Positions 1 to 64,000 of a stretch of 64,000 bases of DNA are shown here, piece after piece. The stretch comes from Tardiphaga sp. Lineage in GTDB: Bacteria > Pseudomonadota > Alphaproteobacteria > Rhizobiales > Xanthobacteraceae. The notes under the pieces were generated by a model. The model ran no database searches. It saw nothing but the letters and a program-made list of their open reading frames with translations, and was not told where the DNA came from. The translations under genes were made by a program, and so were the position numbers. The stretch lies in assembly GCF_028290495.1 (NCBI RefSeq), contig NZ_JAQGJT010000138.1, positions 62,001-126,000 of the forward strand. Direction: 5' to 3'. Positions within the stretch are counted from its first letter, which is position 1. Each line of letters opens with the position of its first letter.

Positions 1-496
1 GCAGCAAATAACGCAGCGCGGATTGCACCGAGACATTGGCAAGGTCGGTCAGCGCCCTGGTCACCCGCATCACCGGCCAGACGCCGCCGATGTCGCACAG
101 AGCGACCAGCAGCGCGGTCTCGGCCTTCATCCGCCGCAACGCTGTCATAACCACGGCGTCGTCGCCGGCGGCGCCGACGGCCAGCGTGGTCTGCTCGATC
201 AGAGCGGAGAGGTGCGTGTCGGGATCACAGCGCAGCAGCGCAAGCGCGCGCGCGGGATCGCCGCGGATCAGGTCGAACAGATAAGGGGAAGCTTCGGCCA
301 CGCCGAGCAGGATCGCCTGCGCAAAAGGGAATTGCGCGGCCACGGCACGAAACGCAGCGGCCTGCGCCGGCTCGATATCATCGAGCCAGGCCGCGAGTCG
401 TTGCCCTGCCTCATCAGGCGCCATCAATCGGGGGGCGCTGACGAACTGTGCGGCCAAATGGAACTGGTCGGCATCGCCTGCGGCGGAGGAGATCAT
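1..496 (-). CDS. glnE: GlnE, glutamine synthetase adenylyltransferase/deadenylylase (N-terminal part)
   Basis: Partial gene running off the left edge; about 165 N-terminal residues are present. GlnE adenylylates and deadenylylates glutamine synthetase in response to PII, so it sits in cytoplasmic nitrogen control. The visible translation contains the segment LRRMKAETALLVALCDIGG followed by WPVMRVTRALTDLA, which is the characteristic start of the first nucleotidyltransferase half in alphaproteobacterial GlnE. The ATG (494-496) overlaps the TGA of the upstream histidine kinase as ATGA, so translation of the two is probably coupled. The kinase-glnE order is conserved in rhizobia. The catalytic motifs lie outside the window. 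Confidence 0.88.
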   Translation of the reverse strand, partial: MISSAAGDADQFHLAAQFVSAPRLMAPDEAGQRLAAWLDDIEPAQAAAFRAVAAQFPFAQAILLGVAEASPYLFDLIRGDPARALALLRCDPDTHLSALIEQTTLAVGAAGDDAVVMTALRRMKAETALLVALCDIGGVWPVMRVTRALTDLANVSVQSALRYLL

Positions 497-1956
497 GCCT
501 GCTTCTGTGGCACATTCGACGTTTGGGCCGCAAGGCCCTCCCCAACTAACGCCGGCAGCGCCAGCGTCGCGCGCAGTCCAGGATGACCGTCGCCGAGCTG
601 CAGCGCGCCGCCATGCAAGGTCGCGACCGCCGAGGCCAGGCTGAGGCCGAGGCCAGATCCGGGCTGGGTGCGGCTGGCTTCCAGCCGCACGAAACGCTCG
701 ACCGCGTGCTTGCGATCGGCCTCGGGAATGCCCGGCCCATGATCGATGACGCTGAGCAGCACTTCGTTGCCTTCGCGCCGCGCCTCGATCAGGATTTCAT
801 TGCCGCCGGGTGCGGCTACCGCATCGGCGCCGGGCGGCTGCACAGCGGCGGGTCCACCATATTTGATCGCGTTCTCCACGAGATTGGCGAGCGCCTGGCT
901 GACCAGCTCGCGGTTGCCGTGCAGAAACGCCGGCGCAGCCTTGACGTTCAGCGTCAGGCCGCTGTCCTCGGCCAGCGGCTCGTAGAGTTCATGGATCCCC
1001 ACGGCCACTTCGGCGGCGTCGAAGTCGTTCATGTTACCGCGCGCCTGCCCGGATTCGGCGCGCGCGATCATCAACAGTGCGTTGAAGGTGCGGATCAGCC
1101 CGTCGGATTCCTCGATCGTGCGCTCCAGCGCCGCGCGGTATTCCGCCTCGTTGTGGGACTTTGCCAGCGCCTCCTCGGCGCGGTTGCGCAACCGCGTCAG
1201 CGGCGTCTTGAGGTCATGGGCGATGTTGTCGGAGACTTCCTTCAGCCCGGTCATCAGCGCCTCGATGCGCTCCAGCATGGCGTTGAGGTTTTCGGCGAGG
1301 CGATCGAGTTCGTCGCCGGAGCGGCCGACCGGCAGCCGGCCGGAGAGATCGCCGGACATAATCCTCTGCGTGGTGCCGGTCATCGCATCGATCCGGCGCA
1401 ACACGCGGCGCGCCACAAAGATGCCGCCGCCGAGGCCGAGCACCACGACGATCAGCACCGACCATTGCGCCGCATTCGCGACGATGCCGTACAGCCGCCG
1501 GCGCTCCTCCAGGTCATGGCCGATCAGCAGCCGGAAGCCGCTGCTCAATTGCTCGACCCGCACCAATGCGTGGTGGTCGATCGCCTCCTGGTCGTCGAGC
1601 CGGTGATAGGCGGTCTCGCTCCAGCCGGTGGAAGCCATCACACCGGGCTGCAGCGACGCGACGTTGCCGGCCACCGACTGCCCGGCGGGCGTGGTGATCA
1701 GATAGAGGTTGGCCCCCGGCCGCAACGCGCGGTTCTCGATCGCAAACACGGTACCGCGTAAGCCCCGGCGGGCGAACAACTCGCTGAGCTCGCTCATCTC
1801 CGCGTCCACCGTGGTGGTGATCTGTTCGTTGATCAGCCGCCGCGTATTCCACGCGAAATAGCCCAGCAATGATGCCGCAAACAGCGCGAACAGCAGCAGA
1901 TAGGCCAGCGTCAGCCGGAACGCCGTGGTGCGAATGAGTTTACCGAAGGCGGTCAC
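493..1956 (-). CDS. Periplasmic-sensing histidine kinase, HAMP/HisKA/HATPase
   Basis: 487 residues: a membrane segment at about 15-36, a periplasmic region of about 125 residues, a second membrane segment at about 163-182, a HAMP linker (about 184-236), a HisKA dimerisation domain with the phospho-acceptor His247 in IAHDLKTP, and a HATPase domain with N box NLVENAIKYG, DHGPGIP and GSGLGLSL. It is a normal-length class I sensor kinase. It overlaps glnE by four bases. Its expected partner regulator is not next to it: the OmpR-type regulator that normally precedes it in this neighbourhood lies at about 16.6-17.3 kb on the same strand. The signal sensed is unknown; a cell-envelope signal is suggested by linkage of the regulator to a Do protease, which is inference. 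Confidence 0.93.
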   Translation of the reverse strand: MTAFGKLIRTTAFRLTLAYLLLFALFAASLLGYFAWNTRRLINEQITTTVDAEMSELSELFARRGLRGTVFAIENRALRPGANLYLITTPAGQSVAGNVASLQPGVMASTGWSETAYHRLDDQEAIDHHALVRVEQLSSGFRLLIGHDLEERRRLYGIVANAAQWSVLIVVVLGLGGGIFVARRVLRRIDAMTGTTQRIMSGDLSGRLPVGRSGDELDRLAENLNAMLERIEALMTGLKEVSDNIAHDLKTPLTRLRNRAEEALAKSHNEAEYRAALERTIEESDGLIRTFNALLMIARAESGQARGNMNDFDAAEVAVGIHELYEPLAEDSGLTLNVKAAPAFLHGNRELVSQALANLVENAIKYGGPAAVQPPGADAVAAPGGNEILIEARREGNEVLLSVIDHGPGIPEADRKHAVERFVRLEASRTQPGSGLGLSLASAVATLHGGALQLGDGHPGLRATLALPALVGEGLAAQTSNVPQKQA

Positions 1957-2262
1957 GGGGCACGTTTCATTAGCATGTGAATAGCTTAAATTCCTTTTGT
2001 GGGGCGACCCTACGAGGTTCGCGATCCCCGCTGAAGTGACAAATCGTTCAGGTGACCGCTCATTCCGATACCGCCGACTGCGCGTTCATCCATGTGGCCC
2101 AATTGTGACAATCGCCATCCATCGCTTCGTAAAGCCATCCGGGACGACACTTGCATATTCCCACGCGGCAACCTGAAGGTTAACTTTCCGTTAATCGCGC
2201 GAAGGAATTACTCGGACTTCGGAATTGCCCGGACTTCTCTCTTTGGTTGATTGGCTTGGCGT
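1957..2262. other. Intergenic region between divergent kinase and Slam-like genes
   Basis: About 300 bases between divergently transcribed genes. It must hold the promoter of the kinase-glnE unit and that of the Slam-like/FecR unit, but no box or palindrome stands out convincingly. No small gene was recognised. Confidence 0.4.
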
Positions 2263-3633
2263 ATGCCAAGCGATTTCAGGGTGGCGGTTGTGCAAACGTT
2301 GTCAAAAACCCGGCTCGGATGCTTGCTGTTTGCGGTGATCCTCGGCGCTGTGTCAGCCCGGGCGCAACAGCCATCGACCACCCCGATCTCCGCCGCAACC
2401 GTCGTGCAGCAGGACTACGAGGCGCTTTTCCAGCAGATGTACAAGAACCCGTCCAACCTGGACGTGACGTTCAAGTTTGCCGAACAGGCGGTTGCGCGAG
2501 CCGACTACGAGGCCGCCATCGGCGCCCTCGAGCGCATGCTGTTCTTCAATCCCAACCTGCCGCGGGTAAAACTCGAATTGGGCGTGCTGTACTTCAAGCT
2601 CGGTTCGTTCGAACTCGCGCGCGGCTATTTGCAGGACGCCATCAAGGGAAACGACGTTCCCGATGACGTCCGCGCCCAGGTCAGGGCCTATCTCGCCGAG
2701 ATCGACCGGCGCCTGGCGCGCTATGAGTTCAGCGGATTTTTCCACGCCGGCCTGCGCTACCAGACCAACGCGAATGTCGGTCCCGAAAGCCTGCTGATCC
2801 GTGCACTCGGACAGGATGCCATTCTCGACAACCGTTTCGGCAAGCAAGCCGACTGGAATTTCTTCCAGACCGTCGGCGCCAACTATGCCTACAAGATCGG
2901 AACGCGCGGCGACGCGCTGGAGGCGACGTTCTTCGGTATCGGCACCCAGCAGTTCAAGCTCGATCAGTTCAACCTCGGACTTGTTGAACTCATTGTCGGC
3001 CCGCGGATCGCCATCGGCCAGAATGCCTCGTTCAAGGTCTACGGCATCGGCGACCAAGTCTGGCTCGGCGGCGCCAACTATTTCAATGCGCTGGGCGGCG
3101 GCGTTTCGGCCCGGACAACGATCGGCGACAACGTGTTCGTCGAAGCCTACGTCGAAAATCGCCACCGCCAGTTCTCCGATTCACTGAACTACCCTACATC
3201 GAGCGAGCAGACCGGCGACCTGCTGTCGACGTCCGTTCTGGGAGATCTCCGCTTCGGTCCGCTGCACTGGATAACCCGCATCGGATACGACCAGAACAGC
3301 GCGGTGTTCAGCTACAACAGCTACAAGCGCTACTCGGTCGATATGACCATTCCCTACGAGTTCAGCCTGTCGGTGCTGGGCGTGCCGCGCCAGTTCGCGT
3401 TCGCGCTGACGGCCGGATACAGCTGGGCAAACTACATGGACCCCAATCCGATCATCGACCCGTTCATGGCGCGCAACGATCGCGAGCAGCGCTATGGCGC
3501 CATCTTCGATGCCCAGGTCGTCGACAATCTCGGCATCCGCACCCAGGTACAATACTCCAAGATCGATTCGACACTTCCGAACTACAGGATGGATAATCTC
3601 TCCGTCTCGTTCGGCCCCAGCGTCCGGTTCTGA
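2263..3633 (+). CDS. Slam/DUF560-like outer-membrane protein: TPR region plus beta-barrel
   Basis: About 456 residues. A signal peptide ends near ARAQ (about residue 35); a TPR-like helical region follows (about 65-155, with paired A-A-x-x-x-L-E-R-M-L and E-L-A-R-G-Y-L-Q repeats), then about 300 residues of alternating aromatic/hydrophobic strands ending in SVRF, the terminal Phe typical of outer-membrane barrels. The TPR-to-barrel junction reads GLRYQTNANVGP, close to the Y-D-S-N-V-N signature that opens the barrel of Slam (DUF560, PF04575), the surface lipoprotein assembly modifier. Slam-type proteins carry cargo across the outer membrane. The next gene encodes a plausible cargo. Start uncertain: TTG 2251, ATG 2263, or GTG 2290, which has the best ribosome site (AGGGTGG). 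The Slam assignment is by motif and architecture only. Confidence 0.75.
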   Translation: MPSDFRVAVVQTLSKTRLGCLLFAVILGAVSARAQQPSTTPISAATVVQQDYEALFQQMYKNPSNLDVTFKFAEQAVARADYEAAIGALERMLFFNPNLPRVKLELGVLYFKLGSFELARGYLQDAIKGNDVPDDVRAQVRAYLAEIDRRLARYEFSGFFHAGLRYQTNANVGPESLLIRALGQDAILDNRFGKQADWNFFQTVGANYAYKIGTRGDALEATFFGIGTQQFKLDQFNLGLVELIVGPRIAIGQNASFKVYGIGDQVWLGGANYFNALGGGVSARTTIGDNVFVEAYVENRHRQFSDSLNYPTSSEQTGDLLSTSVLGDLRFGPLHWITRIGYDQNSAVFSYNSYKRYSVDMTIPYEFSLSVLGVPRQFAFALTAGYSWANYMDPNPIIDPFMARNDREQRYGAIFDAQVVDNLGIRTQVQYSKIDSTLPNYRMDNLSVSFGPSVRF

Positions 3634-3646
3634 AAGGCAGCTTGTG

Positions 3647-5992
3647 ATGATGAGCATGACAAGACACCCGATTGCCGGAATAGCGGTCTCCGTGGCCGCG
3701 ATGTTGGCCGCGGGCGGCATGGCAACGGCGCAGCAGGTCGGGACGGCGTCGGCGGTTAATCCTGCCGCCACCTCCAATATGCGAACGATCACGATCGGCG
3801 CTTCGATCGCGCACAAGGAGCGCATCCAGACCCAGGCCGGCGGCTCCGTTCAATTGCTGTTCATCGACAAGACATCGATGACCATCGGCCCGAACAGTGA
3901 CCTGACAATCGATGAATACGTATTCGATCCCAAGGCGAACACCGGCAAACTCGCGGCGACCCTTGGCAAGGGTGCACTTCGCTTTGTCGGCGGGCAGATC
4001 AGCCATAACGGCGAAGCCGAGGTCAAGACCGCCTCCGCGGTGATCGGCATTCGCGGCGGCATCAATTTCATGACGGTCGCGAACGGCGAGACCCAGTCCT
4101 ACACCGGCTACGGATCTTCAACGGTGTCGTCCGGCGGCAGCACCGTCACCCTCGGGGCCGGAGAGTATACAAGGACCCAGGGCACTGGCGCTCCGCCGGT
4201 CCCTCCCGGCCTGCCTCCGGCGGGATTTGTCGCGATGCAGGTCCAGTCCTATCAAAGCGCCGGCGGACAAAGCGGCGGCGCGCCGGCAGGAACGGCGACG
4301 CCCGCGCGCGTAGCCAGCGCCGAAGCGCGGGCTACGAATTCGTCGACCGGCACGGTGGCACAGGTCGCGCCGGTCAACGCCAACGGCACCGTGCAGGTCG
4401 CCACCGCCACCACGTCGCCCCTCACCACGCAAAACCGGCAGAACGCGATTACCTCAAGTGTCACCCAGGCAGCGCAAACCTCCACCCAGAGCGCCGCAAC
4501 GACGGAGGTCGCACAAGAGATTGTCCGGCAACGACAGTTCAGCGCCACGGCTTACGCGCTGACCATGAGCAATTGTTGCGGCACGGGTGCGAACATTTCC
4601 AGCGTGCCTTACCTCCCGGCAGGTTTTGCTACCGGAAATTCCTATGTGTCTCCCGTGCTGGGCTACCGCACAGCGAGCGTCGATGTCGCCAACCGTGCGC
4701 CGTACTTCCAGTACGGAATCGGAATCACGGGCGAAGGCGCGGCGCAGCATTCCTGGTTTATGGTCGCCACCGGCGCGTTGATCGACGACGGCAACGGCGG
4801 CTCCGTATTCTCCAGCGGCTTCGGCGCCACCCGCCGCGGCGCCGCCAATCTCGGCGTCGGCCGCGCCAGCGGCGCGATCTCATCGACCGCGGGATCGGTG
4901 GCATTGGACGAGGCGGGTCTGCCAACTACCGCGCAGATCACCAGTTCGTATTATATTCCGGAATCGAAGACCTACGTCTCGCAACCGGCCACATCGTTTT
5001 TCGGTGATGGCACCCCGGTCACTAACTATGAATACATCCAGACCGCCAGCCGAATTCCGACGCCGGCCGATCTCGGCGTCAACCGCCCCACGGTCGTACT
5101 GAGCGGCTTTTCCGCCGGATTGATGCGATCGTTCAACACCACCGCCGGGGCCTTCGTCGGACCCAGCTTCGCGGTCGGCGGACTGGCGACGGTCAACCTC
5201 GACGCCAACGTCAACCGGATGCAGGCCAACTTCGATATCGTCAACCTGCAACCCTCCACCGGCCAGACCTTCAATACGGCGAGTTATCAGATCGGCACCG
5301 TCGATCCTTCGCTGAGGTCGCGCGGCGTCTATGTGGACTATGACAATTTCGGCGGCCGCGAGGCGGTGACCGTAACCAACACGACGACCGGGGCGACACT
5401 TCCGGTGTCCACCGTCAACGGAAGGCCGCTGACGGGGCAGACTGCAATCATGGCCAATATTCCGAGGAACGTCGCGGTGCTCTCGGGCGCAAATGTCACC
5501 TTCTGCCAGTGCGATTATACGCGATGGGGTTTCTGGTCCAACGACAGCTACCGCACCGACGCCAACGGCAACCAGATCGCCGACCGCGGCAACCTCATGA
5601 CCTGGGTGGCAGGACGCCTGCCGAACATATCTGAAGTACCAACCACTGGCATCGCCACCTATGACGGCCATATCGTCGCCAGCGTCCGGAATGGTGCGAA
5701 TGAATATGTCGCGGCTGGCAACTTCACCAACACCGTCAATTTCGGAACGCGCTCCGGCGCGGTTACCGCGGGACTGGATAATACGGCCTATTCCGGAACG
5801 GTGAATCTCAGCAGCGACCCGCGCAATTTTAGCGGAGCGTTGATCGGAAACAATGGCGGACGCGCCATGGCGATGGTCGGCCAGTTCTATCGCGGCGTCG
5901 CCGGCCCCACTGCGGAGATGGGCGGCCTCGCGACCGCTCAGGGGAATGGCAACTACATGGCGAGCGGTATATTCGCCGGAAGGATGAGATAA
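3647..5992 (+). CDS. Exported FecR-domain protein with TbpB-like C-terminal barrel
   Basis: About 781 residues from ATG 3647, 13 bases after the Slam-like gene and preceded by AAAGG, so co-transcribed. A signal peptide ends at ATAQQ (about residue 30). A FecR domain spans about 45-142 (TIGASIAHKERIQT through AVIGIRGG). A Thr/Ser/Ala/Gln-rich stretch follows (about 190-300), then a long unrecognised region with a Cys-Cys pair and a CQCDYTRWGFW motif. The last 90 residues (about 690-781) alternate short strands and Gly turns: GNFTN, NFGTRSG, FSGALIG, a G-x-F-Y-x-G-x-A-G-P-T-A-E-M-G-G segment and a final GIFAGRMR. This matches the pattern of the eight-stranded TbpB-type lipocalin barrel carried by Slam substrates. 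No lipobox was seen, so it may be released or anchored another way. Cargo status is inference. Confidence 0.75.
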   Translation: MMSMTRHPIAGIAVSVAAMLAAGGMATAQQVGTASAVNPAATSNMRTITIGASIAHKERIQTQAGGSVQLLFIDKTSMTIGPNSDLTIDEYVFDPKANTGKLAATLGKGALRFVGGQISHNGEAEVKTASAVIGIRGGINFMTVANGETQSYTGYGSSTVSSGGSTVTLGAGEYTRTQGTGAPPVPPGLPPAGFVAMQVQSYQSAGGQSGGAPAGTATPARVASAEARATNSSTGTVAQVAPVNANGTVQVATATTSPLTTQNRQNAITSSVTQAAQTSTQSAATTEVAQEIVRQRQFSATAYALTMSNCCGTGANISSVPYLPAGFATGNSYVSPVLGYRTASVDVANRAPYFQYGIGITGEGAAQHSWFMVATGALIDDGNGGSVFSSGFGATRRGAANLGVGRASGAISSTAGSVALDEAGLPTTAQITSSYYIPESKTYVSQPATSFFGDGTPVTNYEYIQTASRIPTPADLGVNRPTVVLSGFSAGLMRSFNTTAGAFVGPSFAVGGLATVNLDANVNRMQANFDIVNLQPSTGQTFNTASYQIGTVDPSLRSRGVYVDYDNFGGREAVTVTNTTTGATLPVSTVNGRPLTGQTAIMANIPRNVAVLSGANVTFCQCDYTRWGFWSNDSYRTDANGNQIADRGNLMTWVAGRLPNISEVPTTGIATYDGHIVASVRNGANEYVAAGNFTNTVNFGTRSGAVTAGLDNTAYSGTVNLSSDPRNFSGALIGNNGGRAMAMVGQFYRGVAGPTAEMGGLATAQGNGNYMASGIFAGRMR

Positions 5993-6010
5993 CGGTCGGG
6001 GTAAGACGTT

Positions 6011-6427
6011 TCACAGCGCGCCGGGCGATGAATGCAGCGACATGTTGGACGACTGGTGTATCGGCGCGCCGGCGCTCGGAGCCAGGTAACGCGCGGTCGA
6101 ACTCGTTTGCTTTCCAAGCGCCGTATCGCGGACGATCACGGACATCCCGGCGCCATCAGGCGACGGCGATACTTCAGATACCATGTTCGGCTGCATGGCG
6201 ATCACCTCGCGGGCGACGGCAACCGAGGCCGCACGCCGTTCGACGTCGGATTGTCCCGCGGATGAAGCCAGCGAACTCACGCCAGCCAGCGCGGCGGTGT
6301 CGGCCAGTTCCTGCAAACGGGCGCTGGACGAATAGCTGTTGGCTTGCATGGCCAGCACCAGGCAGATGGGCACCATCGCCGCGGCAGCAACCACCAGACG
6401 AACAGCTATCGATCGGGCCAGTAACAT
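6011..6427 (-). CDS. TadE/TadG-like pilus-assembly or pseudopilin-like protein
   Basis: 138 residues from ATG 6427, chosen because GGAGG lies five bases upstream; longer in-frame starts lack one. A single N-terminal membrane helix (about 7-27) is followed by SSSARLQELADTAALAGVSSLA, the pattern of the TadG-type Flp pilus proteins in which a membrane helix precedes a D-x-A-A-L-A-G motif. The remainder is about 80 residues of Ser/Ala-rich exported sequence, much shorter than full TadG, so this is a TadG N-domain-only protein. It is convergent with the FecR gene, 18 bases from it. No other tad genes are adjacent; a Flp-type pilin lies at 50.9-51.0 kb. Confidence 0.65.
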   Translation of the reverse strand: MLLARSIAVRLVVAAAAMVPICLVLAMQANSYSSSARLQELADTAALAGVSSLASSAGQSDVERRAASVAVAREVIAMQPNMVSEVSPSPDGAGMSVIVRDTALGKQTSSTARYLAPSAGAPIHQSSNMSLHSSPGAL

Positions 6428-6736
6428 AACGGCCTCCAGAAATCTGCGATGGACTGTGCGAAGAGGTCTCAAGGCGGCAGCTTCCGGTTCAACGTACCAC
6501 CGTCGCCTGCCCGATTTGACACCTGCCTGCCTAACGAATTGCAAACAGTGGCGGAACAACGCCTGCCCGCCCCTTGCTGTTCCGCGCTATATATTGCCAA
6601 ACTCCTGCGTCCCCATGGAACCGGATGGCAACTTGATTTTCTCGCAGTCCCGCACGCCGATGGTTGGATCGCGAACGTACCCTCGTGCACGACATGCTAA
6701 CCATGATGACAGCTTGCGATGTGACGGGGGCGGCGA
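6428..6736. other. Intergenic region between divergent TadG-like and cyclase genes
   Basis: About 310 bases. It contains the ribosome site of the TadG-like gene at its left edge. Small open frames cross it on both strands but none shows a signal sequence, codon bias or a convincing ribosome site. Promoters for both divergent genes are expected here; no motif was recognised. Confidence 0.35.
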
Positions 6737-8989
6737 ATGAACCGCCCGGAACGTTCTCCGCGTGCGAGATGGGGCCGCACCGCCGTGCTCCTGATCCGCC
6801 TTCGCCGGTTCTGGCGCCACAAGAACAGCCGCGCTGTGACCGCTGCGATCGCGACCCTGGTCGCCCTGACGTTGCTGCGCGCCTATGATCCGCGGATCGT
6901 CAGCGAGTTGAAGGAGCGCACCTTCGATGCCTATCAGCGGCTGCAGCCGCGGCCGTTTACCGAACAGCCGGTGCGGATCGTCGATATCGACGAAGCCTCG
7001 ATTGCCGAATTCGGCCAGTGGCCGTGGCCGCGAACCCGCCTTGCAGCCGTGACCCGCCGCCTTGCTGAACTGGGCGCCGGCGTGGTCGCCTTCGACGTCA
7101 TCTTCTCCGAGCCGGACCGCACCACGCCAAGCCAGCTCGGCGCCGATCTTCAGGCCGCCGACGTGCCCGACCGCGAACTAACGCTGGCGCTGCTCGCCAG
7201 GCTGCCGGACCACGACCAGTTGTTTGCCGATGCGATCGGCAAGAGCCCGGTCGTGCTCGGCTTCGCCGCGAGTAGCGCCGCCAACGACAAGCGTCCGCCC
7301 GTTCGCGCCGGACTGGCTTTCGTCGGCGTCAAGCCCACCTCGGTGCTCACGCCGTTTCGCGGAACGGTGGCGAGCCTGCCCCTGCTTCAGGATGCCGCCG
7401 CGGGGATCGGCGGCATCAACCTGAGCAGCCGCGACCGATCCGGCATCGTCCGCCGCGTGCCGATGCTGTTTGCCGATGGCGAACGCGTCTATCCCGGACT
7501 GGCGGTGGAGGCTCTGCGCGTAGCGCAAAACCAGAAAGGCATCATCGTTCGCGGCACCGGCGCCAGCGGCGACGAGGACACCGGACACGCCGCCCTGATC
7601 GACATGCGGGTCGGCGATTTCAAGCTGCCGCTCACCGACAACGGCGAGGCGTGGATCTACTACGACCATGACCGGCCCGAGCGTTACGTCTCGTTCAGGG
7701 ATGTCCTCGACCCCGCGAAGGAGGCCGAGGTCCGGCCGCGCATCGAGGGCGCGATCGTTCTGGTGGGGACATCGGCGACCGGCCTGCTCGACCTGCGCGC
7801 TACGCCGCTGGGCGAGATCGTTCCCGGTGTAGCCATCCATGCGCAACTGATCGAGCAGATCATCGCGCAGGATTTCATCGATCGGCCGGACTGGGCCAAC
7901 GGCCTCGAAATCGTCCTGACGCTGCTGTTCGGTGCGCTTGTCACCGGACTTGTTCTCGCCTTCGGCGCCCGGTTTTCGTTTTACGCAGGTGGCGTGGTGT
8001 TCGCCGCGGCGGTGGCGGCATCTTGGCTTGCGTTCTCGCAGTTGCGGCTGCTGATCGATCCGATCTATCCGTCGCTGGCGGCATTCGCGACCTACGTGGC
8101 CGTCGAGCGCGTGCTGCACCTGGCTTCCGATCACGAGAAAAAGTTCGTGCGTCAGGCGTTCGGACAGTATCTCGCGCCGGAATTGCTGGCGCGGCTGGAA
8201 AATTCGCCGCAGGCCATGAAGCTTGGCGGCGAGAGCCGCGAGATCACGGTGATGTTCATGGACGTCCGCGGCTTCACGCCGATCTCGGAGGCGCTGCCCG
8301 CGACCGACCTGGTGGATTTCATCAACACGCTGCTGGCGCCGCTGTCGGACGCCATCCAGGACGAACTCGGCACTATCGACAAGTACATCGGCGATTCCAT
8401 CATGGCGTTCTGGAACGCGCCACTGGATATCGACGATCACGCCACCCGCGCCTGTCGCGCTGCCCTCAAGATGCGCGCCGCCGTCGCCATGCTCAACGAC
8501 ACCGACGGGTTTGGTTTCGCAGCACGCGGATTTCCCGACCCGGTGGTCAGGATCGGCGTCGGCATCAATGCCGGTCTCGCCTGCGTCGGCAACATGGGAT
8601 CGCAGAAGCGGTTCAACTATTCGGCGATGGGCGATGTCGTCAATGTCGCCGCCCGCATCGAATCCGCCAGCAAGAATTTTCACACCGACCTTCTAGTATC
8701 GCATGACGTGGTCGGGCTTGTGCGCGGCGTGGCGCTGCTGGAGGCCGGCGAAATCCTGCTGAAGGGAAAGTCGAAGCCGACCAAGGTCTACGCCATCGCC
8801 GGCGACGAGACCGTCGCCGCCTCCGTGGACTTCATTGAACTGACCCGGCTGCACCGCTGGCTGCTGCAATCGATCGAGGCGCGAAAGCCCCCGGAAGCCA
8901 CCGACGCGCTGGCGGCGTGCCGCGCGCTGGCCGGTGACGGCGTCGTCGGGCTGTATGACTATTTCGAAGAGCGTATCGCAACCCTGTGA
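6737..8989 (+). CDS. CHASE2-domain adenylate/guanylate cyclase
   Basis: 750 residues. One N-terminal membrane helix (about 33-50) leads into an extracytoplasmic CHASE2 sensor (about 60-385; VRIVDIDEASIAEFGQWPWPR and GVVAFDVIFSEPDR are signature segments). Two or three further helices (about 385-460) are followed by a class III nucleotide cyclase domain (about 490-690) with both metal-binding aspartates (MFMDVRGFT and IGDSIMAFW) and the KRFNYSAMGDVVNVAARIE segment. The protein should make cyclic AMP or GMP in response to an external signal. CHASE2 cyclases are often found beside FecR-domain genes; here the FecR/Slam-like pair lies immediately upstream with the TadG-like gene between. The C-terminal 60 residues are a helical tail of unknown role. 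Confidence 0.92.
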   Translation: MNRPERSPRARWGRTAVLLIRLRRFWRHKNSRAVTAAIATLVALTLLRAYDPRIVSELKERTFDAYQRLQPRPFTEQPVRIVDIDEASIAEFGQWPWPRTRLAAVTRRLAELGAGVVAFDVIFSEPDRTTPSQLGADLQAADVPDRELTLALLARLPDHDQLFADAIGKSPVVLGFAASSAANDKRPPVRAGLAFVGVKPTSVLTPFRGTVASLPLLQDAAAGIGGINLSSRDRSGIVRRVPMLFADGERVYPGLAVEALRVAQNQKGIIVRGTGASGDEDTGHAALIDMRVGDFKLPLTDNGEAWIYYDHDRPERYVSFRDVLDPAKEAEVRPRIEGAIVLVGTSATGLLDLRATPLGEIVPGVAIHAQLIEQIIAQDFIDRPDWANGLEIVLTLLFGALVTGLVLAFGARFSFYAGGVVFAAAVAASWLAFSQLRLLIDPIYPSLAAFATYVAVERVLHLASDHEKKFVRQAFGQYLAPELLARLENSPQAMKLGGESREITVMFMDVRGFTPISEALPATDLVDFINTLLAPLSDAIQDELGTIDKYIGDSIMAFWNAPLDIDDHATRACRAALKMRAAVAMLNDTDGFGFAARGFPDPVVRIGVGINAGLACVGNMGSQKRFNYSAMGDVVNVAARIESASKNFHTDLLVSHDVVGLVRGVALLEAGEILLKGKSKPTKVYAIAGDETVAASVDFIELTRLHRWLLQSIEARKPPEATDALAACRALAGDGVVGLYDYFEERIATL

Positions 8990-9073
8990 GGACCGCTTTC
9001 CAGGCACGCCCGCTTTGCGACGTTGCCGGCCATGTTGGCCATGTGGTGACCGCACCGAACTCCGGAGACGTCG

Positions 9074-9478
9074 ATGACGAAAATGCCCGCCTATGCCGCT
9101 GTGGCCGCGACGCTGACCATCCTGCTGACGACCACCGTGCTAGCCGCCAACATTTCGGCAGTGGACGGCGGGACGCTGCAGATCGATGGCAAGCGGCTGC
9201 GGCTGTGGGGGATCGAAGCGCCTGCACCTGGTGACATCTGCACGACGACCAAGGGCGCGAAATGGCCGTGCGGCAACCGCGGACGCGATCAACTCCGCGC
9301 GGCGCTGGCGGAAGGCCCGGCAAGCTGCGTCGATAAAGAGCCGGGCTTCGTGCTGTGCCGCATCGCCGGCCTCGACATCGCCCGGTTAATGATCAAGGAG
9401 GGCCTGGCAAAAGCCGGCGCCGACTACCATGACACCGAACAACAGGCGCGTGCGGCTAAAATTGGCATTTGGGAATAG
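9074..9478 (+). CDS. Exported thermonuclease-fold (SNase-like) protein, catalytic residues altered
   Basis: 134 residues with a signal peptide (about 1-25, cleavage near VLAAN) and an SNase-like fold: AVDGGTLQIDGKRLRLWGIEAP, then a four-cysteine region (Cys56, 66, 85, 95) and the C-terminal E-Q-Q-A-R-A-A-K-I-G-I-W motif typical of exported thermonuclease-family proteins. GGAG lies upstream of ATG 9074. In staphylococcal nuclease the motif R-L-L-L-V-D-T-P-E supplies catalytic Arg and Glu; here the position after I-E-A-P is Ala51 and no obvious equivalent of the second catalytic Arg is seen, so nuclease activity is doubtful. It is a separate transcript or a distal gene after the cyclase (84-base gap). 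Confidence 0.75.
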   Translation: MTKMPAYAAVAATLTILLTTTVLAANISAVDGGTLQIDGKRLRLWGIEAPAPGDICTTTKGAKWPCGNRGRDQLRAALAEGPASCVDKEPGFVLCRIAGLDIARLMIKEGLAKAGADYHDTEQQARAAKIGIWE

Positions 9479-9538
9479 CGCGTCCTGCGCGCGTCGAAAG
9501 GTGAGCGGCGTCAAGGAAACGACGCCGCTCGTTGCGCA

Positions 9539-9682
9539 TCAGCAGCGATAGCCCTTCTTCTTGTCTTCGGAAGTGTAGCTGCAGGGCTTGCTCTGTGCCG
9601 AAGCCTGGCTGACGGCAACGAACTGGGCAATAAGGGAAACGGTGAACGAAACAGCGAGCGCGAGGGAAATGTGACGAAGCAT
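9539..9682 (-). CDS. Small exported cysteine protein, 47 residues
   Basis: A short gene: ATG at 9682, TGA at 9539-9541, with GGAG nine bases upstream. The translation starts MLRHISLALAVSFTVSL, has a clear signal peptide ending at ASAQ (about residue 30), and leaves a mature peptide of about 17 residues with two cysteines (CSYTSEDKKKGYRC), which could form a disulphide. No family was recognised. The signal peptide, ribosome site and clean reading frame support it as real. Confidence 0.6.
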   Translation of the reverse strand: MLRHISLALAVSFTVSLIAQFVAVSQASAQSKPCSYTSEDKKKGYRC

Positions 9683-9814
9683 AGTCAATATCTCCAAGCC
9701 GCCAGAATCGACGGCCGCTGATGTTCCTTCCAGGCTTACGTCGCTGCCATGCGCGCTATTGTCACACCCTCCGTCAATACATCCGGGGTGCGACGCACAA
9801 GGCCAAACGAACGG

Positions 9815-10780
9815 TCATTCCGACTTCAAGTTCAACGCTTTGATGATGCCCCCGTAGCGATCGTAATCGGTCTTGGCGATGGCGGCAGCACTTGCGCTTG
9901 AGTCACCCACAGGGTCAAAACCGATATCGCGCAATCGCTTGATCACCTCTGGCTCGCTGATCACCTTGACCAACTCTTCGTTGATCTTGTCGACGATCGG
10001 CTGTGGCGTATTCGCCGGAACGAAGACACCTTGCCACCCCACGACCTCGACATCCGGATAGCGCTCGGCCATGGGCATGGCGCCCGGGAACATTTCGAGA
10101 GCCTTCGGTGACGTCACTGCGATCGCTTTGATGGTTCCGGCCCGAACGTGCTGCGCGACGTTGGCGGGAGTATCCACGGAGCAAGACAGCAGGCCCGACA
10201 TCAAATCGGGCAATGCCTGACCAAAGCCACGATAGGGTGCATGCACGATATTGAGTTCGCCGGCCCTCTTCATGGCTTCAAGCGCCAGATGGGGTGGCGA
10301 CCCGACCCCGTAGGTCGAGCATGTCAGCTTTCCCGGCTCCTTCTTTGCATAGGCGATAAACTCATCGAGATTGGTAACCGGCAGGCTCGGCCCTACAACA
10401 AGCACGTAAGGTGACAACGCCACCCGTGTTACCGCCTGGAGATCCTTGATCGGATCAAGGGACGTAGGCGACATCCATGCATTGATGACCATCGCGGTGG
10501 TGGTCATGAGAACGGTGTAGCCGTCGGGCGCCGAGCTCGCGACGGATTGCGCAGCGATGCTGCCCGCCGCCCCCGCCCGGTTCTCGACGACAATCGTCTG
10601 TTGCAGACTGGTTCGGAGTTTCTCCGCCAGAATGCGAGCGACCACATCGAGGGATCCCCCGGGCGGCGTGGCGACGACCCAGCGGATCGGCCGCTCCGGA
10701 TAGGCCGCGCGGGCTGCCCCGGTGACCACGAGACAGGATAGCGACAACACGGCCGCACAAAGATAACGACGCATGGACAT
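9815..10780 (-). CDS. Bug-family (TctC) extracytoplasmic substrate-binding protein
   Basis: 321 residues with a signal peptide ending near ARAAYPERP (about residue 25), followed by P-I-R-W-V-V-A-T-P-P-G-G-S-L-D-V-V-A-R-I, the usual start of tripartite tricarboxylate transporter receptors (Bug proteins), and internal VENRAGAAGSIAAQSV. These periplasmic proteins bind carboxylated or aromatic ligands. No TctA/TctB membrane genes are adjacent, as is common for the large Bug family in this group. Its gene is tandem with a flavin monooxygenase on the same strand, suggesting a role in uptake or sensing of that enzyme's aromatic substrate. ATG 10774 is an equally possible start. Confidence 0.9.
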   Translation of the reverse strand: MSMRRYLCAAVLSLSCLVVTGAARAAYPERPIRWVVATPPGGSLDVVARILAEKLRTSLQQTIVVENRAGAAGSIAAQSVASSAPDGYTVLMTTTAMVINAWMSPTSLDPIKDLQAVTRVALSPYVLVVGPSLPVTNLDEFIAYAKKEPGKLTCSTYGVGSPPHLALEAMKRAGELNIVHAPYRGFGQALPDLMSGLLSCSVDTPANVAQHVRAGTIKAIAVTSPKALEMFPGAMPMAERYPDVEVVGWQGVFVPANTPQPIVDKINEELVKVISEPEVIKRLRDIGFDPVGDSSASAAAIAKTDYDRYGGIIKALNLKSE

Positions 10781-10904
10781 TTCCCTCCGCTAGCGCTTCT
10801 GAATGGCGCTTGTTTTTTCGAATACTTTTTCAGGCTGCGATCAAAATTCGCGGCCTTCTGTTTTCTGCTGACAACCTCGACCGCAGCCGAATCGATCTAT
10901 TCCG

Positions 10905-12623
10905 TCAGCTTGCGAGACGCGACAGGTTGCTCGCGGGTGCTGCGCGACCGAGGATCTGTTGCATGGCGCGTCGCAGATCACCGCCCGATTGCGGCGTCAG
11001 TTCAGCCATCCGCCACGCGATAAAGCCATCGGGACGGACAAGAACCGCTCCGCTCTCGCCGACACCGAAACGCTGCTGGAATGTGTTCTCGACGTCATCG
11101 AAGTCCGTTCCGACCAGGTGGCATCGAATGTCCAGATCGGTGTCGCTTCCAACCGATGCCGCGATGTTGCGCCATTCCTGCCCCTTGGCTCCCGCCAAGA
11201 TCGAGAACTCGGGAGCAGCCAGATCGATCGTCGAATGCCGGACGCCATCACGCTCGATCCACACGTGCGGTGCGCGGCAGCCAGGAACGCCCGACGGGAT
11301 GTAGTCGGTAAACGGGTCGCCGACCTCCGGCGGCTTGCTTCCGTCCGGCACGACCGCAATCGACTCATAGACGCTCCCCAACTCCAACCCGATATGGTTG
11401 CCATACCGGCTCGTCGCCTGGAGCACTTCCTTCCGGCCAACCTCGTCTGCCGTCACTTCGCCGCGCGAAATGGCACCGAGTTTCCACACCTGCTTCCGAT
11501 TGTCATACGACTGATCAGCGACCCAGCGTGCAAACGGGCGGCGCTCGGCCTCGTATGAATTCAGCAGGTCGCGACCGGCCTTGCCCTTGAGATAGAGCGC
11601 CAGCTTCCAGACGGCGTTGTGCATGCCTTGAATACCGGTATTGGCGCCGAGGCCGCCAGTGGGCGGGAACATGTGCGCGGCATCGCCGACGAGCAGCATG
11701 CGGCCTGCAATCAGATGCCGTCCGACGACGGCATTCATCTGCCACTTGCCCACTGACAGTACTTCCACCGGCAGATCGGGAATGCCTGCGCCCGCGCGAA
11801 TGCGTTCGACACAGCGCTCGCTGGTAAAGATATCGGTCGACCACTCATCTTCCGGGACCTCAAGCTGGGTCAGCCAGCGCCCCTTGGCGTCCAATGGCTG
11901 AAACACCCCGCGCGCCTGAGCGTTCGAGAAGAAATGCAATATCCCCGTGCGCTCACCGATGTGCTTCTCGAGATCGGCCCGGAAGTAGCAATTGATGAAA
12001 TTGGCAATCTTCTTGGGACCATCCATCTCGATATTCAGCTTCTCCCGGAAGAAGCTCGACGCGCCGTCGGCTGCGATCAAGGCTGGCGCCTTCAGCGTAT
12101 AGATTTCTCCGCTAGTGCGATCCTTCACGCGAATCTCCACCGACGAAGCACCGTCTTCCTGCCCCGAAACGATCTCGACGACTTCATGGTTGAAGCGAAT
12201 GTCGGCCATGCCGGACTTCGCGATCGCTTTCTTCAAAACAGGCTCGATCATATCCTGCGACGACAGCACTGAACTGACCGGGCTCAGATCAGGGCCGGCT
12301 CCGGAAAACCCTCTGGAATCGAGCTGACCTGTCTGCTTTCCCACAACCGATTCCATGAATCGGATCGGCGTCTTCCAGTTCGGCGGCAGGTCCAGACCAC
12401 GAAGTTCGTCATAGACTTCCTTGCCCCAGCCCCGCGCGATTTCCATCGAGCGCGTGTTGAAGTTGCGGGTTTTGGGATGCCAGCTGGTCCGTTCATTGCG
12501 CTCGACCAGGATCGATCGGAGGCCGCATCTTGCAAGTTCGAGAACCGCGCCGAGGCCCGTCGGACCGGCGCCGACCACGATCACGGGATTCATCTGCATG
12601 GTTTCGGGCTGCGTATCGGCCAT
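10905..12623 (-). CDS. FAD-dependent aromatic monooxygenase (PHBH/PheA/MhpA type)
   Basis: 572 residues. The N-terminal Rossmann motif VIVVGAGPTGLGAVLELA (about 14-31) ends in an acidic residue (VERN); RNFNTRSMEIARGWG follows; and the second FAD motif GDAAHMFPPTGGLGANTGIQ occurs about two-thirds along. A C-terminal thioredoxin-like part of about 120 residues is consistent with phenol hydroxylase-type members. It should hydroxylate an aromatic ring using NAD(P)H and oxygen in the cytoplasm. It is divergent from the TetR gene and shares a control region with palindromes at 12650-12687. The substrate cannot be deduced. Confidence 0.9.
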   Translation of the reverse strand: MADTQPETMQMNPVIVVGAGPTGLGAVLELARCGLRSILVERNERTSWHPKTRNFNTRSMEIARGWGKEVYDELRGLDLPPNWKTPIRFMESVVGKQTGQLDSRGFSGAGPDLSPVSSVLSSQDMIEPVLKKAIAKSGMADIRFNHEVVEIVSGQEDGASSVEIRVKDRTSGEIYTLKAPALIAADGASSFFREKLNIEMDGPKKIANFINCYFRADLEKHIGERTGILHFFSNAQARGVFQPLDAKGRWLTQLEVPEDEWSTDIFTSERCVERIRAGAGIPDLPVEVLSVGKWQMNAVVGRHLIAGRMLLVGDAAHMFPPTGGLGANTGIQGMHNAVWKLALYLKGKAGRDLLNSYEAERRPFARWVADQSYDNRKQVWKLGAISRGEVTADEVGRKEVLQATSRYGNHIGLELGSVYESIAVVPDGSKPPEVGDPFTDYIPSGVPGCRAPHVWIERDGVRHSTIDLAAPEFSILAGAKGQEWRNIAASVGSDTDLDIRCHLVGTDFDDVENTFQQRFGVGESGAVLVRPDGFIAWRMAELTPQSGGDLRRAMQQILGRAAPASNLSRLAS

Positions 12624-12649
12624 AGCTTCTTCCCTGTTTTGTTGATTTA

Positions 12650-12666
12650 TTAGAATGGAATTCGTC
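12650..12666. promoter_or_regulatory. Degenerate operator half-site upstream of monooxygenase
   Basis: TTAGAATG at 12650-12657 matches exactly the left arm of the palindrome at 12671-12687; the right arm here is poor. It lies 27 bases upstream of the monooxygenase start. Probably an accessory binding site of the adjacent TetR regulator (inference). Confidence 0.45.
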
Positions 12667-12670
12667 TTTT

Positions 12671-12687
12671 TTAGAATGCCGTTCTAA
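12671..12687. promoter_or_regulatory. Palindromic operator TTAGAATGCCGTTCTAA
   Basis: A 17-bp near-perfect inverted repeat (TTAGAATG-C-CGTTCTAA) in the gap between the divergent monooxygenase and TetR genes. The same element, TTAGAATG-n-CATTCTAA in consensus, recurs at 13580-13596 before the hydrolase gene. Its position and recurrence identify it as the likely binding site of the TetR regulator. Confidence 0.7.
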
Positions 12688-12699
12688 TTTGTCAAGCGG

Positions 12700-13458
12700 T
12701 TGGTTTCCCCTGTGGCCGCGATTGGGATATGGATTCAACTGCACCAACGTCAGGAATCGAAATTGGCCAAGCCGCGCGGAACCAAACCCAAGGAACCTTC
12801 CCGGGCTCACGATCTCAAGCCGATCGTCCGCTTGCAGCGCGTCAATGCTCCAAAGCAGGCACGCAGCGAGCAACGACTCCAGGATATTGTCCTCGCGCTT
12901 GAAGAACTGCTCGATGGCCGAACGTTTGAAGAGATTACGATCCCGGACATTGCGGCGCGGGCGGGATGTGTCCCGGCCTCGATCTATGCCCGCTTCCGGG
13001 ACAAGGCCAGCATTCTGGTAGCGTTGCACGAGTCGACCCGAGACCGTCAGATGACCAACATCGACGAGAGCATGCGACTGGAACGTCACGAGCACCTGTC
13101 GTTGGAAGAGTCTATTTTCAAGATCCTTCGCAATCTGACACGGTACTACTCACGCCAGCGCAACCTCCTGCGCCCGGCCTACCTGCTGGGCGATACCGAG
13201 ATCTATGAGCGGGCTTCCGACCTTATCCGGCACGTCACGGAGCGCATCAGCGCCATCGTTCGCCATCGACTGAAAGACGAGCCTGCCGAAGTGATCGATC
13301 AGCGTGTGGAGCTGGCCATGCGCTCGGTCTACGCCCTGTTGCAGCAACGCATGGTCTTTCAGGGGGTGACTACCGGCCGTTTCATGCCGGCGAACGACGA
13401 GGAGATGGCGCGCGAACTCGACGCCCTTTTCAAGCAGATCGTTTTGAAAGACGCCTGA
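12700..13458 (+). CDS. TetR-family transcriptional regulator
   Basis: Up to 252 residues; the functional start may be TTG 12763 (MAKPRGTKPKEP...), which has AGGA upstream. The helix-turn-helix is at EITIPDIAARAGCVPASIYARFRDKASILVAL, typical of TetR proteins. The ligand domain is all-helical. The gene is divergent from the flavin monooxygenase and followed by an alpha/beta hydrolase gene, with a shared palindrome before each, so it most likely controls both as a local aromatic-catabolism repressor (inference). A hairpin terminator follows at 13495-13515. Confidence 0.9.
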   Translation: MVSPVAAIGIWIQLHQRQESKLAKPRGTKPKEPSRAHDLKPIVRLQRVNAPKQARSEQRLQDIVLALEELLDGRTFEEITIPDIAARAGCVPASIYARFRDKASILVALHESTRDRQMTNIDESMRLERHEHLSLEESIFKILRNLTRYYSRQRNLLRPAYLLGDTEIYERASDLIRHVTERISAIVRHRLKDEPAEVIDQRVELAMRSVYALLQQRMVFQGVTTGRFMPANDEEMARELDALFKQIVLKDA

Positions 13459-13494
13459 CCGGCGCATCTGCGCCTTGCTCCGATCTTGCAGCAG

Positions 13495-13515
13495 CCTGTC
13501 GAGCGACAGGTTTTT
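13495..13515 (+). terminator. Rho-independent terminator after TetR gene
   Basis: Stem CCTGTC / GACAGG with a four-base loop and a following run of five T, 37 bases after the TetR stop codon. It separates the TetR transcript from the hydrolase gene, which has its own operator-containing promoter. Confidence 0.65.
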
Positions 13516-13579
13516 CGTCGAGCGCGCCTGCTGATGCCCCCTTCACGGCAACCCTCATGCTCCACGCTTTTTGCTATTA

Positions 13580-13596
13580 TGTGAATGACATTCTAA
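13580..13596. promoter_or_regulatory. Second copy of the TetR operator, before the hydrolase gene
   Basis: TGTGAATG-A-CATTCTAA: the right arm equals the consensus CATTCTAA and the left arm matches six of eight positions of TTAGAATG. It lies about 50 bases upstream of the hydrolase start, so the hydrolase is probably under the same regulator as the monooxygenase. Confidence 0.6.
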
Positions 13597-13644
13597 TTAC
13601 AGTCTTCAGAGTGAGTCACGGCATTACTGAAAGGGTTCGCGCGC

Positions 13645-14643
13645 ATGCCTATCGACAAGGAAATCTCGGTAGAGGAATTCCGGCTTCCCGCCTCGGACGA
13701 TGGCATCAACCTTTATGTGAGGAACAAGCGCCCCCGCGACATGTCGTTGTTCTCTCCGGACAGAACCATCTTGTTTGTGCACGGAGCCACCTACCCGGCA
13801 TCAACTTCATTCGACCTGGCGCTCGATGGGCATTCGTGGATGGATTACATCGCTAGCCGCGGCTTCGACGTCTACCTGCTCGATTTGCGAGGATATGGCC
13901 GATCGACGCGCCCACGAGAGATGGACGAGCCGGCAAGTGACAATTCGCCGATTATGCGCGGCGATGTGGCGCTTCGCGACATCGCGACCGCTGTCAGCTT
14001 CATTCGCAAGCGCCGTGCCCTCGACAAGATCTGCCTGCTCGGCTGGTCCTGGGGAACGACACTAGTGGCAGCTTATGCCGCCCACCATCCTGACGAGGTT
14101 GCTCGCCTGGTGCTTTACGCGCCGCTCTGGATCCGACGGACCGACGTAAAGCCGGGTCCGCACACCCATGGCAGCAAGTTGCCGGCCTATCGAACCATTA
14201 CTCAGTCCGAAGCGCGCGCACGTTGGCTTGCCGGCGTATCAGATCACGCACAGCGCACCCTGATTCCGGATGGCTGGTTTGAAAAGTGGGCGGCAGAAAC
14301 CTGGGCCACGGACCCCGCCTCCGCCACGGTCGACCCCCCTGCCCTGCGGGCTCCGAATGGCGTCGTGGAGGACGTCATGGAGTTCAACAACGCCGGCCGA
14401 GCCTATTACGACCCTGCAGGGATTTCGTCGCCCACGCTGTTGGTGTCCCCCGAATGGGACGGCGATACACCGCCCTATATGGCGCATGAATTGTTTGAGA
14501 AGCTATCGGGAACGTCGGTTCGCAAAATCGTCTCAATCCCCGAGGGCACGCACAGTGTGATCATGGAGCGGAACCGCGACGCGCTATTCACGGCCGTACA
14601 GACGTTCCTGGAGCATTCGGAAAATGAGCTGAATCACATGTAG
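13645..14643 (+). CDS. Alpha/beta hydrolase
   Basis: 332 residues, cytoplasmic (no signal). The oxyanion segment FVHGATYPASTSFD and the nucleophile elbow GWSWGT (Ser135) are clear; LYLLDLRGYGRS-type strand VYLLDLRGYGRSTRP precedes it, and the C-terminal catalytic His is in EGTHSVIMERN. The fold suits an ester or carbon-carbon bond hydrolase acting after ring hydroxylation, which fits the neighbouring monooxygenase and the shared operator. The substrate is unknown. Confidence 0.88.
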   Translation: MPIDKEISVEEFRLPASDDGINLYVRNKRPRDMSLFSPDRTILFVHGATYPASTSFDLALDGHSWMDYIASRGFDVYLLDLRGYGRSTRPREMDEPASDNSPIMRGDVALRDIATAVSFIRKRRALDKICLLGWSWGTTLVAAYAAHHPDEVARLVLYAPLWIRRTDVKPGPHTHGSKLPAYRTITQSEARARWLAGVSDHAQRTLIPDGWFEKWAAETWATDPASATVDPPALRAPNGVVEDVMEFNNAGRAYYDPAGISSPTLLVSPEWDGDTPPYMAHELFEKLSGTSVRKIVSIPEGTHSVIMERNRDALFTAVQTFLEHSENELNHM

Positions 14644-14692
14644 CAGGGACTACCAGTCGACAATGGCGGACGGATCGCCTTAAATCGGCGGC

Positions 14693-15133
14693 TTGCCGTC
14701 GACAGGGGTGACGCCAATGGCACTGACAGGCGAACGCGATCACGGGCTGCTCAGCCTGGTCGAGCGGCTGATGGGGAAACCGGCCGATCGCGCCATAAAG
14801 CCGACGGCGGCCTTGCGCGACATCACCGAGGCCGGGCTCGACCCCGTACTACCCGCCGCCGCCGTGCCGGACATGCTGGAGCCGCAGCTATCCACCGAGG
14901 GCCAGCGGACCTGCAACCGCGCCAAGATGGCCGAAATCATCCTGCGCGCCCTGCGCTCGATCGAAGGCTGCCCGAGGCAGGGCCTTGAAGTCACCGTCTA
15001 CGGCGAGCGGCCCTGGAACGCGATGCTGCGCATTACGCCGGCCGCGGGGAAACTACCCGACGCCCCCGTCTGGCGCGAGCGCGTGCGCGCGATGGCCCAG
15101 GTGTTGCGCGGGCAGTACGAGGTGGTGGAGTGA
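14693..15133 (+). CDS. Conserved hypothetical protein, 146 residues
   Basis: No family was recognised. The protein is soluble, with ERDHGLLSLVERLMGKPADRA near the start and a basic C-terminal helix (WRERVRAMAQVLRGQYEVVE). ATG 14717 (MALTGER) is an alternative start. Codon usage looks like that of the neighbours. It is convergent with the HPP/CBS gene, 18 bases from its stop. A phage-like flavour (short, alpha/beta, Arg-rich) is only an impression. Confidence 0.55.
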   Translation: MPSTGVTPMALTGERDHGLLSLVERLMGKPADRAIKPTAALRDITEAGLDPVLPAAAVPDMLEPQLSTEGQRTCNRAKMAEIILRALRSIEGCPRQGLEVTVYGERPWNAMLRITPAAGKLPDAPVWRERVRAMAQVLRGQYEVVE

Positions 15134-15151
15134 TCTCCCAGCCTGCGCGGC

Positions 15152-16261
15152 TCAGGCCGCGGGCGGAACGAGCTTGGCGATGGCGCCCAGCAGGTCGGTC
15201 TGCGTGACCAGCCCCTGAATCATGCGGTGCCGGTCGATGATGATGACCGCGTGGGTTTTTCCATCGGTCAGCGTCGGGATCAGGGCGAAAGCGGGCATGC
15301 CGATCGAGGCCGTCGCCGCGGGCGACAGCCGCGCGCCGACGTCGCCGGTGGCATCGACGATTTCACGAAGCCCGATGGTGCCGACGAGCTGGCCCTGTTC
15401 GCCCACCACCGGCAGCGTGCGGACGTTGTGATTCAGAAGCCGCGAGCGGGCCAGCCTGACGTCGTCCCGCAAGCCGATCGTGACGACGTCGCGGGACATG
15501 ACGTCGCCGCACCGGACGCTGCCGTGCGAGCGTAACATGGCCTGCAGTTCCACCTGGCGCAGCAGCTTTTCCAGGTCGTCGGCGCTGATATCATAGGTCT
15601 CGTGCAGCGCTTCCAGCGCCTTGTCGATGTCTGCCATCCGGAAGCCGACGCGAAGCTCGGGCGGGACGTCCGACGTCTGATGCAGATTTGCCGGAGCCGG
15701 CGACGGGGCGTGCGGATAGGCCCGCCGCGCCAACCTGTGAAACAACAGGCCGAGCCCGACCAGCAGCACGGAATTCAGGCCGACCGGCACGAAGGGAAAT
15801 ACGAAACCGGACCCGGTAATCGCGGGGCCGCCGATGATCGCCGTCAACGCCGCCGCGCCGCCGGGCGGATGCAGGCAGCGGGCAAACGACATCGCCGCGA
15901 TCGCCAGCGACACGCCGAAACCGATCGCAAGGATCTGGTCCGGCACCGTTCGGGCCACGATCACGCCGATCAGCGCGGAGATGGTGTTGCCGCCGATGAT
16001 CGGCCAGGGCTGCGCGAGCGGGCTCGAAGGCACCGCGAACAGCAGCACCGCGGAAGCGCCCAGCGGCGCCACGACGAGCGGCAGGCTCGGGCTCTGGCCC
16101 AGCACATAACGGCAGATCAGCGCGGTGAGCGCGATCCCCAGCAACGCGCCCACACAAGCGACCATCCGCTCGCCCAGCCTTGCACCGGCGAGGATCGGGA
16201 CGAACAGGCGGAAACGTCGCTTCTGAGCCAACCAATGCGCAACGAACTTGTTTTTTATCAT
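15152..16261 (-). CDS. HPP-family membrane protein with CBS-domain pair
   Basis: About 369 residues from ATG 16261; longer in-frame starts give an unlikely basic extension. The N-terminal part has four or more membrane helices with the family motif in FARCLHPPGGAAALTAIIG (the His-Pro-Pro of the HPP family) and PLGASAVLLFAVP. The C-terminal part has two CBS motifs (CGDVMSRDVVTIG and a later ALIPTLTDGKTHAVIII). HPP proteins are implicated in nitrite transport in plastids and cyanobacteria; the CBS pair probably senses adenine nucleotides. Substrate unknown here. Confidence 0.85.
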   Translation of the reverse strand: MIKNKFVAHWLAQKRRFRLFVPILAGARLGERMVACVGALLGIALTALICRYVLGQSPSLPLVVAPLGASAVLLFAVPSSPLAQPWPIIGGNTISALIGVIVARTVPDQILAIGFGVSLAIAAMSFARCLHPPGGAAALTAIIGGPAITGSGFVFPFVPVGLNSVLLVGLGLLFHRLARRAYPHAPSPAPANLHQTSDVPPELRVGFRMADIDKALEALHETYDISADDLEKLLRQVELQAMLRSHGSVRCGDVMSRDVVTIGLRDDVRLARSRLLNHNVRTLPVVGEQGQLVGTIGLREIVDATGDVGARLSPAATASIGMPAFALIPTLTDGKTHAVIIIDRHRMIQGLVTQTDLLGAIAKLVPPAA

Positions 16262-16597
16262 CGAAACCGAACCTGCGAACGGGCAATGCCGGCGCGAGAC
16301 GGCTTTGATATGGCGGGGGAAGGTCCGGCTGTTGAACGAGCGTCTGGCGACCGGCGCGCCGCGGAGATGCATGCGTGCGACCAAACGGCGTCGCGCGCGC
16401 ATGACTCGGATCTGCATCATTGGAAGATCACGCTCGGCGCTACACTGCTCCGATCAGCCGCATCAGCGCAAGAGCATGTTTTGGAAACCGAACGGCGGCA
16501 GTTCTTCATGCAACGCCGCCGGAAACAAGGCGGTCCGCCGTCGCCTCCAGCCTCAAAAAGGCTGCCGCGAACATGCGTTTCGGGTGATCAAGCCGCC
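16262..16597. other. Intergenic region with no recognised gene
   Basis: About 336 bases between the HPP/CBS start and the response-regulator stop. It should contain the HPP promoter. No repeat, hairpin or small gene was recognised. It marks the right boundary of the 14.6-kb block that separates the regulator from its presumed kinase. Confidence 0.3.
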
Positions 16598-17347
16598 TTA
16601 CTTCACCCCGTCCCGAATCATATACCCCGCGCCGCGGATGGTGTGCAGCAGCGGGCGCTCGAAGCCCTTGTCGATCTTGGAGCGCAGCCGCGAGATGTGC
16701 ACGTCGATCACGTTGGTCTGCGGGTCGAAATGATAGTCCCAGACGTTCTCCAGCAGCATGGTGCGGGTGACGACCTGGCCGGCGTGCTTCATCAGATATT
16801 CGAGCAGCCGGAATTCGCGCGGCTGCAGCGTCAGCTCGTCGGCCCCGCGGGCGACGCGGTGCGACAGGCGGTCGAGTTCGAGATCGCCGACGCGGTAGCT
16901 GGTTTCTTCGGCCGGACCGCCTTGGCGTCGTGACAGCACCTCGACGCGCGCCAGCAGTTCGGCGAAGGCGTAGGGTTTTGGCAGATAGTCGTCGCCGCCG
17001 GCGCGCAGGCCCTTGATGCGGTCGTCGACCTGGCCGAGCGCGGACAGGATCAGCGCCGGGGTGTGGTTGCCCTTTTCGCGCAAGCCACCGATCACCGACA
17101 GGCCGTCGCGCTTCGGCAGCATGCGATCGACCACGAGCACGTCGTAGTCGCCGCTGTCGGCCAGTGCAAAGCCCTCGTCGCCGTCGCTGGCGTGGTCGGC
17201 GATATGACCGACCTCGCGAAACGCCTTGACCAGATAGTCAGCGGATTCGCGGTCGTCTTCAATGATGAGCAGGCGCATCTGGCGGGCGGATTCCGTTGCG
17301 ATGGGGGAGACTTCGGTCAACATGGCGCGCACCGGGCTTTCATGCAA
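16598..17347 (-). CDS. OmpR-family response regulator
   Basis: Up to 249 residues. The receiver starts MRLLIIEDDRE, with the phospho-acceptor Asp at position 51 of that segment (VVDRMLPKRDG) and conserved Lys (LPKPYAFAELLARV); a winged-helix DNA-binding domain occupies the C-terminal 100 residues (LTLQPREFRLLEYLMKHAG ... RLRSKIDKGFERPLLHTIRGAGYMI). The start may be ATG 17278, giving the receiver directly; the 23-residue extension has no clear function. It lies 220 bases after the Do protease gene on the same strand, a conserved rhizobial arrangement. Its usual kinase partner is at 493-1956. Confidence 0.92.
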   Translation of the reverse strand: MHESPVRAMLTEVSPIATESARQMRLLIIEDDRESADYLVKAFREVGHIADHASDGDEGFALADSGDYDVLVVDRMLPKRDGLSVIGGLREKGNHTPALILSALGQVDDRIKGLRAGGDDYLPKPYAFAELLARVEVLSRRQGGPAEETSYRVGDLELDRLSHRVARGADELTLQPREFRLLEYLMKHAGQVVTRTMLLENVWDYHFDPQTNVIDVHISRLRSKIDKGFERPLLHTIRGAGYMIRDGVK

Positions 17348-17461
17348 GGCGGCGGAGCGCCTCTTGCGTTACGCAGAAAAACAGGCGGTGAAGCTGGGGG
17401 AAACTTCACCGCCCGTCATGCCTTCCGCTGGAAGGGGCAATTTCCCACGGAAGGTAGCTGA

Positions 17462-17486
17462 GGGAGCGAGCTTGTGGCTCGCTCCC
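17462..17486. repeat. Hairpin between degP and response-regulator genes
   Basis: Perfect inverted repeat GGGAGCGAGC-ttgtg-GCTCGCTCCC. In the direction of transcription there is no T-run, so it is more likely an RNA-stabilising or attenuating hairpin than a full terminator. Confidence 0.5.
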
Positions 17487-17567
17487 GGGAAAGCGCCGTC
17501 GGCGGGGGCGACATGCCTTCGACACTCTCCGTCGGTGGTGCGATCAGCGAGCGTTAGCCCGCGAGCC

Positions 17568-19160
17568 TCAGCCCTTGGCGAGCGGCACCGCGACGAAGCG
17601 CGATGAACCACCCGAGCGAACCCTGATCAGCACGCTGTTCTTGTTGTCGCTGCGCGCAGCGACGATCGCCTCGCGCACGTCCGTGGGACTGGTGACGTTC
17701 TTGCCGGCGACTTCGAGAATGACGTCGCCTTCCTTGAAGCCACGCTCGGCAGCGGCGCTCTTCGGATCGACTTCGGTCACCACGACGCCTTCCTTGCCCG
17801 CACCGGCCACGGTGCTGGAGGGGGCCACCGTCAGACCGAGCCGCGGCACGTCGGTGCCGCGCGAGGAGTTACCGCGATCGCCCTGGTCGAGATCGGCCTT
17901 GGCTTCCACCGAGTTCGGCAACTGGCCGAGCGTCAGGTTCAGCACCTTGTCCTGGCCCTTCTGCATGACGTTGATCTTGACCGAGTTGCCGGGCGCAAAG
18001 CCGCCGATGGTGCGGGCGAGTTCGCGGGCATCCTTGACCGGCGTGCCGTTCACCGCGGTGATGACGTCACCCGACTGGATGCCGGCCTTGGCCGCCGGAC
18101 CGTCGGCCTGCGGCTCCGCCACCAACGCGCCTTCGGCCTTCTTCAGGCCGAGGCTGTCGGCGATATCCTGCGTCACCGGCTGGATCTGCACGCCAATCCA
18201 GCCGCGGCTGACGGTGCCCTTGTCCTTGAGCTGCGCAATGACGGTCTTGACCGTCGAGGCGGGAATCGAGAATGCGATGCCGACGCTGCCGCCGGACGGC
18301 GAGTAGATCGCGGTGTTGACGCCCATCACCTCACCCGAGGTATCGAACGCCGGACCACCGGAATTGCCCTTGTTCACGGGCGCATCGATCTGGATGAAAT
18401 CGTCATAGGGGCCGTTGCCGATGTCACGGCCGGAGGCCGAGACGATGCCGGCGGTCACCGTGCCGCCGAGGCCGAACGGATTGCCGACCGCGAGCACCCA
18501 GTCGCCGATCCGCGGCTTGCCGTCGGCAAGCTTGGCGAACGGCATGTCGGTCACGCCCTCGACCTTGATCAAAGCCAGGTCGGTGCGCGGATCGGTACCG
18601 ATCACCTTGGCGGTGTAGGTCTTGCCGCCATCGGTGGTGACTTCGACCTTGTCGGCGCCGTCAACGACATGGTTGTTGGTGACGGCAAAGCCGTCCGCCG
18701 AGATGAAGAAGCCGGAGCCCTGCCCGGTCATGCCGCCGCGTCCACCGCGCGGACCGCCGCGCATGCCGGGCGGCATGCCGTCCGGTCCGCCGAAGCGCTT
18801 GAAGAAGCGCTCCATCGGCGAGCCCGGCTGGAACGGCGAATCCTCGTTGTTGTTGTCGTCGCCGCGCGCGGCGACCTTCTCCTTGATGTTGACCTTGACC
18901 GAAATCACCGAAGGCTTCACGCGCTCGACGATATCGGCAAAGCCGGCCGGCGCCGCGACCTGCGCCTTGACCTGCTTGTCGACCTGGGCGTGCGCGGTGG
19001 TGGTGAAGACGTCGCCGCTGGTCGGCGACAGGCCATAGGCGGCCACGCCGAGGCCAGCCACCACCGACGCCATCAGCGCAAATTTGCGCGCAGCGAACAG
19101 CGGGCGGCGGACCGGCTTGTAGGAGGGCAGATCGTTGAAATCGGTCGGACGGTCAATCAT
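17568..19160 (-). CDS. degP: Do-family periplasmic serine protease (DegP/MucD type)
   Basis: 530 residues from ATG 19160, which has GGAG nine bases upstream. A membrane or signal helix lies at about 30-50 (FALMASVVAGLGVAAYGL). The trypsin-like domain carries the triad His (AVTNNHVVDGA), Asp (PRTDLALIKV) and Ser (KGNSGGPAFD). Two PDZ domains follow (GDVITAVNGTPVKDA and GDVILEVAGKNVTSP). A Gly/Pro/Arg-rich loop sits before the catalytic domain. It degrades or refolds damaged envelope proteins. In rhizobia this gene sits between the cytochrome c maturation genes and a two-component pair, as here. Confidence 0.95.
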   Translation of the reverse strand: MIDRPTDFNDLPSYKPVRRPLFAARKFALMASVVAGLGVAAYGLSPTSGDVFTTTAHAQVDKQVKAQVAAPAGFADIVERVKPSVISVKVNIKEKVAARGDDNNNEDSPFQPGSPMERFFKRFGGPDGMPPGMRGGPRGGRGGMTGQGSGFFISADGFAVTNNHVVDGADKVEVTTDGGKTYTAKVIGTDPRTDLALIKVEGVTDMPFAKLADGKPRIGDWVLAVGNPFGLGGTVTAGIVSASGRDIGNGPYDDFIQIDAPVNKGNSGGPAFDTSGEVMGVNTAIYSPSGGSVGIAFSIPASTVKTVIAQLKDKGTVSRGWIGVQIQPVTQDIADSLGLKKAEGALVAEPQADGPAAKAGIQSGDVITAVNGTPVKDARELARTIGGFAPGNSVKINVMQKGQDKVLNLTLGQLPNSVEAKADLDQGDRGNSSRGTDVPRLGLTVAPSSTVAGAGKEGVVVTEVDPKSAAAERGFKEGDVILEVAGKNVTSPTDVREAIVAARSDNKNSVLIRVRSGGSSRFVAVPLAKG

Positions 19161-19356
19161 CGAAAATTCTCCGGGCAACGGCGCGGGGGGCAAGGCGCCT
19201 TGTGTGACCCGAAGATGCCGCCCGCCACGTTACAGCGCGCTGGCGGGGGGATTAAGGTTTGGTAATCTGGGGGGATGGGGCTGTGGCGGGATGACGCGGG
19301 GGGAAGCCAGTTCCCCTGACCGCAGCGCAAACGGGACCTGTAATTTCTGCCTAAAT

Positions 19357-19373
19357 ATGCTACTGTTTAGCAT
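19357..19373. promoter_or_regulatory. Palindrome overlapping a start codon
   Basis: ATGCTA-ctgtt-TAGCAT, a perfect 6-bp inverted repeat whose last base pairs overlap the ATG at 19372. Position suggests an autoregulatory operator or an RNA hairpin controlling the small downstream gene. Confidence 0.45.
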
Positions 19374-19569
19374 GGCAAAATTGGTTCGATCCCAGACCAG
19401 CAAAACCACCGGCTTTGTGGTCGGACACGCCGGGTTTGCAAAAATCAGCGCGGTCGAAGGGATTGAGCTTACGGGGCTGATGAAAAAGCGGATCACGGAA
19501 GCCAATCAAAAGCGCAGCTCTGACGCCGAGCGCCGTGAGGCGATCATACGAGCGCATCGCAAGACCTGA
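19372..19569 (+). CDS. Small basic protein, 65 residues, possible orphan antitoxin
   Basis: MAKLVRSQTSKTTGFVVGHA..., ending ERREAIIRAHRKT. It is soluble and Lys/Arg rich, with a helical C-terminus. The segment G-F-A-K-I-S-A-V-E-G-I followed by a charged helix resembles a family of short alphaproteobacterial proteins I cannot name confidently; size, charge and a palindrome over the start codon are like antitoxins, but no toxin gene is adjacent. The longer open frame upstream (from 19135) overlaps the degP promoter and looks non-coding. The downstream gene is a broken GlcG-like gene. Confidence 0.55.
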   Translation: MAKLVRSQTSKTTGFVVGHAGFAKISAVEGIELTGLMKKRITEANQKRSSDAERREAIIRAHRKT

Positions 19570-19576
19570 CGCAGCG

Positions 19577-19909
19577 ATGTACGACGCGATCGAGATGGAA
19601 AATGAATATCGCGGTTGTCGATACCAACGGCGAGCTGGTGCACTTCCTACGTATGGACGGCGCGCAGATCGCCTCCGTCACGGTATCACAGGGCAAGGCG
19701 CGCACCGCGGCGCGCTTCCGCCGCCCGACCCAGGCGTTCTACAACGGCTTTGAGACCGGCCATCCCTACATCATCCGACGCTGGTCGCGTCGCCCGGCGG
19801 ATTTCCGCTGGTCGAAGGCGGCAAGCTGATCGGCGCCATCGGATGCAGCGGCGGCACCGGCGATCAGGATTCGCTGATCTGCAAGGTCGGAGCGGATACG
19901 GTCAAGTAG
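19577..19909 (+). pseudogene. GlcG/HbpS-like (DUF336) gene, twice frameshifted
   Basis: Three frames together spell a short heme-degrading/GlcG-like protein: AAMYDAIEME in one, MNIAVVDTNGELVHFLRMDGA to FYNGFETGHPYII in the next, and TLVASPGGFPLVEGGKLIGAIGCSGGTGDQD to a stop at 19907 in the third. The family motifs N-I-A-V-V-D, R-M-D-G-A and G-x-L-I-G-A-I-G-x-S-G-G are intact, so the changes look recent. The N-terminal 30 residues of the family are missing. A functional product is unlikely. Confidence 0.75.
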
Positions 19910-19913
19910 CCGC

Positions 19914-20014
19914 CAGAGCGTTTTCGAGCGAAGTGGATACCGGTTCGCGTCAAGAAAACGCGTCAAAACAAAAAACAAGAGCCTCCGTTCCGATTCCATC
20001 GGAACGGAAAAGGC
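19914..20014. repeat. Bradyrhizobium-type intergenic repeat with terminal hairpin
   Basis: Begins AGAGCGTTTTCGAGCGAAGT and ends with a perfect hairpin CCGTTCCGAT-tcc-ATCGGAACGG flanked by GAGCCT/AGGCTC. Sequences of this kind recur in intergenic DNA of Bradyrhizobium. Here it lies between convergent genes, where the hairpin can also act as a bidirectional terminator. Confidence 0.7.
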
Positions 20015-21637
<1,623 letters not shown>

Positions 21638-21785
21638 GTGGGGACGTGCCTTGGGTCGAGCCGGGGGAGAGGTTCGGCCGCCTTATGGCACATCGCAGGC
21701 GCAACGTCGCGTCGGTTTGGCAGGTATTCGGCGGCACCCCGCGACCGTCAGGGCCGCGGGAACCGGTCGCCTGACCGCGCGGGCG

Positions 21786-22100
21786 TCACATCGCCTTGAC
21801 GCTGACGATGAAGTCGTCGACTTCGCACTTCAGGATGTCGGCCTGACGCGACAGGTCGACGGCGGAATCGCGCGCGTAGCTGGCCATCCGCCCGGTCTCG
21901 GACGACGTCGAGGTGATCTGGACGACGTGGTCGGACACATCCAGCGTGCGGCGTTCTGCACGCTCACGGAAATATCCTGGGTGGCGGTGCGCTGCTGCGA
22001 GGTATCGATCTCGATGCTGGACAGATTGGCCCCGATTTCCGCGATGTTGGCGGACATGCCGTCGATCGCGGCGCGCGTCTCGCCGGTGATAGCCTGAATG
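21786..22100 (-). pseudogene. Remnant of a methyl-accepting chemotaxis protein
   Basis: Two minus-strand frames join to give the tail of a chemoreceptor signalling domain: GETRAAIDGMSANIAEIGANLSSIE and DISVSVQNAA in one frame, then DHVVQITSTSSETGRMASYARD to LSRQADILKCEVDDFIVSVKAM in another, with a shift near 21960. The rest of the receptor is absent, so this is a truncated and frameshifted fragment. Confidence 0.75.
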
Positions 22101-22295
22101 CAGCGATACCATCAAGCCGCAATAGCTGGCCGCACAGCCGCTAATACTATGAATTTACTTCCGCTTTCAGCGGCACCGCGGACATGGCCGGACTTGCTGG
22201 GTCGCCCCTGTAGCGAATGACCTATCCAGACATTCCGCGGTCGTGATCAAGTCGGTGGTGTGGTTTTGATCCGGACGTCCGAGTTCTGTTTTGGC

Positions 22296-22321
22296 GGGAA
22301 CCTTTTCTCTTCAAAACCATC
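22296..22321 (+). promoter_or_regulatory. ECF-type promoter before the sigma-factor gene
   Basis: GGGAACC, 15 bases, CATC, ending 24 bases before the sigma start codon. The identical arrangement precedes the DUF4142 gene (23053-23078). GGAAC-type -35 boxes are characteristic of ECF sigma factors, so this is probably the factor's own promoter. Confidence 0.6.
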
Positions 22322-22345
22322 TGGATGGGCAGCAGGAGGTCGCGG

Positions 22346-23047
22346 ATGAGACAGGTACATGGACACCAGCACACGGGCGGCCCCTTTGGCGCGTCGAACG
22401 ATATCGAGCTGGTGCAGCGCGCGCTCGCCCGAGACGGGAACGCCTTTCGGACCATCATGCAGAAGTACAACCGGCGGCTTTATCGCATTGCGCGGAGCAT
22501 TCTTCGCAACGACAGCGAAGCTGAGGATGTTGTCCAGGAAGCCTATATGCACGCTTTTACTCACCTGGACAGTTTCCGCGGCGACTCCAGCCTTCCCACC
22601 TGGCTTGCCCGCATCACCATTAACGAAGCCTTGGGACGGCTACGGACTCAGCGTTCGACGGTGGATATCGCGACATTCGAAGCCCGAATGACACCGGCCG
22701 AGATCATTCAATTTCCTCTGACGTCTAAATCCGACGACCCGGAACGTACCATGGCCCAACGCCAGATCTTGCAGCTTGTCGAACAGGCAACTGACAATTT
22801 GCCCGAAGTCTATCGAATTGTTTTCATCACTCGCGTGATCGAGGGAATGAGCGTTGAAGATACCGCAGAAATCCTCGGTATTCGACCTGAAACCGTCAAG
22901 ACCAGATTGCACCGTGCGAGAAGGCTTCTCCGCGAGCAACTCGACAACCAGATCGGTCCGGTCCTGATGGATGCTTTCCCATTTGCCGGTCAGCGCTGCG
23001 AGCGGACGACCGTCGCGGTGCTTGACCGCCTCGGCTTGCCCCGCTGA
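22346..23047 (+). CDS. ECF RNA polymerase sigma factor
   Basis: 233 residues from ATG 22346, which follows AGGAGG by six bases. Region 2 contains LVQRALARDGNAFRTIMQKYNRRLYRIARSIL and NDSEAEDVVQEAYMHAF; region 4 contains LPEVYRIVFITRVIEGMSVEDTAEILGI with ETVKTRLHRARRLLRE. The C-terminal 30 residues (MDAFPFAGQRCERTTVAVL) include one Cys. No anti-sigma gene adjoins, so it may be an orphan controlled otherwise. It is followed by DUF4142 and cupredoxin genes; a shared GGGAACC-N15-CATC motif suggests they are its targets. Confidence 0.93.
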   Translation: MRQVHGHQHTGGPFGASNDIELVQRALARDGNAFRTIMQKYNRRLYRIARSILRNDSEAEDVVQEAYMHAFTHLDSFRGDSSLPTWLARITINEALGRLRTQRSTVDIATFEARMTPAEIIQFPLTSKSDDPERTMAQRQILQLVEQATDNLPEVYRIVFITRVIEGMSVEDTAEILGIRPETVKTRLHRARRLLREQLDNQIGPVLMDAFPFAGQRCERTTVAVLDRLGLPR

Positions 23048-23052
23048 ATTCC

Positions 23053-23078
23053 GGGAACCTTTCGGCTCGCGGCCCATC
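23053..23078 (+). promoter_or_regulatory. ECF-type promoter before DUF4142-cupredoxin unit
   Basis: GGGAACC-N15-CATC, identical in boxes and spacing to the motif before the sigma gene, 63 bases before the DUF4142 start codon. Confidence 0.6.
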
Positions 23079-23141
23079 CAACGGACGTTATCACATCAAC
23101 CTCATCAGCCGCCGCTTGGCGTCCGGCTACAGGAGTATGTC

Positions 23142-23666
23142 ATGCTCATCCGTTTCAGCGCGACGATTGCCGCAGTCTGTCTGTTAAGCGGCGCGGCCTT
23201 CGCGCAAGCTGGGTCCAAGCCTACCGACCCTCAGATCGCTCATATCGCCTACACCGCAGGCGTGCTCGATATTACGGCCGCGAAGCAGGCGATCTCAAAA
23301 TCCAAGAGCAAGGATGTCGTTGCATTCGCCAACGACATGGTTCGCGACCATGAGGCTGTGAACAAGCAGGCGCTCGATCTCGTGAAGAAGCTCAACGTCA
23401 CGCCTGAGGACAACGACACCAGCAAGTCATTGTCCAAGGCGGCCTCCGAAAAACAGGTTGAACTCGCGAAACTCAGCGGCGCGGCCTACGACAAGGCCTA
23501 TGTCGCCAACGAGGTCGCATACCACAAGACGGTAAACGGCGCGCTTGAAAGTACTTTGATCCCGTCGGCCACAAACCCAGATCTCAAGATCTTACTACAG
23601 ACAGGCCTCAAAATATTCCAGGGCCATCAGCAGCACGCTGAGCATGTTGCCTCGATGCTCAAGTAA
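23142..23666 (+). CDS. Exported DUF4142-domain protein
   Basis: 174 residues from ATG 23142, preceded by AGGAG at six bases. A signal peptide ends at AAFAQAG (about residue 22). The mature protein is a helical ferritin-like bundle with the DUF4142 features: IAHIAYTAGVLDITAAKQA, FANDMVRDHEAVNKQALDLV and KIFQGHQQHAEHVASML. His-rich helix ends suggest metal or redox contacts, but function of the family is unknown. The cupredoxin gene follows after 11 bases, so the two are one unit. Confidence 0.88.
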   Translation: MLIRFSATIAAVCLLSGAAFAQAGSKPTDPQIAHIAYTAGVLDITAAKQAISKSKSKDVVAFANDMVRDHEAVNKQALDLVKKLNVTPEDNDTSKSLSKAASEKQVELAKLSGAAYDKAYVANEVAYHKTVNGALESTLIPSATNPDLKILLQTGLKIFQGHQQHAEHVASMLK

Positions 23667-23677
23667 GGGAAATAGCT

Positions 23678-23998
23678 ATGCGGCCGGGACGGAAACGCTT
23701 TACTTTGATCGTCATCACTTGGATGGCGGGTCTTGTCCCGGCGCAAGCCGAAACCATCCAGGTGGTCATCGAGAAACTCGTTTTTTCGCCTGCTGAAATC
23801 AACGCGAAAGTTGGCGATACGATCGAATGGGTCAACAAGGACGTCCTCGCGCATACCGCGACGGTACGGGACGGCTGGGATGTGCCAATCGCAGCGAACA
23901 AGTCCGCGACCCTGGTTTTGAAAAATGCAGGTGCCGTCGATTACTATTGTAGATTCCATCCTAATATGAAGGGGCGCATTGTCGTTGAGCCCAGATAG
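23678..23998 (+). CDS. Exported cupredoxin (amicyanin/plastocyanin-like)
   Basis: 106 residues with a signal peptide ending at PAQAE (about 25). A type 1 copper site is complete: His59 (LAHTAT), Cys91, His94 and Met97 (YYCRFHPNMKG). G-D-T-I-E-W-V-N-K-D is the usual strand before the first ligand. It should be a small periplasmic electron carrier. It lies 11 bases after the DUF4142 gene downstream of an ECF-type promoter, suggesting induction in an oxidative or envelope stress response (inference). Confidence 0.92.
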   Translation: MRPGRKRFTLIVITWMAGLVPAQAETIQVVIEKLVFSPAEINAKVGDTIEWVNKDVLAHTATVRDGWDVPIAANKSATLVLKNAGAVDYYCRFHPNMKGRIVVEPR

Positions 23999-24384
23999 GA
24001 CGGCGAGGTAAGCCTGCGGTCATACTCAAGACCGCAAAGACGCTCGGCCCACTGCCGACAACGCCCGTTGGGGCACGCCGCCGGGCGTGATCGAACAAGC
24101 TGCCGATGTCGGCTCCCGGCACCTTTGAGAAGTGCAGACCGGATCGAACATGGTCTGCTCACCGGGGTGGACCGGAAGTGACGCGGAAATTTTACCAGGT
24201 CGCATACTGCCCCCGGAGCGGACTGGCGACCACTACGGTGACGCGCGCAACGATCACGACCCAGTCGCGTGGAAGTGAGCATAATACCTCGGTATCCTTC
24301 AAGAAACGCCGTTGATCCTGGAACGGGATCGCATCGAAAGAGTCGTAACTTACGGGGTATTGTTATTACGCAGGAGGGACGGAC
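23999..24384. other. Intergenic region with dispersed repeat copy A
   Basis: About 385 bases between cupredoxin and glycine-rich genes. It contains copy A of a dispersed repeat (24121-24185) and, at its right end, GGAACGGG about 60 bases before the next gene, which may be a weaker ECF-type -35. No gene was recognised. Confidence 0.4.
24121..24185. repeat. Dispersed repeat copy A (TTTGAGAA..GACCGGAAGTG family)
   Basis: Starts TTTGAGAAGTGCAGACCGG and ends GTGGACCGGAAGTGACGCGG. Related degenerate copies lie at 27091-27153 and 28606-28672. This resembles an intergenic element frequent in Bradyrhizobium that is often mis-called as small genes. Confidence 0.55.
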
Positions 24385-24909
24385 ATGGTGCGCAAATCGA
24401 TGATCGTCTTGTTCGCAGTTGCTTCACTCAGCATGCTGGCGCCAGATGTAGCCTTGGCGCGCGGTGGTGGCGGAGGCGGAGGTGGAGGTGGTCACGGCGG
24501 CGGAGGCGGCGGCGGCCATGGCGGCGGATTTGGAGGTGGCTTCGGCGGCGGCCGGGGTGGAGGTTTCGGCGGCGGTGGATTCCGCGCTGGAGGGGTTGAA
24601 GCAAGCGCATTCCATGCCGGCGGCTTTAACGGCAGCTTCGCGCGCTCCGCTGCGGTCGGTGCCGCAGGATTCCAAGGCGGCCGCTTTGCAGCCAATGGTT
24701 TCCAACGCGGCGGCTTCCATCACGGCTTCCATCACGGACGAATATTCTTCGCCGGAGGTTTCTTTGGGCCCGGCTACTACGACGACTACTATTATCCGTA
24801 CTACGCAGGTGACGATTCCTACTACGATAATGGTGGTTGTTACGGGGTGCAGCGGCGCGTGCATACCAGATACGGCTGGCGTATCCGGCCGATCCAGGTC
24901 TGTGGGTAA
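24385..24909 (+). CDS. Exported glycine-rich protein with Tyr/Asp-rich segment
   Basis: 174 residues; AGGAGG lies eight bases upstream of ATG 24385. A signal peptide ends at VALARGG (about 25). Residues 26-70 are almost only Gly with scattered His, Phe and Arg; 70-125 repeat A-G-G-F and H-H-G-F units; about 130-155 is a Tyr/Asp cluster (GYYDDYYYPYY); the end (RRVHTRYGWRIRPIQVCG) is basic with two Cys. It is likely a surface or periplasmic low-complexity protein. A strong terminator follows. It may belong to the same stress regulon as the sigma factor. Confidence 0.8.
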   Translation: MVRKSMIVLFAVASLSMLAPDVALARGGGGGGGGGGHGGGGGGGHGGGFGGGFGGGRGGGFGGGGFRAGGVEASAFHAGGFNGSFARSAAVGAAGFQGGRFAANGFQRGGFHHGFHHGRIFFAGGFFGPGYYDDYYYPYYAGDDSYYDNGGCYGVQRRVHTRYGWRIRPIQVCG

Positions 24910-24960
24910 CTCAGCCATCTTCGGCCCGGACCGGCACGTTTCCGTTGTCGGTCAATTCGA

Positions 24961-24991
24961 AAAGGCGCGCGGCGGGCACCGCGCGCCTTTT
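24961..24991 (+). terminator. Rho-independent terminator after glycine-rich gene
   Basis: A perfect 12-bp stem (AAAGGCGCGCGG / CCGCGCGCCTTT) with a six-base loop and a short T end, about 50 bases after the stop codon. Confidence 0.8.
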
Positions 24992-25459
24992 CGAGATGCG
25001 CAGGGCTCAGCCGAGCGCTTTGTGTTATTGAACCAGGCTGCCGACGCTGAGGCAATCTGCGAGGCCGTCACCAGGATAACTATGCGGTTCGTGCCAACAA
25101 AAACACACGCGCAGCAGAGTTTTCTGATGCTTCACCCGCGTCATATGCTCATCCGCGGCTTGTTGGGCAGCATAGGCTTTATGGTAGCTATTCCAAATCG
25201 GCGAGTTCATAGCGCACGATTCGAGCCCCCCCGTTTGGGAGTTTGAATCACAAGCGCCGGGCCAAACGCAAAGCACCGGCCCCGTTCGGCGCTCACGGGG
25301 CAGAAGCGGACATCAACCGGCCGCCTCTCCTCACTGAATCCATCGAAAGTAACTCCATTGCTGACTTCGGTCGAGCAAGTGTTTGCACCTCAGCAATCGC
25401 CCTTGGCATGATCATCTGATATGTCTGGGCGTCCGCAAAGGTCTGAACGAGAGAACCGA
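24992..25459. other. Intergenic region with no recognised gene
   Basis: About 470 bases. Short open frames occur on both strands but lack ribosome sites and signals. Part (about 25300-25325, AGAAGCGGACATCA) resembles the AAGCGGACAT intergenic repeats of Bradyrhizobium. Confidence 0.35.
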
Positions 25460-26629
25460 ATGAGACGGCGCCAGTTTCTTTCACTTCTCGGTGAAGCTGC
25501 GCTGGCACCGCTCGCCCCTTTGCTGGCGTACGCGGACCCGCTTGACGGCTGCGGTGTTCCGGCCGCGCGCGACGACGGCTGGGCCGTCGCCGCCATGAAC
25601 GAGGATGTGCTTGTCGATCGCGCTGCGCTGTGCGGGATGGCCGACCGGCTCGCCGCGAGCGATGCCAACATCCATGCCGTGCTGGTCGCCCGTGGCGGCA
25701 AGCTGGTGTTCGAGCGGTACTTCAGGGGGGCCGACGAGATACCCGGCCGCCTTTACGGCCGCCGGGCGGAAAACGTGACCTTTGATGCCGATACGCTGCA
25801 TGACATGAAGTCGGTTTCGAAGAGCGTCGCGTCACTCGCAGTCGGGATCGCGATCGATCGCGGGCTGATACGCAGTATCAACGAACCGATCCTGAGCTTC
25901 TTCCCCGAATTGTCCGACTTGCGTTCCCCCGAAAAGGACCGCATCCGGCTGTCGCACGCCCTCAGTATGTCGATGGGTCTGGAGTGGGTGGAGGCGACTC
26001 CGACCACGGGAGACTACAAAAACGACGAGGCGCGCATGCACATGGCTTGGGACCCGTGCCGGTACGTCCTCAGTCGTTCGGTGACGGCCGCGGCCGGACA
26101 GGAATTCTTTTATAATACTGGCGCGCTCACGCTGGTGTCGGCCATCATCCGTAAGGCGACGGGACGTCCGCTCGACGAATTTGCGCGCGCGACGTTGTTC
26201 GATCCCATGGGCATAACCAGCGCCGAGTGGACGAGGGTCAGAGGCGATACCGACGCCGGGGGTGGGTTACGTCTGCGACCGCGCGACATGGCGAAAATCG
26301 GCCAGCTCGTTCTCGCAGGCGGTCGCTGGAACGAACGCCAGATCGTCCCGAAGGCGTGGATCGAGACCTCGACGGCTGCGAAGATTAAGGGCACGGACGA
26401 TATGTTGTATGGATACCTGTGGTGGCTCAGCAGTTCTCCGCTGAAGGGGCGTGAGATCCACTGGGCTGGCGCGCTTGGCCGCGGCGGACAGTCGATTCGC
26501 ATCGTCCCCGAGCTCGATCTCGTTGTCGTGGTGACCGCGGGTTACTACCAGGACTACAGCCCCCGAGCGTTTCAAGTGCAGTACGGCGTTTTCAGGGACG
26601 TCCTGCGTGGGAATTTGCCTCCGGGCTGA
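25460..26629 (+). CDS. Beta-lactamase-family serine hydrolase, probably Tat-exported
   Basis: About 389 residues from ATG 25460. The N-terminus MRRRQFLSLLGEAALAPLAPLLA resembles a twin-arginine signal. The serine beta-lactamase/penicillin-binding fold is shown by S-V-S-K-S (S-x-x-K nucleophile), the Tyr of FFYNTGAL (Y-x-N) and a late G-x-G segment (GRGGQSIRIVPELDLVVVVTAG). The set is the class C/esterase EstB-like group found widely in Proteobacteria; substrates range from peptides to esters. It is a monocistronic gene flanked by long non-coding stretches. Confidence 0.88.
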   Translation: MRRRQFLSLLGEAALAPLAPLLAYADPLDGCGVPAARDDGWAVAAMNEDVLVDRAALCGMADRLAASDANIHAVLVARGGKLVFERYFRGADEIPGRLYGRRAENVTFDADTLHDMKSVSKSVASLAVGIAIDRGLIRSINEPILSFFPELSDLRSPEKDRIRLSHALSMSMGLEWVEATPTTGDYKNDEARMHMAWDPCRYVLSRSVTAAAGQEFFYNTGALTLVSAIIRKATGRPLDEFARATLFDPMGITSAEWTRVRGDTDAGGGLRLRPRDMAKIGQLVLAGGRWNERQIVPKAWIETSTAAKIKGTDDMLYGYLWWLSSSPLKGREIHWAGALGRGGQSIRIVPELDLVVVVTAGYYQDYSPRAFQVQYGVFRDVLRGNLPPG

Positions 26630-26751
26630 GCTGGAAGCGCCGGCGGCTGCGCTACAATGGTCGGCTCACCTTCGCGACATAGTTTTCCACCACTCCAGTT
26701 GATCGCTAACGGGACAAAGCGGAAATAGCCTTCGACCCACGCCAACAGGTT

Positions 26752-26914
26752 CACGGCCCAATCAGAACTGATACTGCTCCGTGAAATTCCGCCGCATCAT
26801 CGGACCGGCGCTATCCGCAACACGATCAATCGTACTAATAGTTGTTCTGGCTTACTTGTAGACAGCAAGCTCGCCGTTGATCAGGCGTGCTATCCTCGCC
26901 TCTTCGTCGGGCGT
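26752..26914. repeat. Direct repeat R1: duplicate of ccmH 3' end
   Basis: 163 bases aligning without gaps to 29376-29538 with about 18 mismatches by eye. Translated on the minus strand it reads TPDEEARIARLINGELAVYK, the last residues of CcmH, then a stop. Beyond 26914 the match ends abruptly. Confidence 0.85.
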
Positions 26915-27090
26915 GTAGTATCGTGGCTTTTGCACTTTGCGGCCTATTTCACCGCGCGAACCCATGACACGCGCGCTACCCTCTGGACTGCAGGTTCTTT
27001 AATCCTGATCTTCATGACTTGCCGGACGTTGGTCTCCGCATTGGGTTACTGATGTGTATAGGCAGCTTTCCTGGGTAAGTCCGTCTGTGG

Positions 27091-27153
27091 CACGTTTGAG
27101 AAATGCCGACCGCCCCCAACAATATCCGATCACCGGAGCAGACCGGAAGTGGC
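27091..27153. repeat. Dispersed repeat copy B
   Basis: Starts near TTTGAGAAATGCCGACCG and ends GCAGACCGGAAGTGG; related to copies at 24121-24185 and 28606-28672. Confidence 0.5.
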
Positions 27154-27226
27154 TGGCCCACCGCGATATGACGCGATTGCCCCAAAGCGGACATTAGGTC
27201 CGCCAGCGTCTGCTGGAACTTCTTCT

Positions 27227-28276
27227 TCACAACTGCGAAGCTTTTGTTCGTAAGCTTCGCGCCTGCAGGATACCAAACGGATCTTCCCGTCGCGCGAGCC
27301 TGCGATAGATAGTAAGGTCATCTTGCTGCAGCGCAGGTCCCTCGCCACGTCGCATGTCGGAGCCCATTTTCGGTCCAAGCGGAAGAGTAGTGCCGAGACC
27401 TGCATAAAGATATCGGTCACCGAAAGCTTTGATCAAAGCTGCGAACATTGGCTCGCCCGTGCAGTGGCCCGGCGCAACGCTTTCGACCTTGAACGTATCT
27501 TTCAGAGCCGCCACCGCCTTTGCGATAACATCATCAGACGCGACGACAAGATGGAAGCCGCCGGAGATCAGATGAATTTTGGGATTGATAGCCGCCGCGG
27601 CCTCGACAACTCTTTCAATTCCTGGATGTGAGCAACCTACCACCAGCACCATCCCCTCGGAGGTGTTGACAGCAAGAGATAGCTCCTTGAGTTCCTTCGT
27701 GCCGGGAGCATCGGACACCAACGCTATCAGGGTCAGGCCTGGGGCGATTTCGGTGGTCTTGTCGATCAATTCGAAGTTGGCCCCATGCCACGCCGCGCCA
27801 AACTTCATGATTTGTGGTGGCACACCGCCATAGTATCGCATCTCGGGCGACAACGATTCTTCTTTTCGGTAGAAGCTCGACGGCAGCGACGAACCGTAGA
27901 TGCCGAATCCTTCTTTGGGCGCGTAGATCTTTACGGTCGGATTGACACTCAAAACATAATTCAAGCCTGCCATGTGGTCCGAATGCCGGTGTGACAGGAC
28001 AACGAAATCAAGCGTTTTTAGGTCAACTCCTTTCGCCGTCACATTGGCTGCAAAGATGTCGGCGTCATTCCCGGTGTCAAACAAGATTCGTTTTCCGGCG
28101 ATCTCCACGAGGGCGGAGAAGCCCCAGTCCTTCGTCATCGACGGATCGGTTCCGAACGCATCGTAGAGGATAGTGATCTGGCTTTTGGACTCGGCCGCAG
28201 CGGCTCTGGCTGGGGCGGCTATCGAGATGAGGCTTGAAATCCCTGCTGCAATAAGGAGCGTCGCGCGAAACTTCAT
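27227..28276 (-). CDS. Exported metallo-beta-lactamase-fold hydrolase
   Basis: 349 residues from ATG 28276, which has GGAGG eight bases upstream; the longer in-frame start would translate remnant DNA of another gene. A signal peptide ends near ARAAAAES (about 29). The metal motif is S-H-R-H-S-D-H (His96, His98, Asp100, His101), and later His residues (VVGCSHPGIE, ISGGFHLV, APGHCTGEP) fit the MBL-fold subgroup related to dihydropterin ribofuranosylaminobenzene phosphate synthase. The last 35 residues, rich in Arg, extend past the usual family end and may be read-through into the repeat-rich DNA downstream. It lies inside the interval bounded by the two ccmH-tail repeats. Confidence 0.85.
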   Translation of the reverse strand: MKFRATLLIAAGISSLISIAAPARAAAAESKSQITILYDAFGTDPSMTKDWGFSALVEIAGKRILFDTGNDADIFAANVTAKGVDLKTLDFVVLSHRHSDHMAGLNYVLSVNPTVKIYAPKEGFGIYGSSLPSSFYRKEESLSPEMRYYGGVPPQIMKFGAAWHGANFELIDKTTEIAPGLTLIALVSDAPGTKELKELSLAVNTSEGMVLVVGCSHPGIERVVEAAAAINPKIHLISGGFHLVVASDDVIAKAVAALKDTFKVESVAPGHCTGEPMFAALIKAFGDRYLYAGLGTTLPLGPKMGSDMRRGEGPALQQDDLTIYRRLARREDPFGILQARSLRTKASQL

Positions 28277-28284
28277 GAGAGTTA

Positions 28285-28531
28285 CCTCCATGCGAGGATG
28301 CACTGCGATAATGCCGCCGGAGTCGATGCGGTTCTCCACGATAAAACTGCCGGCCGAAATGGTCCGACAACCACCGGCTCATGATGCGCGCCACGATGTC
28401 TACCGAGACGCCGGCGGCGAAACCGATCAGCCAGCGCACCGGACTGTTGGGATAGGCTTGCGCGTGTGCGGTGCGTGATACACGGCAGCGCCGGCGGCCA
28501 GATGCAGAAGCCGATAGCGAGGAAGTCTCAT
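28285..28531 (-). pseudogene. Remnant of a Bug-family substrate-binding protein
   Basis: Frames on the minus strand join as MRLPRYRLLHLAAGAA (signal peptide start), HAQAYPNSPVRWLIGFAAG, SVDIVARIMSRWLSDHFGRQF and VENRIDSGGIIA, the first 80 residues of a TctC/Bug receptor, with at least two frameshifts. The remainder has been replaced by the metallo-hydrolase gene. Confidence 0.8.
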
Positions 28532-28605
28532 GGCGCACCTGCCGGCAGCGCCAAAGCTATTCCAATTTTCGAGCCTTTGAAAGGGTCGCGATTTCTGCTC
28601 ATGGC

Positions 28606-28672
28606 ATCTTTGAGACACGCCGACCGAGTTCGGACATGCCCGGTTATCGGGTGCCGGCTCAACCGGACGAAG
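28606..28672. repeat. Dispersed repeat copy C
   Basis: TTTGAGACACGCCGACCGAG followed by CGGACATGCCCGGTTATCGGG and ending CAACCGGA. The most diverged of three related copies in the window. Confidence 0.45.
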
Positions 28673-28738
28673 CGTTGCGTGAGGCGGGCCCGCTGGGAAA
28701 AGGTTGGTGGGGTGCCCGATCGGCAGCCACCAACGCAT

Positions 28739-29074
28739 TCACTTACCAGGCGGCTTATACGCACTACGAAGCTTACTTGCCGTTTGACGAACTTGCATGA
28801 TTTCGTCCTGTGTCCACAGACGCTTGAGCTCAGCATTGTGGAGGGTACCGGATGCTACCACAACGCCAGAAATCGCCGGCGCTGCACCGGGGTCAGGCAC
28901 ATCGAAGATCACCATCACGCCGGGGCCATCGGCAGCGGTGCTATACATCGAGATCAATTTGCCGCCGGCAGTTTCAATCAAATGTTTGGCCGCTTCGTAG
29001 CGACTGGTTGTGGGACTATCCATGATATTGTTGAGAGCTTGCGGCGAGTATTGTCCCGTTAAACAGAAGTGCAT
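28739..29074 (-). CDS. GYD-domain protein
   Basis: 111 residues from ATG 29074, chosen because GGAGG lies eight bases upstream. MHFCLTGQYSPQALNNIM followed by RYEAAKHLIETAGGKLISMY and VMVIFDVPDPGAAPAISGVV is the GYD-domain pattern, a ferredoxin-like alpha/beta fold of unknown biochemical role. It is on the same strand as the metallo-hydrolase, with the Bug remnant and repeat copy C between, and inside the interval bounded by R1 and R2. Confidence 0.8.
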   Translation of the reverse strand: MHFCLTGQYSPQALNNIMDSPTTSRYEAAKHLIETAGGKLISMYSTAADGPGVMVIFDVPDPGAAPAISGVVVASGTLHNAELKRLWTQDEIMQVRQTASKLRSAYKPPGK

Positions 29075-29475
29075 GTCGATGTCCTCCCGTTGGTTGGCAG
29101 TGAATTGGGAAAAGCCCGTTCCGATCTGATGAAAATGGATAGGTTGAAATGAAGTGACTGCGAAGCCCGCCGTGGACACCGACGCCACCGCTAATTCGCA
29201 GGACTTCGGCACGTCCCGCTGGCTGCTCTCCGCTCAGGCTACATCTTTTGGCTGCTGTACGGAAGAGGCGCTCAGGTCTGGAATTGACACTTAGCGTCGT
29301 TTCGCTGCTAAGCAACAATACGTCGGCTATCGGGGCATAGCGGACTCTGGAAAGGCGTCTGCAGGTTTATGGGTACACGGCCTAATCAGAATTGATACTG
29401 CTCAGTGAAATACCGCTGCATCATCAGACGGGCGCCATCCGCAACACGATCAATCGTACTGATAGTTGTCCTGGC
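29075..29475. other. Intergenic region holding most of direct repeat R2
   Basis: About 400 bases between the GYD gene and ccmH. The right part is shared with R1; the left part shows no recognised gene or hairpin. Confidence 0.4.
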
Positions 29476-29538
29476 TTACTTGTCGACAGCGGGCTCGCCG
29501 TCGATCAGGCGCGCGATCCTCGCCTCTTCATCCGGCGT
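29376..29538. repeat. Direct repeat R2: ccmH 3' end and downstream DNA
   Basis: Partner of R1 (26752-26914) in the same orientation. R2 includes the last 21 codons of the intact ccmH gene, so it is the parental copy. Confidence 0.85.
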
Positions 29539-29967
29539 AAGGCGCAGCATCGCAGCATCGGCGGCGATATCGTTGCCGCGTCGCCGTTGATGTCGCCACA
29601 ACGCAAAGCCGCCGCCGATCAGCAGCAGCGGCGTCAGCAACCATAGCAGCCAGGTGCGGCTTTCGAAGCGCGGCTTCAACAACACGAACTCGCCGTAACG
29701 CGCAACCAGAAAATTCGTCACCTGATTGTCACTATCGCCAGCACTGATGCGCTCACGCACCAGCAGGCGCAGATCGCGCGCCAGCGGCGCATCGGAATCG
29801 TCGATCGACTGGTTCTGGCACACCATGCAGCGCAATTCGCGCGACAGTTCGCGCGCGCGGACTTCCTGCGCCGGGTTGGCCATCACTTCGTCGGGCTGCA
29901 CGGCATGAACCATCGGTGCGCCGGTGAGCAGCGCGACAGCGAGAACGCTTGCGAAAATCCGCTTCAC
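29476..29967 (-). CDS. ccmH: Cytochrome c maturation protein CcmH (CycL)
   Basis: 163 residues: signal peptide (about 1-22), the thiol motif LRCMVCQNQSI (Cys47, Cys50), and one membrane helix (about 105-123, WLLWLLTPLLLIGGG). CcmH reduces the haem-binding cysteines of apocytochrome c in the periplasm and works with CcmF. The gene follows ccmF by four bases. Its 3' end is duplicated 2.6 kb away at 26.8 kb. Confidence 0.96.
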   Translation of the reverse strand: MKRIFASVLAVALLTGAPMVHAVQPDEVMANPAQEVRARELSRELRCMVCQNQSIDDSDAPLARDLRLLVRERISAGDSDNQVTNFLVARYGEFVLLKPRFESRTWLLWLLTPLLLIGGGFALWRHQRRRGNDIAADAAMLRLTPDEEARIARLIDGEPAVDK

Positions 29968-29971
29968 GCCA

Positions 29972-31954
29972 TCACTCCGCCGGCTGCAGCGCGCGCGATG
30001 CCTTCGCCGGCTTCGGCGCGCCGACGCGCAACCGGCGGTCCGACAGCGACAGCAGCCCGCCCAGCGCCATCAGCACCGGGCCGAACCAGATCAGCAGCAC
30101 CATCGGCTTGTGATACATCCGCACCGCGATGCCACCATCGGCTGTGGTCTCGCCGAGCGAAATATAGAGCTGGCTGAAGCCTCGCGACAGCAATGCGGCC
30201 TCGGTGGTCGAGGAGCCGCGCGTGGTGAAGTTGCGCTTCGACGGCGTCAGCACACCGACCGTGTCACCGTCCTGGCTGATCGTGAAGCGCGCCAGCATCT
30301 CGTGGAAATTCGGCCCTTGCCGCTGCGAGATGTCCTCGAGCCGCAGTTCATAGCCGGCGAGCCTGGCTGTATCGTTCGGCTTCAGCGTGCCGATATATTC
30401 GCTGTTCCAGGTGCTTTCGCAGACGATGCCGATCAGCGCCACGCCGACGCCAGCATGCGCGAACGCCGTGCCCCAAGTCGAGCGCGGCAACCCACGGGCG
30501 CGACGCATCGACGTCGACAACGGCGAACGAAACAGGCTGGTACGCTCGGCGATATCGACGACGGCGCCCGCAATCACGAACACCGCAAGGCCGATCGCCA
30601 GCGGCGCAAGCGACGCACCGCCCGAGGTCCACGCCCATACCATGGCGATCGCCAGCAAGGCGGCGATGCCCGCCGCCATCAGCCGCTGCGCCACGCCCCG
30701 GATGTCGCCACGCTTCCACGCCAGCAGCGGCCCGAACGGCAGCGCCAGCAGCAGCGGCACGAACAGAGGCCCGAAGGTAAGATTGAAGAACGGCGCGCCG
30801 ACCGAGATCTTGTCGCCGGTGATGACTTCCAGCGCCAGCGGATACAGCGTGCCGACGAACACCGTGGCGCAGGCGGTGGTGAGGAACAGGTTGTTCAGCA
30901 CCAGCGCGCCCTCGCGCGAGATCGGCGCGAACAGCCCGCCCTGCTTCAGCGCGGAGGCCCGCCACATGTACAGCGTCAGGCTGCCGCCGATGAAAAAGCA
31001 CAGGATCATCAGGATGAACACGCCGCGCGTCGGATCGGTGGCGAAGGCATGCACCGAGGTGAGCACGCCGGAGCGCACCAGGAAGGTGCCGAGCAGCGAC
31101 AGCGAGAAGGTCAGGATCGCCAGAAGAATGGTCCAGACCTTCAGCGCGTTGCGCTTCTCCATCACCACGGCGGAGTGCAGCAGCGCGGTGCCGGCGAGCC
31201 ACGGCATCAGGGAAGCGTTCTCGACCGGGTCCCAGAACCACCAGCCGCCCCAGCCGAGTTCGTAATAGGCCCAGTACGAGCCCATCGCGATGCCTAGCGT
31301 GAGGAAGATCCACGCCACCAGCGTCCACGGCCGCACCCAGCGCGCCCAGGCGGCATCGATGCGGCCTTCCATCAAGGCGGCGACGGCGAAGGAGAACGAG
31401 ATCGAGAAGCCGACATAACCGAGATAGAGCATCGGCGGATGCACCGCGAGGCCGATGTCCTGCAGCACCGGATTGAGGTCACGTCCCTCGATCGGCGGAT
31501 TGGCGATCCGCAAAAACGGATTCGAGGTGACCAGGATGAACAGATAGAACGCCGCGGCAATCCAGCCCTGCACTGCCAGAACATTGGCGCGCAGCCACAG
31601 CGGCAAATTGTTGCCGAATGCCGCGACGAGGCCGCCGAACAGCGCCAGGATCGCCACCCACAGCAGCATCGAGCCTTCGTGATTTCCCCACACGCCGGTG
31701 ATCTTGTAAAGCAGCGGCTTCATCGAATGCGAATTCTCGAACACGTTGACGACCGAGAAATCGGACTGCACGTGCAGCGTCACCAGCGCGACGAAAGACA
31801 GGCCGACGAACAACAGCTGCGCCAGCGCGGTCGAGCGCGCGACGTTCATCAGCGCGGGATCGCGCAGCCGCGTGCCTAAAACCGGCACCGTCGACTGGAT
31901 CAGCGCCAGCGCCAGCGCCAGCACCAAAGCGTAATGTCCGGCCTCGGCGATCAT
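29972..31954 (-). CDS. ccmF: Haem lyase CcmF (CycK)
   Basis: 660 residues from ATG 31954, which overlaps the ccmE TGA as ATGA. About 15 membrane helices; the Trp-rich periplasmic haem-handling motif is [19 protein letters not shown]. It takes haem from CcmE and, with CcmH and CcmI, ligates it to apocytochrome c. Full-length for the family. Confidence 0.96.
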
Positions 31955-32451
31955 TGCGTCAACCTCGGTTGGGCGGGCGCCATCGCCGGCGCATTGGTCG
32001 CGACCGGCTTGCCGTCGGAGCCTTCCTGCCACCTGCCCTGCTTCTTCAGCGCGTCGGCGACTTCCTTCGGCATGTAGTTCTCGTCGTGCTTGGCCAGCAC
32101 CGTGTCGGCCTTGAACGTGCCGCTCGCGTCCAGCGCGCCCTCGGCGACCACGCCCTGCCCCTCGCGGAACAGGTCCGGCAGGATGCCCTTGTAGGTCACC
32201 GGCAGCGTCGCGCCGCCGTCGGACACCTTGAAGGAGACCGCGAGATTGTCGCCGCGCACCAGCGAGCCCGTTTCGACCATGCCGCCGAGGCGAAACCGCT
32301 TGCCGACCGGCGGCTGCTTCTCCATCGCCATCGTCGGCGTCGAGAAGAACACAATGGAATCGCGCAGCGCGTTCAGCACCAGCCCGGCCGCGATCGCCAG
32401 CACCGCCAGCGCGCCTCCGATCATCGTCAATCGCCGCTGTCTACGCGTCAT
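31951..32451 (-). CDS. ccmE: Periplasmic haem chaperone CcmE (CycJ)
   Basis: 166 residues: one N-terminal membrane anchor (about 9-29), an OB-fold domain, and the haem-binding motif KHDENYMP with His122 and Tyr126. It receives haem from CcmC and passes it to CcmF. A palindromic repeat lies between it and ccmI. Confidence 0.96.
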
Positions 32452-32469
32452 GATGAACCTTTATTCTGG

Positions 32470-32516
32470 AGCATGATGTGATCCGAAAACCGCGACGCAC
32501 TTTTCGGCATCATGCT
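32470..32516. repeat. Palindromic repeat between ccmI and ccmE
   Basis: AGCATGAT (32470-32477) pairs with ATCATGCT (32509-32516), with inner arms CCGAAAA and TTTTCGG. It is of the same class as the element at 47818-47885 (GCATGATCC..CCGAAAA). It touches the ccmI stop codon and would form a hairpin in the ccm transcript. Confidence 0.75.
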
Positions 32517-33637
32517 TATCCATCGAGCCCGAAATTCTTCAGGCCATCGTTCAACTGCTGCAGCCGGCCGGCGTCGGCGCTGACCGCCTGCCGCGCCTCG
32601 ACCAGCGCAGCCTTGGCCTTGTCGCGATCCCCCAGCACCATATAGGCGCGCACCAGCCGCAACCATCCCTCGACGTCATTGCCGTCCTGCCTGAGCCGGG
32701 TGGCGAGACGATCGACCATGCCCTGCACCATCGCATTGCGGTCCTGCGCGCTCATGCCCTGCGCGGAGGCCAGCGTATCGCCGGACAATGCCGGCAATGC
32801 GGGCGACAGCCCGGGCGACACGGGCCCGCCGACCCGCGCGAGTGCCGCCTGCACCACCGGACGCCACGGCGCGTCGGGCGGCGCCTTGGCCAACATCGCG
32901 CCCCAGATCGCGGCGGCTTCCGCTGCGCGGCCATCCTGCTCGGCAGCCAGGCCGAGGAAATAGCGCGCCTTGGCCTCGTTGCCGTCCAGCGCCACCGCGC
33001 GTTCGAATTCGGTCTTGGCATCCGCAGTGATCACGCCATTGGCGCCCGCCGCGATCGCCTCGCCGAGATCGGCGCGGCGCGCGGCGCTGTCGCCGCCATA
33101 GGCGATGGCGTTGCGGAACGCTGTCACGGCTTCATCGAAGCGGCCGAGCTTGGCCAGCACCGGCGCCAGCACGTTCCAGCCGCGGCCGTCGGTCGGGTTT
33201 TTCTCCAGATGCGCCTGCACCTGCGCAACGAGATTATCGAGCGGCTCGGCGGCGCTTGGCGCCCGGCTGCGCTCGGCAAGCGGAAAGTCCGGCAGTCGCG
33301 GCGAGCCGAGCGGCAGATAGAACGCCACCGCCAGCACCGGCAGACCGATCAGCGCGACCAGCGCCACGGCACGGCGATAGATCGGGCGGCTGGGGGCAAG
33401 GATACCGCGTTCGGCGTCATCGGCGGCGAGCAGCCGGCGGCTGATCTCGACCCGGGCCGCATCGGCCTCGGTCGGACCGATCAGCCCGGCCTCGGCATCC
33501 CGGCCGATTTCGGCGAGCTGATCCTTGTAGACCGCCGCCTCTGTCCCGCCAGCGCCGGGGCGTGGACGGCCCAGCGGCCACAGCACGGCGAAGACCGCCG
33601 CGGCGGTCATCAGCGCGAACACAAACCACAACGTCAT
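32516..33637 (-). CDS. ccmI: Cytochrome c maturation protein CcmI (CycH)
   Basis: 373 residues: two membrane helices (about 1-20 and about 96-116) around a cytoplasmic loop with YKDQLAEIGRDAEAGLI, then a periplasmic TPR domain (about 135-370). CcmI presents apocytochrome c to CcmF-CcmH. First gene of the ccmI-E-F-H unit. In Rhizobium leguminosarum this operon (cycHJKL) and feuPQ are both linked to iron acquisition. Confidence 0.95.
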   Translation of the reverse strand: MTLWFVFALMTAAAVFAVLWPLGRPRPGAGGTEAAVYKDQLAEIGRDAEAGLIGPTEADAARVEISRRLLAADDAERGILAPSRPIYRRAVALVALIGLPVLAVAFYLPLGSPRLPDFPLAERSRAPSAAEPLDNLVAQVQAHLEKNPTDGRGWNVLAPVLAKLGRFDEAVTAFRNAIAYGGDSAARRADLGEAIAAGANGVITADAKTEFERAVALDGNEAKARYFLGLAAEQDGRAAEAAAIWGAMLAKAPPDAPWRPVVQAALARVGGPVSPGLSPALPALSGDTLASAQGMSAQDRNAMVQGMVDRLATRLRQDGNDVEGWLRLVRAYMVLGDRDKAKAALVEARQAVSADAGRLQQLNDGLKNFGLDG

Positions 33638-33771
33638 CGACAGGTTCCGGTCCCGGTGTCACCGCCAACAGGCGGTCATCGCTGGCCGGGTTACACCATT
33701 TCTAAACCGGCCGCGCAATTGACAATTACGACACTGGCCGGCCGAAAACTTGATATGAATCAAGGCCGAAG

Positions 33772-35160
33772 TCAGCCCGCCCGGGACGGCTTGCGTTCCA
33801 CGACGACGCTGGCGTTTTCCGCGGCCCGGCTCATGAGGGCGGCGTATTCGGTGCCGAACAGCACCTCGCAGAAGCGGATCGCGGCGCCGACCTGCATCTG
33901 GCGGTAGGCGCGGACGCGGGCGTCGCCGGTGCGCAGCGACTGCACCAGCGACTCCGTGGATTTCTCGACATATTGCTGCAGGTCGGAATAGGTGCGCAGC
34001 GTCACCTCGTTGATCGCCAGCTCGCTGGCATAGGTGCGGCACACCGCGGCGAAATCGATCAGCGCCGCGGTCTCGTCGACATCGACGGGATCGATATGCG
34101 AGGTCGGCGAAATGTCCTTGTCGGCGCGCTGGCGCAGCAGCCGGCGCACCCGTCCAGGCACGCTCTCGATCTCGGACTGCAGCGTGCTGGAAATCTCGAC
34201 CCGGATCGCCGCCATATGCCGGCCCCAGACCGAATCGTTGCGCATATCGAGTTCGGTGCGCAGCCCGCGCACGCCGTCATGGGCGGCCTTGAGATGCTCC
34301 GGCGCGCTGTCGAACTTGCCGCGCTTGATGTCGCTGCGCAGGTGGTGCGCGACCTGCGTGAGGTCGGCCAGCGCCATCGTCACCGCGACGCCGTAGGGGG
34401 TCGCGGCAACGCGGATCTCGTCGTCGGAGGCCGCAATCTTCACCGCAAGGCGGATGATCTGCCAGGGTGCAGCGAGCCGCTGCATCACCAGCGACAGCGC
34501 GAACGGCAATACCTGCGGCGTCACCAGCGCCGGAATATTCAGCGAGCTGTTGACCGAGGCGATCTGGGAATCCCCGAATGCCCGCAGCACGCTCGGCAGC
34601 TTGGCGGCGAGGGCGTCGAGCGGTTCGCGCACTTTCAGCACGGCGCCGAGCGCCGGCAGGTCCTCGACCGCATGCGGCGGTCCGATCCGCGCGATGTTGC
34701 GGCCGTTCGGGCCAGGCGCGGTTGTCTTGATGATCAGATCGGCCGCCGCCTGCTGGAATTTGCGCACCGCGCGTTCGATTTCAGCAGCGCCGGGCTCCGG
34801 GCTGACCGTGATCGCGTTCTCAAACGCGGCAACGGCATCCGGGGCATCGCGCTCCAGCCATTGCCAGATCGGCAGCAGCGAAGCCCGCCGGATCTGCCCG
34901 GGCCGGACGGAACCGACGCCCTCGACCAGGAACGGTTCGACCGAGCGGAAAACCAGCCGCGTGGCATCCTCGGCCCTCGGCCGCACCGCGTCCGGCGAAC
35001 CACGCACCACACCGCGCAGCTGATCGAGCACAAAGTTGGCGACCGCCACATCCTCGCCGCGCGCAATCGCCCGCTCATACTCGCGCATCAGCAGCGCCTG
35101 CGACTGCGGCGGCAGTTGCGCAAGATAGTCCCGCAGGCGATCGATCGACGTCTTGCTCAT
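33772..35160 (-). CDS. Conserved hypothetical helical protein, 462 residues
   Basis: From ATG 35160 (MSKTSIDRLRDYLAQLPPQ). No membrane segments or signal; almost entirely helical and charged, with segments such as AAVCRTYASELAINEVTLRTYSDLQQYVEKSTESLVQSL. No catalytic motif or named family was recognised. It lies alone between nrdB and ccmI on the same strand with gaps of over 130 bases on each side. Confidence 0.75.
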   Translation of the reverse strand: MSKTSIDRLRDYLAQLPPQSQALLMREYERAIARGEDVAVANFVLDQLRGVVRGSPDAVRPRAEDATRLVFRSVEPFLVEGVGSVRPGQIRRASLLPIWQWLERDAPDAVAAFENAITVSPEPGAAEIERAVRKFQQAAADLIIKTTAPGPNGRNIARIGPPHAVEDLPALGAVLKVREPLDALAAKLPSVLRAFGDSQIASVNSSLNIPALVTPQVLPFALSLVMQRLAAPWQIIRLAVKIAASDDEIRVAATPYGVAVTMALADLTQVAHHLRSDIKRGKFDSAPEHLKAAHDGVRGLRTELDMRNDSVWGRHMAAIRVEISSTLQSEIESVPGRVRRLLRQRADKDISPTSHIDPVDVDETAALIDFAAVCRTYASELAINEVTLRTYSDLQQYVEKSTESLVQSLRTGDARVRAYRQMQVGAAIRFCEVLFGTEYAALMSRAAENASVVVERKPSRAG

Positions 35161-35341
35161 ACAACCATGGTCCGCGCTTTCAGCAGGTGACGGGCCGAAA
35201 GCATCCACCGGGCTTCATAGCAGCGGCAGCGTTAAGAAGCGGTTACATGAATTTTGCGTTAACGGTCGACGCCGGGCGGACCGCACAGGCCTGCGCGCTC
35301 CTCAATTGCCAGCCTCAAGCGGGTTTTTTGAACGCTTTCCG

Positions 35342-36466
35342 TCATTCCCATGTCAGCGCCCCGCCGTTCTGGTATTCGATCACGCGGGTCTCGAAAAAGT
35401 TTTTCTCCTTCTTCAGGTCCATCGCCTCCGACATCCACGGGAACGGGTTATCGGTTTCGTCGAACACGGAGGCCAAGCCGATCTGGGCGCAGCGGCGGTT
35501 GGCGATGAAGTGCATGTAGGTCTCACACAGCGCCGCGTTCAGCCCGAGGAAGCCGCGCGGCATGGTGTCCCGCCCGTAAGATGCCTCCAGCTCCGCCGCC
35601 GTGCGGATCATGTCGCGGACCTCCTCCTGAAACGCGCTGGTCCAGAGGTGAGGATTCTCGATCTTGATCTGGTTGATGACGTCGATGCCGAAGTTCAGGT
35701 GGATGGATTCATCGCGCAAGATATATTGGTACTGCTCGGCGATCCCCACCATCTTGTTGCGGCGACCGAGCGACAGGATCTGCGCAAATCCGGTGTAGAA
35801 CCACATGCCCTCGAAGATCACGTAGAACGCGACAAGGTCGCGCAAAAAGGCCTGGTCGGCCTCAAGGGTCCCGGTCTTGAAGTCGGGATCGTCGAGGTGC
35901 TGGGTATGCTTCAGCGCCCATGCCGCCTTTTCGGTGATCGAAGGCACCTCGCGGTACATGTTGAACAGTTCGCCCTCGTCGAGGCCGAGGCTTTCCACGA
36001 TGTACTGGAAGGTATGGGTGTGCACGGCCTCCTCGAACGATTGCCGCAGCAGATACTGCCGGCATTCCGGGTTGGTCAGGTGGCGATAAATCGCCAGCAC
36101 GATGTTGTTGGCGACCAGACTCTCGGACGCGGCGAAGAAACCGAGGTTGCGCTTGATGGCACGACGCTCGTCCTCGGTGAGTCCGTCCTTGGATTTCCAC
36201 AGCGCGATATCGGCCTGCATCGAGACCTCGGTCGGCATCCAGTGGTTGTTGCAGCCGGCGAGGTATTTCTCCCATGCCCATTTGTATTTCATCGGCAGCA
36301 ACTGATTGACGTCAGCGCGGCAGTTGATCATGCGCTTTTCGTCGATCGAGACGCGTCCGCCGGAGCGGTCGATGGCGTCGAGCCCGGTCGGATGGGCCGA
36401 GTCTTGCGATGTCGGGATAGGAAGGGGCGCCTTTACAGCGGTTGCGGTGTCGGACCAGTCGAGCAT
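35342..36466 (-). CDS. nrdB: Class I ribonucleotide reductase, small subunit (Phe at radical position)
   Basis: 374 residues. The ferritin-like metal site is visible: Glu115 ([10 protein letters not shown]), Glu146 and His149 in [10 protein letters not shown], and later E-G-M-W-F-Y and [10 protein letters not shown] ligand helices. In class Ia/Ib enzymes the residue four after the metal His is the radical Tyr (E-x-x-H-x-x-x-Y); here it is Phe153. Together with Glu rather than Asp at position 115 this is the class Ic pattern of Chlamydia, which uses a Mn/Fe cofactor instead of a tyrosyl radical. It follows nrdA after a palindromic repeat. Confidence 0.94.
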
Positions 36467-36519
36467 GGGGTGTTCCTGATATAAGCAGTGGGACTAGCGG
36501 ACGGGCCACGGCCCATCCA

Positions 36520-36603
36520 CGTCATTGCGAGCGAAGCGAAGCAATCCAGTGCTTGGGATCAGCAAGACTGGATTGCCGCGTCGCTTCGCTCCTCGCAATG
36601 ACG
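36520..36603. repeat. Palindromic repeat between nrdA and nrdB
   Basis: CGTCATTGCGAGCGAAGCGA at one end and its near-complement TCGCTTCGCTCCTCGCAATGACG at the other, with inner arms CCAGT..ACTGG. This is a common intergenic palindrome in alphaproteobacteria. In the nrdAB transcript it would form a long hairpin. Confidence 0.8.
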
Positions 36604-36608
36604 GAAGG

Positions 36609-39518
36609 CTACTGGCAGGCTTCGCATTCGGGGTTGTCGATAGAACAGGCCTGCACGCCGGTGAAATCCGGCGCCACGACGGCGGCGGGGACCACGATCG
36701 GCGCATGCGTAATGACCGGCGTCGAAGCAACAGCGTTGAGCTTGCCGTCGGTGCCCTTGATCGTGGACTTCTCGACATGCGTCGCCGAGCGCGAGCGCAG
36801 GTAATATGTCGTCTTCAGACCGCTCGACCACGCCAGCCGGTAGAGCTGGTCGAGCTTCTTGCCGGAGGGATTGGCGATGTAGAGGTTGAGCGACTGCGAC
36901 TGGTCGATCCACTTCTGTCGCCGCGCGGCGGATTTGATCAGCCAGGCGCTGTCGATCTCGAAGGCGGTCGCATACAGCGCCTTGAGGTCGTCCGGCACGC
37001 GATCAATGGCGCCGAGGCTGCCATCGAAATATTTCAGGTCGGAGACCATCACCTCATCCCACAACCCGCGGCTCTTCAGGTCGCGAACGAGGAAGTCGTT
37101 CACCACCGTGAAATCGCCGGACATGTTGGATTTGACATAGAGGTTCTGGTAGGCGGGCTCGATCGACTGGGCGACGCCGCAGATGTTGGAAATCGTCGCG
37201 GTCGGCGCGATCGCCATCACGTTGGAGTTGCGCATGCCGCTCGATTTGACGCGGTCGCGCAATGCGGCCCAGTCGCGGGTGGCCGAGCGATCCATGTTCG
37301 GTCCGCCGCGGGCGGCTTCCAGCAGATCGATGGAATCGATCGGCAGGATGCCGCGGCTCCACAACGATCCGTCGAACGACGGGTAACGGCCGCGCTCCGC
37401 CGCCAGATCGGCGGAGGCCGCGATGGCATGGAACGAGATTGCTTCCATGCTGACATCGGCAAACGTCACCGCCTCTTCCGATGCGATCGGGATGCGCAAC
37501 GCATGCAGCGCGTCCTGAAAGCCCATCAGGCCGAGGCCGACGGGACGATGCTTGAGGTTCGAGCGGCGCGCCTCCGGGATGGTGTAGAAATTGATGTCGA
37601 TGACATTGTCGAGCATCCGCATCGCGGTGTTGATCGTGCGCTGCAGCCGGGCGTCGTCGAGCCTGCCGTCGACGATGTGGTTGAGCAGATTGACCGAGCC
37701 GAGATTGCAGACCGCGACCTCGTCATCGGAGGTGTTCAGCGTGATCTCGGTGCACAGGTTCGACGAGTGAATCACGCCGGCATGCTGCTGCGGCGAACGC
37801 AAATTGCAGGCGTCCTTGAAGGTGATCCAGGGATGGCCGGTCTCGAACACCATGGTCAGCATGCGGCGCCACAGGTCGGCGGCCCGGACATGCTTGAACG
37901 AACGTATTTCGCCGCGCGCGGCCTTGGCCTCGTAAAACGCGTAGCGCTCGGCGAACGGTATGCCATAGAGGTCGTGCAGGTCCGGCGTTTCGTTCGGGGA
38001 AAACAGCGTCCAGTCGCCGTCGGCCTCGACGCGCTGCATGAACAGGTCGGGCACCCAGTTGGCGGTGTTCATGTCATGCGTGCGGCGGCGGTCGTCGCCG
38101 GTGTTCTTTCTGAGGTCGAGGAATTCCTCGATGTCGAGATGCCAGGTTTCCAGATAGGCGCACACCGCGCCCTTGCGCTTGCCGCCCTGGTTGACCGCAA
38201 TCGCCGTGTCGTTGGCGACCTTGAGGAACGGCACCACGCCCTGGCTCTCGCCATTGGTGCCCTTGATGCGCGCGCCCATGCCGCGGACGCGGGTCCAGTC
38301 ATTGCCGAGACCGCCGGAATATTTGGCGAGCAGCGCATTGTCCTTCACCGACTTGAAGATGCCGTCGAGGTCGTCGGCCACCGTCGTCAGGAAGCACGAC
38401 GACAGCTGCGGCCGCTGCGTGCCGGCGTTGAACAACGTCGGGGTCGAGGCCATGAAGTCGAACGACGACAGCAGGCGGTAGAATTCGATCGCCTTGGCTT
38501 CGCGGTCGATTTCGCGGAGCGCCAGCCCCATCGCAACGCGCATGAAGAACGCCTGCGGCAGCTCGATGCGGTTGTTATTCTCGTGCAGGAAGTAGCGATC
38601 GTACAGCGTCTGCAAACCCAGGAACTGAAACTGCAGATCGCGCTCCGGCAGCAAGGCGGCGGAGATGCGGGCGAGATCGAAACGGGCCAGTTCGGGATCA
38701 AGCAGGTCTGCGTCGATACCCTTGCGGATATAGGCCGGGAAATATTCGGCATAGCGGGCGGTCATGTCCGCCTGGGTCGCGGTGGTGGCCGCGCCGTGAA
38801 CGAAGGACAGCACCTCGCTGCGCAATTTGTCGAGCAGCAACCGCGCGCTGACGAAAGTGTAGTTCGGCTCCTGCTCGACCAGCGTGCGCGCCGCCATGAT
38901 GCCGGCCAGCGCCAGTTCGTCGAGGGTGATGCCGTCATAGAGATTGCGGCGGGTCTCCTCCAGCACGGGTTCGGCGGTGACGCCGTCGAGGCCGGCGCAG
39001 GCCTCGTGCACGATGACCGAGAGCCGCCCGGCATCGAGCGGGACGCGGCTGCCGTCGGCACGGGTGACATGCAGCACAGGTATTGCGGACAAGGCGACGG
39101 GCTTCGCCGCCAGCGCCTCGGCGCGACTGCGGGCGCGCTCCTCACGGTACAGCACATAGGCGCGGGCGACCTTGTGGTGCTCGCTGCGCATCAAGGCCAG
39201 TTCGACTTGGTCCTGCACATCCTCGATGTGGAAGGTGCGGCCCTCACCGAGTCGGCGGGTGAGTGCGGAGACGACCTCGTTCGTCAGACCTTCGACCGCC
39301 TCGTGGACCCGGCGGGATGCGGCGGCGGTGTGGCCCTCGACCGCGAGAAAGGCCTTGGTCATGGCGACGGTGATCTTGCCGGCGTCGAACGGCGAGACCT
39401 TGCCGTTGCGGCGGATGACCTGCAACGAAGGCTCGTGTGCCGGCGGCTGATCGGCAAGCAGACGGATGATCGGTGCGGAATCGGATTCCGCATGGCTGGG
39501 AAATGGTGACATCGACAT
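36609..39518 (-). CDS. nrdA: Class I ribonucleotide reductase, large subunit, two ATP cones
   Basis: 969 residues from ATG 39518 (MSMSPFPSHAESD; ATG 39512 is equally possible). Two ATP-cone domains in tandem open the protein (LQVIRRNGKVSPFDAGKI and LHVTRADGSRVPLDAGRL), giving double allosteric control. Catalytic segments SSNLCTEITLN and the C-terminal redox pair in NPECEACQ are present. With the Phe-type NrdB it forms an oxygen-dependent enzyme making deoxyribonucleotides. A cobalamin riboswitch lies 120 bases upstream. Confidence 0.95.
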   Translation of the reverse strand: MSMSPFPSHAESDSAPIIRLLADQPPAHEPSLQVIRRNGKVSPFDAGKITVAMTKAFLAVEGHTAAASRRVHEAVEGLTNEVVSALTRRLGEGRTFHIEDVQDQVELALMRSEHHKVARAYVLYREERARSRAEALAAKPVALSAIPVLHVTRADGSRVPLDAGRLSVIVHEACAGLDGVTAEPVLEETRRNLYDGITLDELALAGIMAARTLVEQEPNYTFVSARLLLDKLRSEVLSFVHGAATTATQADMTARYAEYFPAYIRKGIDADLLDPELARFDLARISAALLPERDLQFQFLGLQTLYDRYFLHENNNRIELPQAFFMRVAMGLALREIDREAKAIEFYRLLSSFDFMASTPTLFNAGTQRPQLSSCFLTTVADDLDGIFKSVKDNALLAKYSGGLGNDWTRVRGMGARIKGTNGESQGVVPFLKVANDTAIAVNQGGKRKGAVCAYLETWHLDIEEFLDLRKNTGDDRRRTHDMNTANWVPDLFMQRVEADGDWTLFSPNETPDLHDLYGIPFAERYAFYEAKAARGEIRSFKHVRAADLWRRMLTMVFETGHPWITFKDACNLRSPQQHAGVIHSSNLCTEITLNTSDDEVAVCNLGSVNLLNHIVDGRLDDARLQRTINTAMRMLDNVIDINFYTIPEARRSNLKHRPVGLGLMGFQDALHALRIPIASEEAVTFADVSMEAISFHAIAASADLAAERGRYPSFDGSLWSRGILPIDSIDLLEAARGGPNMDRSATRDWAALRDRVKSSGMRNSNVMAIAPTATISNICGVAQSIEPAYQNLYVKSNMSGDFTVVNDFLVRDLKSRGLWDEVMVSDLKYFDGSLGAIDRVPDDLKALYATAFEIDSAWLIKSAARRQKWIDQSQSLNLYIANPSGKKLDQLYRLAWSSGLKTTYYLRSRSATHVEKSTIKGTDGKLNAVASTPVITHAPIVVPAAVVAPDFTGVQACSIDNPECEACQ

Positions 39519-39639
39519 AGACCCCGTGTGATGCGCGTGTGCGTTTGACGGGGATCGAAGGACGCCGGTCGGAATGTCGGTGCAAAACGCCGGCAAACCT
39601 GCAAGCGACCGCTGGGACACCCCGCCCATGGACGTTCTG

Positions 39640-39840
39640 GTGTCGCGGCAGGTCTCCTGGCTCACAGGTCGTCGTCGCGCCCGGTCTTCCCAGCGCCCAA
39701 GCGCCAGTGACTTCAATCGGATGCGACTCACTGCTTACAGTTGCGGGGGCAGCGCCGGAATCGCTGCACACGTTGCAGCACACCGGCTTCCCTCTTAGCC
39801 ACCATGCCTTGCGACATGGCGGACCGTGACCCCTACATGT
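39640..39840 (-). promoter_or_regulatory. Cobalamin riboswitch upstream of nrdAB
   Basis: On the minus strand the conserved elements occur in order: GCTAAGAGGGAAGCCGGTG, then the core GCTGCCCCCGCAACTGTA, then GTCACTGG, GGGAAGACC and finally GAGCCAGGAGACCTGCC. This is the standard adenosylcobalamin aptamer. It lies in the nrdA leader, so vitamin B12 should repress this B12-independent reductase, implying a B12-dependent class II reductase elsewhere in the genome. Confidence 0.93.
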
Positions 39841-39987
39841 GGTGTGATCCGGGGTGGGGTGTCAACCGCCGTTTTTCGCTCTCCGCATTTAAACTCACCG
39901 GAGACCTGAGGGGAGCGTTCGCGCCAGCACGTCACCGGCGGAGAATGGCAGCAGAGTCGGTCGTTCCGGGGGCGAACATCGCCAGAT
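39841..39987. other. Promoter-bearing gap upstream of riboswitch
   Basis: About 150 bases between the riboswitch and the lipoprotein gene; with the riboswitch and nrdA leader this makes a 470-base stretch without protein-coding genes. No further motif recognised. Confidence 0.3.
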
Positions 39988-40464
39988 CTAGCCCACCGCT
40001 CCCCAGGCGCCGTCGACGCTGCGGCAGGCCGTGCCGCGGGCGGACTGGATGTCACCCTTGACGGTGATGGTGTGGGAGAAGCCGCGGCATTGCGCGCCCT
40101 TCTGCTCGTAGGCAGGACCGGCGACGATGTTGCCATAGCGCCCCGACGCCGGATTGCGCCACGGCACTGGCGCGCCCGGTGCGCCGCGGTCGAGCGCCAG
40201 AATCTGCGCCTCATAGGCCAGCCGGCGGTCTTCGTCGTTGAGCGATGCGCCGAGCTTGGCGCCGATCAGCCCGCCGAACGCGGCATTGGTGACGGCGGAG
40301 GCCGCCTCGGCCTCGCTGGCCAGGCCGACGGCCGATTTGGTGCTGCTATAGGCGCGGGTCAGCGTGCCCGCACCGAGGCCGGCACCGCCGTCGGCCCCCG
40401 TGATGTCGCACCCCGCCAGCACCGAAGTGGCGGCGAGCAGCAAAAGGGCATGGGTTTTCAGCAT
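39988..40464 (-). CDS. RT0821/Lpp0805-type surface lipoprotein
   Basis: 158 residues from ATG 40464. A lipoprotein signal ends at VLAGC (Cys about 19). A glycine-zipper-like stretch (AFGGLIGAKLGASLNDEDRR) and the terminal RT0821/Lpp0805 domain (LDRGAPGAPVPWRN, SGRYGNIVAGPAYEQKGAQCRGFSHTI) place it in the rickettsial 17-kDa-antigen-like outer-membrane lipoprotein family. Structural role in the envelope is presumed. Confidence 0.82.
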   Translation of the reverse strand: MLKTHALLLLAATSVLAGCDITGADGGAGLGAGTLTRAYSSTKSAVGLASEAEAASAVTNAAFGGLIGAKLGASLNDEDRRLAYEAQILALDRGAPGAPVPWRNPASGRYGNIVAGPAYEQKGAQCRGFSHTITVKGDIQSARGTACRSVDGAWGAVG

Positions 40465-40788
40465 GGACGACGAACCTCGAACGCGATGACGGCAGAAAAG
40501 ATCAAAGACGTTACGAACGGGATAATTCGGGCGGGAAAGCGGCGGCAGCGCGGCCAAGGGCTGCGGCGTAACACCCGCGCAATCCATGCGCGAACAGGCC
40601 GCAGCGCCGGTGACCTCCTGCGTCCCCTCTTCCGCCGCGGCGCTTCGCGGTGGCGCGCATGCCAGCTGCAGCAGCCACAAGCGAACTCGCTCCGCATAAT
40701 GCCATGTCCTCAATCACAACCGGCCGGTGATGGCTAAATATTCCCGACGGTGCTCAAGTCCGGCAATCACCGAACAGCAGGGGAAAAC

Positions 40789-41760
40789 ATGCACTCTCGA
40801 CGAATCTTCCTTGGTCTCGCAGCCGCCGCCGCCACCGGCCTCGGTTCTTCGGCGTGGGCCCAGGCCTGGCCCCAGAAGCAGGTCACGGTCATCGTCCCCT
40901 TCGCGGCCGGCGGCAACACCGACGGCATCGCGCGGATGGCGGCGCAGCGGCTGGGCGATGCCTTGGGCAAGACCTTCGTGGTCGAGAACCGTCCGGGCGC
41001 CGGCGGGGCTATCGCGGCGGAACTAGTGAAGCGCTCCGCCCCGGATGGCTACACGCTGTTCGTCGCGGCTCTCCCGGTGATGGCGATCGTGCCGGCCATG
41101 TCGAAGGTGCGCTACGACCCGCTGAAGGATTTCGCGCCGATCAGCAATATCGGCACCAACCCGTTCGCGCTGGTGGTGAACAAGGATCTCCCGGTCAAGA
41201 CGCTCAAGGAATTCGTCGAATACGTCCGCGCCAGCAAGGCGTCGCTGGCTTATGGCTCGGCCGGCGTCGGCAGCCTGAACCACCTCTCGATGGCGCTGTT
41301 CCTCAAGCGCGCCGGCATCGAGATGACGCATGTGCCCTACAAGGGCAACGCGCCGGCACTGTCCGACGTGGTGGCCGGCCACATTCCGGCGATGTTCTCC
41401 AATCTCTCCGATGCGCTGTCGCAGGCCGCCGGCGGCAATGTGCGGATGATCGCGATCAGCTCCGCGAAGCGTTCGGCGCTGGCGGCCGATGTACCGACCG
41501 TGGCCGAATCCGGCTTTGCCGATTTCAACGTGCTGACCTGGAACGGATTGATGGCGCCGGCCGGCACGCCGCCTGACATCATCGAGCGCATGGCGAAGGA
41601 GCTGGCCGCCGCCGTGAAGGATCCGAAATTCGCCGCGCAACTGGTCGATTACGGCGTCGATCCGCTCGGCGATACGCCGGCGGAATACGCCGCGATGCTG
41701 GCGAAGGACATCCCGCTATGGGCCGAAGCCGTCGAAATCGCCGGCGTGAAACAGCAGTAA
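40789..41760 (+). CDS. Bug-family (TctC) extracytoplasmic substrate-binding protein
   Basis: 323 residues from ATG 40789, with AGGGGA just upstream. A Tat-like signal (MHSRRIFLGLAAAAATG) ends at SAWAQ (about 24). PQKQVTVIVPFAAGGNTDGIAR and VENRPGAGGAIAAELV are the family signatures. It heads a set with a flavin monooxygenase and an NMT1-like protein, and so probably binds a substrate of that pathway. No TctAB membrane genes adjoin. Confidence 0.92.
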   Translation: MHSRRIFLGLAAAAATGLGSSAWAQAWPQKQVTVIVPFAAGGNTDGIARMAAQRLGDALGKTFVVENRPGAGGAIAAELVKRSAPDGYTLFVAALPVMAIVPAMSKVRYDPLKDFAPISNIGTNPFALVVNKDLPVKTLKEFVEYVRASKASLAYGSAGVGSLNHLSMALFLKRAGIEMTHVPYKGNAPALSDVVAGHIPAMFSNLSDALSQAAGGNVRMIAISSAKRSALAADVPTVAESGFADFNVLTWNGLMAPAGTPPDIIERMAKELAAAVKDPKFAAQLVDYGVDPLGDTPAEYAAMLAKDIPLWAEAVEIAGVKQQ

Positions 41761-41777
41761 CAATCAAAAAGAAGAAG

Positions 41778-43019
41778 ATGACGATGAACGATCAACCTGT
41801 CCTGATCGCCGGCGGCGGTCCTGTCGGCCTTCTGCTGGCGCTGGCGCTGGCCCGACGCGGCGTCGCGGTGCGGCTGTTCGAGGCGGCGGAAACCATCAAC
41901 GACGCGCCGCGCGCCTCGACCTTGCATCCGGCCACGCTGGAAATGCTCGCCACGCTCGGCCTGCTGGAAGACGTGATCGCGCAGGGCCTCGTCGCGCGCA
42001 CCTTCCAGTTCTGGGACCGGCCGACGCGCCGCGTCATTGCCGAATTCGACCACGCAATCCTCGCTGAAGTGACCGACGTCCCCTTCGTCGTGCAGTGCGA
42101 GCAGCACAAGCTGGCCCGGCTCTGTCTGGAGCGCCTGAAGGCATTCCCGCAGGTGGAAGTAACCTTCGCGGCCTCGGTGGAAGCCATCGCCGCCTTCGAG
42201 GACCGCGTCGAGATCGAGGTGCAGACCAGCACCGGCCGGGAGAAGGTGACCGGCTGCTATCTGGTCGGCGCCGATGGCGGCCGCTCGACCGTGCGCAAGT
42301 CGCTCGGCATTGCGTTTGAGGGTTACACGTTTCCAGAGCGTTTTCTGGTCCTCACGACGCCGTTCGATTTTGCCGGACAGCACGGCGTCGCATTCCGCGC
42401 CTACTTCTCCGATCCCGACGAATGGGCCAATCTGTTCAAGGTGGCCGGCGATGACGGACGCGGCCGCTGGCGCGCGGTGTTTCCGGCGCTGCCCGGGCAG
42501 ACCGATGAGGAGGTGCTCGACGAAGCCGCCACCGAGGCGCGGCTGCAGAAGTTCTTTCCAAAATCGGGCAAGTACGAAATTTTCCACCGCAATATCTACA
42601 AGGTGCACCAGCGCGTCGCGGCGAGTTTCCGCGAGGGCCGCGTGTTCCTTGCCGGCGACTCCGCCCACGTCAACAATCCGATCGGCGGCCTCGGCCTGAA
42701 CTGCGGCGTGCACGATGCGATGCAACTGGCCGGGCAGCTCGCCGCGGTGTTGCTGGAAGGACGCCCGGAAAGCGAACTGTCGGAATACGACAGCATCCGC
42801 CGGCCGATGAACATCGAATACGTGCAGCAGCAGACCATCGCCAACAAGAAGCGGCTGGAAGAAAAAGACCCGGCCGCGCGCGAAGCCAATTTCGACCATT
42901 TGCGGCGCACCGCCGCCGATCCCGCCGCGCACCGCGGCTTCCTGATGCGCACCTCGCTTCTGGAAAGCGTGCGCAAGAACGCCGCGCGCCTGAACGCATC
43001 TGACAAGGCCATCTCATGA
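41778..43019 (+). CDS. FAD-dependent aromatic monooxygenase (PHBH/UbiH type)
   Basis: 413 residues from ATG 41778. VLIAGGGPVGLLLALALARRGVAVRLFE is the FAD-binding Rossmann motif; RASTLHPATLEML and the second FAD motif FLAGDSAHVNNPIGGLGLNCGVHDA are typical of single-component aromatic hydroxylases. It is shorter than the monooxygenase at 10.9 kb and lacks its C-terminal domain. It starts 17 bases after the Bug gene and its TGA overlaps the ATG of the next gene (ATGA). Confidence 0.92.
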   Translation: MTMNDQPVLIAGGGPVGLLLALALARRGVAVRLFEAAETINDAPRASTLHPATLEMLATLGLLEDVIAQGLVARTFQFWDRPTRRVIAEFDHAILAEVTDVPFVVQCEQHKLARLCLERLKAFPQVEVTFAASVEAIAAFEDRVEIEVQTSTGREKVTGCYLVGADGGRSTVRKSLGIAFEGYTFPERFLVLTTPFDFAGQHGVAFRAYFSDPDEWANLFKVAGDDGRGRWRAVFPALPGQTDEEVLDEAATEARLQKFFPKSGKYEIFHRNIYKVHQRVAASFREGRVFLAGDSAHVNNPIGGLGLNCGVHDAMQLAGQLAAVLLEGRPESELSEYDSIRRPMNIEYVQQQTIANKKRLEEKDPAAREANFDHLRRTAADPAAHRGFLMRTSLLESVRKNAARLNASDKAIS

Positions 43020-43927
43020 AAATCGCCGTACCCGACTTGATCTCGAATTCGTATTTTCCGGCTGTCGCGGCGGTCGAACTCGGCAAGTTCGCCGAACAGG
43101 GCATCAATGCCTCGATCGAACTCGTGTTTCCCGTCAACAAGGCCTATGCGGCGTTGCGCGACGGCGAAGTCGATTGCGTCGCCGGTTCGGCGCATTCGGC
43201 GCTGGCGGCGTTTCCGGAGTGGAGCGGTGCCAAGCTGCTCTGCGCGCAGGCCCAGGGCATGTACTGGTTTCTGGTGATGCGCTCGGACCTCGCCTGCGAG
43301 CGCGGCGATGTCAGCATCGTCAAGGGCCGAAAGATCGGCGCGGCGCCGTGGGTCGAGATGGGCCTGCGCCGGCTGCTGGTCGCGGCGGGCATCGATGCCG
43401 AGCGTGACAACGTCACCATCGCGCCGGTGCCGAACACCGACGGCAGCAGCGTCAATTTCGGCCTGATGGCTGCCAAGGCGCTGGCCGAGCGCAGCATCGA
43501 CGGCTTCTGGGCCAATGGCATGGGCACCGAAGTGGCGGTGCGCAGCGGCGCCGGCCGTGTCGTGCTCGACGTCCGCCGCGGCGACGGCCCGGCGGAATGC
43601 TTCAACTACACAATGGCGTCGCTGGCCGTGACCGATCACTTCCTGGCGGAGCAGCCCGACAAGGCTGCTGCGATGGTGCGGGCGATGGACGCCACCCATA
43701 CGGCGCTGAAGCAGGATCCGTCGCTTGCCGCGCAGGTCGGCCGCAAGGTCTTCCCGGAATACGAAGCCTCGCTGATCGCCGGCCTGATCGAACGCGACCT
43801 GCCGTATTATTCCAGCGCCATCTCGCCGGAATTCGTAACCGGCATGAACGCCTTCGCGCGCGACGTCGGCATCCTCAAGGGCGATCCGGCCTATGGCGAC
43901 GTCGTCGCCCGGATCCCGCAGGGCTAG
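43016..43927 (+). CDS. NMT1/THI5-like ligand-binding protein without signal peptide
   Basis: 303 residues: MKIAVPDLISNSYFPAVAAVELGKFAEQGI begins directly with the first strand of a type II periplasmic-binding fold (NMT1/THI5/SsuA-like); G-E-V-D-C-V-A-G-S and KGRKIGAAPWVEMGLRRLL follow. No signal peptide precedes it, and ATGA overlap with the monooxygenase gene fixes the start, so it appears to be cytoplasmic. It may be a ligand-binding or catalytic member of the fold rather than a transporter receptor. Confidence 0.85.
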   Translation: MKIAVPDLISNSYFPAVAAVELGKFAEQGINASIELVFPVNKAYAALRDGEVDCVAGSAHSALAAFPEWSGAKLLCAQAQGMYWFLVMRSDLACERGDVSIVKGRKIGAAPWVEMGLRRLLVAAGIDAERDNVTIAPVPNTDGSSVNFGLMAAKALAERSIDGFWANGMGTEVAVRSGAGRVVLDVRRGDGPAECFNYTMASLAVTDHFLAEQPDKAAAMVRAMDATHTALKQDPSLAAQVGRKVFPEYEASLIAGLIERDLPYYSSAISPEFVTGMNAFARDVGILKGDPAYGDVVARIPQG

Positions 43928-44099
43928 CTGCGGGCGCGGCCACTTTGGCAGGACGCCCGGCGGAAGCTTCTGGTCCAGACCGTGCCCAAGCTCTGAAAGC
44001 CGCGGTGGTGACGCTTGGCCTCGTTGATCATCGATCCGCTCGATGGGGCGTGCTGTGCGCTCGACAGCGCATAGCCCCGCCATTTGCATTCGCTGGAGC

Positions 44100-44122
44100 A
44101 TTACTCTAGATTATTACTCTAG
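44100..44122. promoter_or_regulatory. Direct repeat ATTACTCTAG upstream of TetR gene
   Basis: ATTACTCTAG occurs twice, at 44100-44109 and 44113-44122, about 33 bases before the regulator's start. The 13-base period and position suggest an operator, probably for the TetR protein itself. Confidence 0.5.
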
Positions 44123-44154
44123 TATGCTGTGTTGGATTGGATACGGGAAGCGCA

Positions 44155-44757
44155 ATGTCCGCGAAAATGGCTCTGATGGAAGCCGGACGATCAGTCTTCG
44201 AGACTTCTGGTTTCGACCGTTCGACGGTTTCTGCGATCTGCGCCAGGGCGAAGGCATCCAACGGAAGCTTCTTCCATTTTTTCCGGACCAAGGAGGGACT
44301 CGCGGCCACCCTGTTTTTGGAGTGCCTCACGAGCTACCATGATGCGATGCTGGCGGCCGTCGAGGGCAATCCCCCAGCCGTCGAAGGCACGACCAACTTG
44401 GTCGAAGCCCATCTGAATTGGGTCGTCACCGAGCAACGCCGATCGAAATTTCTCTTCGAACAATCCAGATCGGAATGGCTGGCGTCGTTCCGGAGCGAGC
44501 AACTGGAAGAGAACACCCGATTCGGCTCCGCTATCGATGCCTGGCGCATTCCACTTGTTGCGAAAGGCGCGTTTTTGCCGTTGTCCCGACCGCTGTTCCT
44601 CAGCCTCGTCATCGGTCCCGCGCAGATGTTCTGCCGGGCATGGCTGTCGGGTAGGGAAAAAGTCGATCCACGATCTTTCAAAGATGAGCTTTGCAACGCC
44701 GCAATCCGCGGGGTCGTCGCGCAGAACGTCGGCAAGGCACGCAGGAGAGCAGAATGA
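44155..44757 (+). CDS. TetR-family transcriptional regulator
   Basis: 200 residues from ATG 44155, preceded by GGGAAG at six bases; TTG 44137 is a longer alternative. The helix-turn-helix is FDRSTVSAICARAKASNGSFFHFFRTKEGL. The rest is the helical ligand domain. The alpha/beta hydrolase gene follows almost immediately, suggesting joint control. Repeats upstream at 44100-44122 are the likely operator. Confidence 0.9.
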   Translation: MSAKMALMEAGRSVFETSGFDRSTVSAICARAKASNGSFFHFFRTKEGLAATLFLECLTSYHDAMLAAVEGNPPAVEGTTNLVEAHLNWVVTEQRRSKFLFEQSRSEWLASFRSEQLEENTRFGSAIDAWRIPLVAKGAFLPLSRPLFLSLVIGPAQMFCRAWLSGREKVDPRSFKDELCNAAIRGVVAQNVGKARRRAE

Positions 44758-44803
44758 TCATAGACGCAAGAGGACAGCATTCCACGCTGCGGCATTCACA
44801 GAG

Positions 44804-45574
44804 ATGAAGTTTCACCACCGCGAAGGCCGGCAGCCTACCGTTGTCCTCGTCCACGGAAATTCGAGCAGCAGCGCGGTTTGGCAACCGCTGATCCGCTGTC
44901 TTCCGGACCAGGCCGTTCTTTCGTTTGACCTGCGCGGCCACGGTGAGAGCGGATGGGCCGAACCTCCCGCCTATTCAACCAAGGACTACGCGGATGATAT
45001 CGGCGAGCTGCTTGACCGGGTCGGCATCGACGATTTCATCCTCGTCGGTCACTCCAATGGAGCGCTGTCCTCAGCCTATTTCGCCGCCCGACACCAGCCA
45101 AGCCCGAAGGCGCTTGTGTACATCGACATAGCGCCCAAGGTACCGCAGGCCCAGATCGACTACTTCCACGCGCGAGCAAGCGGCGTGAGCCGCGTCTGGA
45201 CGTCGTTAGACAAGCTCACGAGCACGATGAACGCCGCCGACCCGACCGTGCCTGGCGCACTGTTCATGACCTATCTTGCCGACTTCGCCGAAGCAGTGGA
45301 GGGAGGCATTCGCCAGAAGCTCGATCCGCAAACCTTCGGTGCGTGGAGCCCGGCCGACGTGTGGGCCGATCTCGAATCCCTGGATATCCCGCTATTCCTC
45401 GTCCGCGGAGAAACCAGCAGGGTTCTTTCTCGCGAGAACGCGGAAGAGATGCAATCGCGGATGCCGAAGGCTCATTTCGAAGTCATCGACGGCGCCGGGC
45501 ATTTCCTCATGCTGGCCCAGCCCGAAAGCCTCGCCAACGTCATACGTGCCGCCCTGTCGGCAGTGTCCGAATGA
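44804..45574 (+). CDS. Alpha/beta hydrolase
   Basis: 256 residues from ATG 44804 (MKFHHREGRQPTVVLVHGNSSSS). The nucleophile elbow is LVGHSNGA, the oxyanion loop VLVHGNSSSSAVW, and the C-terminal His is in IDGAGHFLMLAQPE. The coding frame continues upstream (TAFHAAAFTE) while an ATG at 44754, overlapping the TetR stop as ATGA, reads MIIDARG and then goes out of frame; the original start may therefore have been 44754 with a one-base change near 44772. The enzyme probably acts on an ester or ring-cleavage product. Confidence 0.85.
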   Translation: MKFHHREGRQPTVVLVHGNSSSSAVWQPLIRCLPDQAVLSFDLRGHGESGWAEPPAYSTKDYADDIGELLDRVGIDDFILVGHSNGALSSAYFAARHQPSPKALVYIDIAPKVPQAQIDYFHARASGVSRVWTSLDKLTSTMNAADPTVPGALFMTYLADFAEAVEGGIRQKLDPQTFGAWSPADVWADLESLDIPLFLVRGETSRVLSRENAEEMQSRMPKAHFEVIDGAGHFLMLAQPESLANVIRAALSAVSE

Positions 45575-45602
45575 AAACACGAACCGGATCCAATCGGAGA
45601 CC

Positions 45603-46295
45603 CTAGGCCGGCACGCCGGCCTTCGCGTCCTGCCACGCCGCCACGAGATCGGCGGAATCCGCGACCACGCCGATATGTAGCGATACCATCTTGAGCGCCG
45701 CTTCTTCCATCTCCGGATCGGTGCCGCGGACCAGATCGCGCAGCACCACGACGCGATAACTGAGATTGCTGGCGTCGAACGCCGCATTGAGAATGCAGCA
45801 GTCGGTCATGCCGCCGTCGAGCACGACGGTTCGCACGCCCATCTGCCGCAACAGGAAGTCCAGATCGGTGGCGAAGAACGGCGACAGCCGCTTCTTGCCG
45901 ACGACCACGAGATCGGAAGCATCGACCTCGGTGACGAATTCGGTCCAGCGCGATCCCTCGATGGCGTGCTGGTCGGAATTGGGAATGGCGCCGACGTGCA
46001 GCGGAAAGGTCAGCCGCCAGGCCGACGGCACGCCGTTCACATCGTCGACGCCGTTTTTGCGCAGCACCGATTTGACGTGAATGACAGGCACGCTGGCCTG
46101 CCGCGCGCGCCGGTGAAAGGCATCGATCGGCGCCACGATATCGCGTGCGCGCGGCGCGGGGCACGGACAGTCCGGGCTGTCTTCCAGATGACCGCGATGC
46201 ATGTCGACGGAAACGATCGCGGTGTGAGCCGCATCCGTGAAGGCTTCGAAACCGGCGGGAAGCTCGCGCGGTTCTCCGTAGACATATGCCTTCAT
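45603..46295 (-). CDS. Isochorismatase-like cysteine hydrolase
   Basis: 230 residues from ATG 46295 (MKAYVYGEPREL). The catalytic triad of the family is visible: Asp31 (SVDMHRGH), Lys in VVVGKKRLSPF and Cys in GGMTDCCILNAAFDA. Such enzymes hydrolyse amides or vinyl ethers (N-carbamoyl compounds, nicotinamide, isochorismate). It is convergent with the alpha/beta hydrolase gene and may serve the same pathway. Confidence 0.88.
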   Translation of the reverse strand: MKAYVYGEPRELPAGFEAFTDAAHTAIVSVDMHRGHLEDSPDCPCPAPRARDIVAPIDAFHRRARQASVPVIHVKSVLRKNGVDDVNGVPSAWRLTFPLHVGAIPNSDQHAIEGSRWTEFVTEVDASDLVVVGKKRLSPFFATDLDFLLRQMGVRTVVLDGGMTDCCILNAAFDASNLSYRVVVLRDLVRGTDPEMEEAALKMVSLHIGVVADSADLVAAWQDAKAGVPA

Positions 46296-46423
46296 CCATC
46301 CGGCCCTTGTGCAACGATGCGACGACGACGGAGCGCGCGAGTACGACGCATCCCCGATGCCGCCATCTTCGCACTTTTGAAGGAACCGGCAATGTCGATG
46401 AAGCGGATCGGTGACATCGGGGG

Positions 46424-47812
46424 TCACACCCCCGGCAGCACCAGTTCCGCGCGCAGGCCGCCGATCGGCGCGGTGCCGAGCGTCAGGCTGCCGCCGTACA
46501 GAGCGGCGAGATCGACCACGATCGACAGGCCGAGCCCCGAACCCGGCTTGGTCTCGTCGAGCCGCTGGCCGCGGCGGGAGACTTGTGCGCGCTCGTCGGC
46601 GGACAGGCCGCGACCGTCATCGTCAACGATGATGCGCAGTTTTGGCGCGGGATCGTTCAATCCCTGCCGCTCCACCAGCACTTCGATGAAGACACGGGAG
46701 TCCGCCCATTTGCAGGCGTTGTCGACGAGGTTGCCGGCCATCTCCTCGAGGTCCTGCTTCTCGCCGCGGAATTTGGCCGCAGCGTCCGCCTCGACATCGA
46801 TCGCGATGCCGCGGTCGCGGTGGATTTTCTCCATGGTCCGTCGCAGCGCCTCGATCGCCGGAGCCACTTCGGTGATGGTGCCGACAATGGTCAGGCGCGC
46901 GGCGATGCGGGCGCGCTCGAGGTGATGCGCCACCTGGTCGCGCATGACGTCAGCCTGCTCCAGCACCTTGGCCGCGAACGGATCGCCGCTGCGGCCATTG
47001 TGTTGAAAGGCGGCGGCCTCGTTGACGATCACCGACAGCGGCGTCTTGATGGCGTGGGCGAGATTGCCGACATGGGTGCGGGCGCGCTCGACGATGGCGC
47101 GGTTGGCGTCGATCAGCGCGTTGGTCTCGCGCGCCAATGGTGCGATCTCGACCGGGAATTCGCCCTCCAGCCGTTCGGCGCGGCCGGAGCGGATGTCGGC
47201 GATGGCGTCGGAAATGCGCTTCAGCGGCGCCAGACCAAAGCGGACCTGAAAGATCGTGGTCAGCACCAGGACGATCGACAGCGCTGCAAAGGTGCCGCCG
47301 AGATACCAGTCGAAGGTCCGCGTCTCCTCGAATATCTCGGTGGCGTCGCCGGCGACGCTGACGCGGAACTTGCCGTCGACGCCGAGATCGACCGGCCGCT
47401 CCACCATGCGCAGCCGCTGGTCTTCCGGCCCGTCGACATAGCCCTGTCGAATTCCGGACGGCGTCAGTTCGATGCCCTTGTCTTCCAGTTTCGGCAGCTT
47501 CTTGTCCCACAGCGAGCGCGACGCCCGCACCTCGTTCTTGTCGGCCTCCACCGGCGCGATTTCCCAGTACCAGCCGGACAACGGCAGTTCGAACAAAGGC
47601 TCGCCGAGCGACTGCATCTCGTGGTCGGGCGTGTCGGTGGCGGCGACTTCGGCAACCAGCGTGCGCAGATAGAGATTCAGCCTGCGGTCGAACGCGCGCT
47701 CGGCGGCCGAGCGGTACACCGAGGACAGGATGATGCCGGTGATGAGAAGGATCACCACCACCCAGACGGTCGCCGACAGGAACAGCCGCGTGGCGAGCGA
47801 GGTGGCGCGCAT
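46424..47812 (-). CDS. feuQ: Sensor histidine kinase FeuQ
   Basis: 462 residues: membrane helices at about 12-32 and about 170-190 around a periplasmic domain of 135 residues, a HAMP linker, HisKA with His253 (NLAHAIKTPLSV) and HATPase boxes NLVDNACKWAD, DDDGRGL and GSGLGLSIV. The architecture is PhoQ/FeuQ-like. FeuP lies just upstream on the same strand, separated by a palindromic repeat. In rhizobia FeuPQ has been linked to iron uptake and to cyclic glucan export; which applies here is not shown. Confidence 0.9.
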   Translation of the reverse strand: MRATSLATRLFLSATVWVVVILLITGIILSSVYRSAAERAFDRRLNLYLRTLVAEVAATDTPDHEMQSLGEPLFELPLSGWYWEIAPVEADKNEVRASRSLWDKKLPKLEDKGIELTPSGIRQGYVDGPEDQRLRMVERPVDLGVDGKFRVSVAGDATEIFEETRTFDWYLGGTFAALSIVLVLTTIFQVRFGLAPLKRISDAIADIRSGRAERLEGEFPVEIAPLARETNALIDANRAIVERARTHVGNLAHAIKTPLSVIVNEAAAFQHNGRSGDPFAAKVLEQADVMRDQVAHHLERARIAARLTIVGTITEVAPAIEALRRTMEKIHRDRGIAIDVEADAAAKFRGEKQDLEEMAGNLVDNACKWADSRVFIEVLVERQGLNDPAPKLRIIVDDDGRGLSADERAQVSRRGQRLDETKPGSGLGLSIVVDLAALYGGSLTLGTAPIGGLRAELVLPGV

Positions 47813-47817
47813 TACAG

Positions 47818-47885
47818 CATGATCCCGAAAAAGCCTGTCCCCGATGCGATCGGGGATGGATACCGGCTTTCGGATAAGACCATGC
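47818..47885. repeat. Palindromic repeat between feuP and feuQ
   Basis: GCATGATCCCGAAAAAGCC at one end and CTTTCGGATAAGACCATGC at the other, with an inner perfect hairpin CCCCGATgcgATCGGGG. Related to the element at 32470-32516. Confidence 0.75.
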
Positions 47886-47893
47886 GCATGAAT

Positions 47894-48565
47894 TTACGCG
47901 GAGGGTGTCGGCGGCGTCAGCAGGTAGCCGAGGCCGCGTACGGTCTGGATGATGTCGACGTCGAGCTTCTTGCGGATGCGGCCGACGAACACCTCGATGG
48001 TGTTGCTGTCGCGGTCGAAATCCTGGTCGTAGAGATGCTCGACCAGTTCGGTGCGCGAGATCACCCGCCCGGTGTGGTGCATCAGATAGGCCAGCAGGCG
48101 GTATTCGTGTGATGTCATCTTGACCGGATTGCCGTTGACGCTGACCCGCCCGGTGCGGGTATCCAGCGACACCGGCCCGCAGGTCAGCTCGGACTGCGCG
48201 TGGCCTGCGGTACGGCGCAGCAGCGCGCGGATCCGCGCCAGCACCTCTTCGAGGTGAAACGGCTTGGCCACATAGTCGTCGGCGCCGGCGTCGAAGCCCT
48301 GCACCTTGTCGCTCCAGCGGTCGCGTGCGGTGAGGATCAGGACCGGCATCGCCCGCTTGTTGCGGCGCCAGGATTCCAGCACGGCGATGCCGTCCATCTT
48401 GGGCAGGCCGATATCCAGCACCACGGCGTCGTAAGGCTCGTTGTCGCCGAGGAACAGCCCCTCCTCGCCGTCGAAGGCTCGGTCGACCACATAGCCGGCA
48501 TCGACCAGCGCGGTGGTAAGCTGGCGGTTCAGGTCGGGATCATCTTCGACGACAAGCAGGCGCAA
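47894..48565 (-). CDS. feuP: OmpR-family response regulator FeuP
   Basis: 223 residues: receiver with phospho-acceptor Asp51 (VVLDIGLPKMDG) and Lys (VAKPFHLEEVLARI), then a winged helix (MTSHEYRLLAYLMHHTG ... NTIEVFVGRIRKKLDVDIIQTVRGLGYLL). Length and features match PhoP/FeuP. First gene of the feuPQ unit. Confidence 0.9.
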   Translation of the reverse strand: MRLLVVEDDPDLNRQLTTALVDAGYVVDRAFDGEEGLFLGDNEPYDAVVLDIGLPKMDGIAVLESWRRNKRAMPVLILTARDRWSDKVQGFDAGADDYVAKPFHLEEVLARIRALLRRTAGHAQSELTCGPVSLDTRTGRVSVNGNPVKMTSHEYRLLAYLMHHTGRVISRTELVEHLYDQDFDRDSNTIEVFVGRIRKKLDVDIIQTVRGLGYLLTPPTPSA

Positions 48566-48650
48566 GGCGGAATCCTCATGAGCGACAACGCTGCCGCCAG
48601 CATGCGCCCTTATGCCGTGAACGGCGAATGAACGGCTATGCCGGGCAATA

Positions 48651-49199
48651 TTACTTTTTCTTCACCACCGCCTTGACCAGTCGCTCGATCATGCCGGGCG
48701 CGTCCTGCCCGGTGACGGCGCTGACCTTTTCGCGGGTGCGGCCGCTGATATAGACGCCTAGCACGCCGAACCGGAAGCCCCAATAGGTCACCAGCAGCGC
48801 GGTGGCGTTGACCAGCGCGTTGATGGTCTGGATATCGCCGGTCCAGAACTCGTGCATCATGACCGCCCACAGCACCGCGCATTCGATCGTCAGCTCGCCA
48901 ACCAGCGCGATCCGCATCTGGCGCTCAAGGCCACCCGGCCCGCGGCCCATCGCCTGCGCCCGCACCCATTCAGCGCCGGCGCGCGTCTTGCCCGCGCCGC
49001 GACCGCCGATCATCAGCCAGGTCAGCCACGGCGCGCCGTTCGGCGCCGCGGCGGGCGGCAGCTGATGAGCGTGGGCATAAAGCTCCCAATGCGCAGTGAG
49101 GTCATTCATCTCCCCCAGGCTCATCCGCTGCAGCAGGAAGATCTGTTGTTCTTCCAGGTAGGCCCGCCAATCGTTTAAAAAGGACCTTGCGGAATTCAT
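48651..49199 (-). CDS. Terminase large subunit N-terminus fused to holin-like C-terminus
   Basis: 182 residues from ATG 49199 (ATG 49124 or 49109 also possible, reducing overlap with the preceding gene). The first half, up to about QMRIALVGE, is a phage/gene-transfer-agent terminase large subunit N-terminus: HAHQLPPAAAPNGAPWLTW, then the Walker A motif GGRGAGKTRAGAEWVRA. The second half (FWTGDIQTINALVNATALL, then TYWGFRFGVLGVYISGRTREKV) resembles the C-terminal part of a 3-TM GTA-type holin. A full terminase is over 400 residues. The fusion is in frame and looks like the scar of a deletion that removed most of a GTA/prophage cluster. A functional product is doubtful. Confidence 0.65.
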   Translation of the reverse strand: MNSARSFLNDWRAYLEEQQIFLLQRMSLGEMNDLTAHWELYAHAHQLPPAAAPNGAPWLTWLMIGGRGAGKTRAGAEWVRAQAMGRGPGGLERQMRIALVGELTIECAVLWAVMMHEFWTGDIQTINALVNATALLVTYWGFRFGVLGVYISGRTREKVSAVTGQDAPGMIERLVKAVVKKK

Positions 49200-49590
49200 C
49201 AAGATCTCGGGCAGCGCTGGGCTCATCATCGGCCTTCTGCGTTTCATCTGCGGCGCGCAGCCGTCGCACCTCGCTCAGCGTGCGCGCCAGCGACGCCAGC
49301 GTGCGGGCGCGGCGCTCGGCTTCGGTCGGCCGCGTCTTGCCCTGCAAACCTGCAACGATGCCCTCGATCTCCGCCAACTCGCGCTCGACCGCCCGCGCTA
49401 CGCGTTCGACCAGCGCAACGCTGCCTTCCGCAAGCGGCGGATCGATCGAGGGCTTCGGCTTGCGGGAAGCGGTATTCCGCGACGGAGGTTTCTTCGAAGA
49501 TTTCTTGGCAGATTTTTTAGCAACCATCTTTTTGCCGGATGCTTTTCGTGCCGCCGTCTTTTTCACTGCAGCAGTCCGGGAAACAGCCAT
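49102..49590 (-). CDS. Small-terminase-like protein with histone-like basic N-terminus
   Basis: 162 residues. The first 45 are Lys/Ala/Ser-rich (MAVSRTAAVKKTAARKASGKK...), like H1-type DNA-binding tails; the rest is a helical domain (VALVERVARAVERELAEIEGIVAG, then RARTLASLARTLSEVRRLRAADE) as in the short gene preceding the terminase large subunit in alphaproteobacterial GTA clusters. It overlaps the terminase-holin fusion gene by up to 98 bases, as GTA genes 1 and 2 can. Confidence 0.65.
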   Translation of the reverse strand: MAVSRTAAVKKTAARKASGKKMVAKKSAKKSSKKPPSRNTASRKPKPSIDPPLAEGSVALVERVARAVERELAEIEGIVAGLQGKTRPTEAERRARTLASLARTLSEVRRLRAADETQKADDEPSAARDLDEFRKVLFKRLAGLPGRTTDLPAAADEPGGDE

Positions 49591-49712
49591 CGTCCCCCCC
49601 CCAACAGAAAAACCCGCGCCGGGCGCTGCCGGGCGGGCTGTTGAATGCTCAAGCTCGCGAATGTGATCGCTACCGTGTCACTGCAGATCGACGGTCGATC
49701 CGATGTCGGGTG

Positions 49713-49865
49713 TCAGGTTCGGAAAAACACGAACCAGACCACCGCCAACAACAACACGGCCAGTCCGGTGCTCATGGTCAGCAACGCAAGAACGGAGGGG
49801 CCGGGTTCTGCCTGTCGCGCCTCGGTCGCGGATTCGACGATCCGACCGTTTTGCTTCGTTGCCAT
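49713..49865 (-). CDS. Small single-span membrane protein, 50 residues
   Basis: From ATG 49865, which has AGGA seven bases upstream. A polar N-terminus (MATKQNGRIVESATEARQ) is followed by one membrane helix (about 25-47, VLALLTMSTGLAVLLLAVVWFVFF) and a final Arg-Thr. No family was recognised. Confidence 0.6.
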   Translation of the reverse strand: MATKQNGRIVESATEARQAEPGPSVLALLTMSTGLAVLLLAVVWFVFFRT

Positions 49866-50110
49866 GGGATGTCCTCGCTCGCTGTGCCGATCCGGCATTC
49901 AGCGTAGCAACGCATGATGGTGGCCGATGTTCCGGCGAATCCGAGGACGCCGACAGTGCTGCAGCAACCTCGAAACCCAGTTGTGGAGCATGTCGCAAAG
50001 CTACCTTCGCAGCGTCACGCTGTCAAGGCTAAAAATCCTAGTTTTTTATTCCTCGCGGGAAAATCCGCTATCCCGCTGAAACAGCATGGGATTTTAAGCT
50101 TAAGTCGATC

Positions 50111-50404
50111 CTATCGCGCGGCGCCGGGCCATCGCGAGCCGGACGTCGGCGGCAGCTCGCCGCGATAATCGATATTGGCGACGCAATTTCCGCGCAGATT
50201 TGCGGCAGCCTGCAGGCAGTCCTGATAGTCGGAGAAGCGGCAGATTTGCGGCAGGGACGTGCCGCGCGGGCCGCCGATCAGCACGCAAAACGGCGGAGCA
50301 CCGGATACAGGTCGCGCGACACTGCGTGCTTCGGCCACGCCGGATGGGATCGCGGCGGAGAACATCAGAGCTGCGGCCACTGCCAATCGTCGAACAAGGC
50401 TCAT
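50111..50404 (-). CDS. Exported DUF3551 protein
   Basis: 97 residues with a signal peptide ending near GVAEARS (about 26). The mature part has the DUF3551 pattern: FCVLIGG, then QICRFSDYQDCLQAAANLRGNCVANIDY with four Cys that probably form two disulphides. The family is almost restricted to Bradyrhizobium relatives. A second member follows at 50473-50772, so this is a tandem pair. Confidence 0.82.
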   Translation of the reverse strand: MSLVRRLAVAAALMFSAAIPSGVAEARSVARPVSGAPPFCVLIGGPRGTSLPQICRFSDYQDCLQAAANLRGNCVANIDYRGELPPTSGSRWPGAAR

Positions 50405-50472
50405 GATTCTCTTCCTGAATGAATGCCGTTGATTCGCTGCCGGTCCGGCAACCGCACAACAGTTAGCATAGG

Positions 50473-50772
50473 CTAACGCCGCTTGCGCGATCGCGGCGAA
50501 GCCGGCGCCGTGGAGACTTCACCGTGGTAATCGATGTTGGCCACGCAATTGCCGCCGGAGGACGCTGCCTGCTGACACTGCTGGTAATCGAAGAACTCGC
50601 AGCGACTGGTGCGGTAGCCGCCGCCCTCGCCGCCGCCACCGAACGCGATGCAGTACGGCGCCACCGCGCCGGCCGCCGCGGCGGGAGATGGTGTCGTCAT
50701 CGCCCCTGCGAAAAACAGTGCGCCCAGCGCGAAAGCCGCACTGACGGAAAATACATGTCGGGGAAAAATCAT
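50473..50772 (-). CDS. Exported DUF3551 protein (second copy)
   Basis: 99 residues from ATG 50772 (MIFPRHVFSV). Signal peptide to about 34 (SPAAAAGAV). Mature part YCIAFGGGGEGGGYRTSRCEFFDYQQCQQ and GNCVANIDYHGEV, paralogous to the neighbour; the GNCVANIDY segment is identical in both. The C-terminus is Arg-rich. Confidence 0.8.
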   Translation of the reverse strand: MIFPRHVFSVSAAFALGALFFAGAMTTPSPAAAAGAVAPYCIAFGGGGEGGGYRTSRCEFFDYQQCQQAASSGGNCVANIDYHGEVSTAPASPRSRKRR

Positions 50773-50880
50773 TGGATCTACCTGCAAAAGCGCCGATATG
50801 CGGCGCGATTTACAGATATGTCCGGAGCTGCTCGCCACCAGACGCGATCACGCGAATGCGACTGCGGACGCCCGCCCGGC

Positions 50881-51045
50881 TTACTTCAGCGAAGTATTGA
50901 TGGCCGCGAAGCGGCCATTCAGCGTCGTGCCGATGCCCTGCACCATGACGATGATGACCAGGCTGATACCGGCGGCGATCAGCGCGTATTCGATGGCGGT
51001 CGCGCCGGATTCATCGTCGAGAAATCGTGCTATCAAACGCGGCAC
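50881..51045 (-). CDS. Flp-type IVb pilin, GTG start
   Basis: 54 residues. GTG 51045 is preceded by AGGAGG at five bases, which decides the start over ATG 51114. The sequence MPRLIARFLDDESGATAIEYALIAAGISLVIIVMVQGIG has the Flp prepilin site (G-A-T-A-I-E-Y, cleavage after the Gly) and the hydrophobic helix. No Tad machinery is adjacent, so it probably uses one encoded elsewhere. Confidence 0.88.
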   Translation of the reverse strand: MPRLIARFLDDESGATAIEYALIAAGISLVIIVMVQGIGTTLNGRFAAINTSLK

Positions 51046-51169
51046 CGCAGCCTCCTGTATCGGGCACGGGTTCTCCCGTACCACCCACATGTTACCGCCG
51101 ATTGGTTTCCACAACGTTCACCCATTCACGGAAAAATGCAGGTTAACGAGACGTTAACCGCGCCGCGCG

Positions 51170-51391
51170 CTACGGCTTGAAGAAGGCCGGGTCGTTCAGC
51201 GCCTTGATCAGCGTGTCGACCATGTCGGCGGCGGCGTCGTCGCCGCGCTCTTCCAGCAATTCCCACATCTTGCGCAGATTGGCCCGCATCGGCGCCTTCA
51301 GCGAGGCGTCGCGCTCGATCAGTGTGCGCGCGATGCAGAACGCGATCGCCTCGCTGCCCATCTTGGTCTGTTCGACGGTCGCTTTGCTCAT
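51170..51391 (-). CDS. Conserved hypothetical protein, 73 residues
   Basis: MSKATVEQTKMGSEAIAFCIARTLIERD... ending LNDPAFFKP. Soluble, helical, no signal. No family was recognised; clean frame and composition suggest it is real. Confidence 0.6.
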   Translation of the reverse strand: MSKATVEQTKMGSEAIAFCIARTLIERDASLKAPMRANLRKMWELLEERGDDAAADMVDTLIKALNDPAFFKP

Positions 51392-51473
51392 GGCCCATTC
51401 CTCTGCCGTGCAGTTGCTGCGCGGCTGTTAGGCCGTGAGCGTATCCCCTGTCAATTCCGCACCCGCCTGGACC

Positions 51474-54400
51474 TCACCAGCCGTAGCGCACGACAGCCTT
51501 GCCGGCATAACTGCGCGTCACGTCGGAGAATTCGCCCTCGAACGTTGCTGCCAGCGTGATACCGTTGCGGAAACCGATCTCCGCCGACGCCGTCGTCAGC
51601 GCGGCATCCTTTGCCGGTGACGCGCCGTTCACCAGGAACGAAGCGCCGGGCAGCGACTGGAACGTGGCCGATGCCGAACGTTCGGTGTTGTAGTCATGCG
51701 CCCATGCCGCGCGGCCGCGCAATGTAAGTGCCCCATCCATCACCGCGAACGACTTGTCGCTGCGCAGGCCGAGTTCACTGCGCGGCGCGGTGATGCCCTT
51801 GCCGGCATAGGCCAGCGCAAACGTCGTCGGCCCCGACAGCGTGGTCTCCGCATAGGCCGGCAGGTCGAGATAGCTTACCTGCGCCGCTGCATAGGGGGTG
51901 ATGCCGACGCCGCCAAGCCACGGCATCGCGAAGCGATTGCCGGCCTCTAGCCGCGCCGACCAGGTATTGGTGTTAAAGTTGGCGCGCAACTGGTCGAGGC
52001 CGCCCACCGCCACCGTGCGGTCGGTCGTGACGTCCTGCCAGCCATAGGCCGCCGCTGCCGTCACATAGGCCGTGCCGACGCTGTGGCGGACGAAGCCGCC
52101 GATCTGGAACAGATCGGAGCGGCCCGAACCGCCACCTGCGACGCTGAAGCTGGTGGCGCCGCCGGCCAAAGCGAAGCCAGCCACGGTCTGCAGCGACAAA
52201 TGATAGTCCGCGCCGACCGCGACGCCGCCGATCCGGCTGGTCGATGTGTTCGAGCCAGTCGATACGCTGCCGTCGGTGGTCTGGGTGCCGCCGAAGCCGG
52301 TCGCCCACACATTCCAGAACGGCCGAAACGCCGGCACGGTCGGCACCGCCTTGGTGATCATGGCAAACGCATCGCGGGCGGCGCCGCTGCGATTCTCACG
52401 CGCCGCGTAAGAGCTCGTTGCATCGCCCTCCTCCGTATAAGGAATCGCCGACGACGCCGCGCCGCCGCGACCGGCAAGGGTCGGATCGGACATCGCGCCG
52501 ACGAACTGCGTCGCGGCGTTGAGGCTGGCCTGCTGGGTCGCGGTCGGCGTCTCGCCGGAGATCTGCGTCAGCGCTCCCGTGAGTTGGCTGCCGCTCAAGG
52601 CAGACACCGCGTCGAAGCGCGCCGGCAGCGCGCCGCCATTGTAAAAGTAGCTGTCATGCGCGGTCACCAGCGCCGCATGGTTGCGCGACAGCGCCAGGTC
52701 GCTGGCAAAACCGCCGACGGCGGTCAGCGTCACGTCAGTGAGGCTGTAGCTGAGGCTGGCGGTGTATCCGCGCGGCGCGCTGACCCCGGCGAACGTGCCG
52801 TTCAGCGCGTCCGCATGCAGGATGCTCTTGATCACCGTCCAGTTTTGCCATCCCGAGGACGCCGGGAATGTCACCGTGCCGCCGAGAAACGCGGTGCCCG
52901 ATACGTTGGCCGACGTCATGCCTGACATGTTGACATGCACAAGGTAGGTGGAACCGGACTGGAAGCCGAGATTGCCGGCGACCGTCATCGAGGTCCCCGG
53001 CGTCGAGCCCGGCGCGAAGATGCCGCCATTTTCGACCTGCGTCTTGCCCACCGTGCCGGTGCCCCGCAGCTCGCCGCCGCTGAACACCGAGATCTGGCTC
53101 GACGAGGCGATAGAACCATCGACTTGCAGCACGCCGCTTTTGACCTGCGTCAGGTTGCTGTAGCTGCTGGTGCCCGAGAGGATCAGCATCCCCGGGCCGG
53201 TCTTCACGATGCCACCGGGCGAAATACCATCGGTGATCGCGCTGGAGATGCGGGCATCCTGCGAAGTTGAGATGGCTGCAATGCCGGCGACGCGGATTGC
53301 ATTGCCTAGGCTCATTCCGGGCGCCGTCAAGCTCAAGGTGCTGGTGTCCTGGAGCGTCAGGACGCCGCTGCCGATGGACTGGAAGGTGTTGATCGCCAGC
53401 GTACTGCCTGACGTGACGGTGGTCCCGCCGCTGTACGTATTGACACCCTGGAGTTCGACCGCGCTGCCGCCCGTAGTGGTGATCGCCACCGCGCCGCCGC
53501 CGGTGATCGCATTGCCATAGGTCCAGCTCTCGCTGGTCTGCGCCAGCGTCATCAGCCCGGAGGCGATGACGAGATTGCCGGTCAGCGTGGCGCCACCCGA
53601 CATGGTCAGCACGTTGCTGCCGCCATTGAAGACGATGGCGTTGCCAAGGCCGCCGCCTGAGGCGGCGCGTCCAGCACTGATACTGCCGTTGTTGATGATG
53701 GTGAGATCGGCGCCGGTCACGCCGGCGCCGCCGCGGCCAGCGCTGCCCGCTTGGCCTGTGACCGCGTCACCCAATCCGCCGTATCCGCCAATTCCGCCGG
53801 TGCCGCCCTGGACGGTGCCGCTATTGAGCAGCGTCGCGCCGCTGCTGCTGAAAGCGATCCCGGCGCCGCCGTCACCGCCATTGCCGCCTCCGCTGCCGGA
53901 ATTGGATCCCTTGTTGCCCGCATAGCCGGCATTGCCTCCGGTACCGGCGGTACCGCCGGTGAGGACTGAAGTCCGGCTGACGGTAACCACGCTGGCGCCG
54001 GTCACCGATACGGCATTGCCGCCAGCCCCGCCGCCACCGCCACCGCCACCGTTGCCACCAACGTTGGCGGAGGAAACGCCATCGCCACCATTGCCGCCGT
54101 GGTCTCCGCCGCCTCCCGAAATGATCGAATTGATCGTCAGCGGGCCGGCGATGGTCTGTCCGTTGGTCCCGCCATTGCCGCCGCCCCCGCCCCCACCGCC
54201 GCATCCGCCGTCATAGCCGCTTGACCCGGCGGCGCCGGAAGCGCCACCCGCGCCGCCGCCGTTGCCGGCGGCACTTCCGGCGCCGCCGCTCCCGCCACCG
54301 GCACCGCCGCCGCCGCCTCCGCCGCCAGCGCTGCAATCGATCGCAACCGCGCCGGCGGTGCCGGCCGCACTATCGCCGCCGCCGGCACCGCCGGCGGTCG

Positions 54401-54611
54401 GATTTGCCAACGGAGCCGTATACGCCGACTGGCCAGCGCCGCCGGTTCCGCCATCGGCCAGTACCGACGTGGTGTTGAGCAGCAGCGCGGCAAACGCGAC
54501 AGACGACAGCTTCCGCTTGAGGTGATGAAGAATGCCGCGGGACGATGCCTGCAAGGCAACGAGGCCGGGGCGCGTCGTGTCACCGCGCGCCCGGATCTGC
54601 AAATTTTTCAC
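51474..54611 (-). CDS. Glycine-rich autotransporter (type Va)
   Basis: About 1045 residues. The proposed start is GTG 54611 (GGGGA at eight bases); ATG 54650 is an alternative. The long basic signal (VKNLQIRARGDTT to TSVLADGG, about 55 residues) is usual for autotransporters. A 200-residue passenger stretch is built of GGxGG/GGAGG repeats; PATR-type beta-helix units follow (YSGGTTVTSGSTLAIN, KTGPGMLILSGTSSYSN, FAPGSTPGTSMTVAGNL). The last 290 residues form the translocator barrel (FWNVWATGFGGTQ onward) ending in VRYGW with terminal aromatic. The reading frame continues upstream into the exporter gene but that part is antisense/out-of-frame DNA. Confidence 0.88.
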   Translation of the reverse strand: MKNLQIRARGDTTRPGLVALQASSRGILHHLKRKLSSVAFAALLLNTTSVLADGGTGGAGQSAYTAPLANPTAGGAGGGDSAAGTAGAVAIDCSAGGGGGGGGAGGGSGGAGSAAGNGGGAGGASGAAGSSGYDGGCGGGGGGGGNGGTNGQTIAGPLTINSIISGGGGDHGGNGGDGVSSANVGGNGGGGGGGGAGGNAVSVTGASVVTVSRTSVLTGGTAGTGGNAGYAGNKGSNSGSGGGNGGDGGAGIAFSSSGATLLNSGTVQGGTGGIGGYGGLGDAVTGQAGSAGRGGAGVTGADLTIINNGSISAGRAASGGGLGNAIVFNGGSNVLTMSGGATLTGNLVIASGLMTLAQTSESWTYGNAITGGGAVAITTTGGSAVELQGVNTYSGGTTVTSGSTLAINTFQSIGSGVLTLQDTSTLSLTAPGMSLGNAIRVAGIAAISTSQDARISSAITDGISPGGIVKTGPGMLILSGTSSYSNLTQVKSGVLQVDGSIASSSQISVFSGGELRGTGTVGKTQVENGGIFAPGSTPGTSMTVAGNLGFQSGSTYLVHVNMSGMTSANVSGTAFLGGTVTFPASSGWQNWTVIKSILHADALNGTFAGVSAPRGYTASLSYSLTDVTLTAVGGFASDLALSRNHAALVTAHDSYFYNGGALPARFDAVSALSGSQLTGALTQISGETPTATQQASLNAATQFVGAMSDPTLAGRGGAASSAIPYTEEGDATSSYAARENRSGAARDAFAMITKAVPTVPAFRPFWNVWATGFGGTQTTDGSVSTGSNTSTSRIGGVAVGADYHLSLQTVAGFALAGGATSFSVAGGGSGRSDLFQIGGFVRHSVGTAYVTAAAAYGWQDVTTDRTVAVGGLDQLRANFNTNTWSARLEAGNRFAMPWLGGVGITPYAAAQVSYLDLPAYAETTLSGPTTFALAYAGKGITAPRSELGLRSDKSFAVMDGALTLRGRAAWAHDYNTERSASATFQSLPGASFLVNGASPAKDAALTTASAEIGFRNGITLAATFEGEFSDVTRSYAGKAVVRYGW

Positions 54612-54856
54612 GTCGCTGTCCCCGGGTCGGCGTCCACGCCTGTCCGGCATCAGCCGAGCGACGAATCGCAAGTACCGTAGCGCAACCACAGGTATCCGAG
54701 TAAATTCGTTTGAGCTGTTCCGGTGCTTCGGAAACTGGACCGCATGGCCGTCGGCGGGCTGCACACGGCAGCGATGGCCACACCCCACCGCATTTGAAGG
54801 CGGCACAGGGCATTCTCTCCCGGCCGGCCGCGGTGCGATTGCCGCAGTGTTCCGCC

Positions 54857-56440
54857 CTACTCGGAAACCAGGCTTGGCGCGGCCTTGGCCGGTCCCGCCA
54901 GCGGGCGTTCTTCCATCAGCATCAGGAACACCGCCGCCAGCGCCATCATCGCGGCAGATGCCTCGAACACGTAGCGGAACGCCCCGACCATGTCGGCGAC
55001 GGCGATCGGATGCGCGGAGCCCGCATGGTCGCCGGAGATCGTGATGCCGCTGCCCAGCGCCATCAGCAGGATGGTGGTGAAGGCCGCCACCGTGAACGAA
55101 GCCATCAGCGCGCGGAAGAAGTTCATCGCGCCGGTCGCAGTGCCGATCTGGGCGCGGGCCACCGCGTTCTGGATCGAGACCACGGTGACCGGAAAGGCGG
55201 TGCCGAGTCCGGTCGAGAAAATGCCAAGCAAAGTGAGCAGCGCCCACAGCGGCATCGGCATCGCCAGCGCCAGTATCAGGGCCATCAGCGCCGACACGGC
55301 GGTGCCGATGATGGCGACGCGCTTGTAGTGCCTGGCGCGGGTCATCATGTGCCCGGCGAAGGCCGCGCCCGCCACCGAAATCGCGGCGATCGGAATCAGC
55401 GCCAGCCCGGCCTCGGCGGCCGTGAGGCCATACACCACCTCATAGAACAGCGGCAGGTGCACAGTCAGTCCGATCATCGCGCCCATCGCGCAGCCGCCGG
55501 CGGCGATCGCGTAAGGCACCACCGAGCCGGACATCAGTTGCAGCGGCAGGAACGGCTCATCCGCATGCAGCGCGTGCCAGATGAAGGCGAACGCCAGCAC
55601 CGCGGCGGTTCCAAGCATCCAAAGGATCGTCGGCGATGCCCATGAGAACCTGGTGCCGCCCCAGGTCAGCACCAGCATGAACACCAGCGCCGAGGCCATC
55701 AGCAGCACGCCACCCAGCCAGTCGACCTTGCGCATGCGATGGAAGACGGGAATCTTTTTCATATTAGGCAGCAGCATTGCCAGCGCCACCACACCGAGCG
55801 GGATGTTGATCCAGAAGATCATCGACCAGTGCAGGTGCTCGGCGAACAACCCGCCGAGGATCGGCCCGCCGATGCCCGCCGCGACCCAGACGCTGCTGAA
55901 ATAGGCCTGATACTGGCCGCGCTCGCGCGGCGTGACCACGTCGGAGATCACCGTCTGCACGATCGGCAGGATGCCGCCGCCGCCGAGGCCCTGCAGGCCA
56001 CGGCCGAGGATCAGCACCAGCATGTTCGGCGCCAGCGCGCACATCACCGAGCCCGCCATGAACAGCGCCAGCGCCACGATGATCGTGGCGCGACGGCCAT
56101 AGATATCGCTGAGCGTTCCGAACACCGGCGCCACCGCAGTCGATGCCAGCAGATAGGCGGTGATCACCCATGACAGGTTGGTGACGTCGCTGAACTGGCG
56201 GCCGATGGTCGGCAGCGCGGTCGCTACGATGGTCTGGTCGAGGGCGGCGAGAAACATCGTCAGCAGCAGGCTGATCAGGATGGTGCGGACTTCACTCGGC
56301 GTCAGCGGCGGCTTGACCGGCTGCGGCGCGTCTCCGACTTCCATCACCGCCGTCGGCAGATACGACAGTTCCTCGACCATCTCATCAGACAGTGCGTGAG
56401 GGGCGGCCGTTGACCCGCTCTGGGGTTCGAACTTGTTCAT
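54857..56440 (-). CDS. DHA2-family multidrug exporter (MFS, 14 helices)
   Basis: 527 residues: about 50 cytoplasmic residues, then 14 membrane helices. Motifs: LDQTIVATALPTIG (DHA2 helix 1), GTLSDIYGRRATII (motif A), GRGLQGLGGGGILP, and VAAGIGGPILGG (motif C). It should export drugs or metabolites using the proton gradient. It is followed on the same strand by the autotransporter gene after about 250 bases. Confidence 0.93.
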   Translation of the reverse strand: MNKFEPQSGSTAAPHALSDEMVEELSYLPTAVMEVGDAPQPVKPPLTPSEVRTILISLLLTMFLAALDQTIVATALPTIGRQFSDVTNLSWVITAYLLASTAVAPVFGTLSDIYGRRATIIVALALFMAGSVMCALAPNMLVLILGRGLQGLGGGGILPIVQTVISDVVTPRERGQYQAYFSSVWVAAGIGGPILGGLFAEHLHWSMIFWINIPLGVVALAMLLPNMKKIPVFHRMRKVDWLGGVLLMASALVFMLVLTWGGTRFSWASPTILWMLGTAAVLAFAFIWHALHADEPFLPLQLMSGSVVPYAIAAGGCAMGAMIGLTVHLPLFYEVVYGLTAAEAGLALIPIAAISVAGAAFAGHMMTRARHYKRVAIIGTAVSALMALILALAMPMPLWALLTLLGIFSTGLGTAFPVTVVSIQNAVARAQIGTATGAMNFFRALMASFTVAAFTTILLMALGSGITISGDHAGSAHPIAVADMVGAFRYVFEASAAMMALAAVFLMLMEERPLAGPAKAAPSLVSE

Positions 56441-56592
56441 GTCGATTTGGATTCAGACGGCTTGGCGACAAAACGGTCGCTGAAATAATACAGCCGCAAA
56501 TTATCATGCAACTGCATGCAGCGACACCCGGCCGCCTGCATGGGAGCATCCCGCGGACGTCACTTCCCACCTGCGAGCGGCGACGCGCGGTA

Positions 56593-56892
56593 TTACTTGA
56601 TCTTGTTGAGCTTGCGCAGGTCCGCGTCGATGCGTGACTGCCAGCCATCGCCGCCGGCCTTGTACTTGTCGATCACCTCGCCGGACAGCCGCAACGACAC
56701 CAGCCGCTTGGTCGGCGCCTTGTTGGGGCCGCGTCCCCTGCGGATCGAGGCGGCGAGTTCCGGGAAGACTTCGGCGAAGGGCCGCATCTCGGCAAGCTGC
56801 TCGTCCGTCAACTCCGGGCTCTGCACGTCTTCCCGATCCTGCCTAGTATAGCCCTGCCCGGGCTTGAATGCCTTCTTGGCCACTTTAGCCAT
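56593..56892 (-). CDS. brnA: BrnA-type antitoxin
   Basis: 99 residues. The C-terminal ribbon-helix-helix-like part (RLVSLRLSGEVIDKYKAGGDGWQSRIDADLRK) is the BrnA signature: it binds DNA and the BrnT toxin. The start overlaps the brnT reading frame by eight bases, the usual order and spacing for brnTA. The toxin gene is frameshifted, so this is an orphaned antitoxin. Confidence 0.82.
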   Translation of the reverse strand: MAKVAKKAFKPGQGYTRQDREDVQSPELTDEQLAEMRPFAEVFPELAASIRRGRGPNKAPTKRLVSLRLSGEVIDKYKAGGDGWQSRIDADLRKLNKIK

Positions 56893-57137
56893 TGATCAGC
56901 TTCCTTTCCTTGCGGCTGGCGGGACGCATACTGATAACGCTGATACCTTCCGTACCAAGCGTGATGAAAATCACGGCGATCACGCCGTTCGCCAACCGCC
57001 CGACTGCAATCAGACGCCCGTGTTTCGCGGGGCTGACGAACGACGTCTCAAAGCAAGGCTTCATCGAGATCGACGAAGTCCATTCCATGATTGAGGATGT
57101 TCGCTATACGCTTCGGCTCGTCCCATGTGATGATCAC
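56885..57137 (-). pseudogene. brnT: brnT toxin gene with one-base frameshift
   Basis: From GTG 57137 the frame reads V-I-I-T-W-D-E-P-K-R-I-A-N-I-L-N-H-G-M-D-F, the normal BrnT start, then ends at TGA 57048-57050. Removal of one base near 57054 restores A-F-F-E-T-S-F-V and the rest (GRLIAVGRLANGVIAVIFITLG, SVISMRPASRKERKL), the normal BrnT end. A palindrome TGATC-acag-GATCA covers the start. The toxin is probably inactive unless frameshifting occurs. Confidence 0.8.
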
Positions 57138-57189
57138 AGGATCATAACGTAGCTACATTATGATCCGCCATCAAGCCGAAACTCCGCCC

Positions 57190-57702
57190 CTACGCTGGCC
57201 GCTTCTTCAGCTTGGCGCGCTTCGGCAGTACGCCGGGCCACGCCACGATGTGGTCCTGCAACTCCTCATCGGGCACGGTGTCCTCGGTGCCCTGCACCCG
57301 GCCGCGGACCGAGACGCCGGCCTCGTGGACGGTGGCCGGGCTGCCGGAGATCAAGGGGTGCCACCAATAGAGATCGCGGCCCTCGGCAACCAGTTTGTAG
57401 CCGCAGCTCGGCGGCAGCCAGTTCAGGGTGCGGACATTTTCCGGCGTCAACCGCACGCAGTCCGGAACCTGGTCGGAGCGGTTCGGATAGTCCTTGCAGG
57501 CGCACAGCCCGGCATCGAGCAGCTTGCAGGAAACATGGGTGTAATAGATCTTGCCGGTATCTTCGTCTTCCAGCTTCTCCAGGCAGCAGCGCGCGCAGCC
57601 GTCGCAAAGGCTCTCCCACTCAGCGCCGGACATCTCATCCAACGTCTTGGTCTTCCAGAACATTCCGTCCTGCGGCGAGGGTTTTGGCGAGCGTGTGGTC
57701 AT
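57190..57702 (-). CDS. UPF0260/YcgN-type cysteine-cluster protein
   Basis: 170 residues from ATG 57702 ([13 protein letters not shown]). [31 protein letters not shown] and [24 protein letters not shown] are the family's cysteine segments (eight or nine Cys), probably binding zinc or an Fe-S cluster. Function is unknown. It is divergent from the penicillin-binding protein gene across 279 bases. Confidence 0.88.
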
Positions 57703-57981
57703 GCCGTGAGTGTCGATCCGGACAGGGGTGAAGCGCCCTTCTAGGAGTTCTAAGGTGGGCTCCGCAAGCGCCGCGGCCTGATCAACCCGTACGGGGCCGA
57801 TCCGGGCGCGTATCTGCGTTAGCCTTGCCGGCGGAAATCCACGCATCGCCATTGGTTTGTCCGCCCCGCTCGGCTAGAACTTGCTCGAGTCCCACGGTGG
57901 CAATTTGGCTGTCCGTCCAACCGCCTTGGGATTGCCGCAACACTCCAGCAAGCCTCCCTGCGGCGCCCCATCGGGTGGCGC

Positions 57982-60294
57982 GTGAGCGGCAACAGACCAA
58001 GGGCCCCGGTGCGCCAGATCGTGCCAACCGCATGGAAGACGAAAATCCGGCATTTCCTGCTGGATTTCGATGCGCGTATCGACTCTACGCTGTTCTCTTC
58101 CGCCGTCGGTATCCGCGAGCTGTACGAGCGCTTCTCGACCTTCATGGACCGCTTCTATGTCGGCCGCTGGAAGCGCTGGGTGTTCATCGAGCCGCTGTCG
58201 GAGATGGCTACGCTCGGGCTCGGCGGTCTGATCCTGATGCTGGCGCTGGCGCAGCCGGCATTCCGCGAAACCGCCGACGACGACTGGCTGAAAAAATCCG
58301 ACCTCGCCGTCTCGTTCCTGGACCGCTACGGCAATCCGATCGGCAGCCGCGGCATCAAGCACAATGACTCGATCCCGCTGGAAGACTTCCCGGACAATCT
58401 GATCAAGGCGACGCTGGCGACCGAGGACCGTCGCTTCTACGACCATTTCGGCATCGACATCGCCGGCACCGCGCGCGCGTTGGTCACCAATGCGCAGGCC
58501 GGCGGCGTGCGCCAGGGCGGCTCGTCGCTGACGCAGCAGCTCGCCAAGAACCTGTTCCTGTCGAACGAGCGCACCATCGAGCGCAAGGTCAACGAGGCCT
58601 TTCTGGCGATCTGGCTGGAAACGCGCCTGACCAAGAACGAGATCCTGAAGCTCTACCTCGACCGCGCCTATATGGGCGGCGGCACCTTCGGCGTCGACGG
58701 TGCAGCCCACTTCTACTTCAACAAGTCGGCGCGCGACGTGAACCTGGCGGAAGCCGCGATGCTGGCCGGCCTGTTCAAGGCGCCGACCAAATACGCCCCG
58801 CACATCAACCTGCCCGCTGCCCGCGCCCGCGCCAACCAGGTGCTCGACAATCTGGTCGATGCCGGCTTCATGACCGAGGGCCAGGTGTTCGGAGCACGGC
58901 GCAATCCGGCCACCGCGGTGGATCGCCGCGAGGAAAGCTCACCTAACTACTATCTCGACTGGGCGTTCGACGAGATGCGCCGCCTCGTCGCCACCTTCCC
59001 GAAATCCTATTCCGAGCGCGTTTTCGTGGTGCGCACTTCCATCGACATGAACGTGCAGAACGCCGCCGATGCCGCGATCGAGAACCAGTTGCGCCAGTTC
59101 GGCCGCGACTATCACGCGACGCAGGCCGCCACCGTGGTGTCCGATCTCGACGGTGGCGTCCGCGCGATGGTCGGCGGCCGCGATTACGGCGCCAGCCAGT
59201 TCAACCGTGCGGTGGATGCCATGCGGCAGCCCGGCTCGTCGTTCAAACCCTATGTCTACACCACGGCGCTGCTGAACGGTTACAAGCCGACCTCGATCAT
59301 CAATGACGGCCCGGTGTGCATCGGCAACTGGTGCCCGCAGAATTACGGCCATTCCTATTCCGGCAATGTCACGCTGACGCAGGCGATCACGCATTCGATC
59401 AACGTGGTGCCGGTGAAGCTCTCGATCGCGCTCGGCGGCAAGTCGCCGAACCCGGCCAAAGCCGGCCGCGCCAAGATCGTCGAAGTGGCGCGCCGCTTCG
59501 GCATCACCGCGCCGCTGCTCGATACGCCGTCGCTGCCGATCGGCTCGGGTGAAGTCTCCGTGCTCGAACACGCCGTCGCCTATGTCACCTTCCCCAACAA
59601 GGGCCGCTCGGTGACGCCGCATGCGGTGCTGGAAGTGCGCACCGGCGCCGGCGATCTGGTCTGGCGCTTCGACCGCGACGGCAAGAAGCCGCTGCAGGCA
59701 ATCCCGGCTTCCGTCGCCGCCGACATGGCGGGCATGATGAGCCACGTCGTCTCCGAGGGTACCGCGCGCCGCGCAGCGCTCGACGGTATCCCGACCGCCG
59801 GCAAGACCGGCACCACCAACGCCTACCGCGACGCCTGGTTCGTCGGCTACACCGGCAACTTCACCTGCGCGGTGTGGTACGGCAACGACGACTACTCGCC
59901 GACCAACCGCCTGACCGGCGGCGCGATGCCGGCACAGACGTGGCACGACATCATGGTGGCCGCGCATCAGGGCATCGAAATCAAGGAAATTCCCGGCATC
60001 GGCGCCGGCACCAAGAATCCCGCGGCGGTGCCCTCGGCCAACGTCGCCTCCAGCGCGCCGAATGCCAAGCCCGGGCCGCCGCCGGTGCTGACGCGCAAGG
60101 GCGCGGACATTCTGGTGCGCGTCGAGAAGATGCTTGACGAGGCCAGCAAGACCGCGGGCCGCACTTCGTCGAACGAGCCGGCGTCACCGACCAGGCCACG
60201 CGCATCCGCACTGGCTTTCCCGGAAAGTTTCGCATCGGCTTCCGACGCGCCGGCCGCGGCGGCGCCGGCGGCCCCCGCCTCGCGCAAGAACTGA
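57982..60294 (+). CDS. Class A penicillin-binding protein (PBP1 type)
   Basis: 770 residues from GTG 57982. A cytoplasmic part of 75 residues, one membrane helix (about 75-93), a GT51 transglycosylase domain with catalytic Glu148 (ATEDRRFYDHFG) and QGGSSLTQQLAKNLFL, then a transpeptidase domain with Ser419-S-F-K422, SIN (HSINVV) and KTGTTN. A Pro/Ala-rich tail of about 90 residues follows. It polymerises and cross-links peptidoglycan. Confidence 0.95.
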   Translation: MSGNRPRAPVRQIVPTAWKTKIRHFLLDFDARIDSTLFSSAVGIRELYERFSTFMDRFYVGRWKRWVFIEPLSEMATLGLGGLILMLALAQPAFRETADDDWLKKSDLAVSFLDRYGNPIGSRGIKHNDSIPLEDFPDNLIKATLATEDRRFYDHFGIDIAGTARALVTNAQAGGVRQGGSSLTQQLAKNLFLSNERTIERKVNEAFLAIWLETRLTKNEILKLYLDRAYMGGGTFGVDGAAHFYFNKSARDVNLAEAAMLAGLFKAPTKYAPHINLPAARARANQVLDNLVDAGFMTEGQVFGARRNPATAVDRREESSPNYYLDWAFDEMRRLVATFPKSYSERVFVVRTSIDMNVQNAADAAIENQLRQFGRDYHATQAATVVSDLDGGVRAMVGGRDYGASQFNRAVDAMRQPGSSFKPYVYTTALLNGYKPTSIINDGPVCIGNWCPQNYGHSYSGNVTLTQAITHSINVVPVKLSIALGGKSPNPAKAGRAKIVEVARRFGITAPLLDTPSLPIGSGEVSVLEHAVAYVTFPNKGRSVTPHAVLEVRTGAGDLVWRFDRDGKKPLQAIPASVAADMAGMMSHVVSEGTARRAALDGIPTAGKTGTTNAYRDAWFVGYTGNFTCAVWYGNDDYSPTNRLTGGAMPAQTWHDIMVAAHQGIEIKEIPGIGAGTKNPAAVPSANVASSAPNAKPGPPPVLTRKGADILVRVEKMLDEASKTAGRTSSNEPASPTRPRASALAFPESFASASDAPAAAAPAAPASRKN

Positions 60295-60316
60295 CTGTTA
60301 TCATGGCGGTGCGAAT

Positions 60317-60895
60317 GTGCGGCTGATCCTTCTCTCTTTGCTGGCGCTTGCCATTGCTGCCGCCACCGGCCTGGGCCTGACCTGGACGACGGCCACACGC
60401 GGCACCGATCTGGGCACGCTGACGATCGGCGCCTGGACCGCGCGGCCGCGCACCGGCTCCAGCGACATCGATCCTTATGCCCGCGCCGCGATCGCACGCT
60501 CCGGCGAGCTGCCGATCGGCACCGGCGACGGCGTCGCCTTCACCGCCACCACCGACGACAGCAAGAAGCTGCTCGACGGCCGTTGCGATGTCGTGGTGTC
60601 GGGCGTGACGCCTGCCGCGCGGTTCTGGACGCTGACGCTGTACGATACCAAGGGCCGGCTGGTGCCGAACGCATTGCAGCGCTACGGCTTCACCAGCCAG
60701 GAAATCGTCAGGGGCGTCGACGGCGCGTTCGAGGTCCGCATTACGTCGCGCGCGCGCGCCGGCAACTGGCTGCCGACCGGGGCGCTGGAGCGTTACGTGC
60801 TGATGCTGCGATTGTACGACACGCCGGTCGGCATCGCGACGCGCACCCAGCGCGACGCGCCGATGCCTGCCATCAATACGGTGGGCTGCCCATGA
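60317..60895 (+). CDS. DUF1214-domain membrane-anchored protein
   Basis: 192 residues from GTG 60317. One N-terminal membrane helix (about 3-22, LILLSLLALAIAAATGLGL), then the DUF1214 fold (WTLTLYDTKGRLVPNALQRYGFTSQE ... RAGNWLPTGALERYVLMLRLYDTPVG). Its TGA overlaps the ATG of the next gene (ATGA), which carries the partner DUF1254 domain; in many bacteria the two domains form one protein. Function unknown. Confidence 0.85.
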   Translation: MRLILLSLLALAIAAATGLGLTWTTATRGTDLGTLTIGAWTARPRTGSSDIDPYARAAIARSGELPIGTGDGVAFTATTDDSKKLLDGRCDVVVSGVTPAARFWTLTLYDTKGRLVPNALQRYGFTSQEIVRGVDGAFEVRITSRARAGNWLPTGALERYVLMLRLYDTPVGIATRTQRDAPMPAINTVGCP

Positions 60896-61470
60896 TCCGG
60901 CTGCTGTTCGCCATCGCCGCCGGAATCGTCCTCGGCGGCATCGTACATTTGGTCAGCGTGCTGGCGTTGCCACGCATCGCGACGCAGGACGCCTATTCGC
61001 GCCTCACCGCGATAACCTCCGTCAACGGAGTCTCGGCGCTGCCGTTGACCGAGCCCGGCAACGCGATGCTGCCCTTCATGGACCCGGCCTTCGCGCTGGC
61101 CGTATGCCGCTATGATCTTTCGAACGGCCCAATCAAGCTCGCGGTGCCGGTCAGCCAGTCCTACACGTCGGTGTCGTTCTACACCCGCAGCGACGTCGCG
61201 TACTACGCGATCAACGACCGCTCCGCCGGCCGCCGCGTCATCGAGCTCGACCTGATGACCGAGGCGCAGCACGCCGAACTTCCCGAGGACGAAGACGTCA
61301 CCGCCGCCGACCGGCTGATCATCGACTCGCCGACCGCCACCGGATTGATCGTGCTGAAAGCGCTCGCCGCCGAGCCCGGCCTGATGCCGCAGGCGCAGGC
61401 CACCCTCGCCGCCGCCAAATGCGGCGCCCCCGCCGAACCACCCGCCAGACAAGGCGCGACGAAGCGCTGA
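60892..61470 (+). CDS. DUF1254-domain membrane-anchored protein
   Basis: 192 residues. One N-terminal membrane helix (about 3-24), then AYSRLTAITSVNGVSALPL and PVSQSYTSVSFYTRSDVAYYAINDRSAG, the DUF1254 pattern. Coupled to the DUF1214 gene by ATGA overlap. Confidence 0.83.
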   Translation: MIRLLFAIAAGIVLGGIVHLVSVLALPRIATQDAYSRLTAITSVNGVSALPLTEPGNAMLPFMDPAFALAVCRYDLSNGPIKLAVPVSQSYTSVSFYTRSDVAYYAINDRSAGRRVIELDLMTEAQHAELPEDEDVTAADRLIIDSPTATGLIVLKALAAEPGLMPQAQATLAAAKCGAPAEPPARQGATKR

Positions 61471-61492
61471 GATCGCAGCACGCGTGCGGATG

Positions 61493-62257
61493 CTATTTCA
61501 ACACCGTGCCGGATCGCGAAGGCCTTGCCGCGCTTGAGGCGATGACTGTGGTCTGCGCCGCCATCTCGCCGATCAGCATGTCGGCACTGGCCGCAAGCTG
61601 ATCCGGCGTGTGGACCACCAGCCGCTCTAGCGCCCAGCGATACGACGATACCCGGCGCTGCAGGCATTGCTCGACCCATTGCAGGATCAACGCATTCTCG
61701 TCCATCCGCGCCAGCGCGTCCTCGCGCTCCTGCGGCGACAAGCTGGACACCAGCTTCAGGCTGGCATTGCGCTTGCGGTCGAGTTCGATCACCCGCGACG
61801 CGCTGCCGTAGAACGTCTCGAAACGCAGGATATCGCTGCGCACGTCGTCCATCAATTCATTGTAGCGCGAGGTATGCGAGCGATGCGGCTCGTCGATCAG
61901 CATCCGTCCGTAGGTGGTGCGATCGAACGCCGGGGCCTGCCGCCACGGCGAGGGCAATGGCTTGTAGTCGCCGAACACGCTCTTCCACGCCGGCCGCGAA
62001 TGCGGCGGCTCGATCAACGGAAAAGCGAGGTCGCGCATCATCTTCTCGCCGTCGGTGAGGTTGAATTCGGACGGCCGCAGCCCGATGCTGGACGTCGCCT
62101 CGGCGCCGATCCAGCTGTGCATGTCGTCGCTGACAGCGCTTCGTCGCACGCGGCCAAAATCACCACCGGCGCAGCCCGCCTGCGACAGCGCAATCAGAAC
62201 CAGAAACGGAAGCGCGCGCCGGGGCCATCTGCGGCGCGCGGCTGGGAGGGTGGGCAT
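61493..62257 (-). CDS. Lipoprotein of unknown function
   Basis: 254 residues from ATG 62257 (MPTLPAARRRWPRR). A signal helix is followed by the lipobox LSQAGC (Cys about 29). The mature part is helical and charged (TSRYNELMDDVRSDILRFETFYGSASRVIELDRKR), without recognised catalytic motif. It lies 14 bases after the small gene at 62272-62466 and is probably co-transcribed. Confidence 0.75.
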   Translation of the reverse strand: MPTLPAARRRWPRRALPFLVLIALSQAGCAGGDFGRVRRSAVSDDMHSWIGAEATSSIGLRPSEFNLTDGEKMMRDLAFPLIEPPHSRPAWKSVFGDYKPLPSPWRQAPAFDRTTYGRMLIDEPHRSHTSRYNELMDDVRSDILRFETFYGSASRVIELDRKRNASLKLVSSLSPQEREDALARMDENALILQWVEQCLQRRVSSYRWALERLVVHTPDQLAASADMLIGEMAAQTTVIASSAARPSRSGTVLK

Positions 62258-62271
62258 CGGGATATCCGCGA

Positions 62272-62466
62272 TCAGGAACGCGCGCGGCGCTTGCGGCGGC
62301 GGCCGGGCGCGGTGCCCTCTTCGGGGCCGGTCGAGTCGTCGGTCGGCCGCTCGATACGGATCGCCGGCAGGATCAGGATGGTCGCGGTCGATACCGGAGG
62401 CTGGCCCATGCTCACGCCCAGCCGGCGCGCTGCCGCATCCGCCGGAAACTTGATGATGGTGCTCAT
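62272..62466 (-). CDS. Small conserved hypothetical protein, 64 residues
   Basis: From ATG 62466, preceded by GGAG at eight bases. MSTIIKFPADAAARRLGVSMGQPP is a recognisable start seen in small alphaproteobacterial proteins; the C-terminus is very basic (RRRKRRARS). Possibly nucleic-acid binding. No family name was recognised. Confidence 0.6.
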   Translation of the reverse strand: MSTIIKFPADAAARRLGVSMGQPPVSTATILILPAIRIERPTDDSTGPEEGTAPGRRRKRRARS

Positions 62467-62673
62467 ATCCGTCTCTCCGCGCCGCATCGCTCGTTGGCCG
62501 GCGCGTCGTCATCTAACGGCGATCATGGTTAATGGAGGATTAAATTTTACAGATACCCGCCGGCCGGGGTGGAATGCAGGAGAGTTAAGCCCCGCCGAAT
62601 CCGGATGGTTAACGCGCCCTTAACGGGTGGCGCGTAAAGTGACCTGAAGTTTTCCCCGGTAAGCGTAGCGCAC

Positions 62674-63636
62674 ATGACCACATCTCCGATGTTTGCGGGC
62701 TTTGATGGCCTTATGACGCTATCGCGCCGCGAGGGCGTGGATATCCGACCGACCTTGCTTCGCGTGCTGACAGATCTCTATGTCCAGGCGCCCTCGCACA
62801 CCATCGACGAAGAGAAGCAGTTCGCCGAACTGGCCGGCCGACTGATCGACGAGGTCGATGATGCGACCCGCGCCGTGGTGCGCGCGCGGCTGGCGATCTA
62901 TCCGCAAACACCGCGAACGATCCTGCAGAAGCTTAAGCTAAGACCATCGGCGCCAGCCGACGAGATGCCGCGCGCAGAGACCATTCCTGTTGTGGTCGCG
63001 CAGGCCGTCGTGAAGCCGCCGAGCGAAGTCGAGCAGCGCCTAGCCGCCAGCCTGGCGATGCAGCCCAAGGACGCCACCGAGATCTCCGACCTGTTCTTCG
63101 CCGCCACAGCGACCGAGCGCGCCAAGATCTTGCATGATCTTGCCGTCACGCCTCTGAAGCCGTCGGCGCGAATTCCGCAGGTCCGCGCCGCGCGCGCGAT
63201 GCACATTCTGGAAATGGCGGCGTTCGCCGAAGACCGCGAAAACTTCGCCAGGGAGCTCGGCGAAGCGCTGCTGCTGCCGTACCAGGTCGCCGAGCGCGTC
63301 GTGAACGACGCCGGCGGTGAACCGCTCGCCTGCTGCGCCAAGGCGCTCGGCATGGACAGCGCGATCTTCCAGCGCGTGCTGCTGTTCCTCAATCCGGAAT
63401 TCGGCAACTCCGTCACCAACGTCTACCGGCTGTCGCGGCTGTACGACGTGCTGAGCGAACGCTCGGCGCTGATCATGGTCGCCGCCTGGCGCGGCGCCAT
63501 CGTCGCCGCCACCCGCGCCAAGTATCGCCCGGCCTTGTACGACGACGAACGCCACCGCGCCCGCGCCGCGCCCGCGGCACGGCCCGTCATGCAGCCCGGC
63601 GCGGACGACGCGCGAACGCGGACGACGGGGAAGTAG
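62674..63636 (+). CDS. DUF2336-domain protein
   Basis: 320 residues, soluble and helical: a HEAT-like repeat pattern typical of DUF2336 (LTLSRREGVDIRPTLLRVLTDLYV, RARLAIYPQTPRTILQKL, then LACCAKALGMDSAIFQRVLLFLNPEFG). The C-terminal 40 residues are Arg/Ala-rich. Family function is unknown. Confidence 0.85.
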   Translation: MTTSPMFAGFDGLMTLSRREGVDIRPTLLRVLTDLYVQAPSHTIDEEKQFAELAGRLIDEVDDATRAVVRARLAIYPQTPRTILQKLKLRPSAPADEMPRAETIPVVVAQAVVKPPSEVEQRLAASLAMQPKDATEISDLFFAATATERAKILHDLAVTPLKPSARIPQVRAARAMHILEMAAFAEDRENFARELGEALLLPYQVAERVVNDAGGEPLACCAKALGMDSAIFQRVLLFLNPEFGNSVTNVYRLSRLYDVLSERSALIMVAAWRGAIVAATRAKYRPALYDDERHRARAAPAARPVMQPGADDARTRTTGK

Positions 63637-63655
63637 ACAAGCGAGGCAACTCTTA

Positions 63656-63793
63656 CTTCCCCTCTCCTCTTGTGGGAGAGGGTGGCCGCGCGAAGCGCGG
63701 ACGGGTGAGGGGTGCCACACGCGCCGTCGCAAAGCCCCCTCATCCGACGCGGACTTCGTCCGCGCCACTTTCTCCCACAAGGGGAGAAGGAAG
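63656..63793. repeat. Long imperfect palindrome between convergent genes
   Basis: CTTCCCCTCTCCTCTTGTGG and its complement CCACAAGGGGAGAAGG bound the element; GGTGAGGGG and CCCCCTCATCC are inner arms, with CGCGGAC/GTCCGCG loops. It is a widespread alphaproteobacterial intergenic repeat and may act as a terminator. Confidence 0.75.
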
Positions 63794-63806
63794 AAAGGTG
63801 CACCCT

Positions 63807-64000
63807 TTACGTCTTCACCAGATCCAGAAAATGCCGGCCGGCCTTGTCCTCGATCTCGACGATCCAGACGTCCGGATCGAACGAGATTTCCTTGACCAGC
63901 CGCTCCTCGATCTTGCGCTCCTCGACCGGCTGTGGCGGCGAGGCGGCGAACACGCGTTCGACCGGGCGGCTGTCGTCATAGGCGGATTGCGGCGCGGGGG
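63807..64000 (-). CDS. C-terminal part of an unrecognised protein
   Basis: The last 63 residues of a gene entering from the right edge, with stop TAA at 63807-63809. The sequence RPVEERKIEERLVKEISF-like segment (VEERKIEERLVKEISFDPD) followed by VWIVEIEDKAGRHFLDLVKT is acidic and soluble. No family was recognised. Confidence 0.5.
   Translation of the reverse strand, partial: PAPQSAYDDSRPVERVFAASPPQPVEERKIEERLVKEISFDPDVWIVEIEDKAGRHFLDLVKT

Follow-up and report, generated by a model that had tools for sequence, protein, structure and literature searches.

A Slam-related outer-membrane protein and a putatively exported FecR protein with a type 11 cargo-like barrel are encoded by adjacent genes, P1 and P2, in the 64,000-nucleotide stretch of Tardiphaga sp. 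DNA analyzed here (the window), and this pair is often part of a trio with a CHASE2-adenylate cyclase. Based on domains, predicted folds, homology, and repeated synteny, we lean toward the hypothesis that the putative translocator and its candidate FecR-barrel cargo form a split, NsrA-like module that signals from the outside in through cAMP. The paired genes reported in an earlier note on this DNA are confirmed, and its interpretation of them as a Slam-type secretion pair is partly supported.

Results

P1 Is a Probable Divergent Relative of Slam

P1 (456 amino acids; positions 2263..3633 of the forward strand, on which all features lie unless stated) starts at the ATG at 2263, as previously placed, and has a signal-like N-terminus (judged by eye). 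Its TPR part, residues 44-151 (2392..2715), is assigned from six helices in the model, from TPR matches, and from a TPR-only profile; the match to TPR_9 in the domain profile search (3.5e-7) lies below the TPR_9 cut-off. The predicted barrel, residues 154-456 (2722..3630), is assigned from the model, a barrel-only profile, and hhalign, and extends from the RYQTNANV strand (residues 165-172) to the terminal Phe of ...SVRF. The AlphaFold2 model (pLDDT 86.5) contains TPR helices followed by a barrel of 14 strands, counted from the strand list of the model with a short hairpin at 178-187 excluded. The layout that the earlier note had read from the letters, that is, a signal peptide (by eye), TPR, and a barrel with a Y-x-T-N-x-N-V signature and a terminal Phe, is borne out. 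A PDB sequence search with P1 returned TPR proteins as 60 of the 74 matches listed.

The curated Slam model PF04575, against which a check of P1 had been proposed, matched neither P1 nor any other protein of the genome in a profile search, and thus homology was tested with profiles of the P1 family itself. Among 16 family members PF04575 matched only one (0.0083), and TPR_Slam PF24575 matched 14 at E <=0.1 (best 3.9e-5). In a set of 616 ORFs, the barrel-only profile of the P1 family recovered 10 of 23 PF04575 places at E <1e-4 and 12 at <=0.0035, with the proteins at L179 (1.3e-11), L174 (4e-11), and L172 (5.2e-11) the best; it missed 11 of the 23 altogether, several classical ones included, and gave zero matches in the reversed ORFs that served as control. 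The TPR-only profile also picks up Slam ORFs, and hhalign of the P1 family against Slam gave a probability of 98-99 in a run in which two template fragments were misplaced. A Novosphingobium protein annotated as a "surface lipoprotein assembly modifier" was matched at 1e-5 with P1 as query and at 2.9e-13 with the barrel profile.

These comparisons support homology of P1 to Slam in the TPR part and the barrel part alike. P1 resembles the Slam, or type 11, outer-membrane proteins (DUF560, PF04575, PF24575) in its TPR and predicted 14-strand barrel, N-x-N in the first strand, terminal Phe, neighbor with a TbpB-type barrel, and profile-level homology; it differs from them in falling under PF04575 detection, in having a FecR protein as constant partner, and in its cyclase neighbor. 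Because the curated PF04575 model is not passed, P1 is, at the profile level, a divergent Slam relative rather than a scored member, and the earlier assignment to Slam/DUF560 holds for kinship and fold but not for membership.

P2 Joins a FecR Domain to a Predicted Cargo-Type Barrel

P2 (781 amino acids; 3647..5992) starts at an ATG at 3647, which is 13 bases past the P1 stop codon, the spacing given before; an in-frame GTG lies at 3644. The N-terminus is signal-like by eye, ends in ...ATAQQ, and has no lipobox, and a FecR domain follows at residues 59-149 (3821..4093; PF04773, 9.1e-9), both of which agree with the first description of the gene. A lipobox pattern occurs in 3 of 65 FecR ORFs and, by eye, in none of the three at the likely cleavage site. 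The model of the C-terminus (pLDDT 92.3) places handle, or pedestal, strands at about residues 483-604 (5093..5458) and a barrel at about residues 626-780 (5522..5986), and thus the TbpB-type barrel proposed by the earlier note is correct in fold, but its span of 690-781 was too short. At the barrel entry lies a CxC-x-YT-x-WG-x-W motif (C620-W630; 5504..5536) that is present in 25 of 26 FecR-barrel ORFs and in none of the 19 barrel ORFs that lack FecR.

In a Foldseek search with the P2 C-terminus, the top 27 matches are all entries for TbpB or LbpB (best 1.7e-8), and hemophilins, NHBA (TM 0.70 to target), and fHbp come next; rmsd values are large. Sequence comparison of the P2 family with the PDB gave borderline results, 20 matches at E 0.1-0.42, of which 19 were fHbp or NHBA, and the fold comparison decided the matter. 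The NCBIfam model NF041636 ("Slam-dependent surface lipoprotein") matched residues 628-769 at 9.3e-11, and P2 is its sole match in the whole genome, but the score of 42.2 bits lies below the cut-off of 80, and PF01298 gave no match in P2 in the profile search. P2 and known T11SS cargo (TbpB, LbpB, hemophilin, NHBA, fHbp; NCBIfam slam_lipo) are alike in the C-terminal handle and barrel and in a Y/W-x-x-x-G-x-W-like strand, whereas P2 is set apart by its N-terminal FecR domain, the lack of a lipobox, the CxC ahead of the barrel, and scores under curated cut-offs. Modeling therefore supports a T11SS cargo-barrel fold for the P2 C-terminus.

FecR Accompanies P1 across Genomes

A FecR gene lies directly downstream of P1, on one strand, in 61 of 80 P1-family loci. 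The partner has a barrel in 25 of these; in the other 36, two of them cut by a contig end, the P2 barrel profile found none. The barrel therefore cannot be what all P1-family members recognize, and judging from these neighborhoods the constant partner of the P1-type outer-membrane protein is FecR, not the barrel. Outside the Nitrobacter type, FecR is absent beside P1 in 10 of the 78 loci with downstream DNA, eight of which are distant MAGs at 33-37% identity. The FecR-barrel genes at L199 and L204 have no P1-type protein within the stretches examined.

Within the taxonomic family of the window, P1 occurs in 52 of 198 genomes. A FecR partner lies at most 600 bases away in 42, one has none listed, and in nine, all of one genus, the partner lies on a different contig or at a distance of 23-200 kb. 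The barrel half of P2 was found in 23 genomes (up to five candidates were scored per genome), and P1 is present in all 23. The 198-genome survey and the 80-locus count share genomes and are uncorrected for relatedness, so these counts are not independent; in addition, some neighbors were found with profiles built here on stop-to-stop ORFs rather than by a gene caller, and contig ends truncate several loci. Taken together, the P1 fold, the P2 barrel, and genomic co-occurrence, the lack of any of which the earlier note had named as evidence against a Slam pair, were all found. P1 is absent from all 10 other sampled genomes of the window's own genus, and its best relatives among named taxa are mostly from Nitrobacter and Rhodopseudomonas, so the survey of Bradyrhizobium that had been proposed may mislead. 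We also weighed whether the contig is a contaminant (bin contamination 5.95); the longer matches of another part of the contig in same-genus genomes have 67-78% identity, which is compatible with either origin.

A CHASE2-Adenylate Cyclase Is Often the Third Gene

A third gene, overlooked earlier, encodes a CHASE2-adenylate/guanylate cyclase of 750 amino acids (6737..8989; PF05226 7.5e-60, PF00211 2.2e-20; synteny). It is separated from P2 by an opposite-strand ORF at 6011-6559, so a single transcript for P2 and the cyclase is not assured. The cyclase is present in 22 of 80 P1-family loci and absent in 58, of which 33 are FecR-only, 21 of them with 10 kb downstream. Of 40 CHASE2 loci, 11 have both FecR and a P1-type protein; these 40 were chosen by hand, chiefly among the top-ranked of the 63 genomes that had matches, and are not a random sample. 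The trio spans 11 taxonomic families of Alphaproteobacteria, in one of which (L271) the outer-membrane protein matches are weak (2e-6, 1e-5) and the cyclase profile matched in the CHASE2 part only. In genomes of the Nitrobacter type, the gene that remains adjacent to P1 is that of the cyclase rather than that of the cargo. The trio is found on plasmids of Shinella and Paracoccus, two of the four plasmids matched by P1. Outside Alphaproteobacteria, four genomes have the order FecR protein, PF04575 outer-membrane protein, CHASE2 protein; of two trio proteins scanned there, the one at L211 has the TbpB barrel PF01298 over the cut-off and the one at L208 has no barrel match. PF04575 proteins adjoin TbpB_B_D proteins at L211, L213, and L294.

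On pSymB of S. meliloti (L292), a single ORF with FecR, TPR, and a barrel lies upstream of a CHASE2 cyclase, so that the elements split over two genes in the window are fused there. The plant-signal receptor NsrA would be expected to have this layout; passages of two papers describe NsrA as an outer-membrane receptor acting via CHASE2 cyclases (PMC7529298, PMC13001267). By these passages, NsrA-CyaK and the window module share FecR, TPR, and an outer-membrane-type barrel beside a CHASE2-adenylate cyclase, but NsrA is a single fused protein, the P1 profiles miss its barrel (residues 600-1200; PMC7529298), a TbpB-type barrel was not found, and the passages mention no secretion role. Neither the full-length nor the barrel-only P1 profile found the L292 protein, so the argument from fusion draws on the arrangement of domains and not on a barrel in common. 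FecR ORFs of >1,200 amino acids beside CHASE2 genes (L257, L284, L287) were considered as NsrA-like and set aside, as by eye they look like large repeat adhesins.

Other clusters are partly similar. In the accessible portions of the respective papers, a Campylobacterota CHASE2 cyclase cluster has a FecR-domain envelope protein, a TPR protein, and a phosphodiesterase beside the CHASE2 sensor (PMC9239204), and the Burkholderia BiofilmReg operon pairs a CHASE2 sensor with a FecR-domain envelope protein but differs in its histidine kinase and LysM-FecR protein (PMC5192318); no Slam-type protein or TbpB-type barrel is named in those portions of either. In a Lysobacter FecI-FecR cluster a FecR-family gene lies near that of a Slam-dependent surface lipoprotein (a TbpB homolog), but as far as the excerpt goes this FecR regulates a sigma factor in the classical way and, rather than being cargo, is encoded by its own gene next to that of a TonB receptor (PMC11233812).

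Discussion

We propose that P2 would be the dedicated partner of P1. With the help of a signal peptide that is then cleaved, P2 would pass the inner membrane, and P1 would recognize its C-terminal TbpB-type handle-barrel and carry this part to or across the outer membrane. The pair would there read an external cue, which the FecR domain would hand on to CHASE2 within the periplasm, and the cyclase would make cAMP inside the cell. We infer the translocation of P2, the contact of FecR with CHASE2, the membrane side on which FecR ends up, and the outside-in direction of the signal. In effect, P1, P2, and the cyclase would be the NsrA-CyaK receptor-cyclase pair split into separate genes. More tentatively, P2 may be cargo halted halfway, its barrel passed to the surface by P1 and its FecR domain periplasmic, touching CHASE2. 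In that case a transmembrane receptor would include a type 11-like translocator, and the signal carried by cAMP would be either the presence of a ligand from outside on the barrel or the state of cargo export.

P2 might instead be exported whole to the surface or medium by plain type 11 secretion, with FecR as an N-terminal effector domain and the cyclase a mere neighbor or a regulator of expression. The P2 barrel fold and the Slam homology of P1 fit this account, as do the 13 of 25 FecR-barrel loci without a cyclase (some on short contigs) and the variable N-terminal effector domains that known cargo carry ahead of pedestal and barrel, according to the available part of PMC12282271. We nonetheless consider it doubtful, given the joint recurrence of FecR, P1-type protein, and CHASE2 in 11 alphaproteobacterial families (weakly in one) and beyond, the adjacency of cyclase rather than cargo to P1 in Nitrobacter-type genomes, and the FecR-TPR-barrel fusion beside a cyclase in S. 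meliloti.

A role for P1 as a BcsC/PgaA-type channel for polysaccharides or small molecules, with P2 as a periplasmic lid or sensor whose unexported barrel would serve to bind a ligand, is unlikely. Foldseek with the P1 model does place BcsC, a polysaccharide channel, at the top and general porins among the best, the barrel is missing in 36 of 61 FecR partners, and glycosyltransferase-type genes occur beside an Azospirillum pair and in all four FecR-only stretches checked (L050, L051, L052, L054), which were chosen because these genes stood out. However, the barrel of Slam has 14 strands, as does the P1 model, and BcsC-type barrels have 16; the P1-family profile finds PF04575 proteins, which are neighbors of TbpB_B_D proteins at L211, L213, and L294; and the annotation of the Shinella and Paracoccus stretches lists no glycan gene. 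That two unrelated envelope proteins are neighbors by chance, a reading favored by low sequence identity to named families, is highly improbable in view of the 61 of 80 loci with FecR adjacent to P1, the retention of both genes in all nine genomes of the genus in which they are unlinked, and the zero matches of the module profiles in the other 55 kb of the window.

The earlier note saw a new class in a FecR cargo without a lipobox. Lipobox-free cargo are already known, since 33 of 141 predicted T11SS cargo clusters are soluble, but FecR does not appear in the available main text of that study (PMC12282271). FecR was also absent from the T11SS papers matching FecR plus T11SS or Slam terms in the open-licence literature (supplements excluded), in which the one paper that has FecR and Slam together in the biological sense concerns, in the part available, a classical FecR regulator. 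The module would thus add a new class of cargo with an identified domain at the N-terminus, bring alphaproteobacterial proteins not found by PF04575 into the kin of Slam, and link type 11 secretion with CHASE2-cAMP sensing, a link that we did not find in print in the same literature. To the question of how a cue at the outer membrane might be relayed to a cyclase in the inner membrane, it provides a specific answer that can be tested, for example, in Rhodopseudomonas palustris or Nitrobacter vulgaris. The recurrence of the pair beside a membrane enzyme that makes cAMP suggests an unrecognized route for signals through the bacterial envelope.

Anatomy and Predicted Structure of the Pair

The earlier note had read two neighboring genes as a candidate Slam-type pair 13 bases apart, and both are indeed real open reading frames (ORFs) in the same direction with this spacing: P1, a Slam-like outer membrane protein (OMP; 456 aa, 2263-3633, +), and P2, a FecR protein with a C-terminal barrel (781 aa, 3647-5992, +). 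The FecR domain foreseen in the second gene is recovered by Pfam (PF04773, 9.1e-9), and residues 628-769 of P2, the sole protein in the genome to do so, match slam_lipo, the NCBIfam model of Slam-dependent surface lipoproteins (NF041636, 9.3e-11; score 42.2 bits, cut-off 80). A third gene (6737-8989, +) encodes a CHASE2 (7.5e-60) adenylate cyclase (2.2e-20). P2 and the cyclase gene are separated by an ORF on the other strand (6011-6559, -), which has no Pfam match at 0.001 and has relatives in the matching position at loci L037 and L041. Some 180 residues of P2 (~288-469, window ~4508-5053) are largely unique to it among 10 aligned long forms. The window also encodes a 1,257-aa autotransporter (51474-55247, -; PF03797, 4.8e-45).

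Structure prediction bears out the proposed architecture of both proteins. The P1 model, built from an alignment with 64 relatives (mean pLDDT 86.5, pTM 0.71), has six helices at 44-151 and 14 long strands in 154-455, that is, a TPR region followed by a barrel. Its best Foldseek match is BcsC (2.8e-9), followed by many porins, and the 50 matches listed include no Slam structure; OmpG, whose barrel has 14 strands, gives a TM of 0.63. P2, modeled for residues 470-781 with 23 relatives (pLDDT 92.3, pTM 0.90), forms a barrel after handle strands. Against the PDB it has 47 matches at E <=0.001, the best 27 being TbpB or LbpB entries (from 1.7e-8), followed by hemophilins (8glo, 6om5, 8gmm, 7re4, and 8gm3), NHBA (6cuj, TM 0.70 normalized to target), and fHbp; the others are a DUF3598 protein, AttH, a phosphosteroid lyase, and a porin. 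Because the TM to query is low (0.33-0.43 for the cargo entries to rank 31) and the rmsd large (6-22 A), the predicted TbpB-type likeness lies in fold and strand order, not in close superposition.

Homology of P1 to Slam Proteins

The assignment of P1 to Slam/DUF560 holds as homology and not as a family match. Pfam finds TPR_9 in P1 (3.5e-7) and TPR_Slam under its cut-off (PF24575, 0.11), whereas PF04575 matches neither P1 nor anything else in the genome, and control genomes are equally silent. We therefore rely on profiles of the P1 family, searched against 616 ORFs from PF04575, NF041636, and neighboring loci that include 23 PF04575 places. A barrel-only profile of 65 sequences recovered 10 of the 23 at E <1e-4 (strongest at L179, 1.3e-11; L174, 4e-11; L172, 5.2e-11; and L187, 2.9e-9) along with two at weaker values (0.0018 and 0.0035); the 11 not found include classical Slams such as L165-L168. 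A TPR-only profile found a larger set among these ORFs, and reversed ORFs gave no matches with either profile. By hhalign, the P1-family and Slam barrel parts align with a probability of 99.3, or 98.0 against nine classical Slams only, with the N-x-N strands of the two families aligned; two template fragments were misplaced, one belonging to the classical set. Among plasmids, tblastn with P1 returned four records (Shinella, Azospirillum, Paracoccus, and Novosphingobium). The Novosphingobium protein (1e-5) is annotated as a surface lipoprotein assembly modifier, matches PF04575 at 2.1e-26, and adjoins a "transferrin-binding protein-like" gene (PF01298, 4.7e-9).

Conservation of the Pair and the Trio

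The suggested co-occurrence of the pair is evident across genomes. The P1 alignment yielded 110 relatives in the species-genome collection, and 80 of their loci were examined. In 61 of the 80 a same-strand FecR gene immediately follows P1, and two further loci end at P1. A cyclase is present in 22; seven Nitrobacter-type loci have a cyclase and P1 without an adjacent FecR, and a further ten that extend past P1 lack both the cyclase and a FecR gene beside P1. Within the window's family, 52 of 198 genomes encode P1, with the FecR partner <=600 bases away in 42, 23-200 kb off or on another contig in nine (all of one genus), and not listed in one (G005, weak P2 match only, 6.7e-9). All 23 genomes with the P2 barrel half also have P1. 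At the Nitrobacter-type loci L045-L048 the OMP adjoins the cyclase, and the FecR-barrel gene is 23-200 kb off or on another contig. P1 was not found in ten further genomes from the same genus as the window, which may mean that the module was acquired by transfer. Among the matches listed, the closest P1 relatives with a name come from a proteobacterial MAG, Nitrobacter, and Rhodopseudomonas.

Of the 61 adjacent FecR ORFs, 25 also encode the barrel and 36 lack it (two of the latter are open at a contig end). Given these FecR-only partners, we argue that the OMP-FecR link either preceded the barrel or outlasts its loss. Several have a Pro/Gly-rich tail, which, speculatively, might substitute for the barrel. 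Since glycosyltransferase-type genes lie near the four FecR-only pairs checked (L050; L051, PF00535, 2.5e-22; L052 and L054, PF06722, 1e-8 and 8.2e-10) and near the Azospirillum pair, we leave room for a surface-glycan role there. In L050 (5697-8708; same contig as L086) one OMP accompanies two FecR genes with a glycosyltransferase-like gene in between.

The association was also approached from the cargo and CHASE2 sides. NF041636 matched 20 of 240 genomes of the class, none above cut-off. In 20 regions from 19 of these (the window's genome excluded), nine have FecR and barrel in a single ORF, six of them adjoining a P1-type OMP; L195 is cut at its contig start, and L199 and L204 show no such OMP within the stretches examined. 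Other regions have barrel cargo without FecR, several adjoining Slam-type OMPs. In L196 (genome G342), an 855-aa ORF with three slam_lipo-like stretches adjoins a weakly Slam-like OMP. CHASE2 matched 63 of 142 genomes, and 40 loci, each from a different genome, were chosen by hand. Twelve of these include a P1-type OMP, 18 a FecR gene, and 11 both (in 11 different families); of the 28 that lack the OMP, 7 have FecR. No reversed ORF of these loci was matched.

A further family mark is C-x-C-x-[YFL]-[TL]-x-W-G-x-W ahead of the barrel (window 5504-5536), found in 25 of 26 FecR-barrel ORFs from named loci and the window. A second set, scored by regex or by eye, has CxC in 8 of 14 FecR-barrel ORFs and CxxC in one. 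None of 19 barrel ORFs without FecR has CxC, and some retain a Y-x-x-x-G-x-W strand. The motif may bind a metal or form a disulfide.

Outside the class, Pfam-accepted Slam proteins occupy the same trio: four genomes encode a FecR protein, a PF04575 OMP, and a CHASE2 protein. In L208 the OMP scores 2.7e-19 and the cyclase 6.2e-54 and 1.3e-25. The L208 FecR protein matches FecR only; that of L211 exceeds both cut-offs (FecR, 1.3e-13; TbpB_B_D, 6.6e-7, 30.3 against 26 bits). The plasmids Shinella p1 and Paracoccus pAMI5 carry NCBI-annotated trios whose FecR proteins match slam_lipo under cut-off (1.2e-8 and 5.5e-9). The cyclase is missing in Azospirillum, which has OMP and FecR, and the OMP in Ruegeria, which has cyclase and FecR. 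In other proteobacteria (L213 and L215), the neighbor of a PF04575 protein matches FecR, TPR, and CsgG weakly; next in L213 comes a TPR protein (TbpB_B_D, 2.1e-4, under cut-off), with FecR and barrel on separate proteins.

A Proposed Split or Fused Envelope Module

On Sinorhizobium meliloti pSymB (L292), a 1,209-aa ORF directly upstream of a CHASE2 cyclase combines FecR (1.8e-15), TPRs (~436-606), and a C-terminal part resembling an outer membrane barrel (weak OMP_b-brl_3 match, 0.0061), which P1 profiles do not find. We take this ORF to be NsrA, with nsrA presumably immediately upstream of cyaK. NsrA is described, in the accessible text, as an outer membrane receptor working with CyaK and CyaD1/D2, its barrel spanning residues 600-1200 (PMC7529298), and these cyclases are termed CHASE2 proteins (excerpt of PMC13001267). 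FecR-CHASE2 pairing is already known, since Campylobacterota CHASE2 cyclases cluster with a FecR outer membrane protein, a TPR protein, and a phosphodiesterase (PMC9239204, in part) and a FecR-CHASE2 kinase pair has been described (PMC5192318, in part). Among open-licence papers, we found none linking it to Slam-type proteins or TbpB-type barrels. The available text of PMC12282271 catalogs about ten cargo architectures and does not contain the word FecR, and in that of PMC11233812 the gene of a classical FecR regulator is close to that of a TbpB homolog that depends on Slam.

With the anatomy, homology, and synteny of the module established, its simplest account is a surface arm, a periplasmic arm, and an inner membrane cyclase, with parts fused into a single protein in one instance and divided among genes elsewhere. 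The Slam-like OMP and the barrel would form the surface arm, and FecR and TPR the periplasmic arm. P2 would thus be exported, its FecR domain would end up on the periplasmic side, and there it may contact the CHASE2 domain of the cyclase, which would be the inner membrane part.
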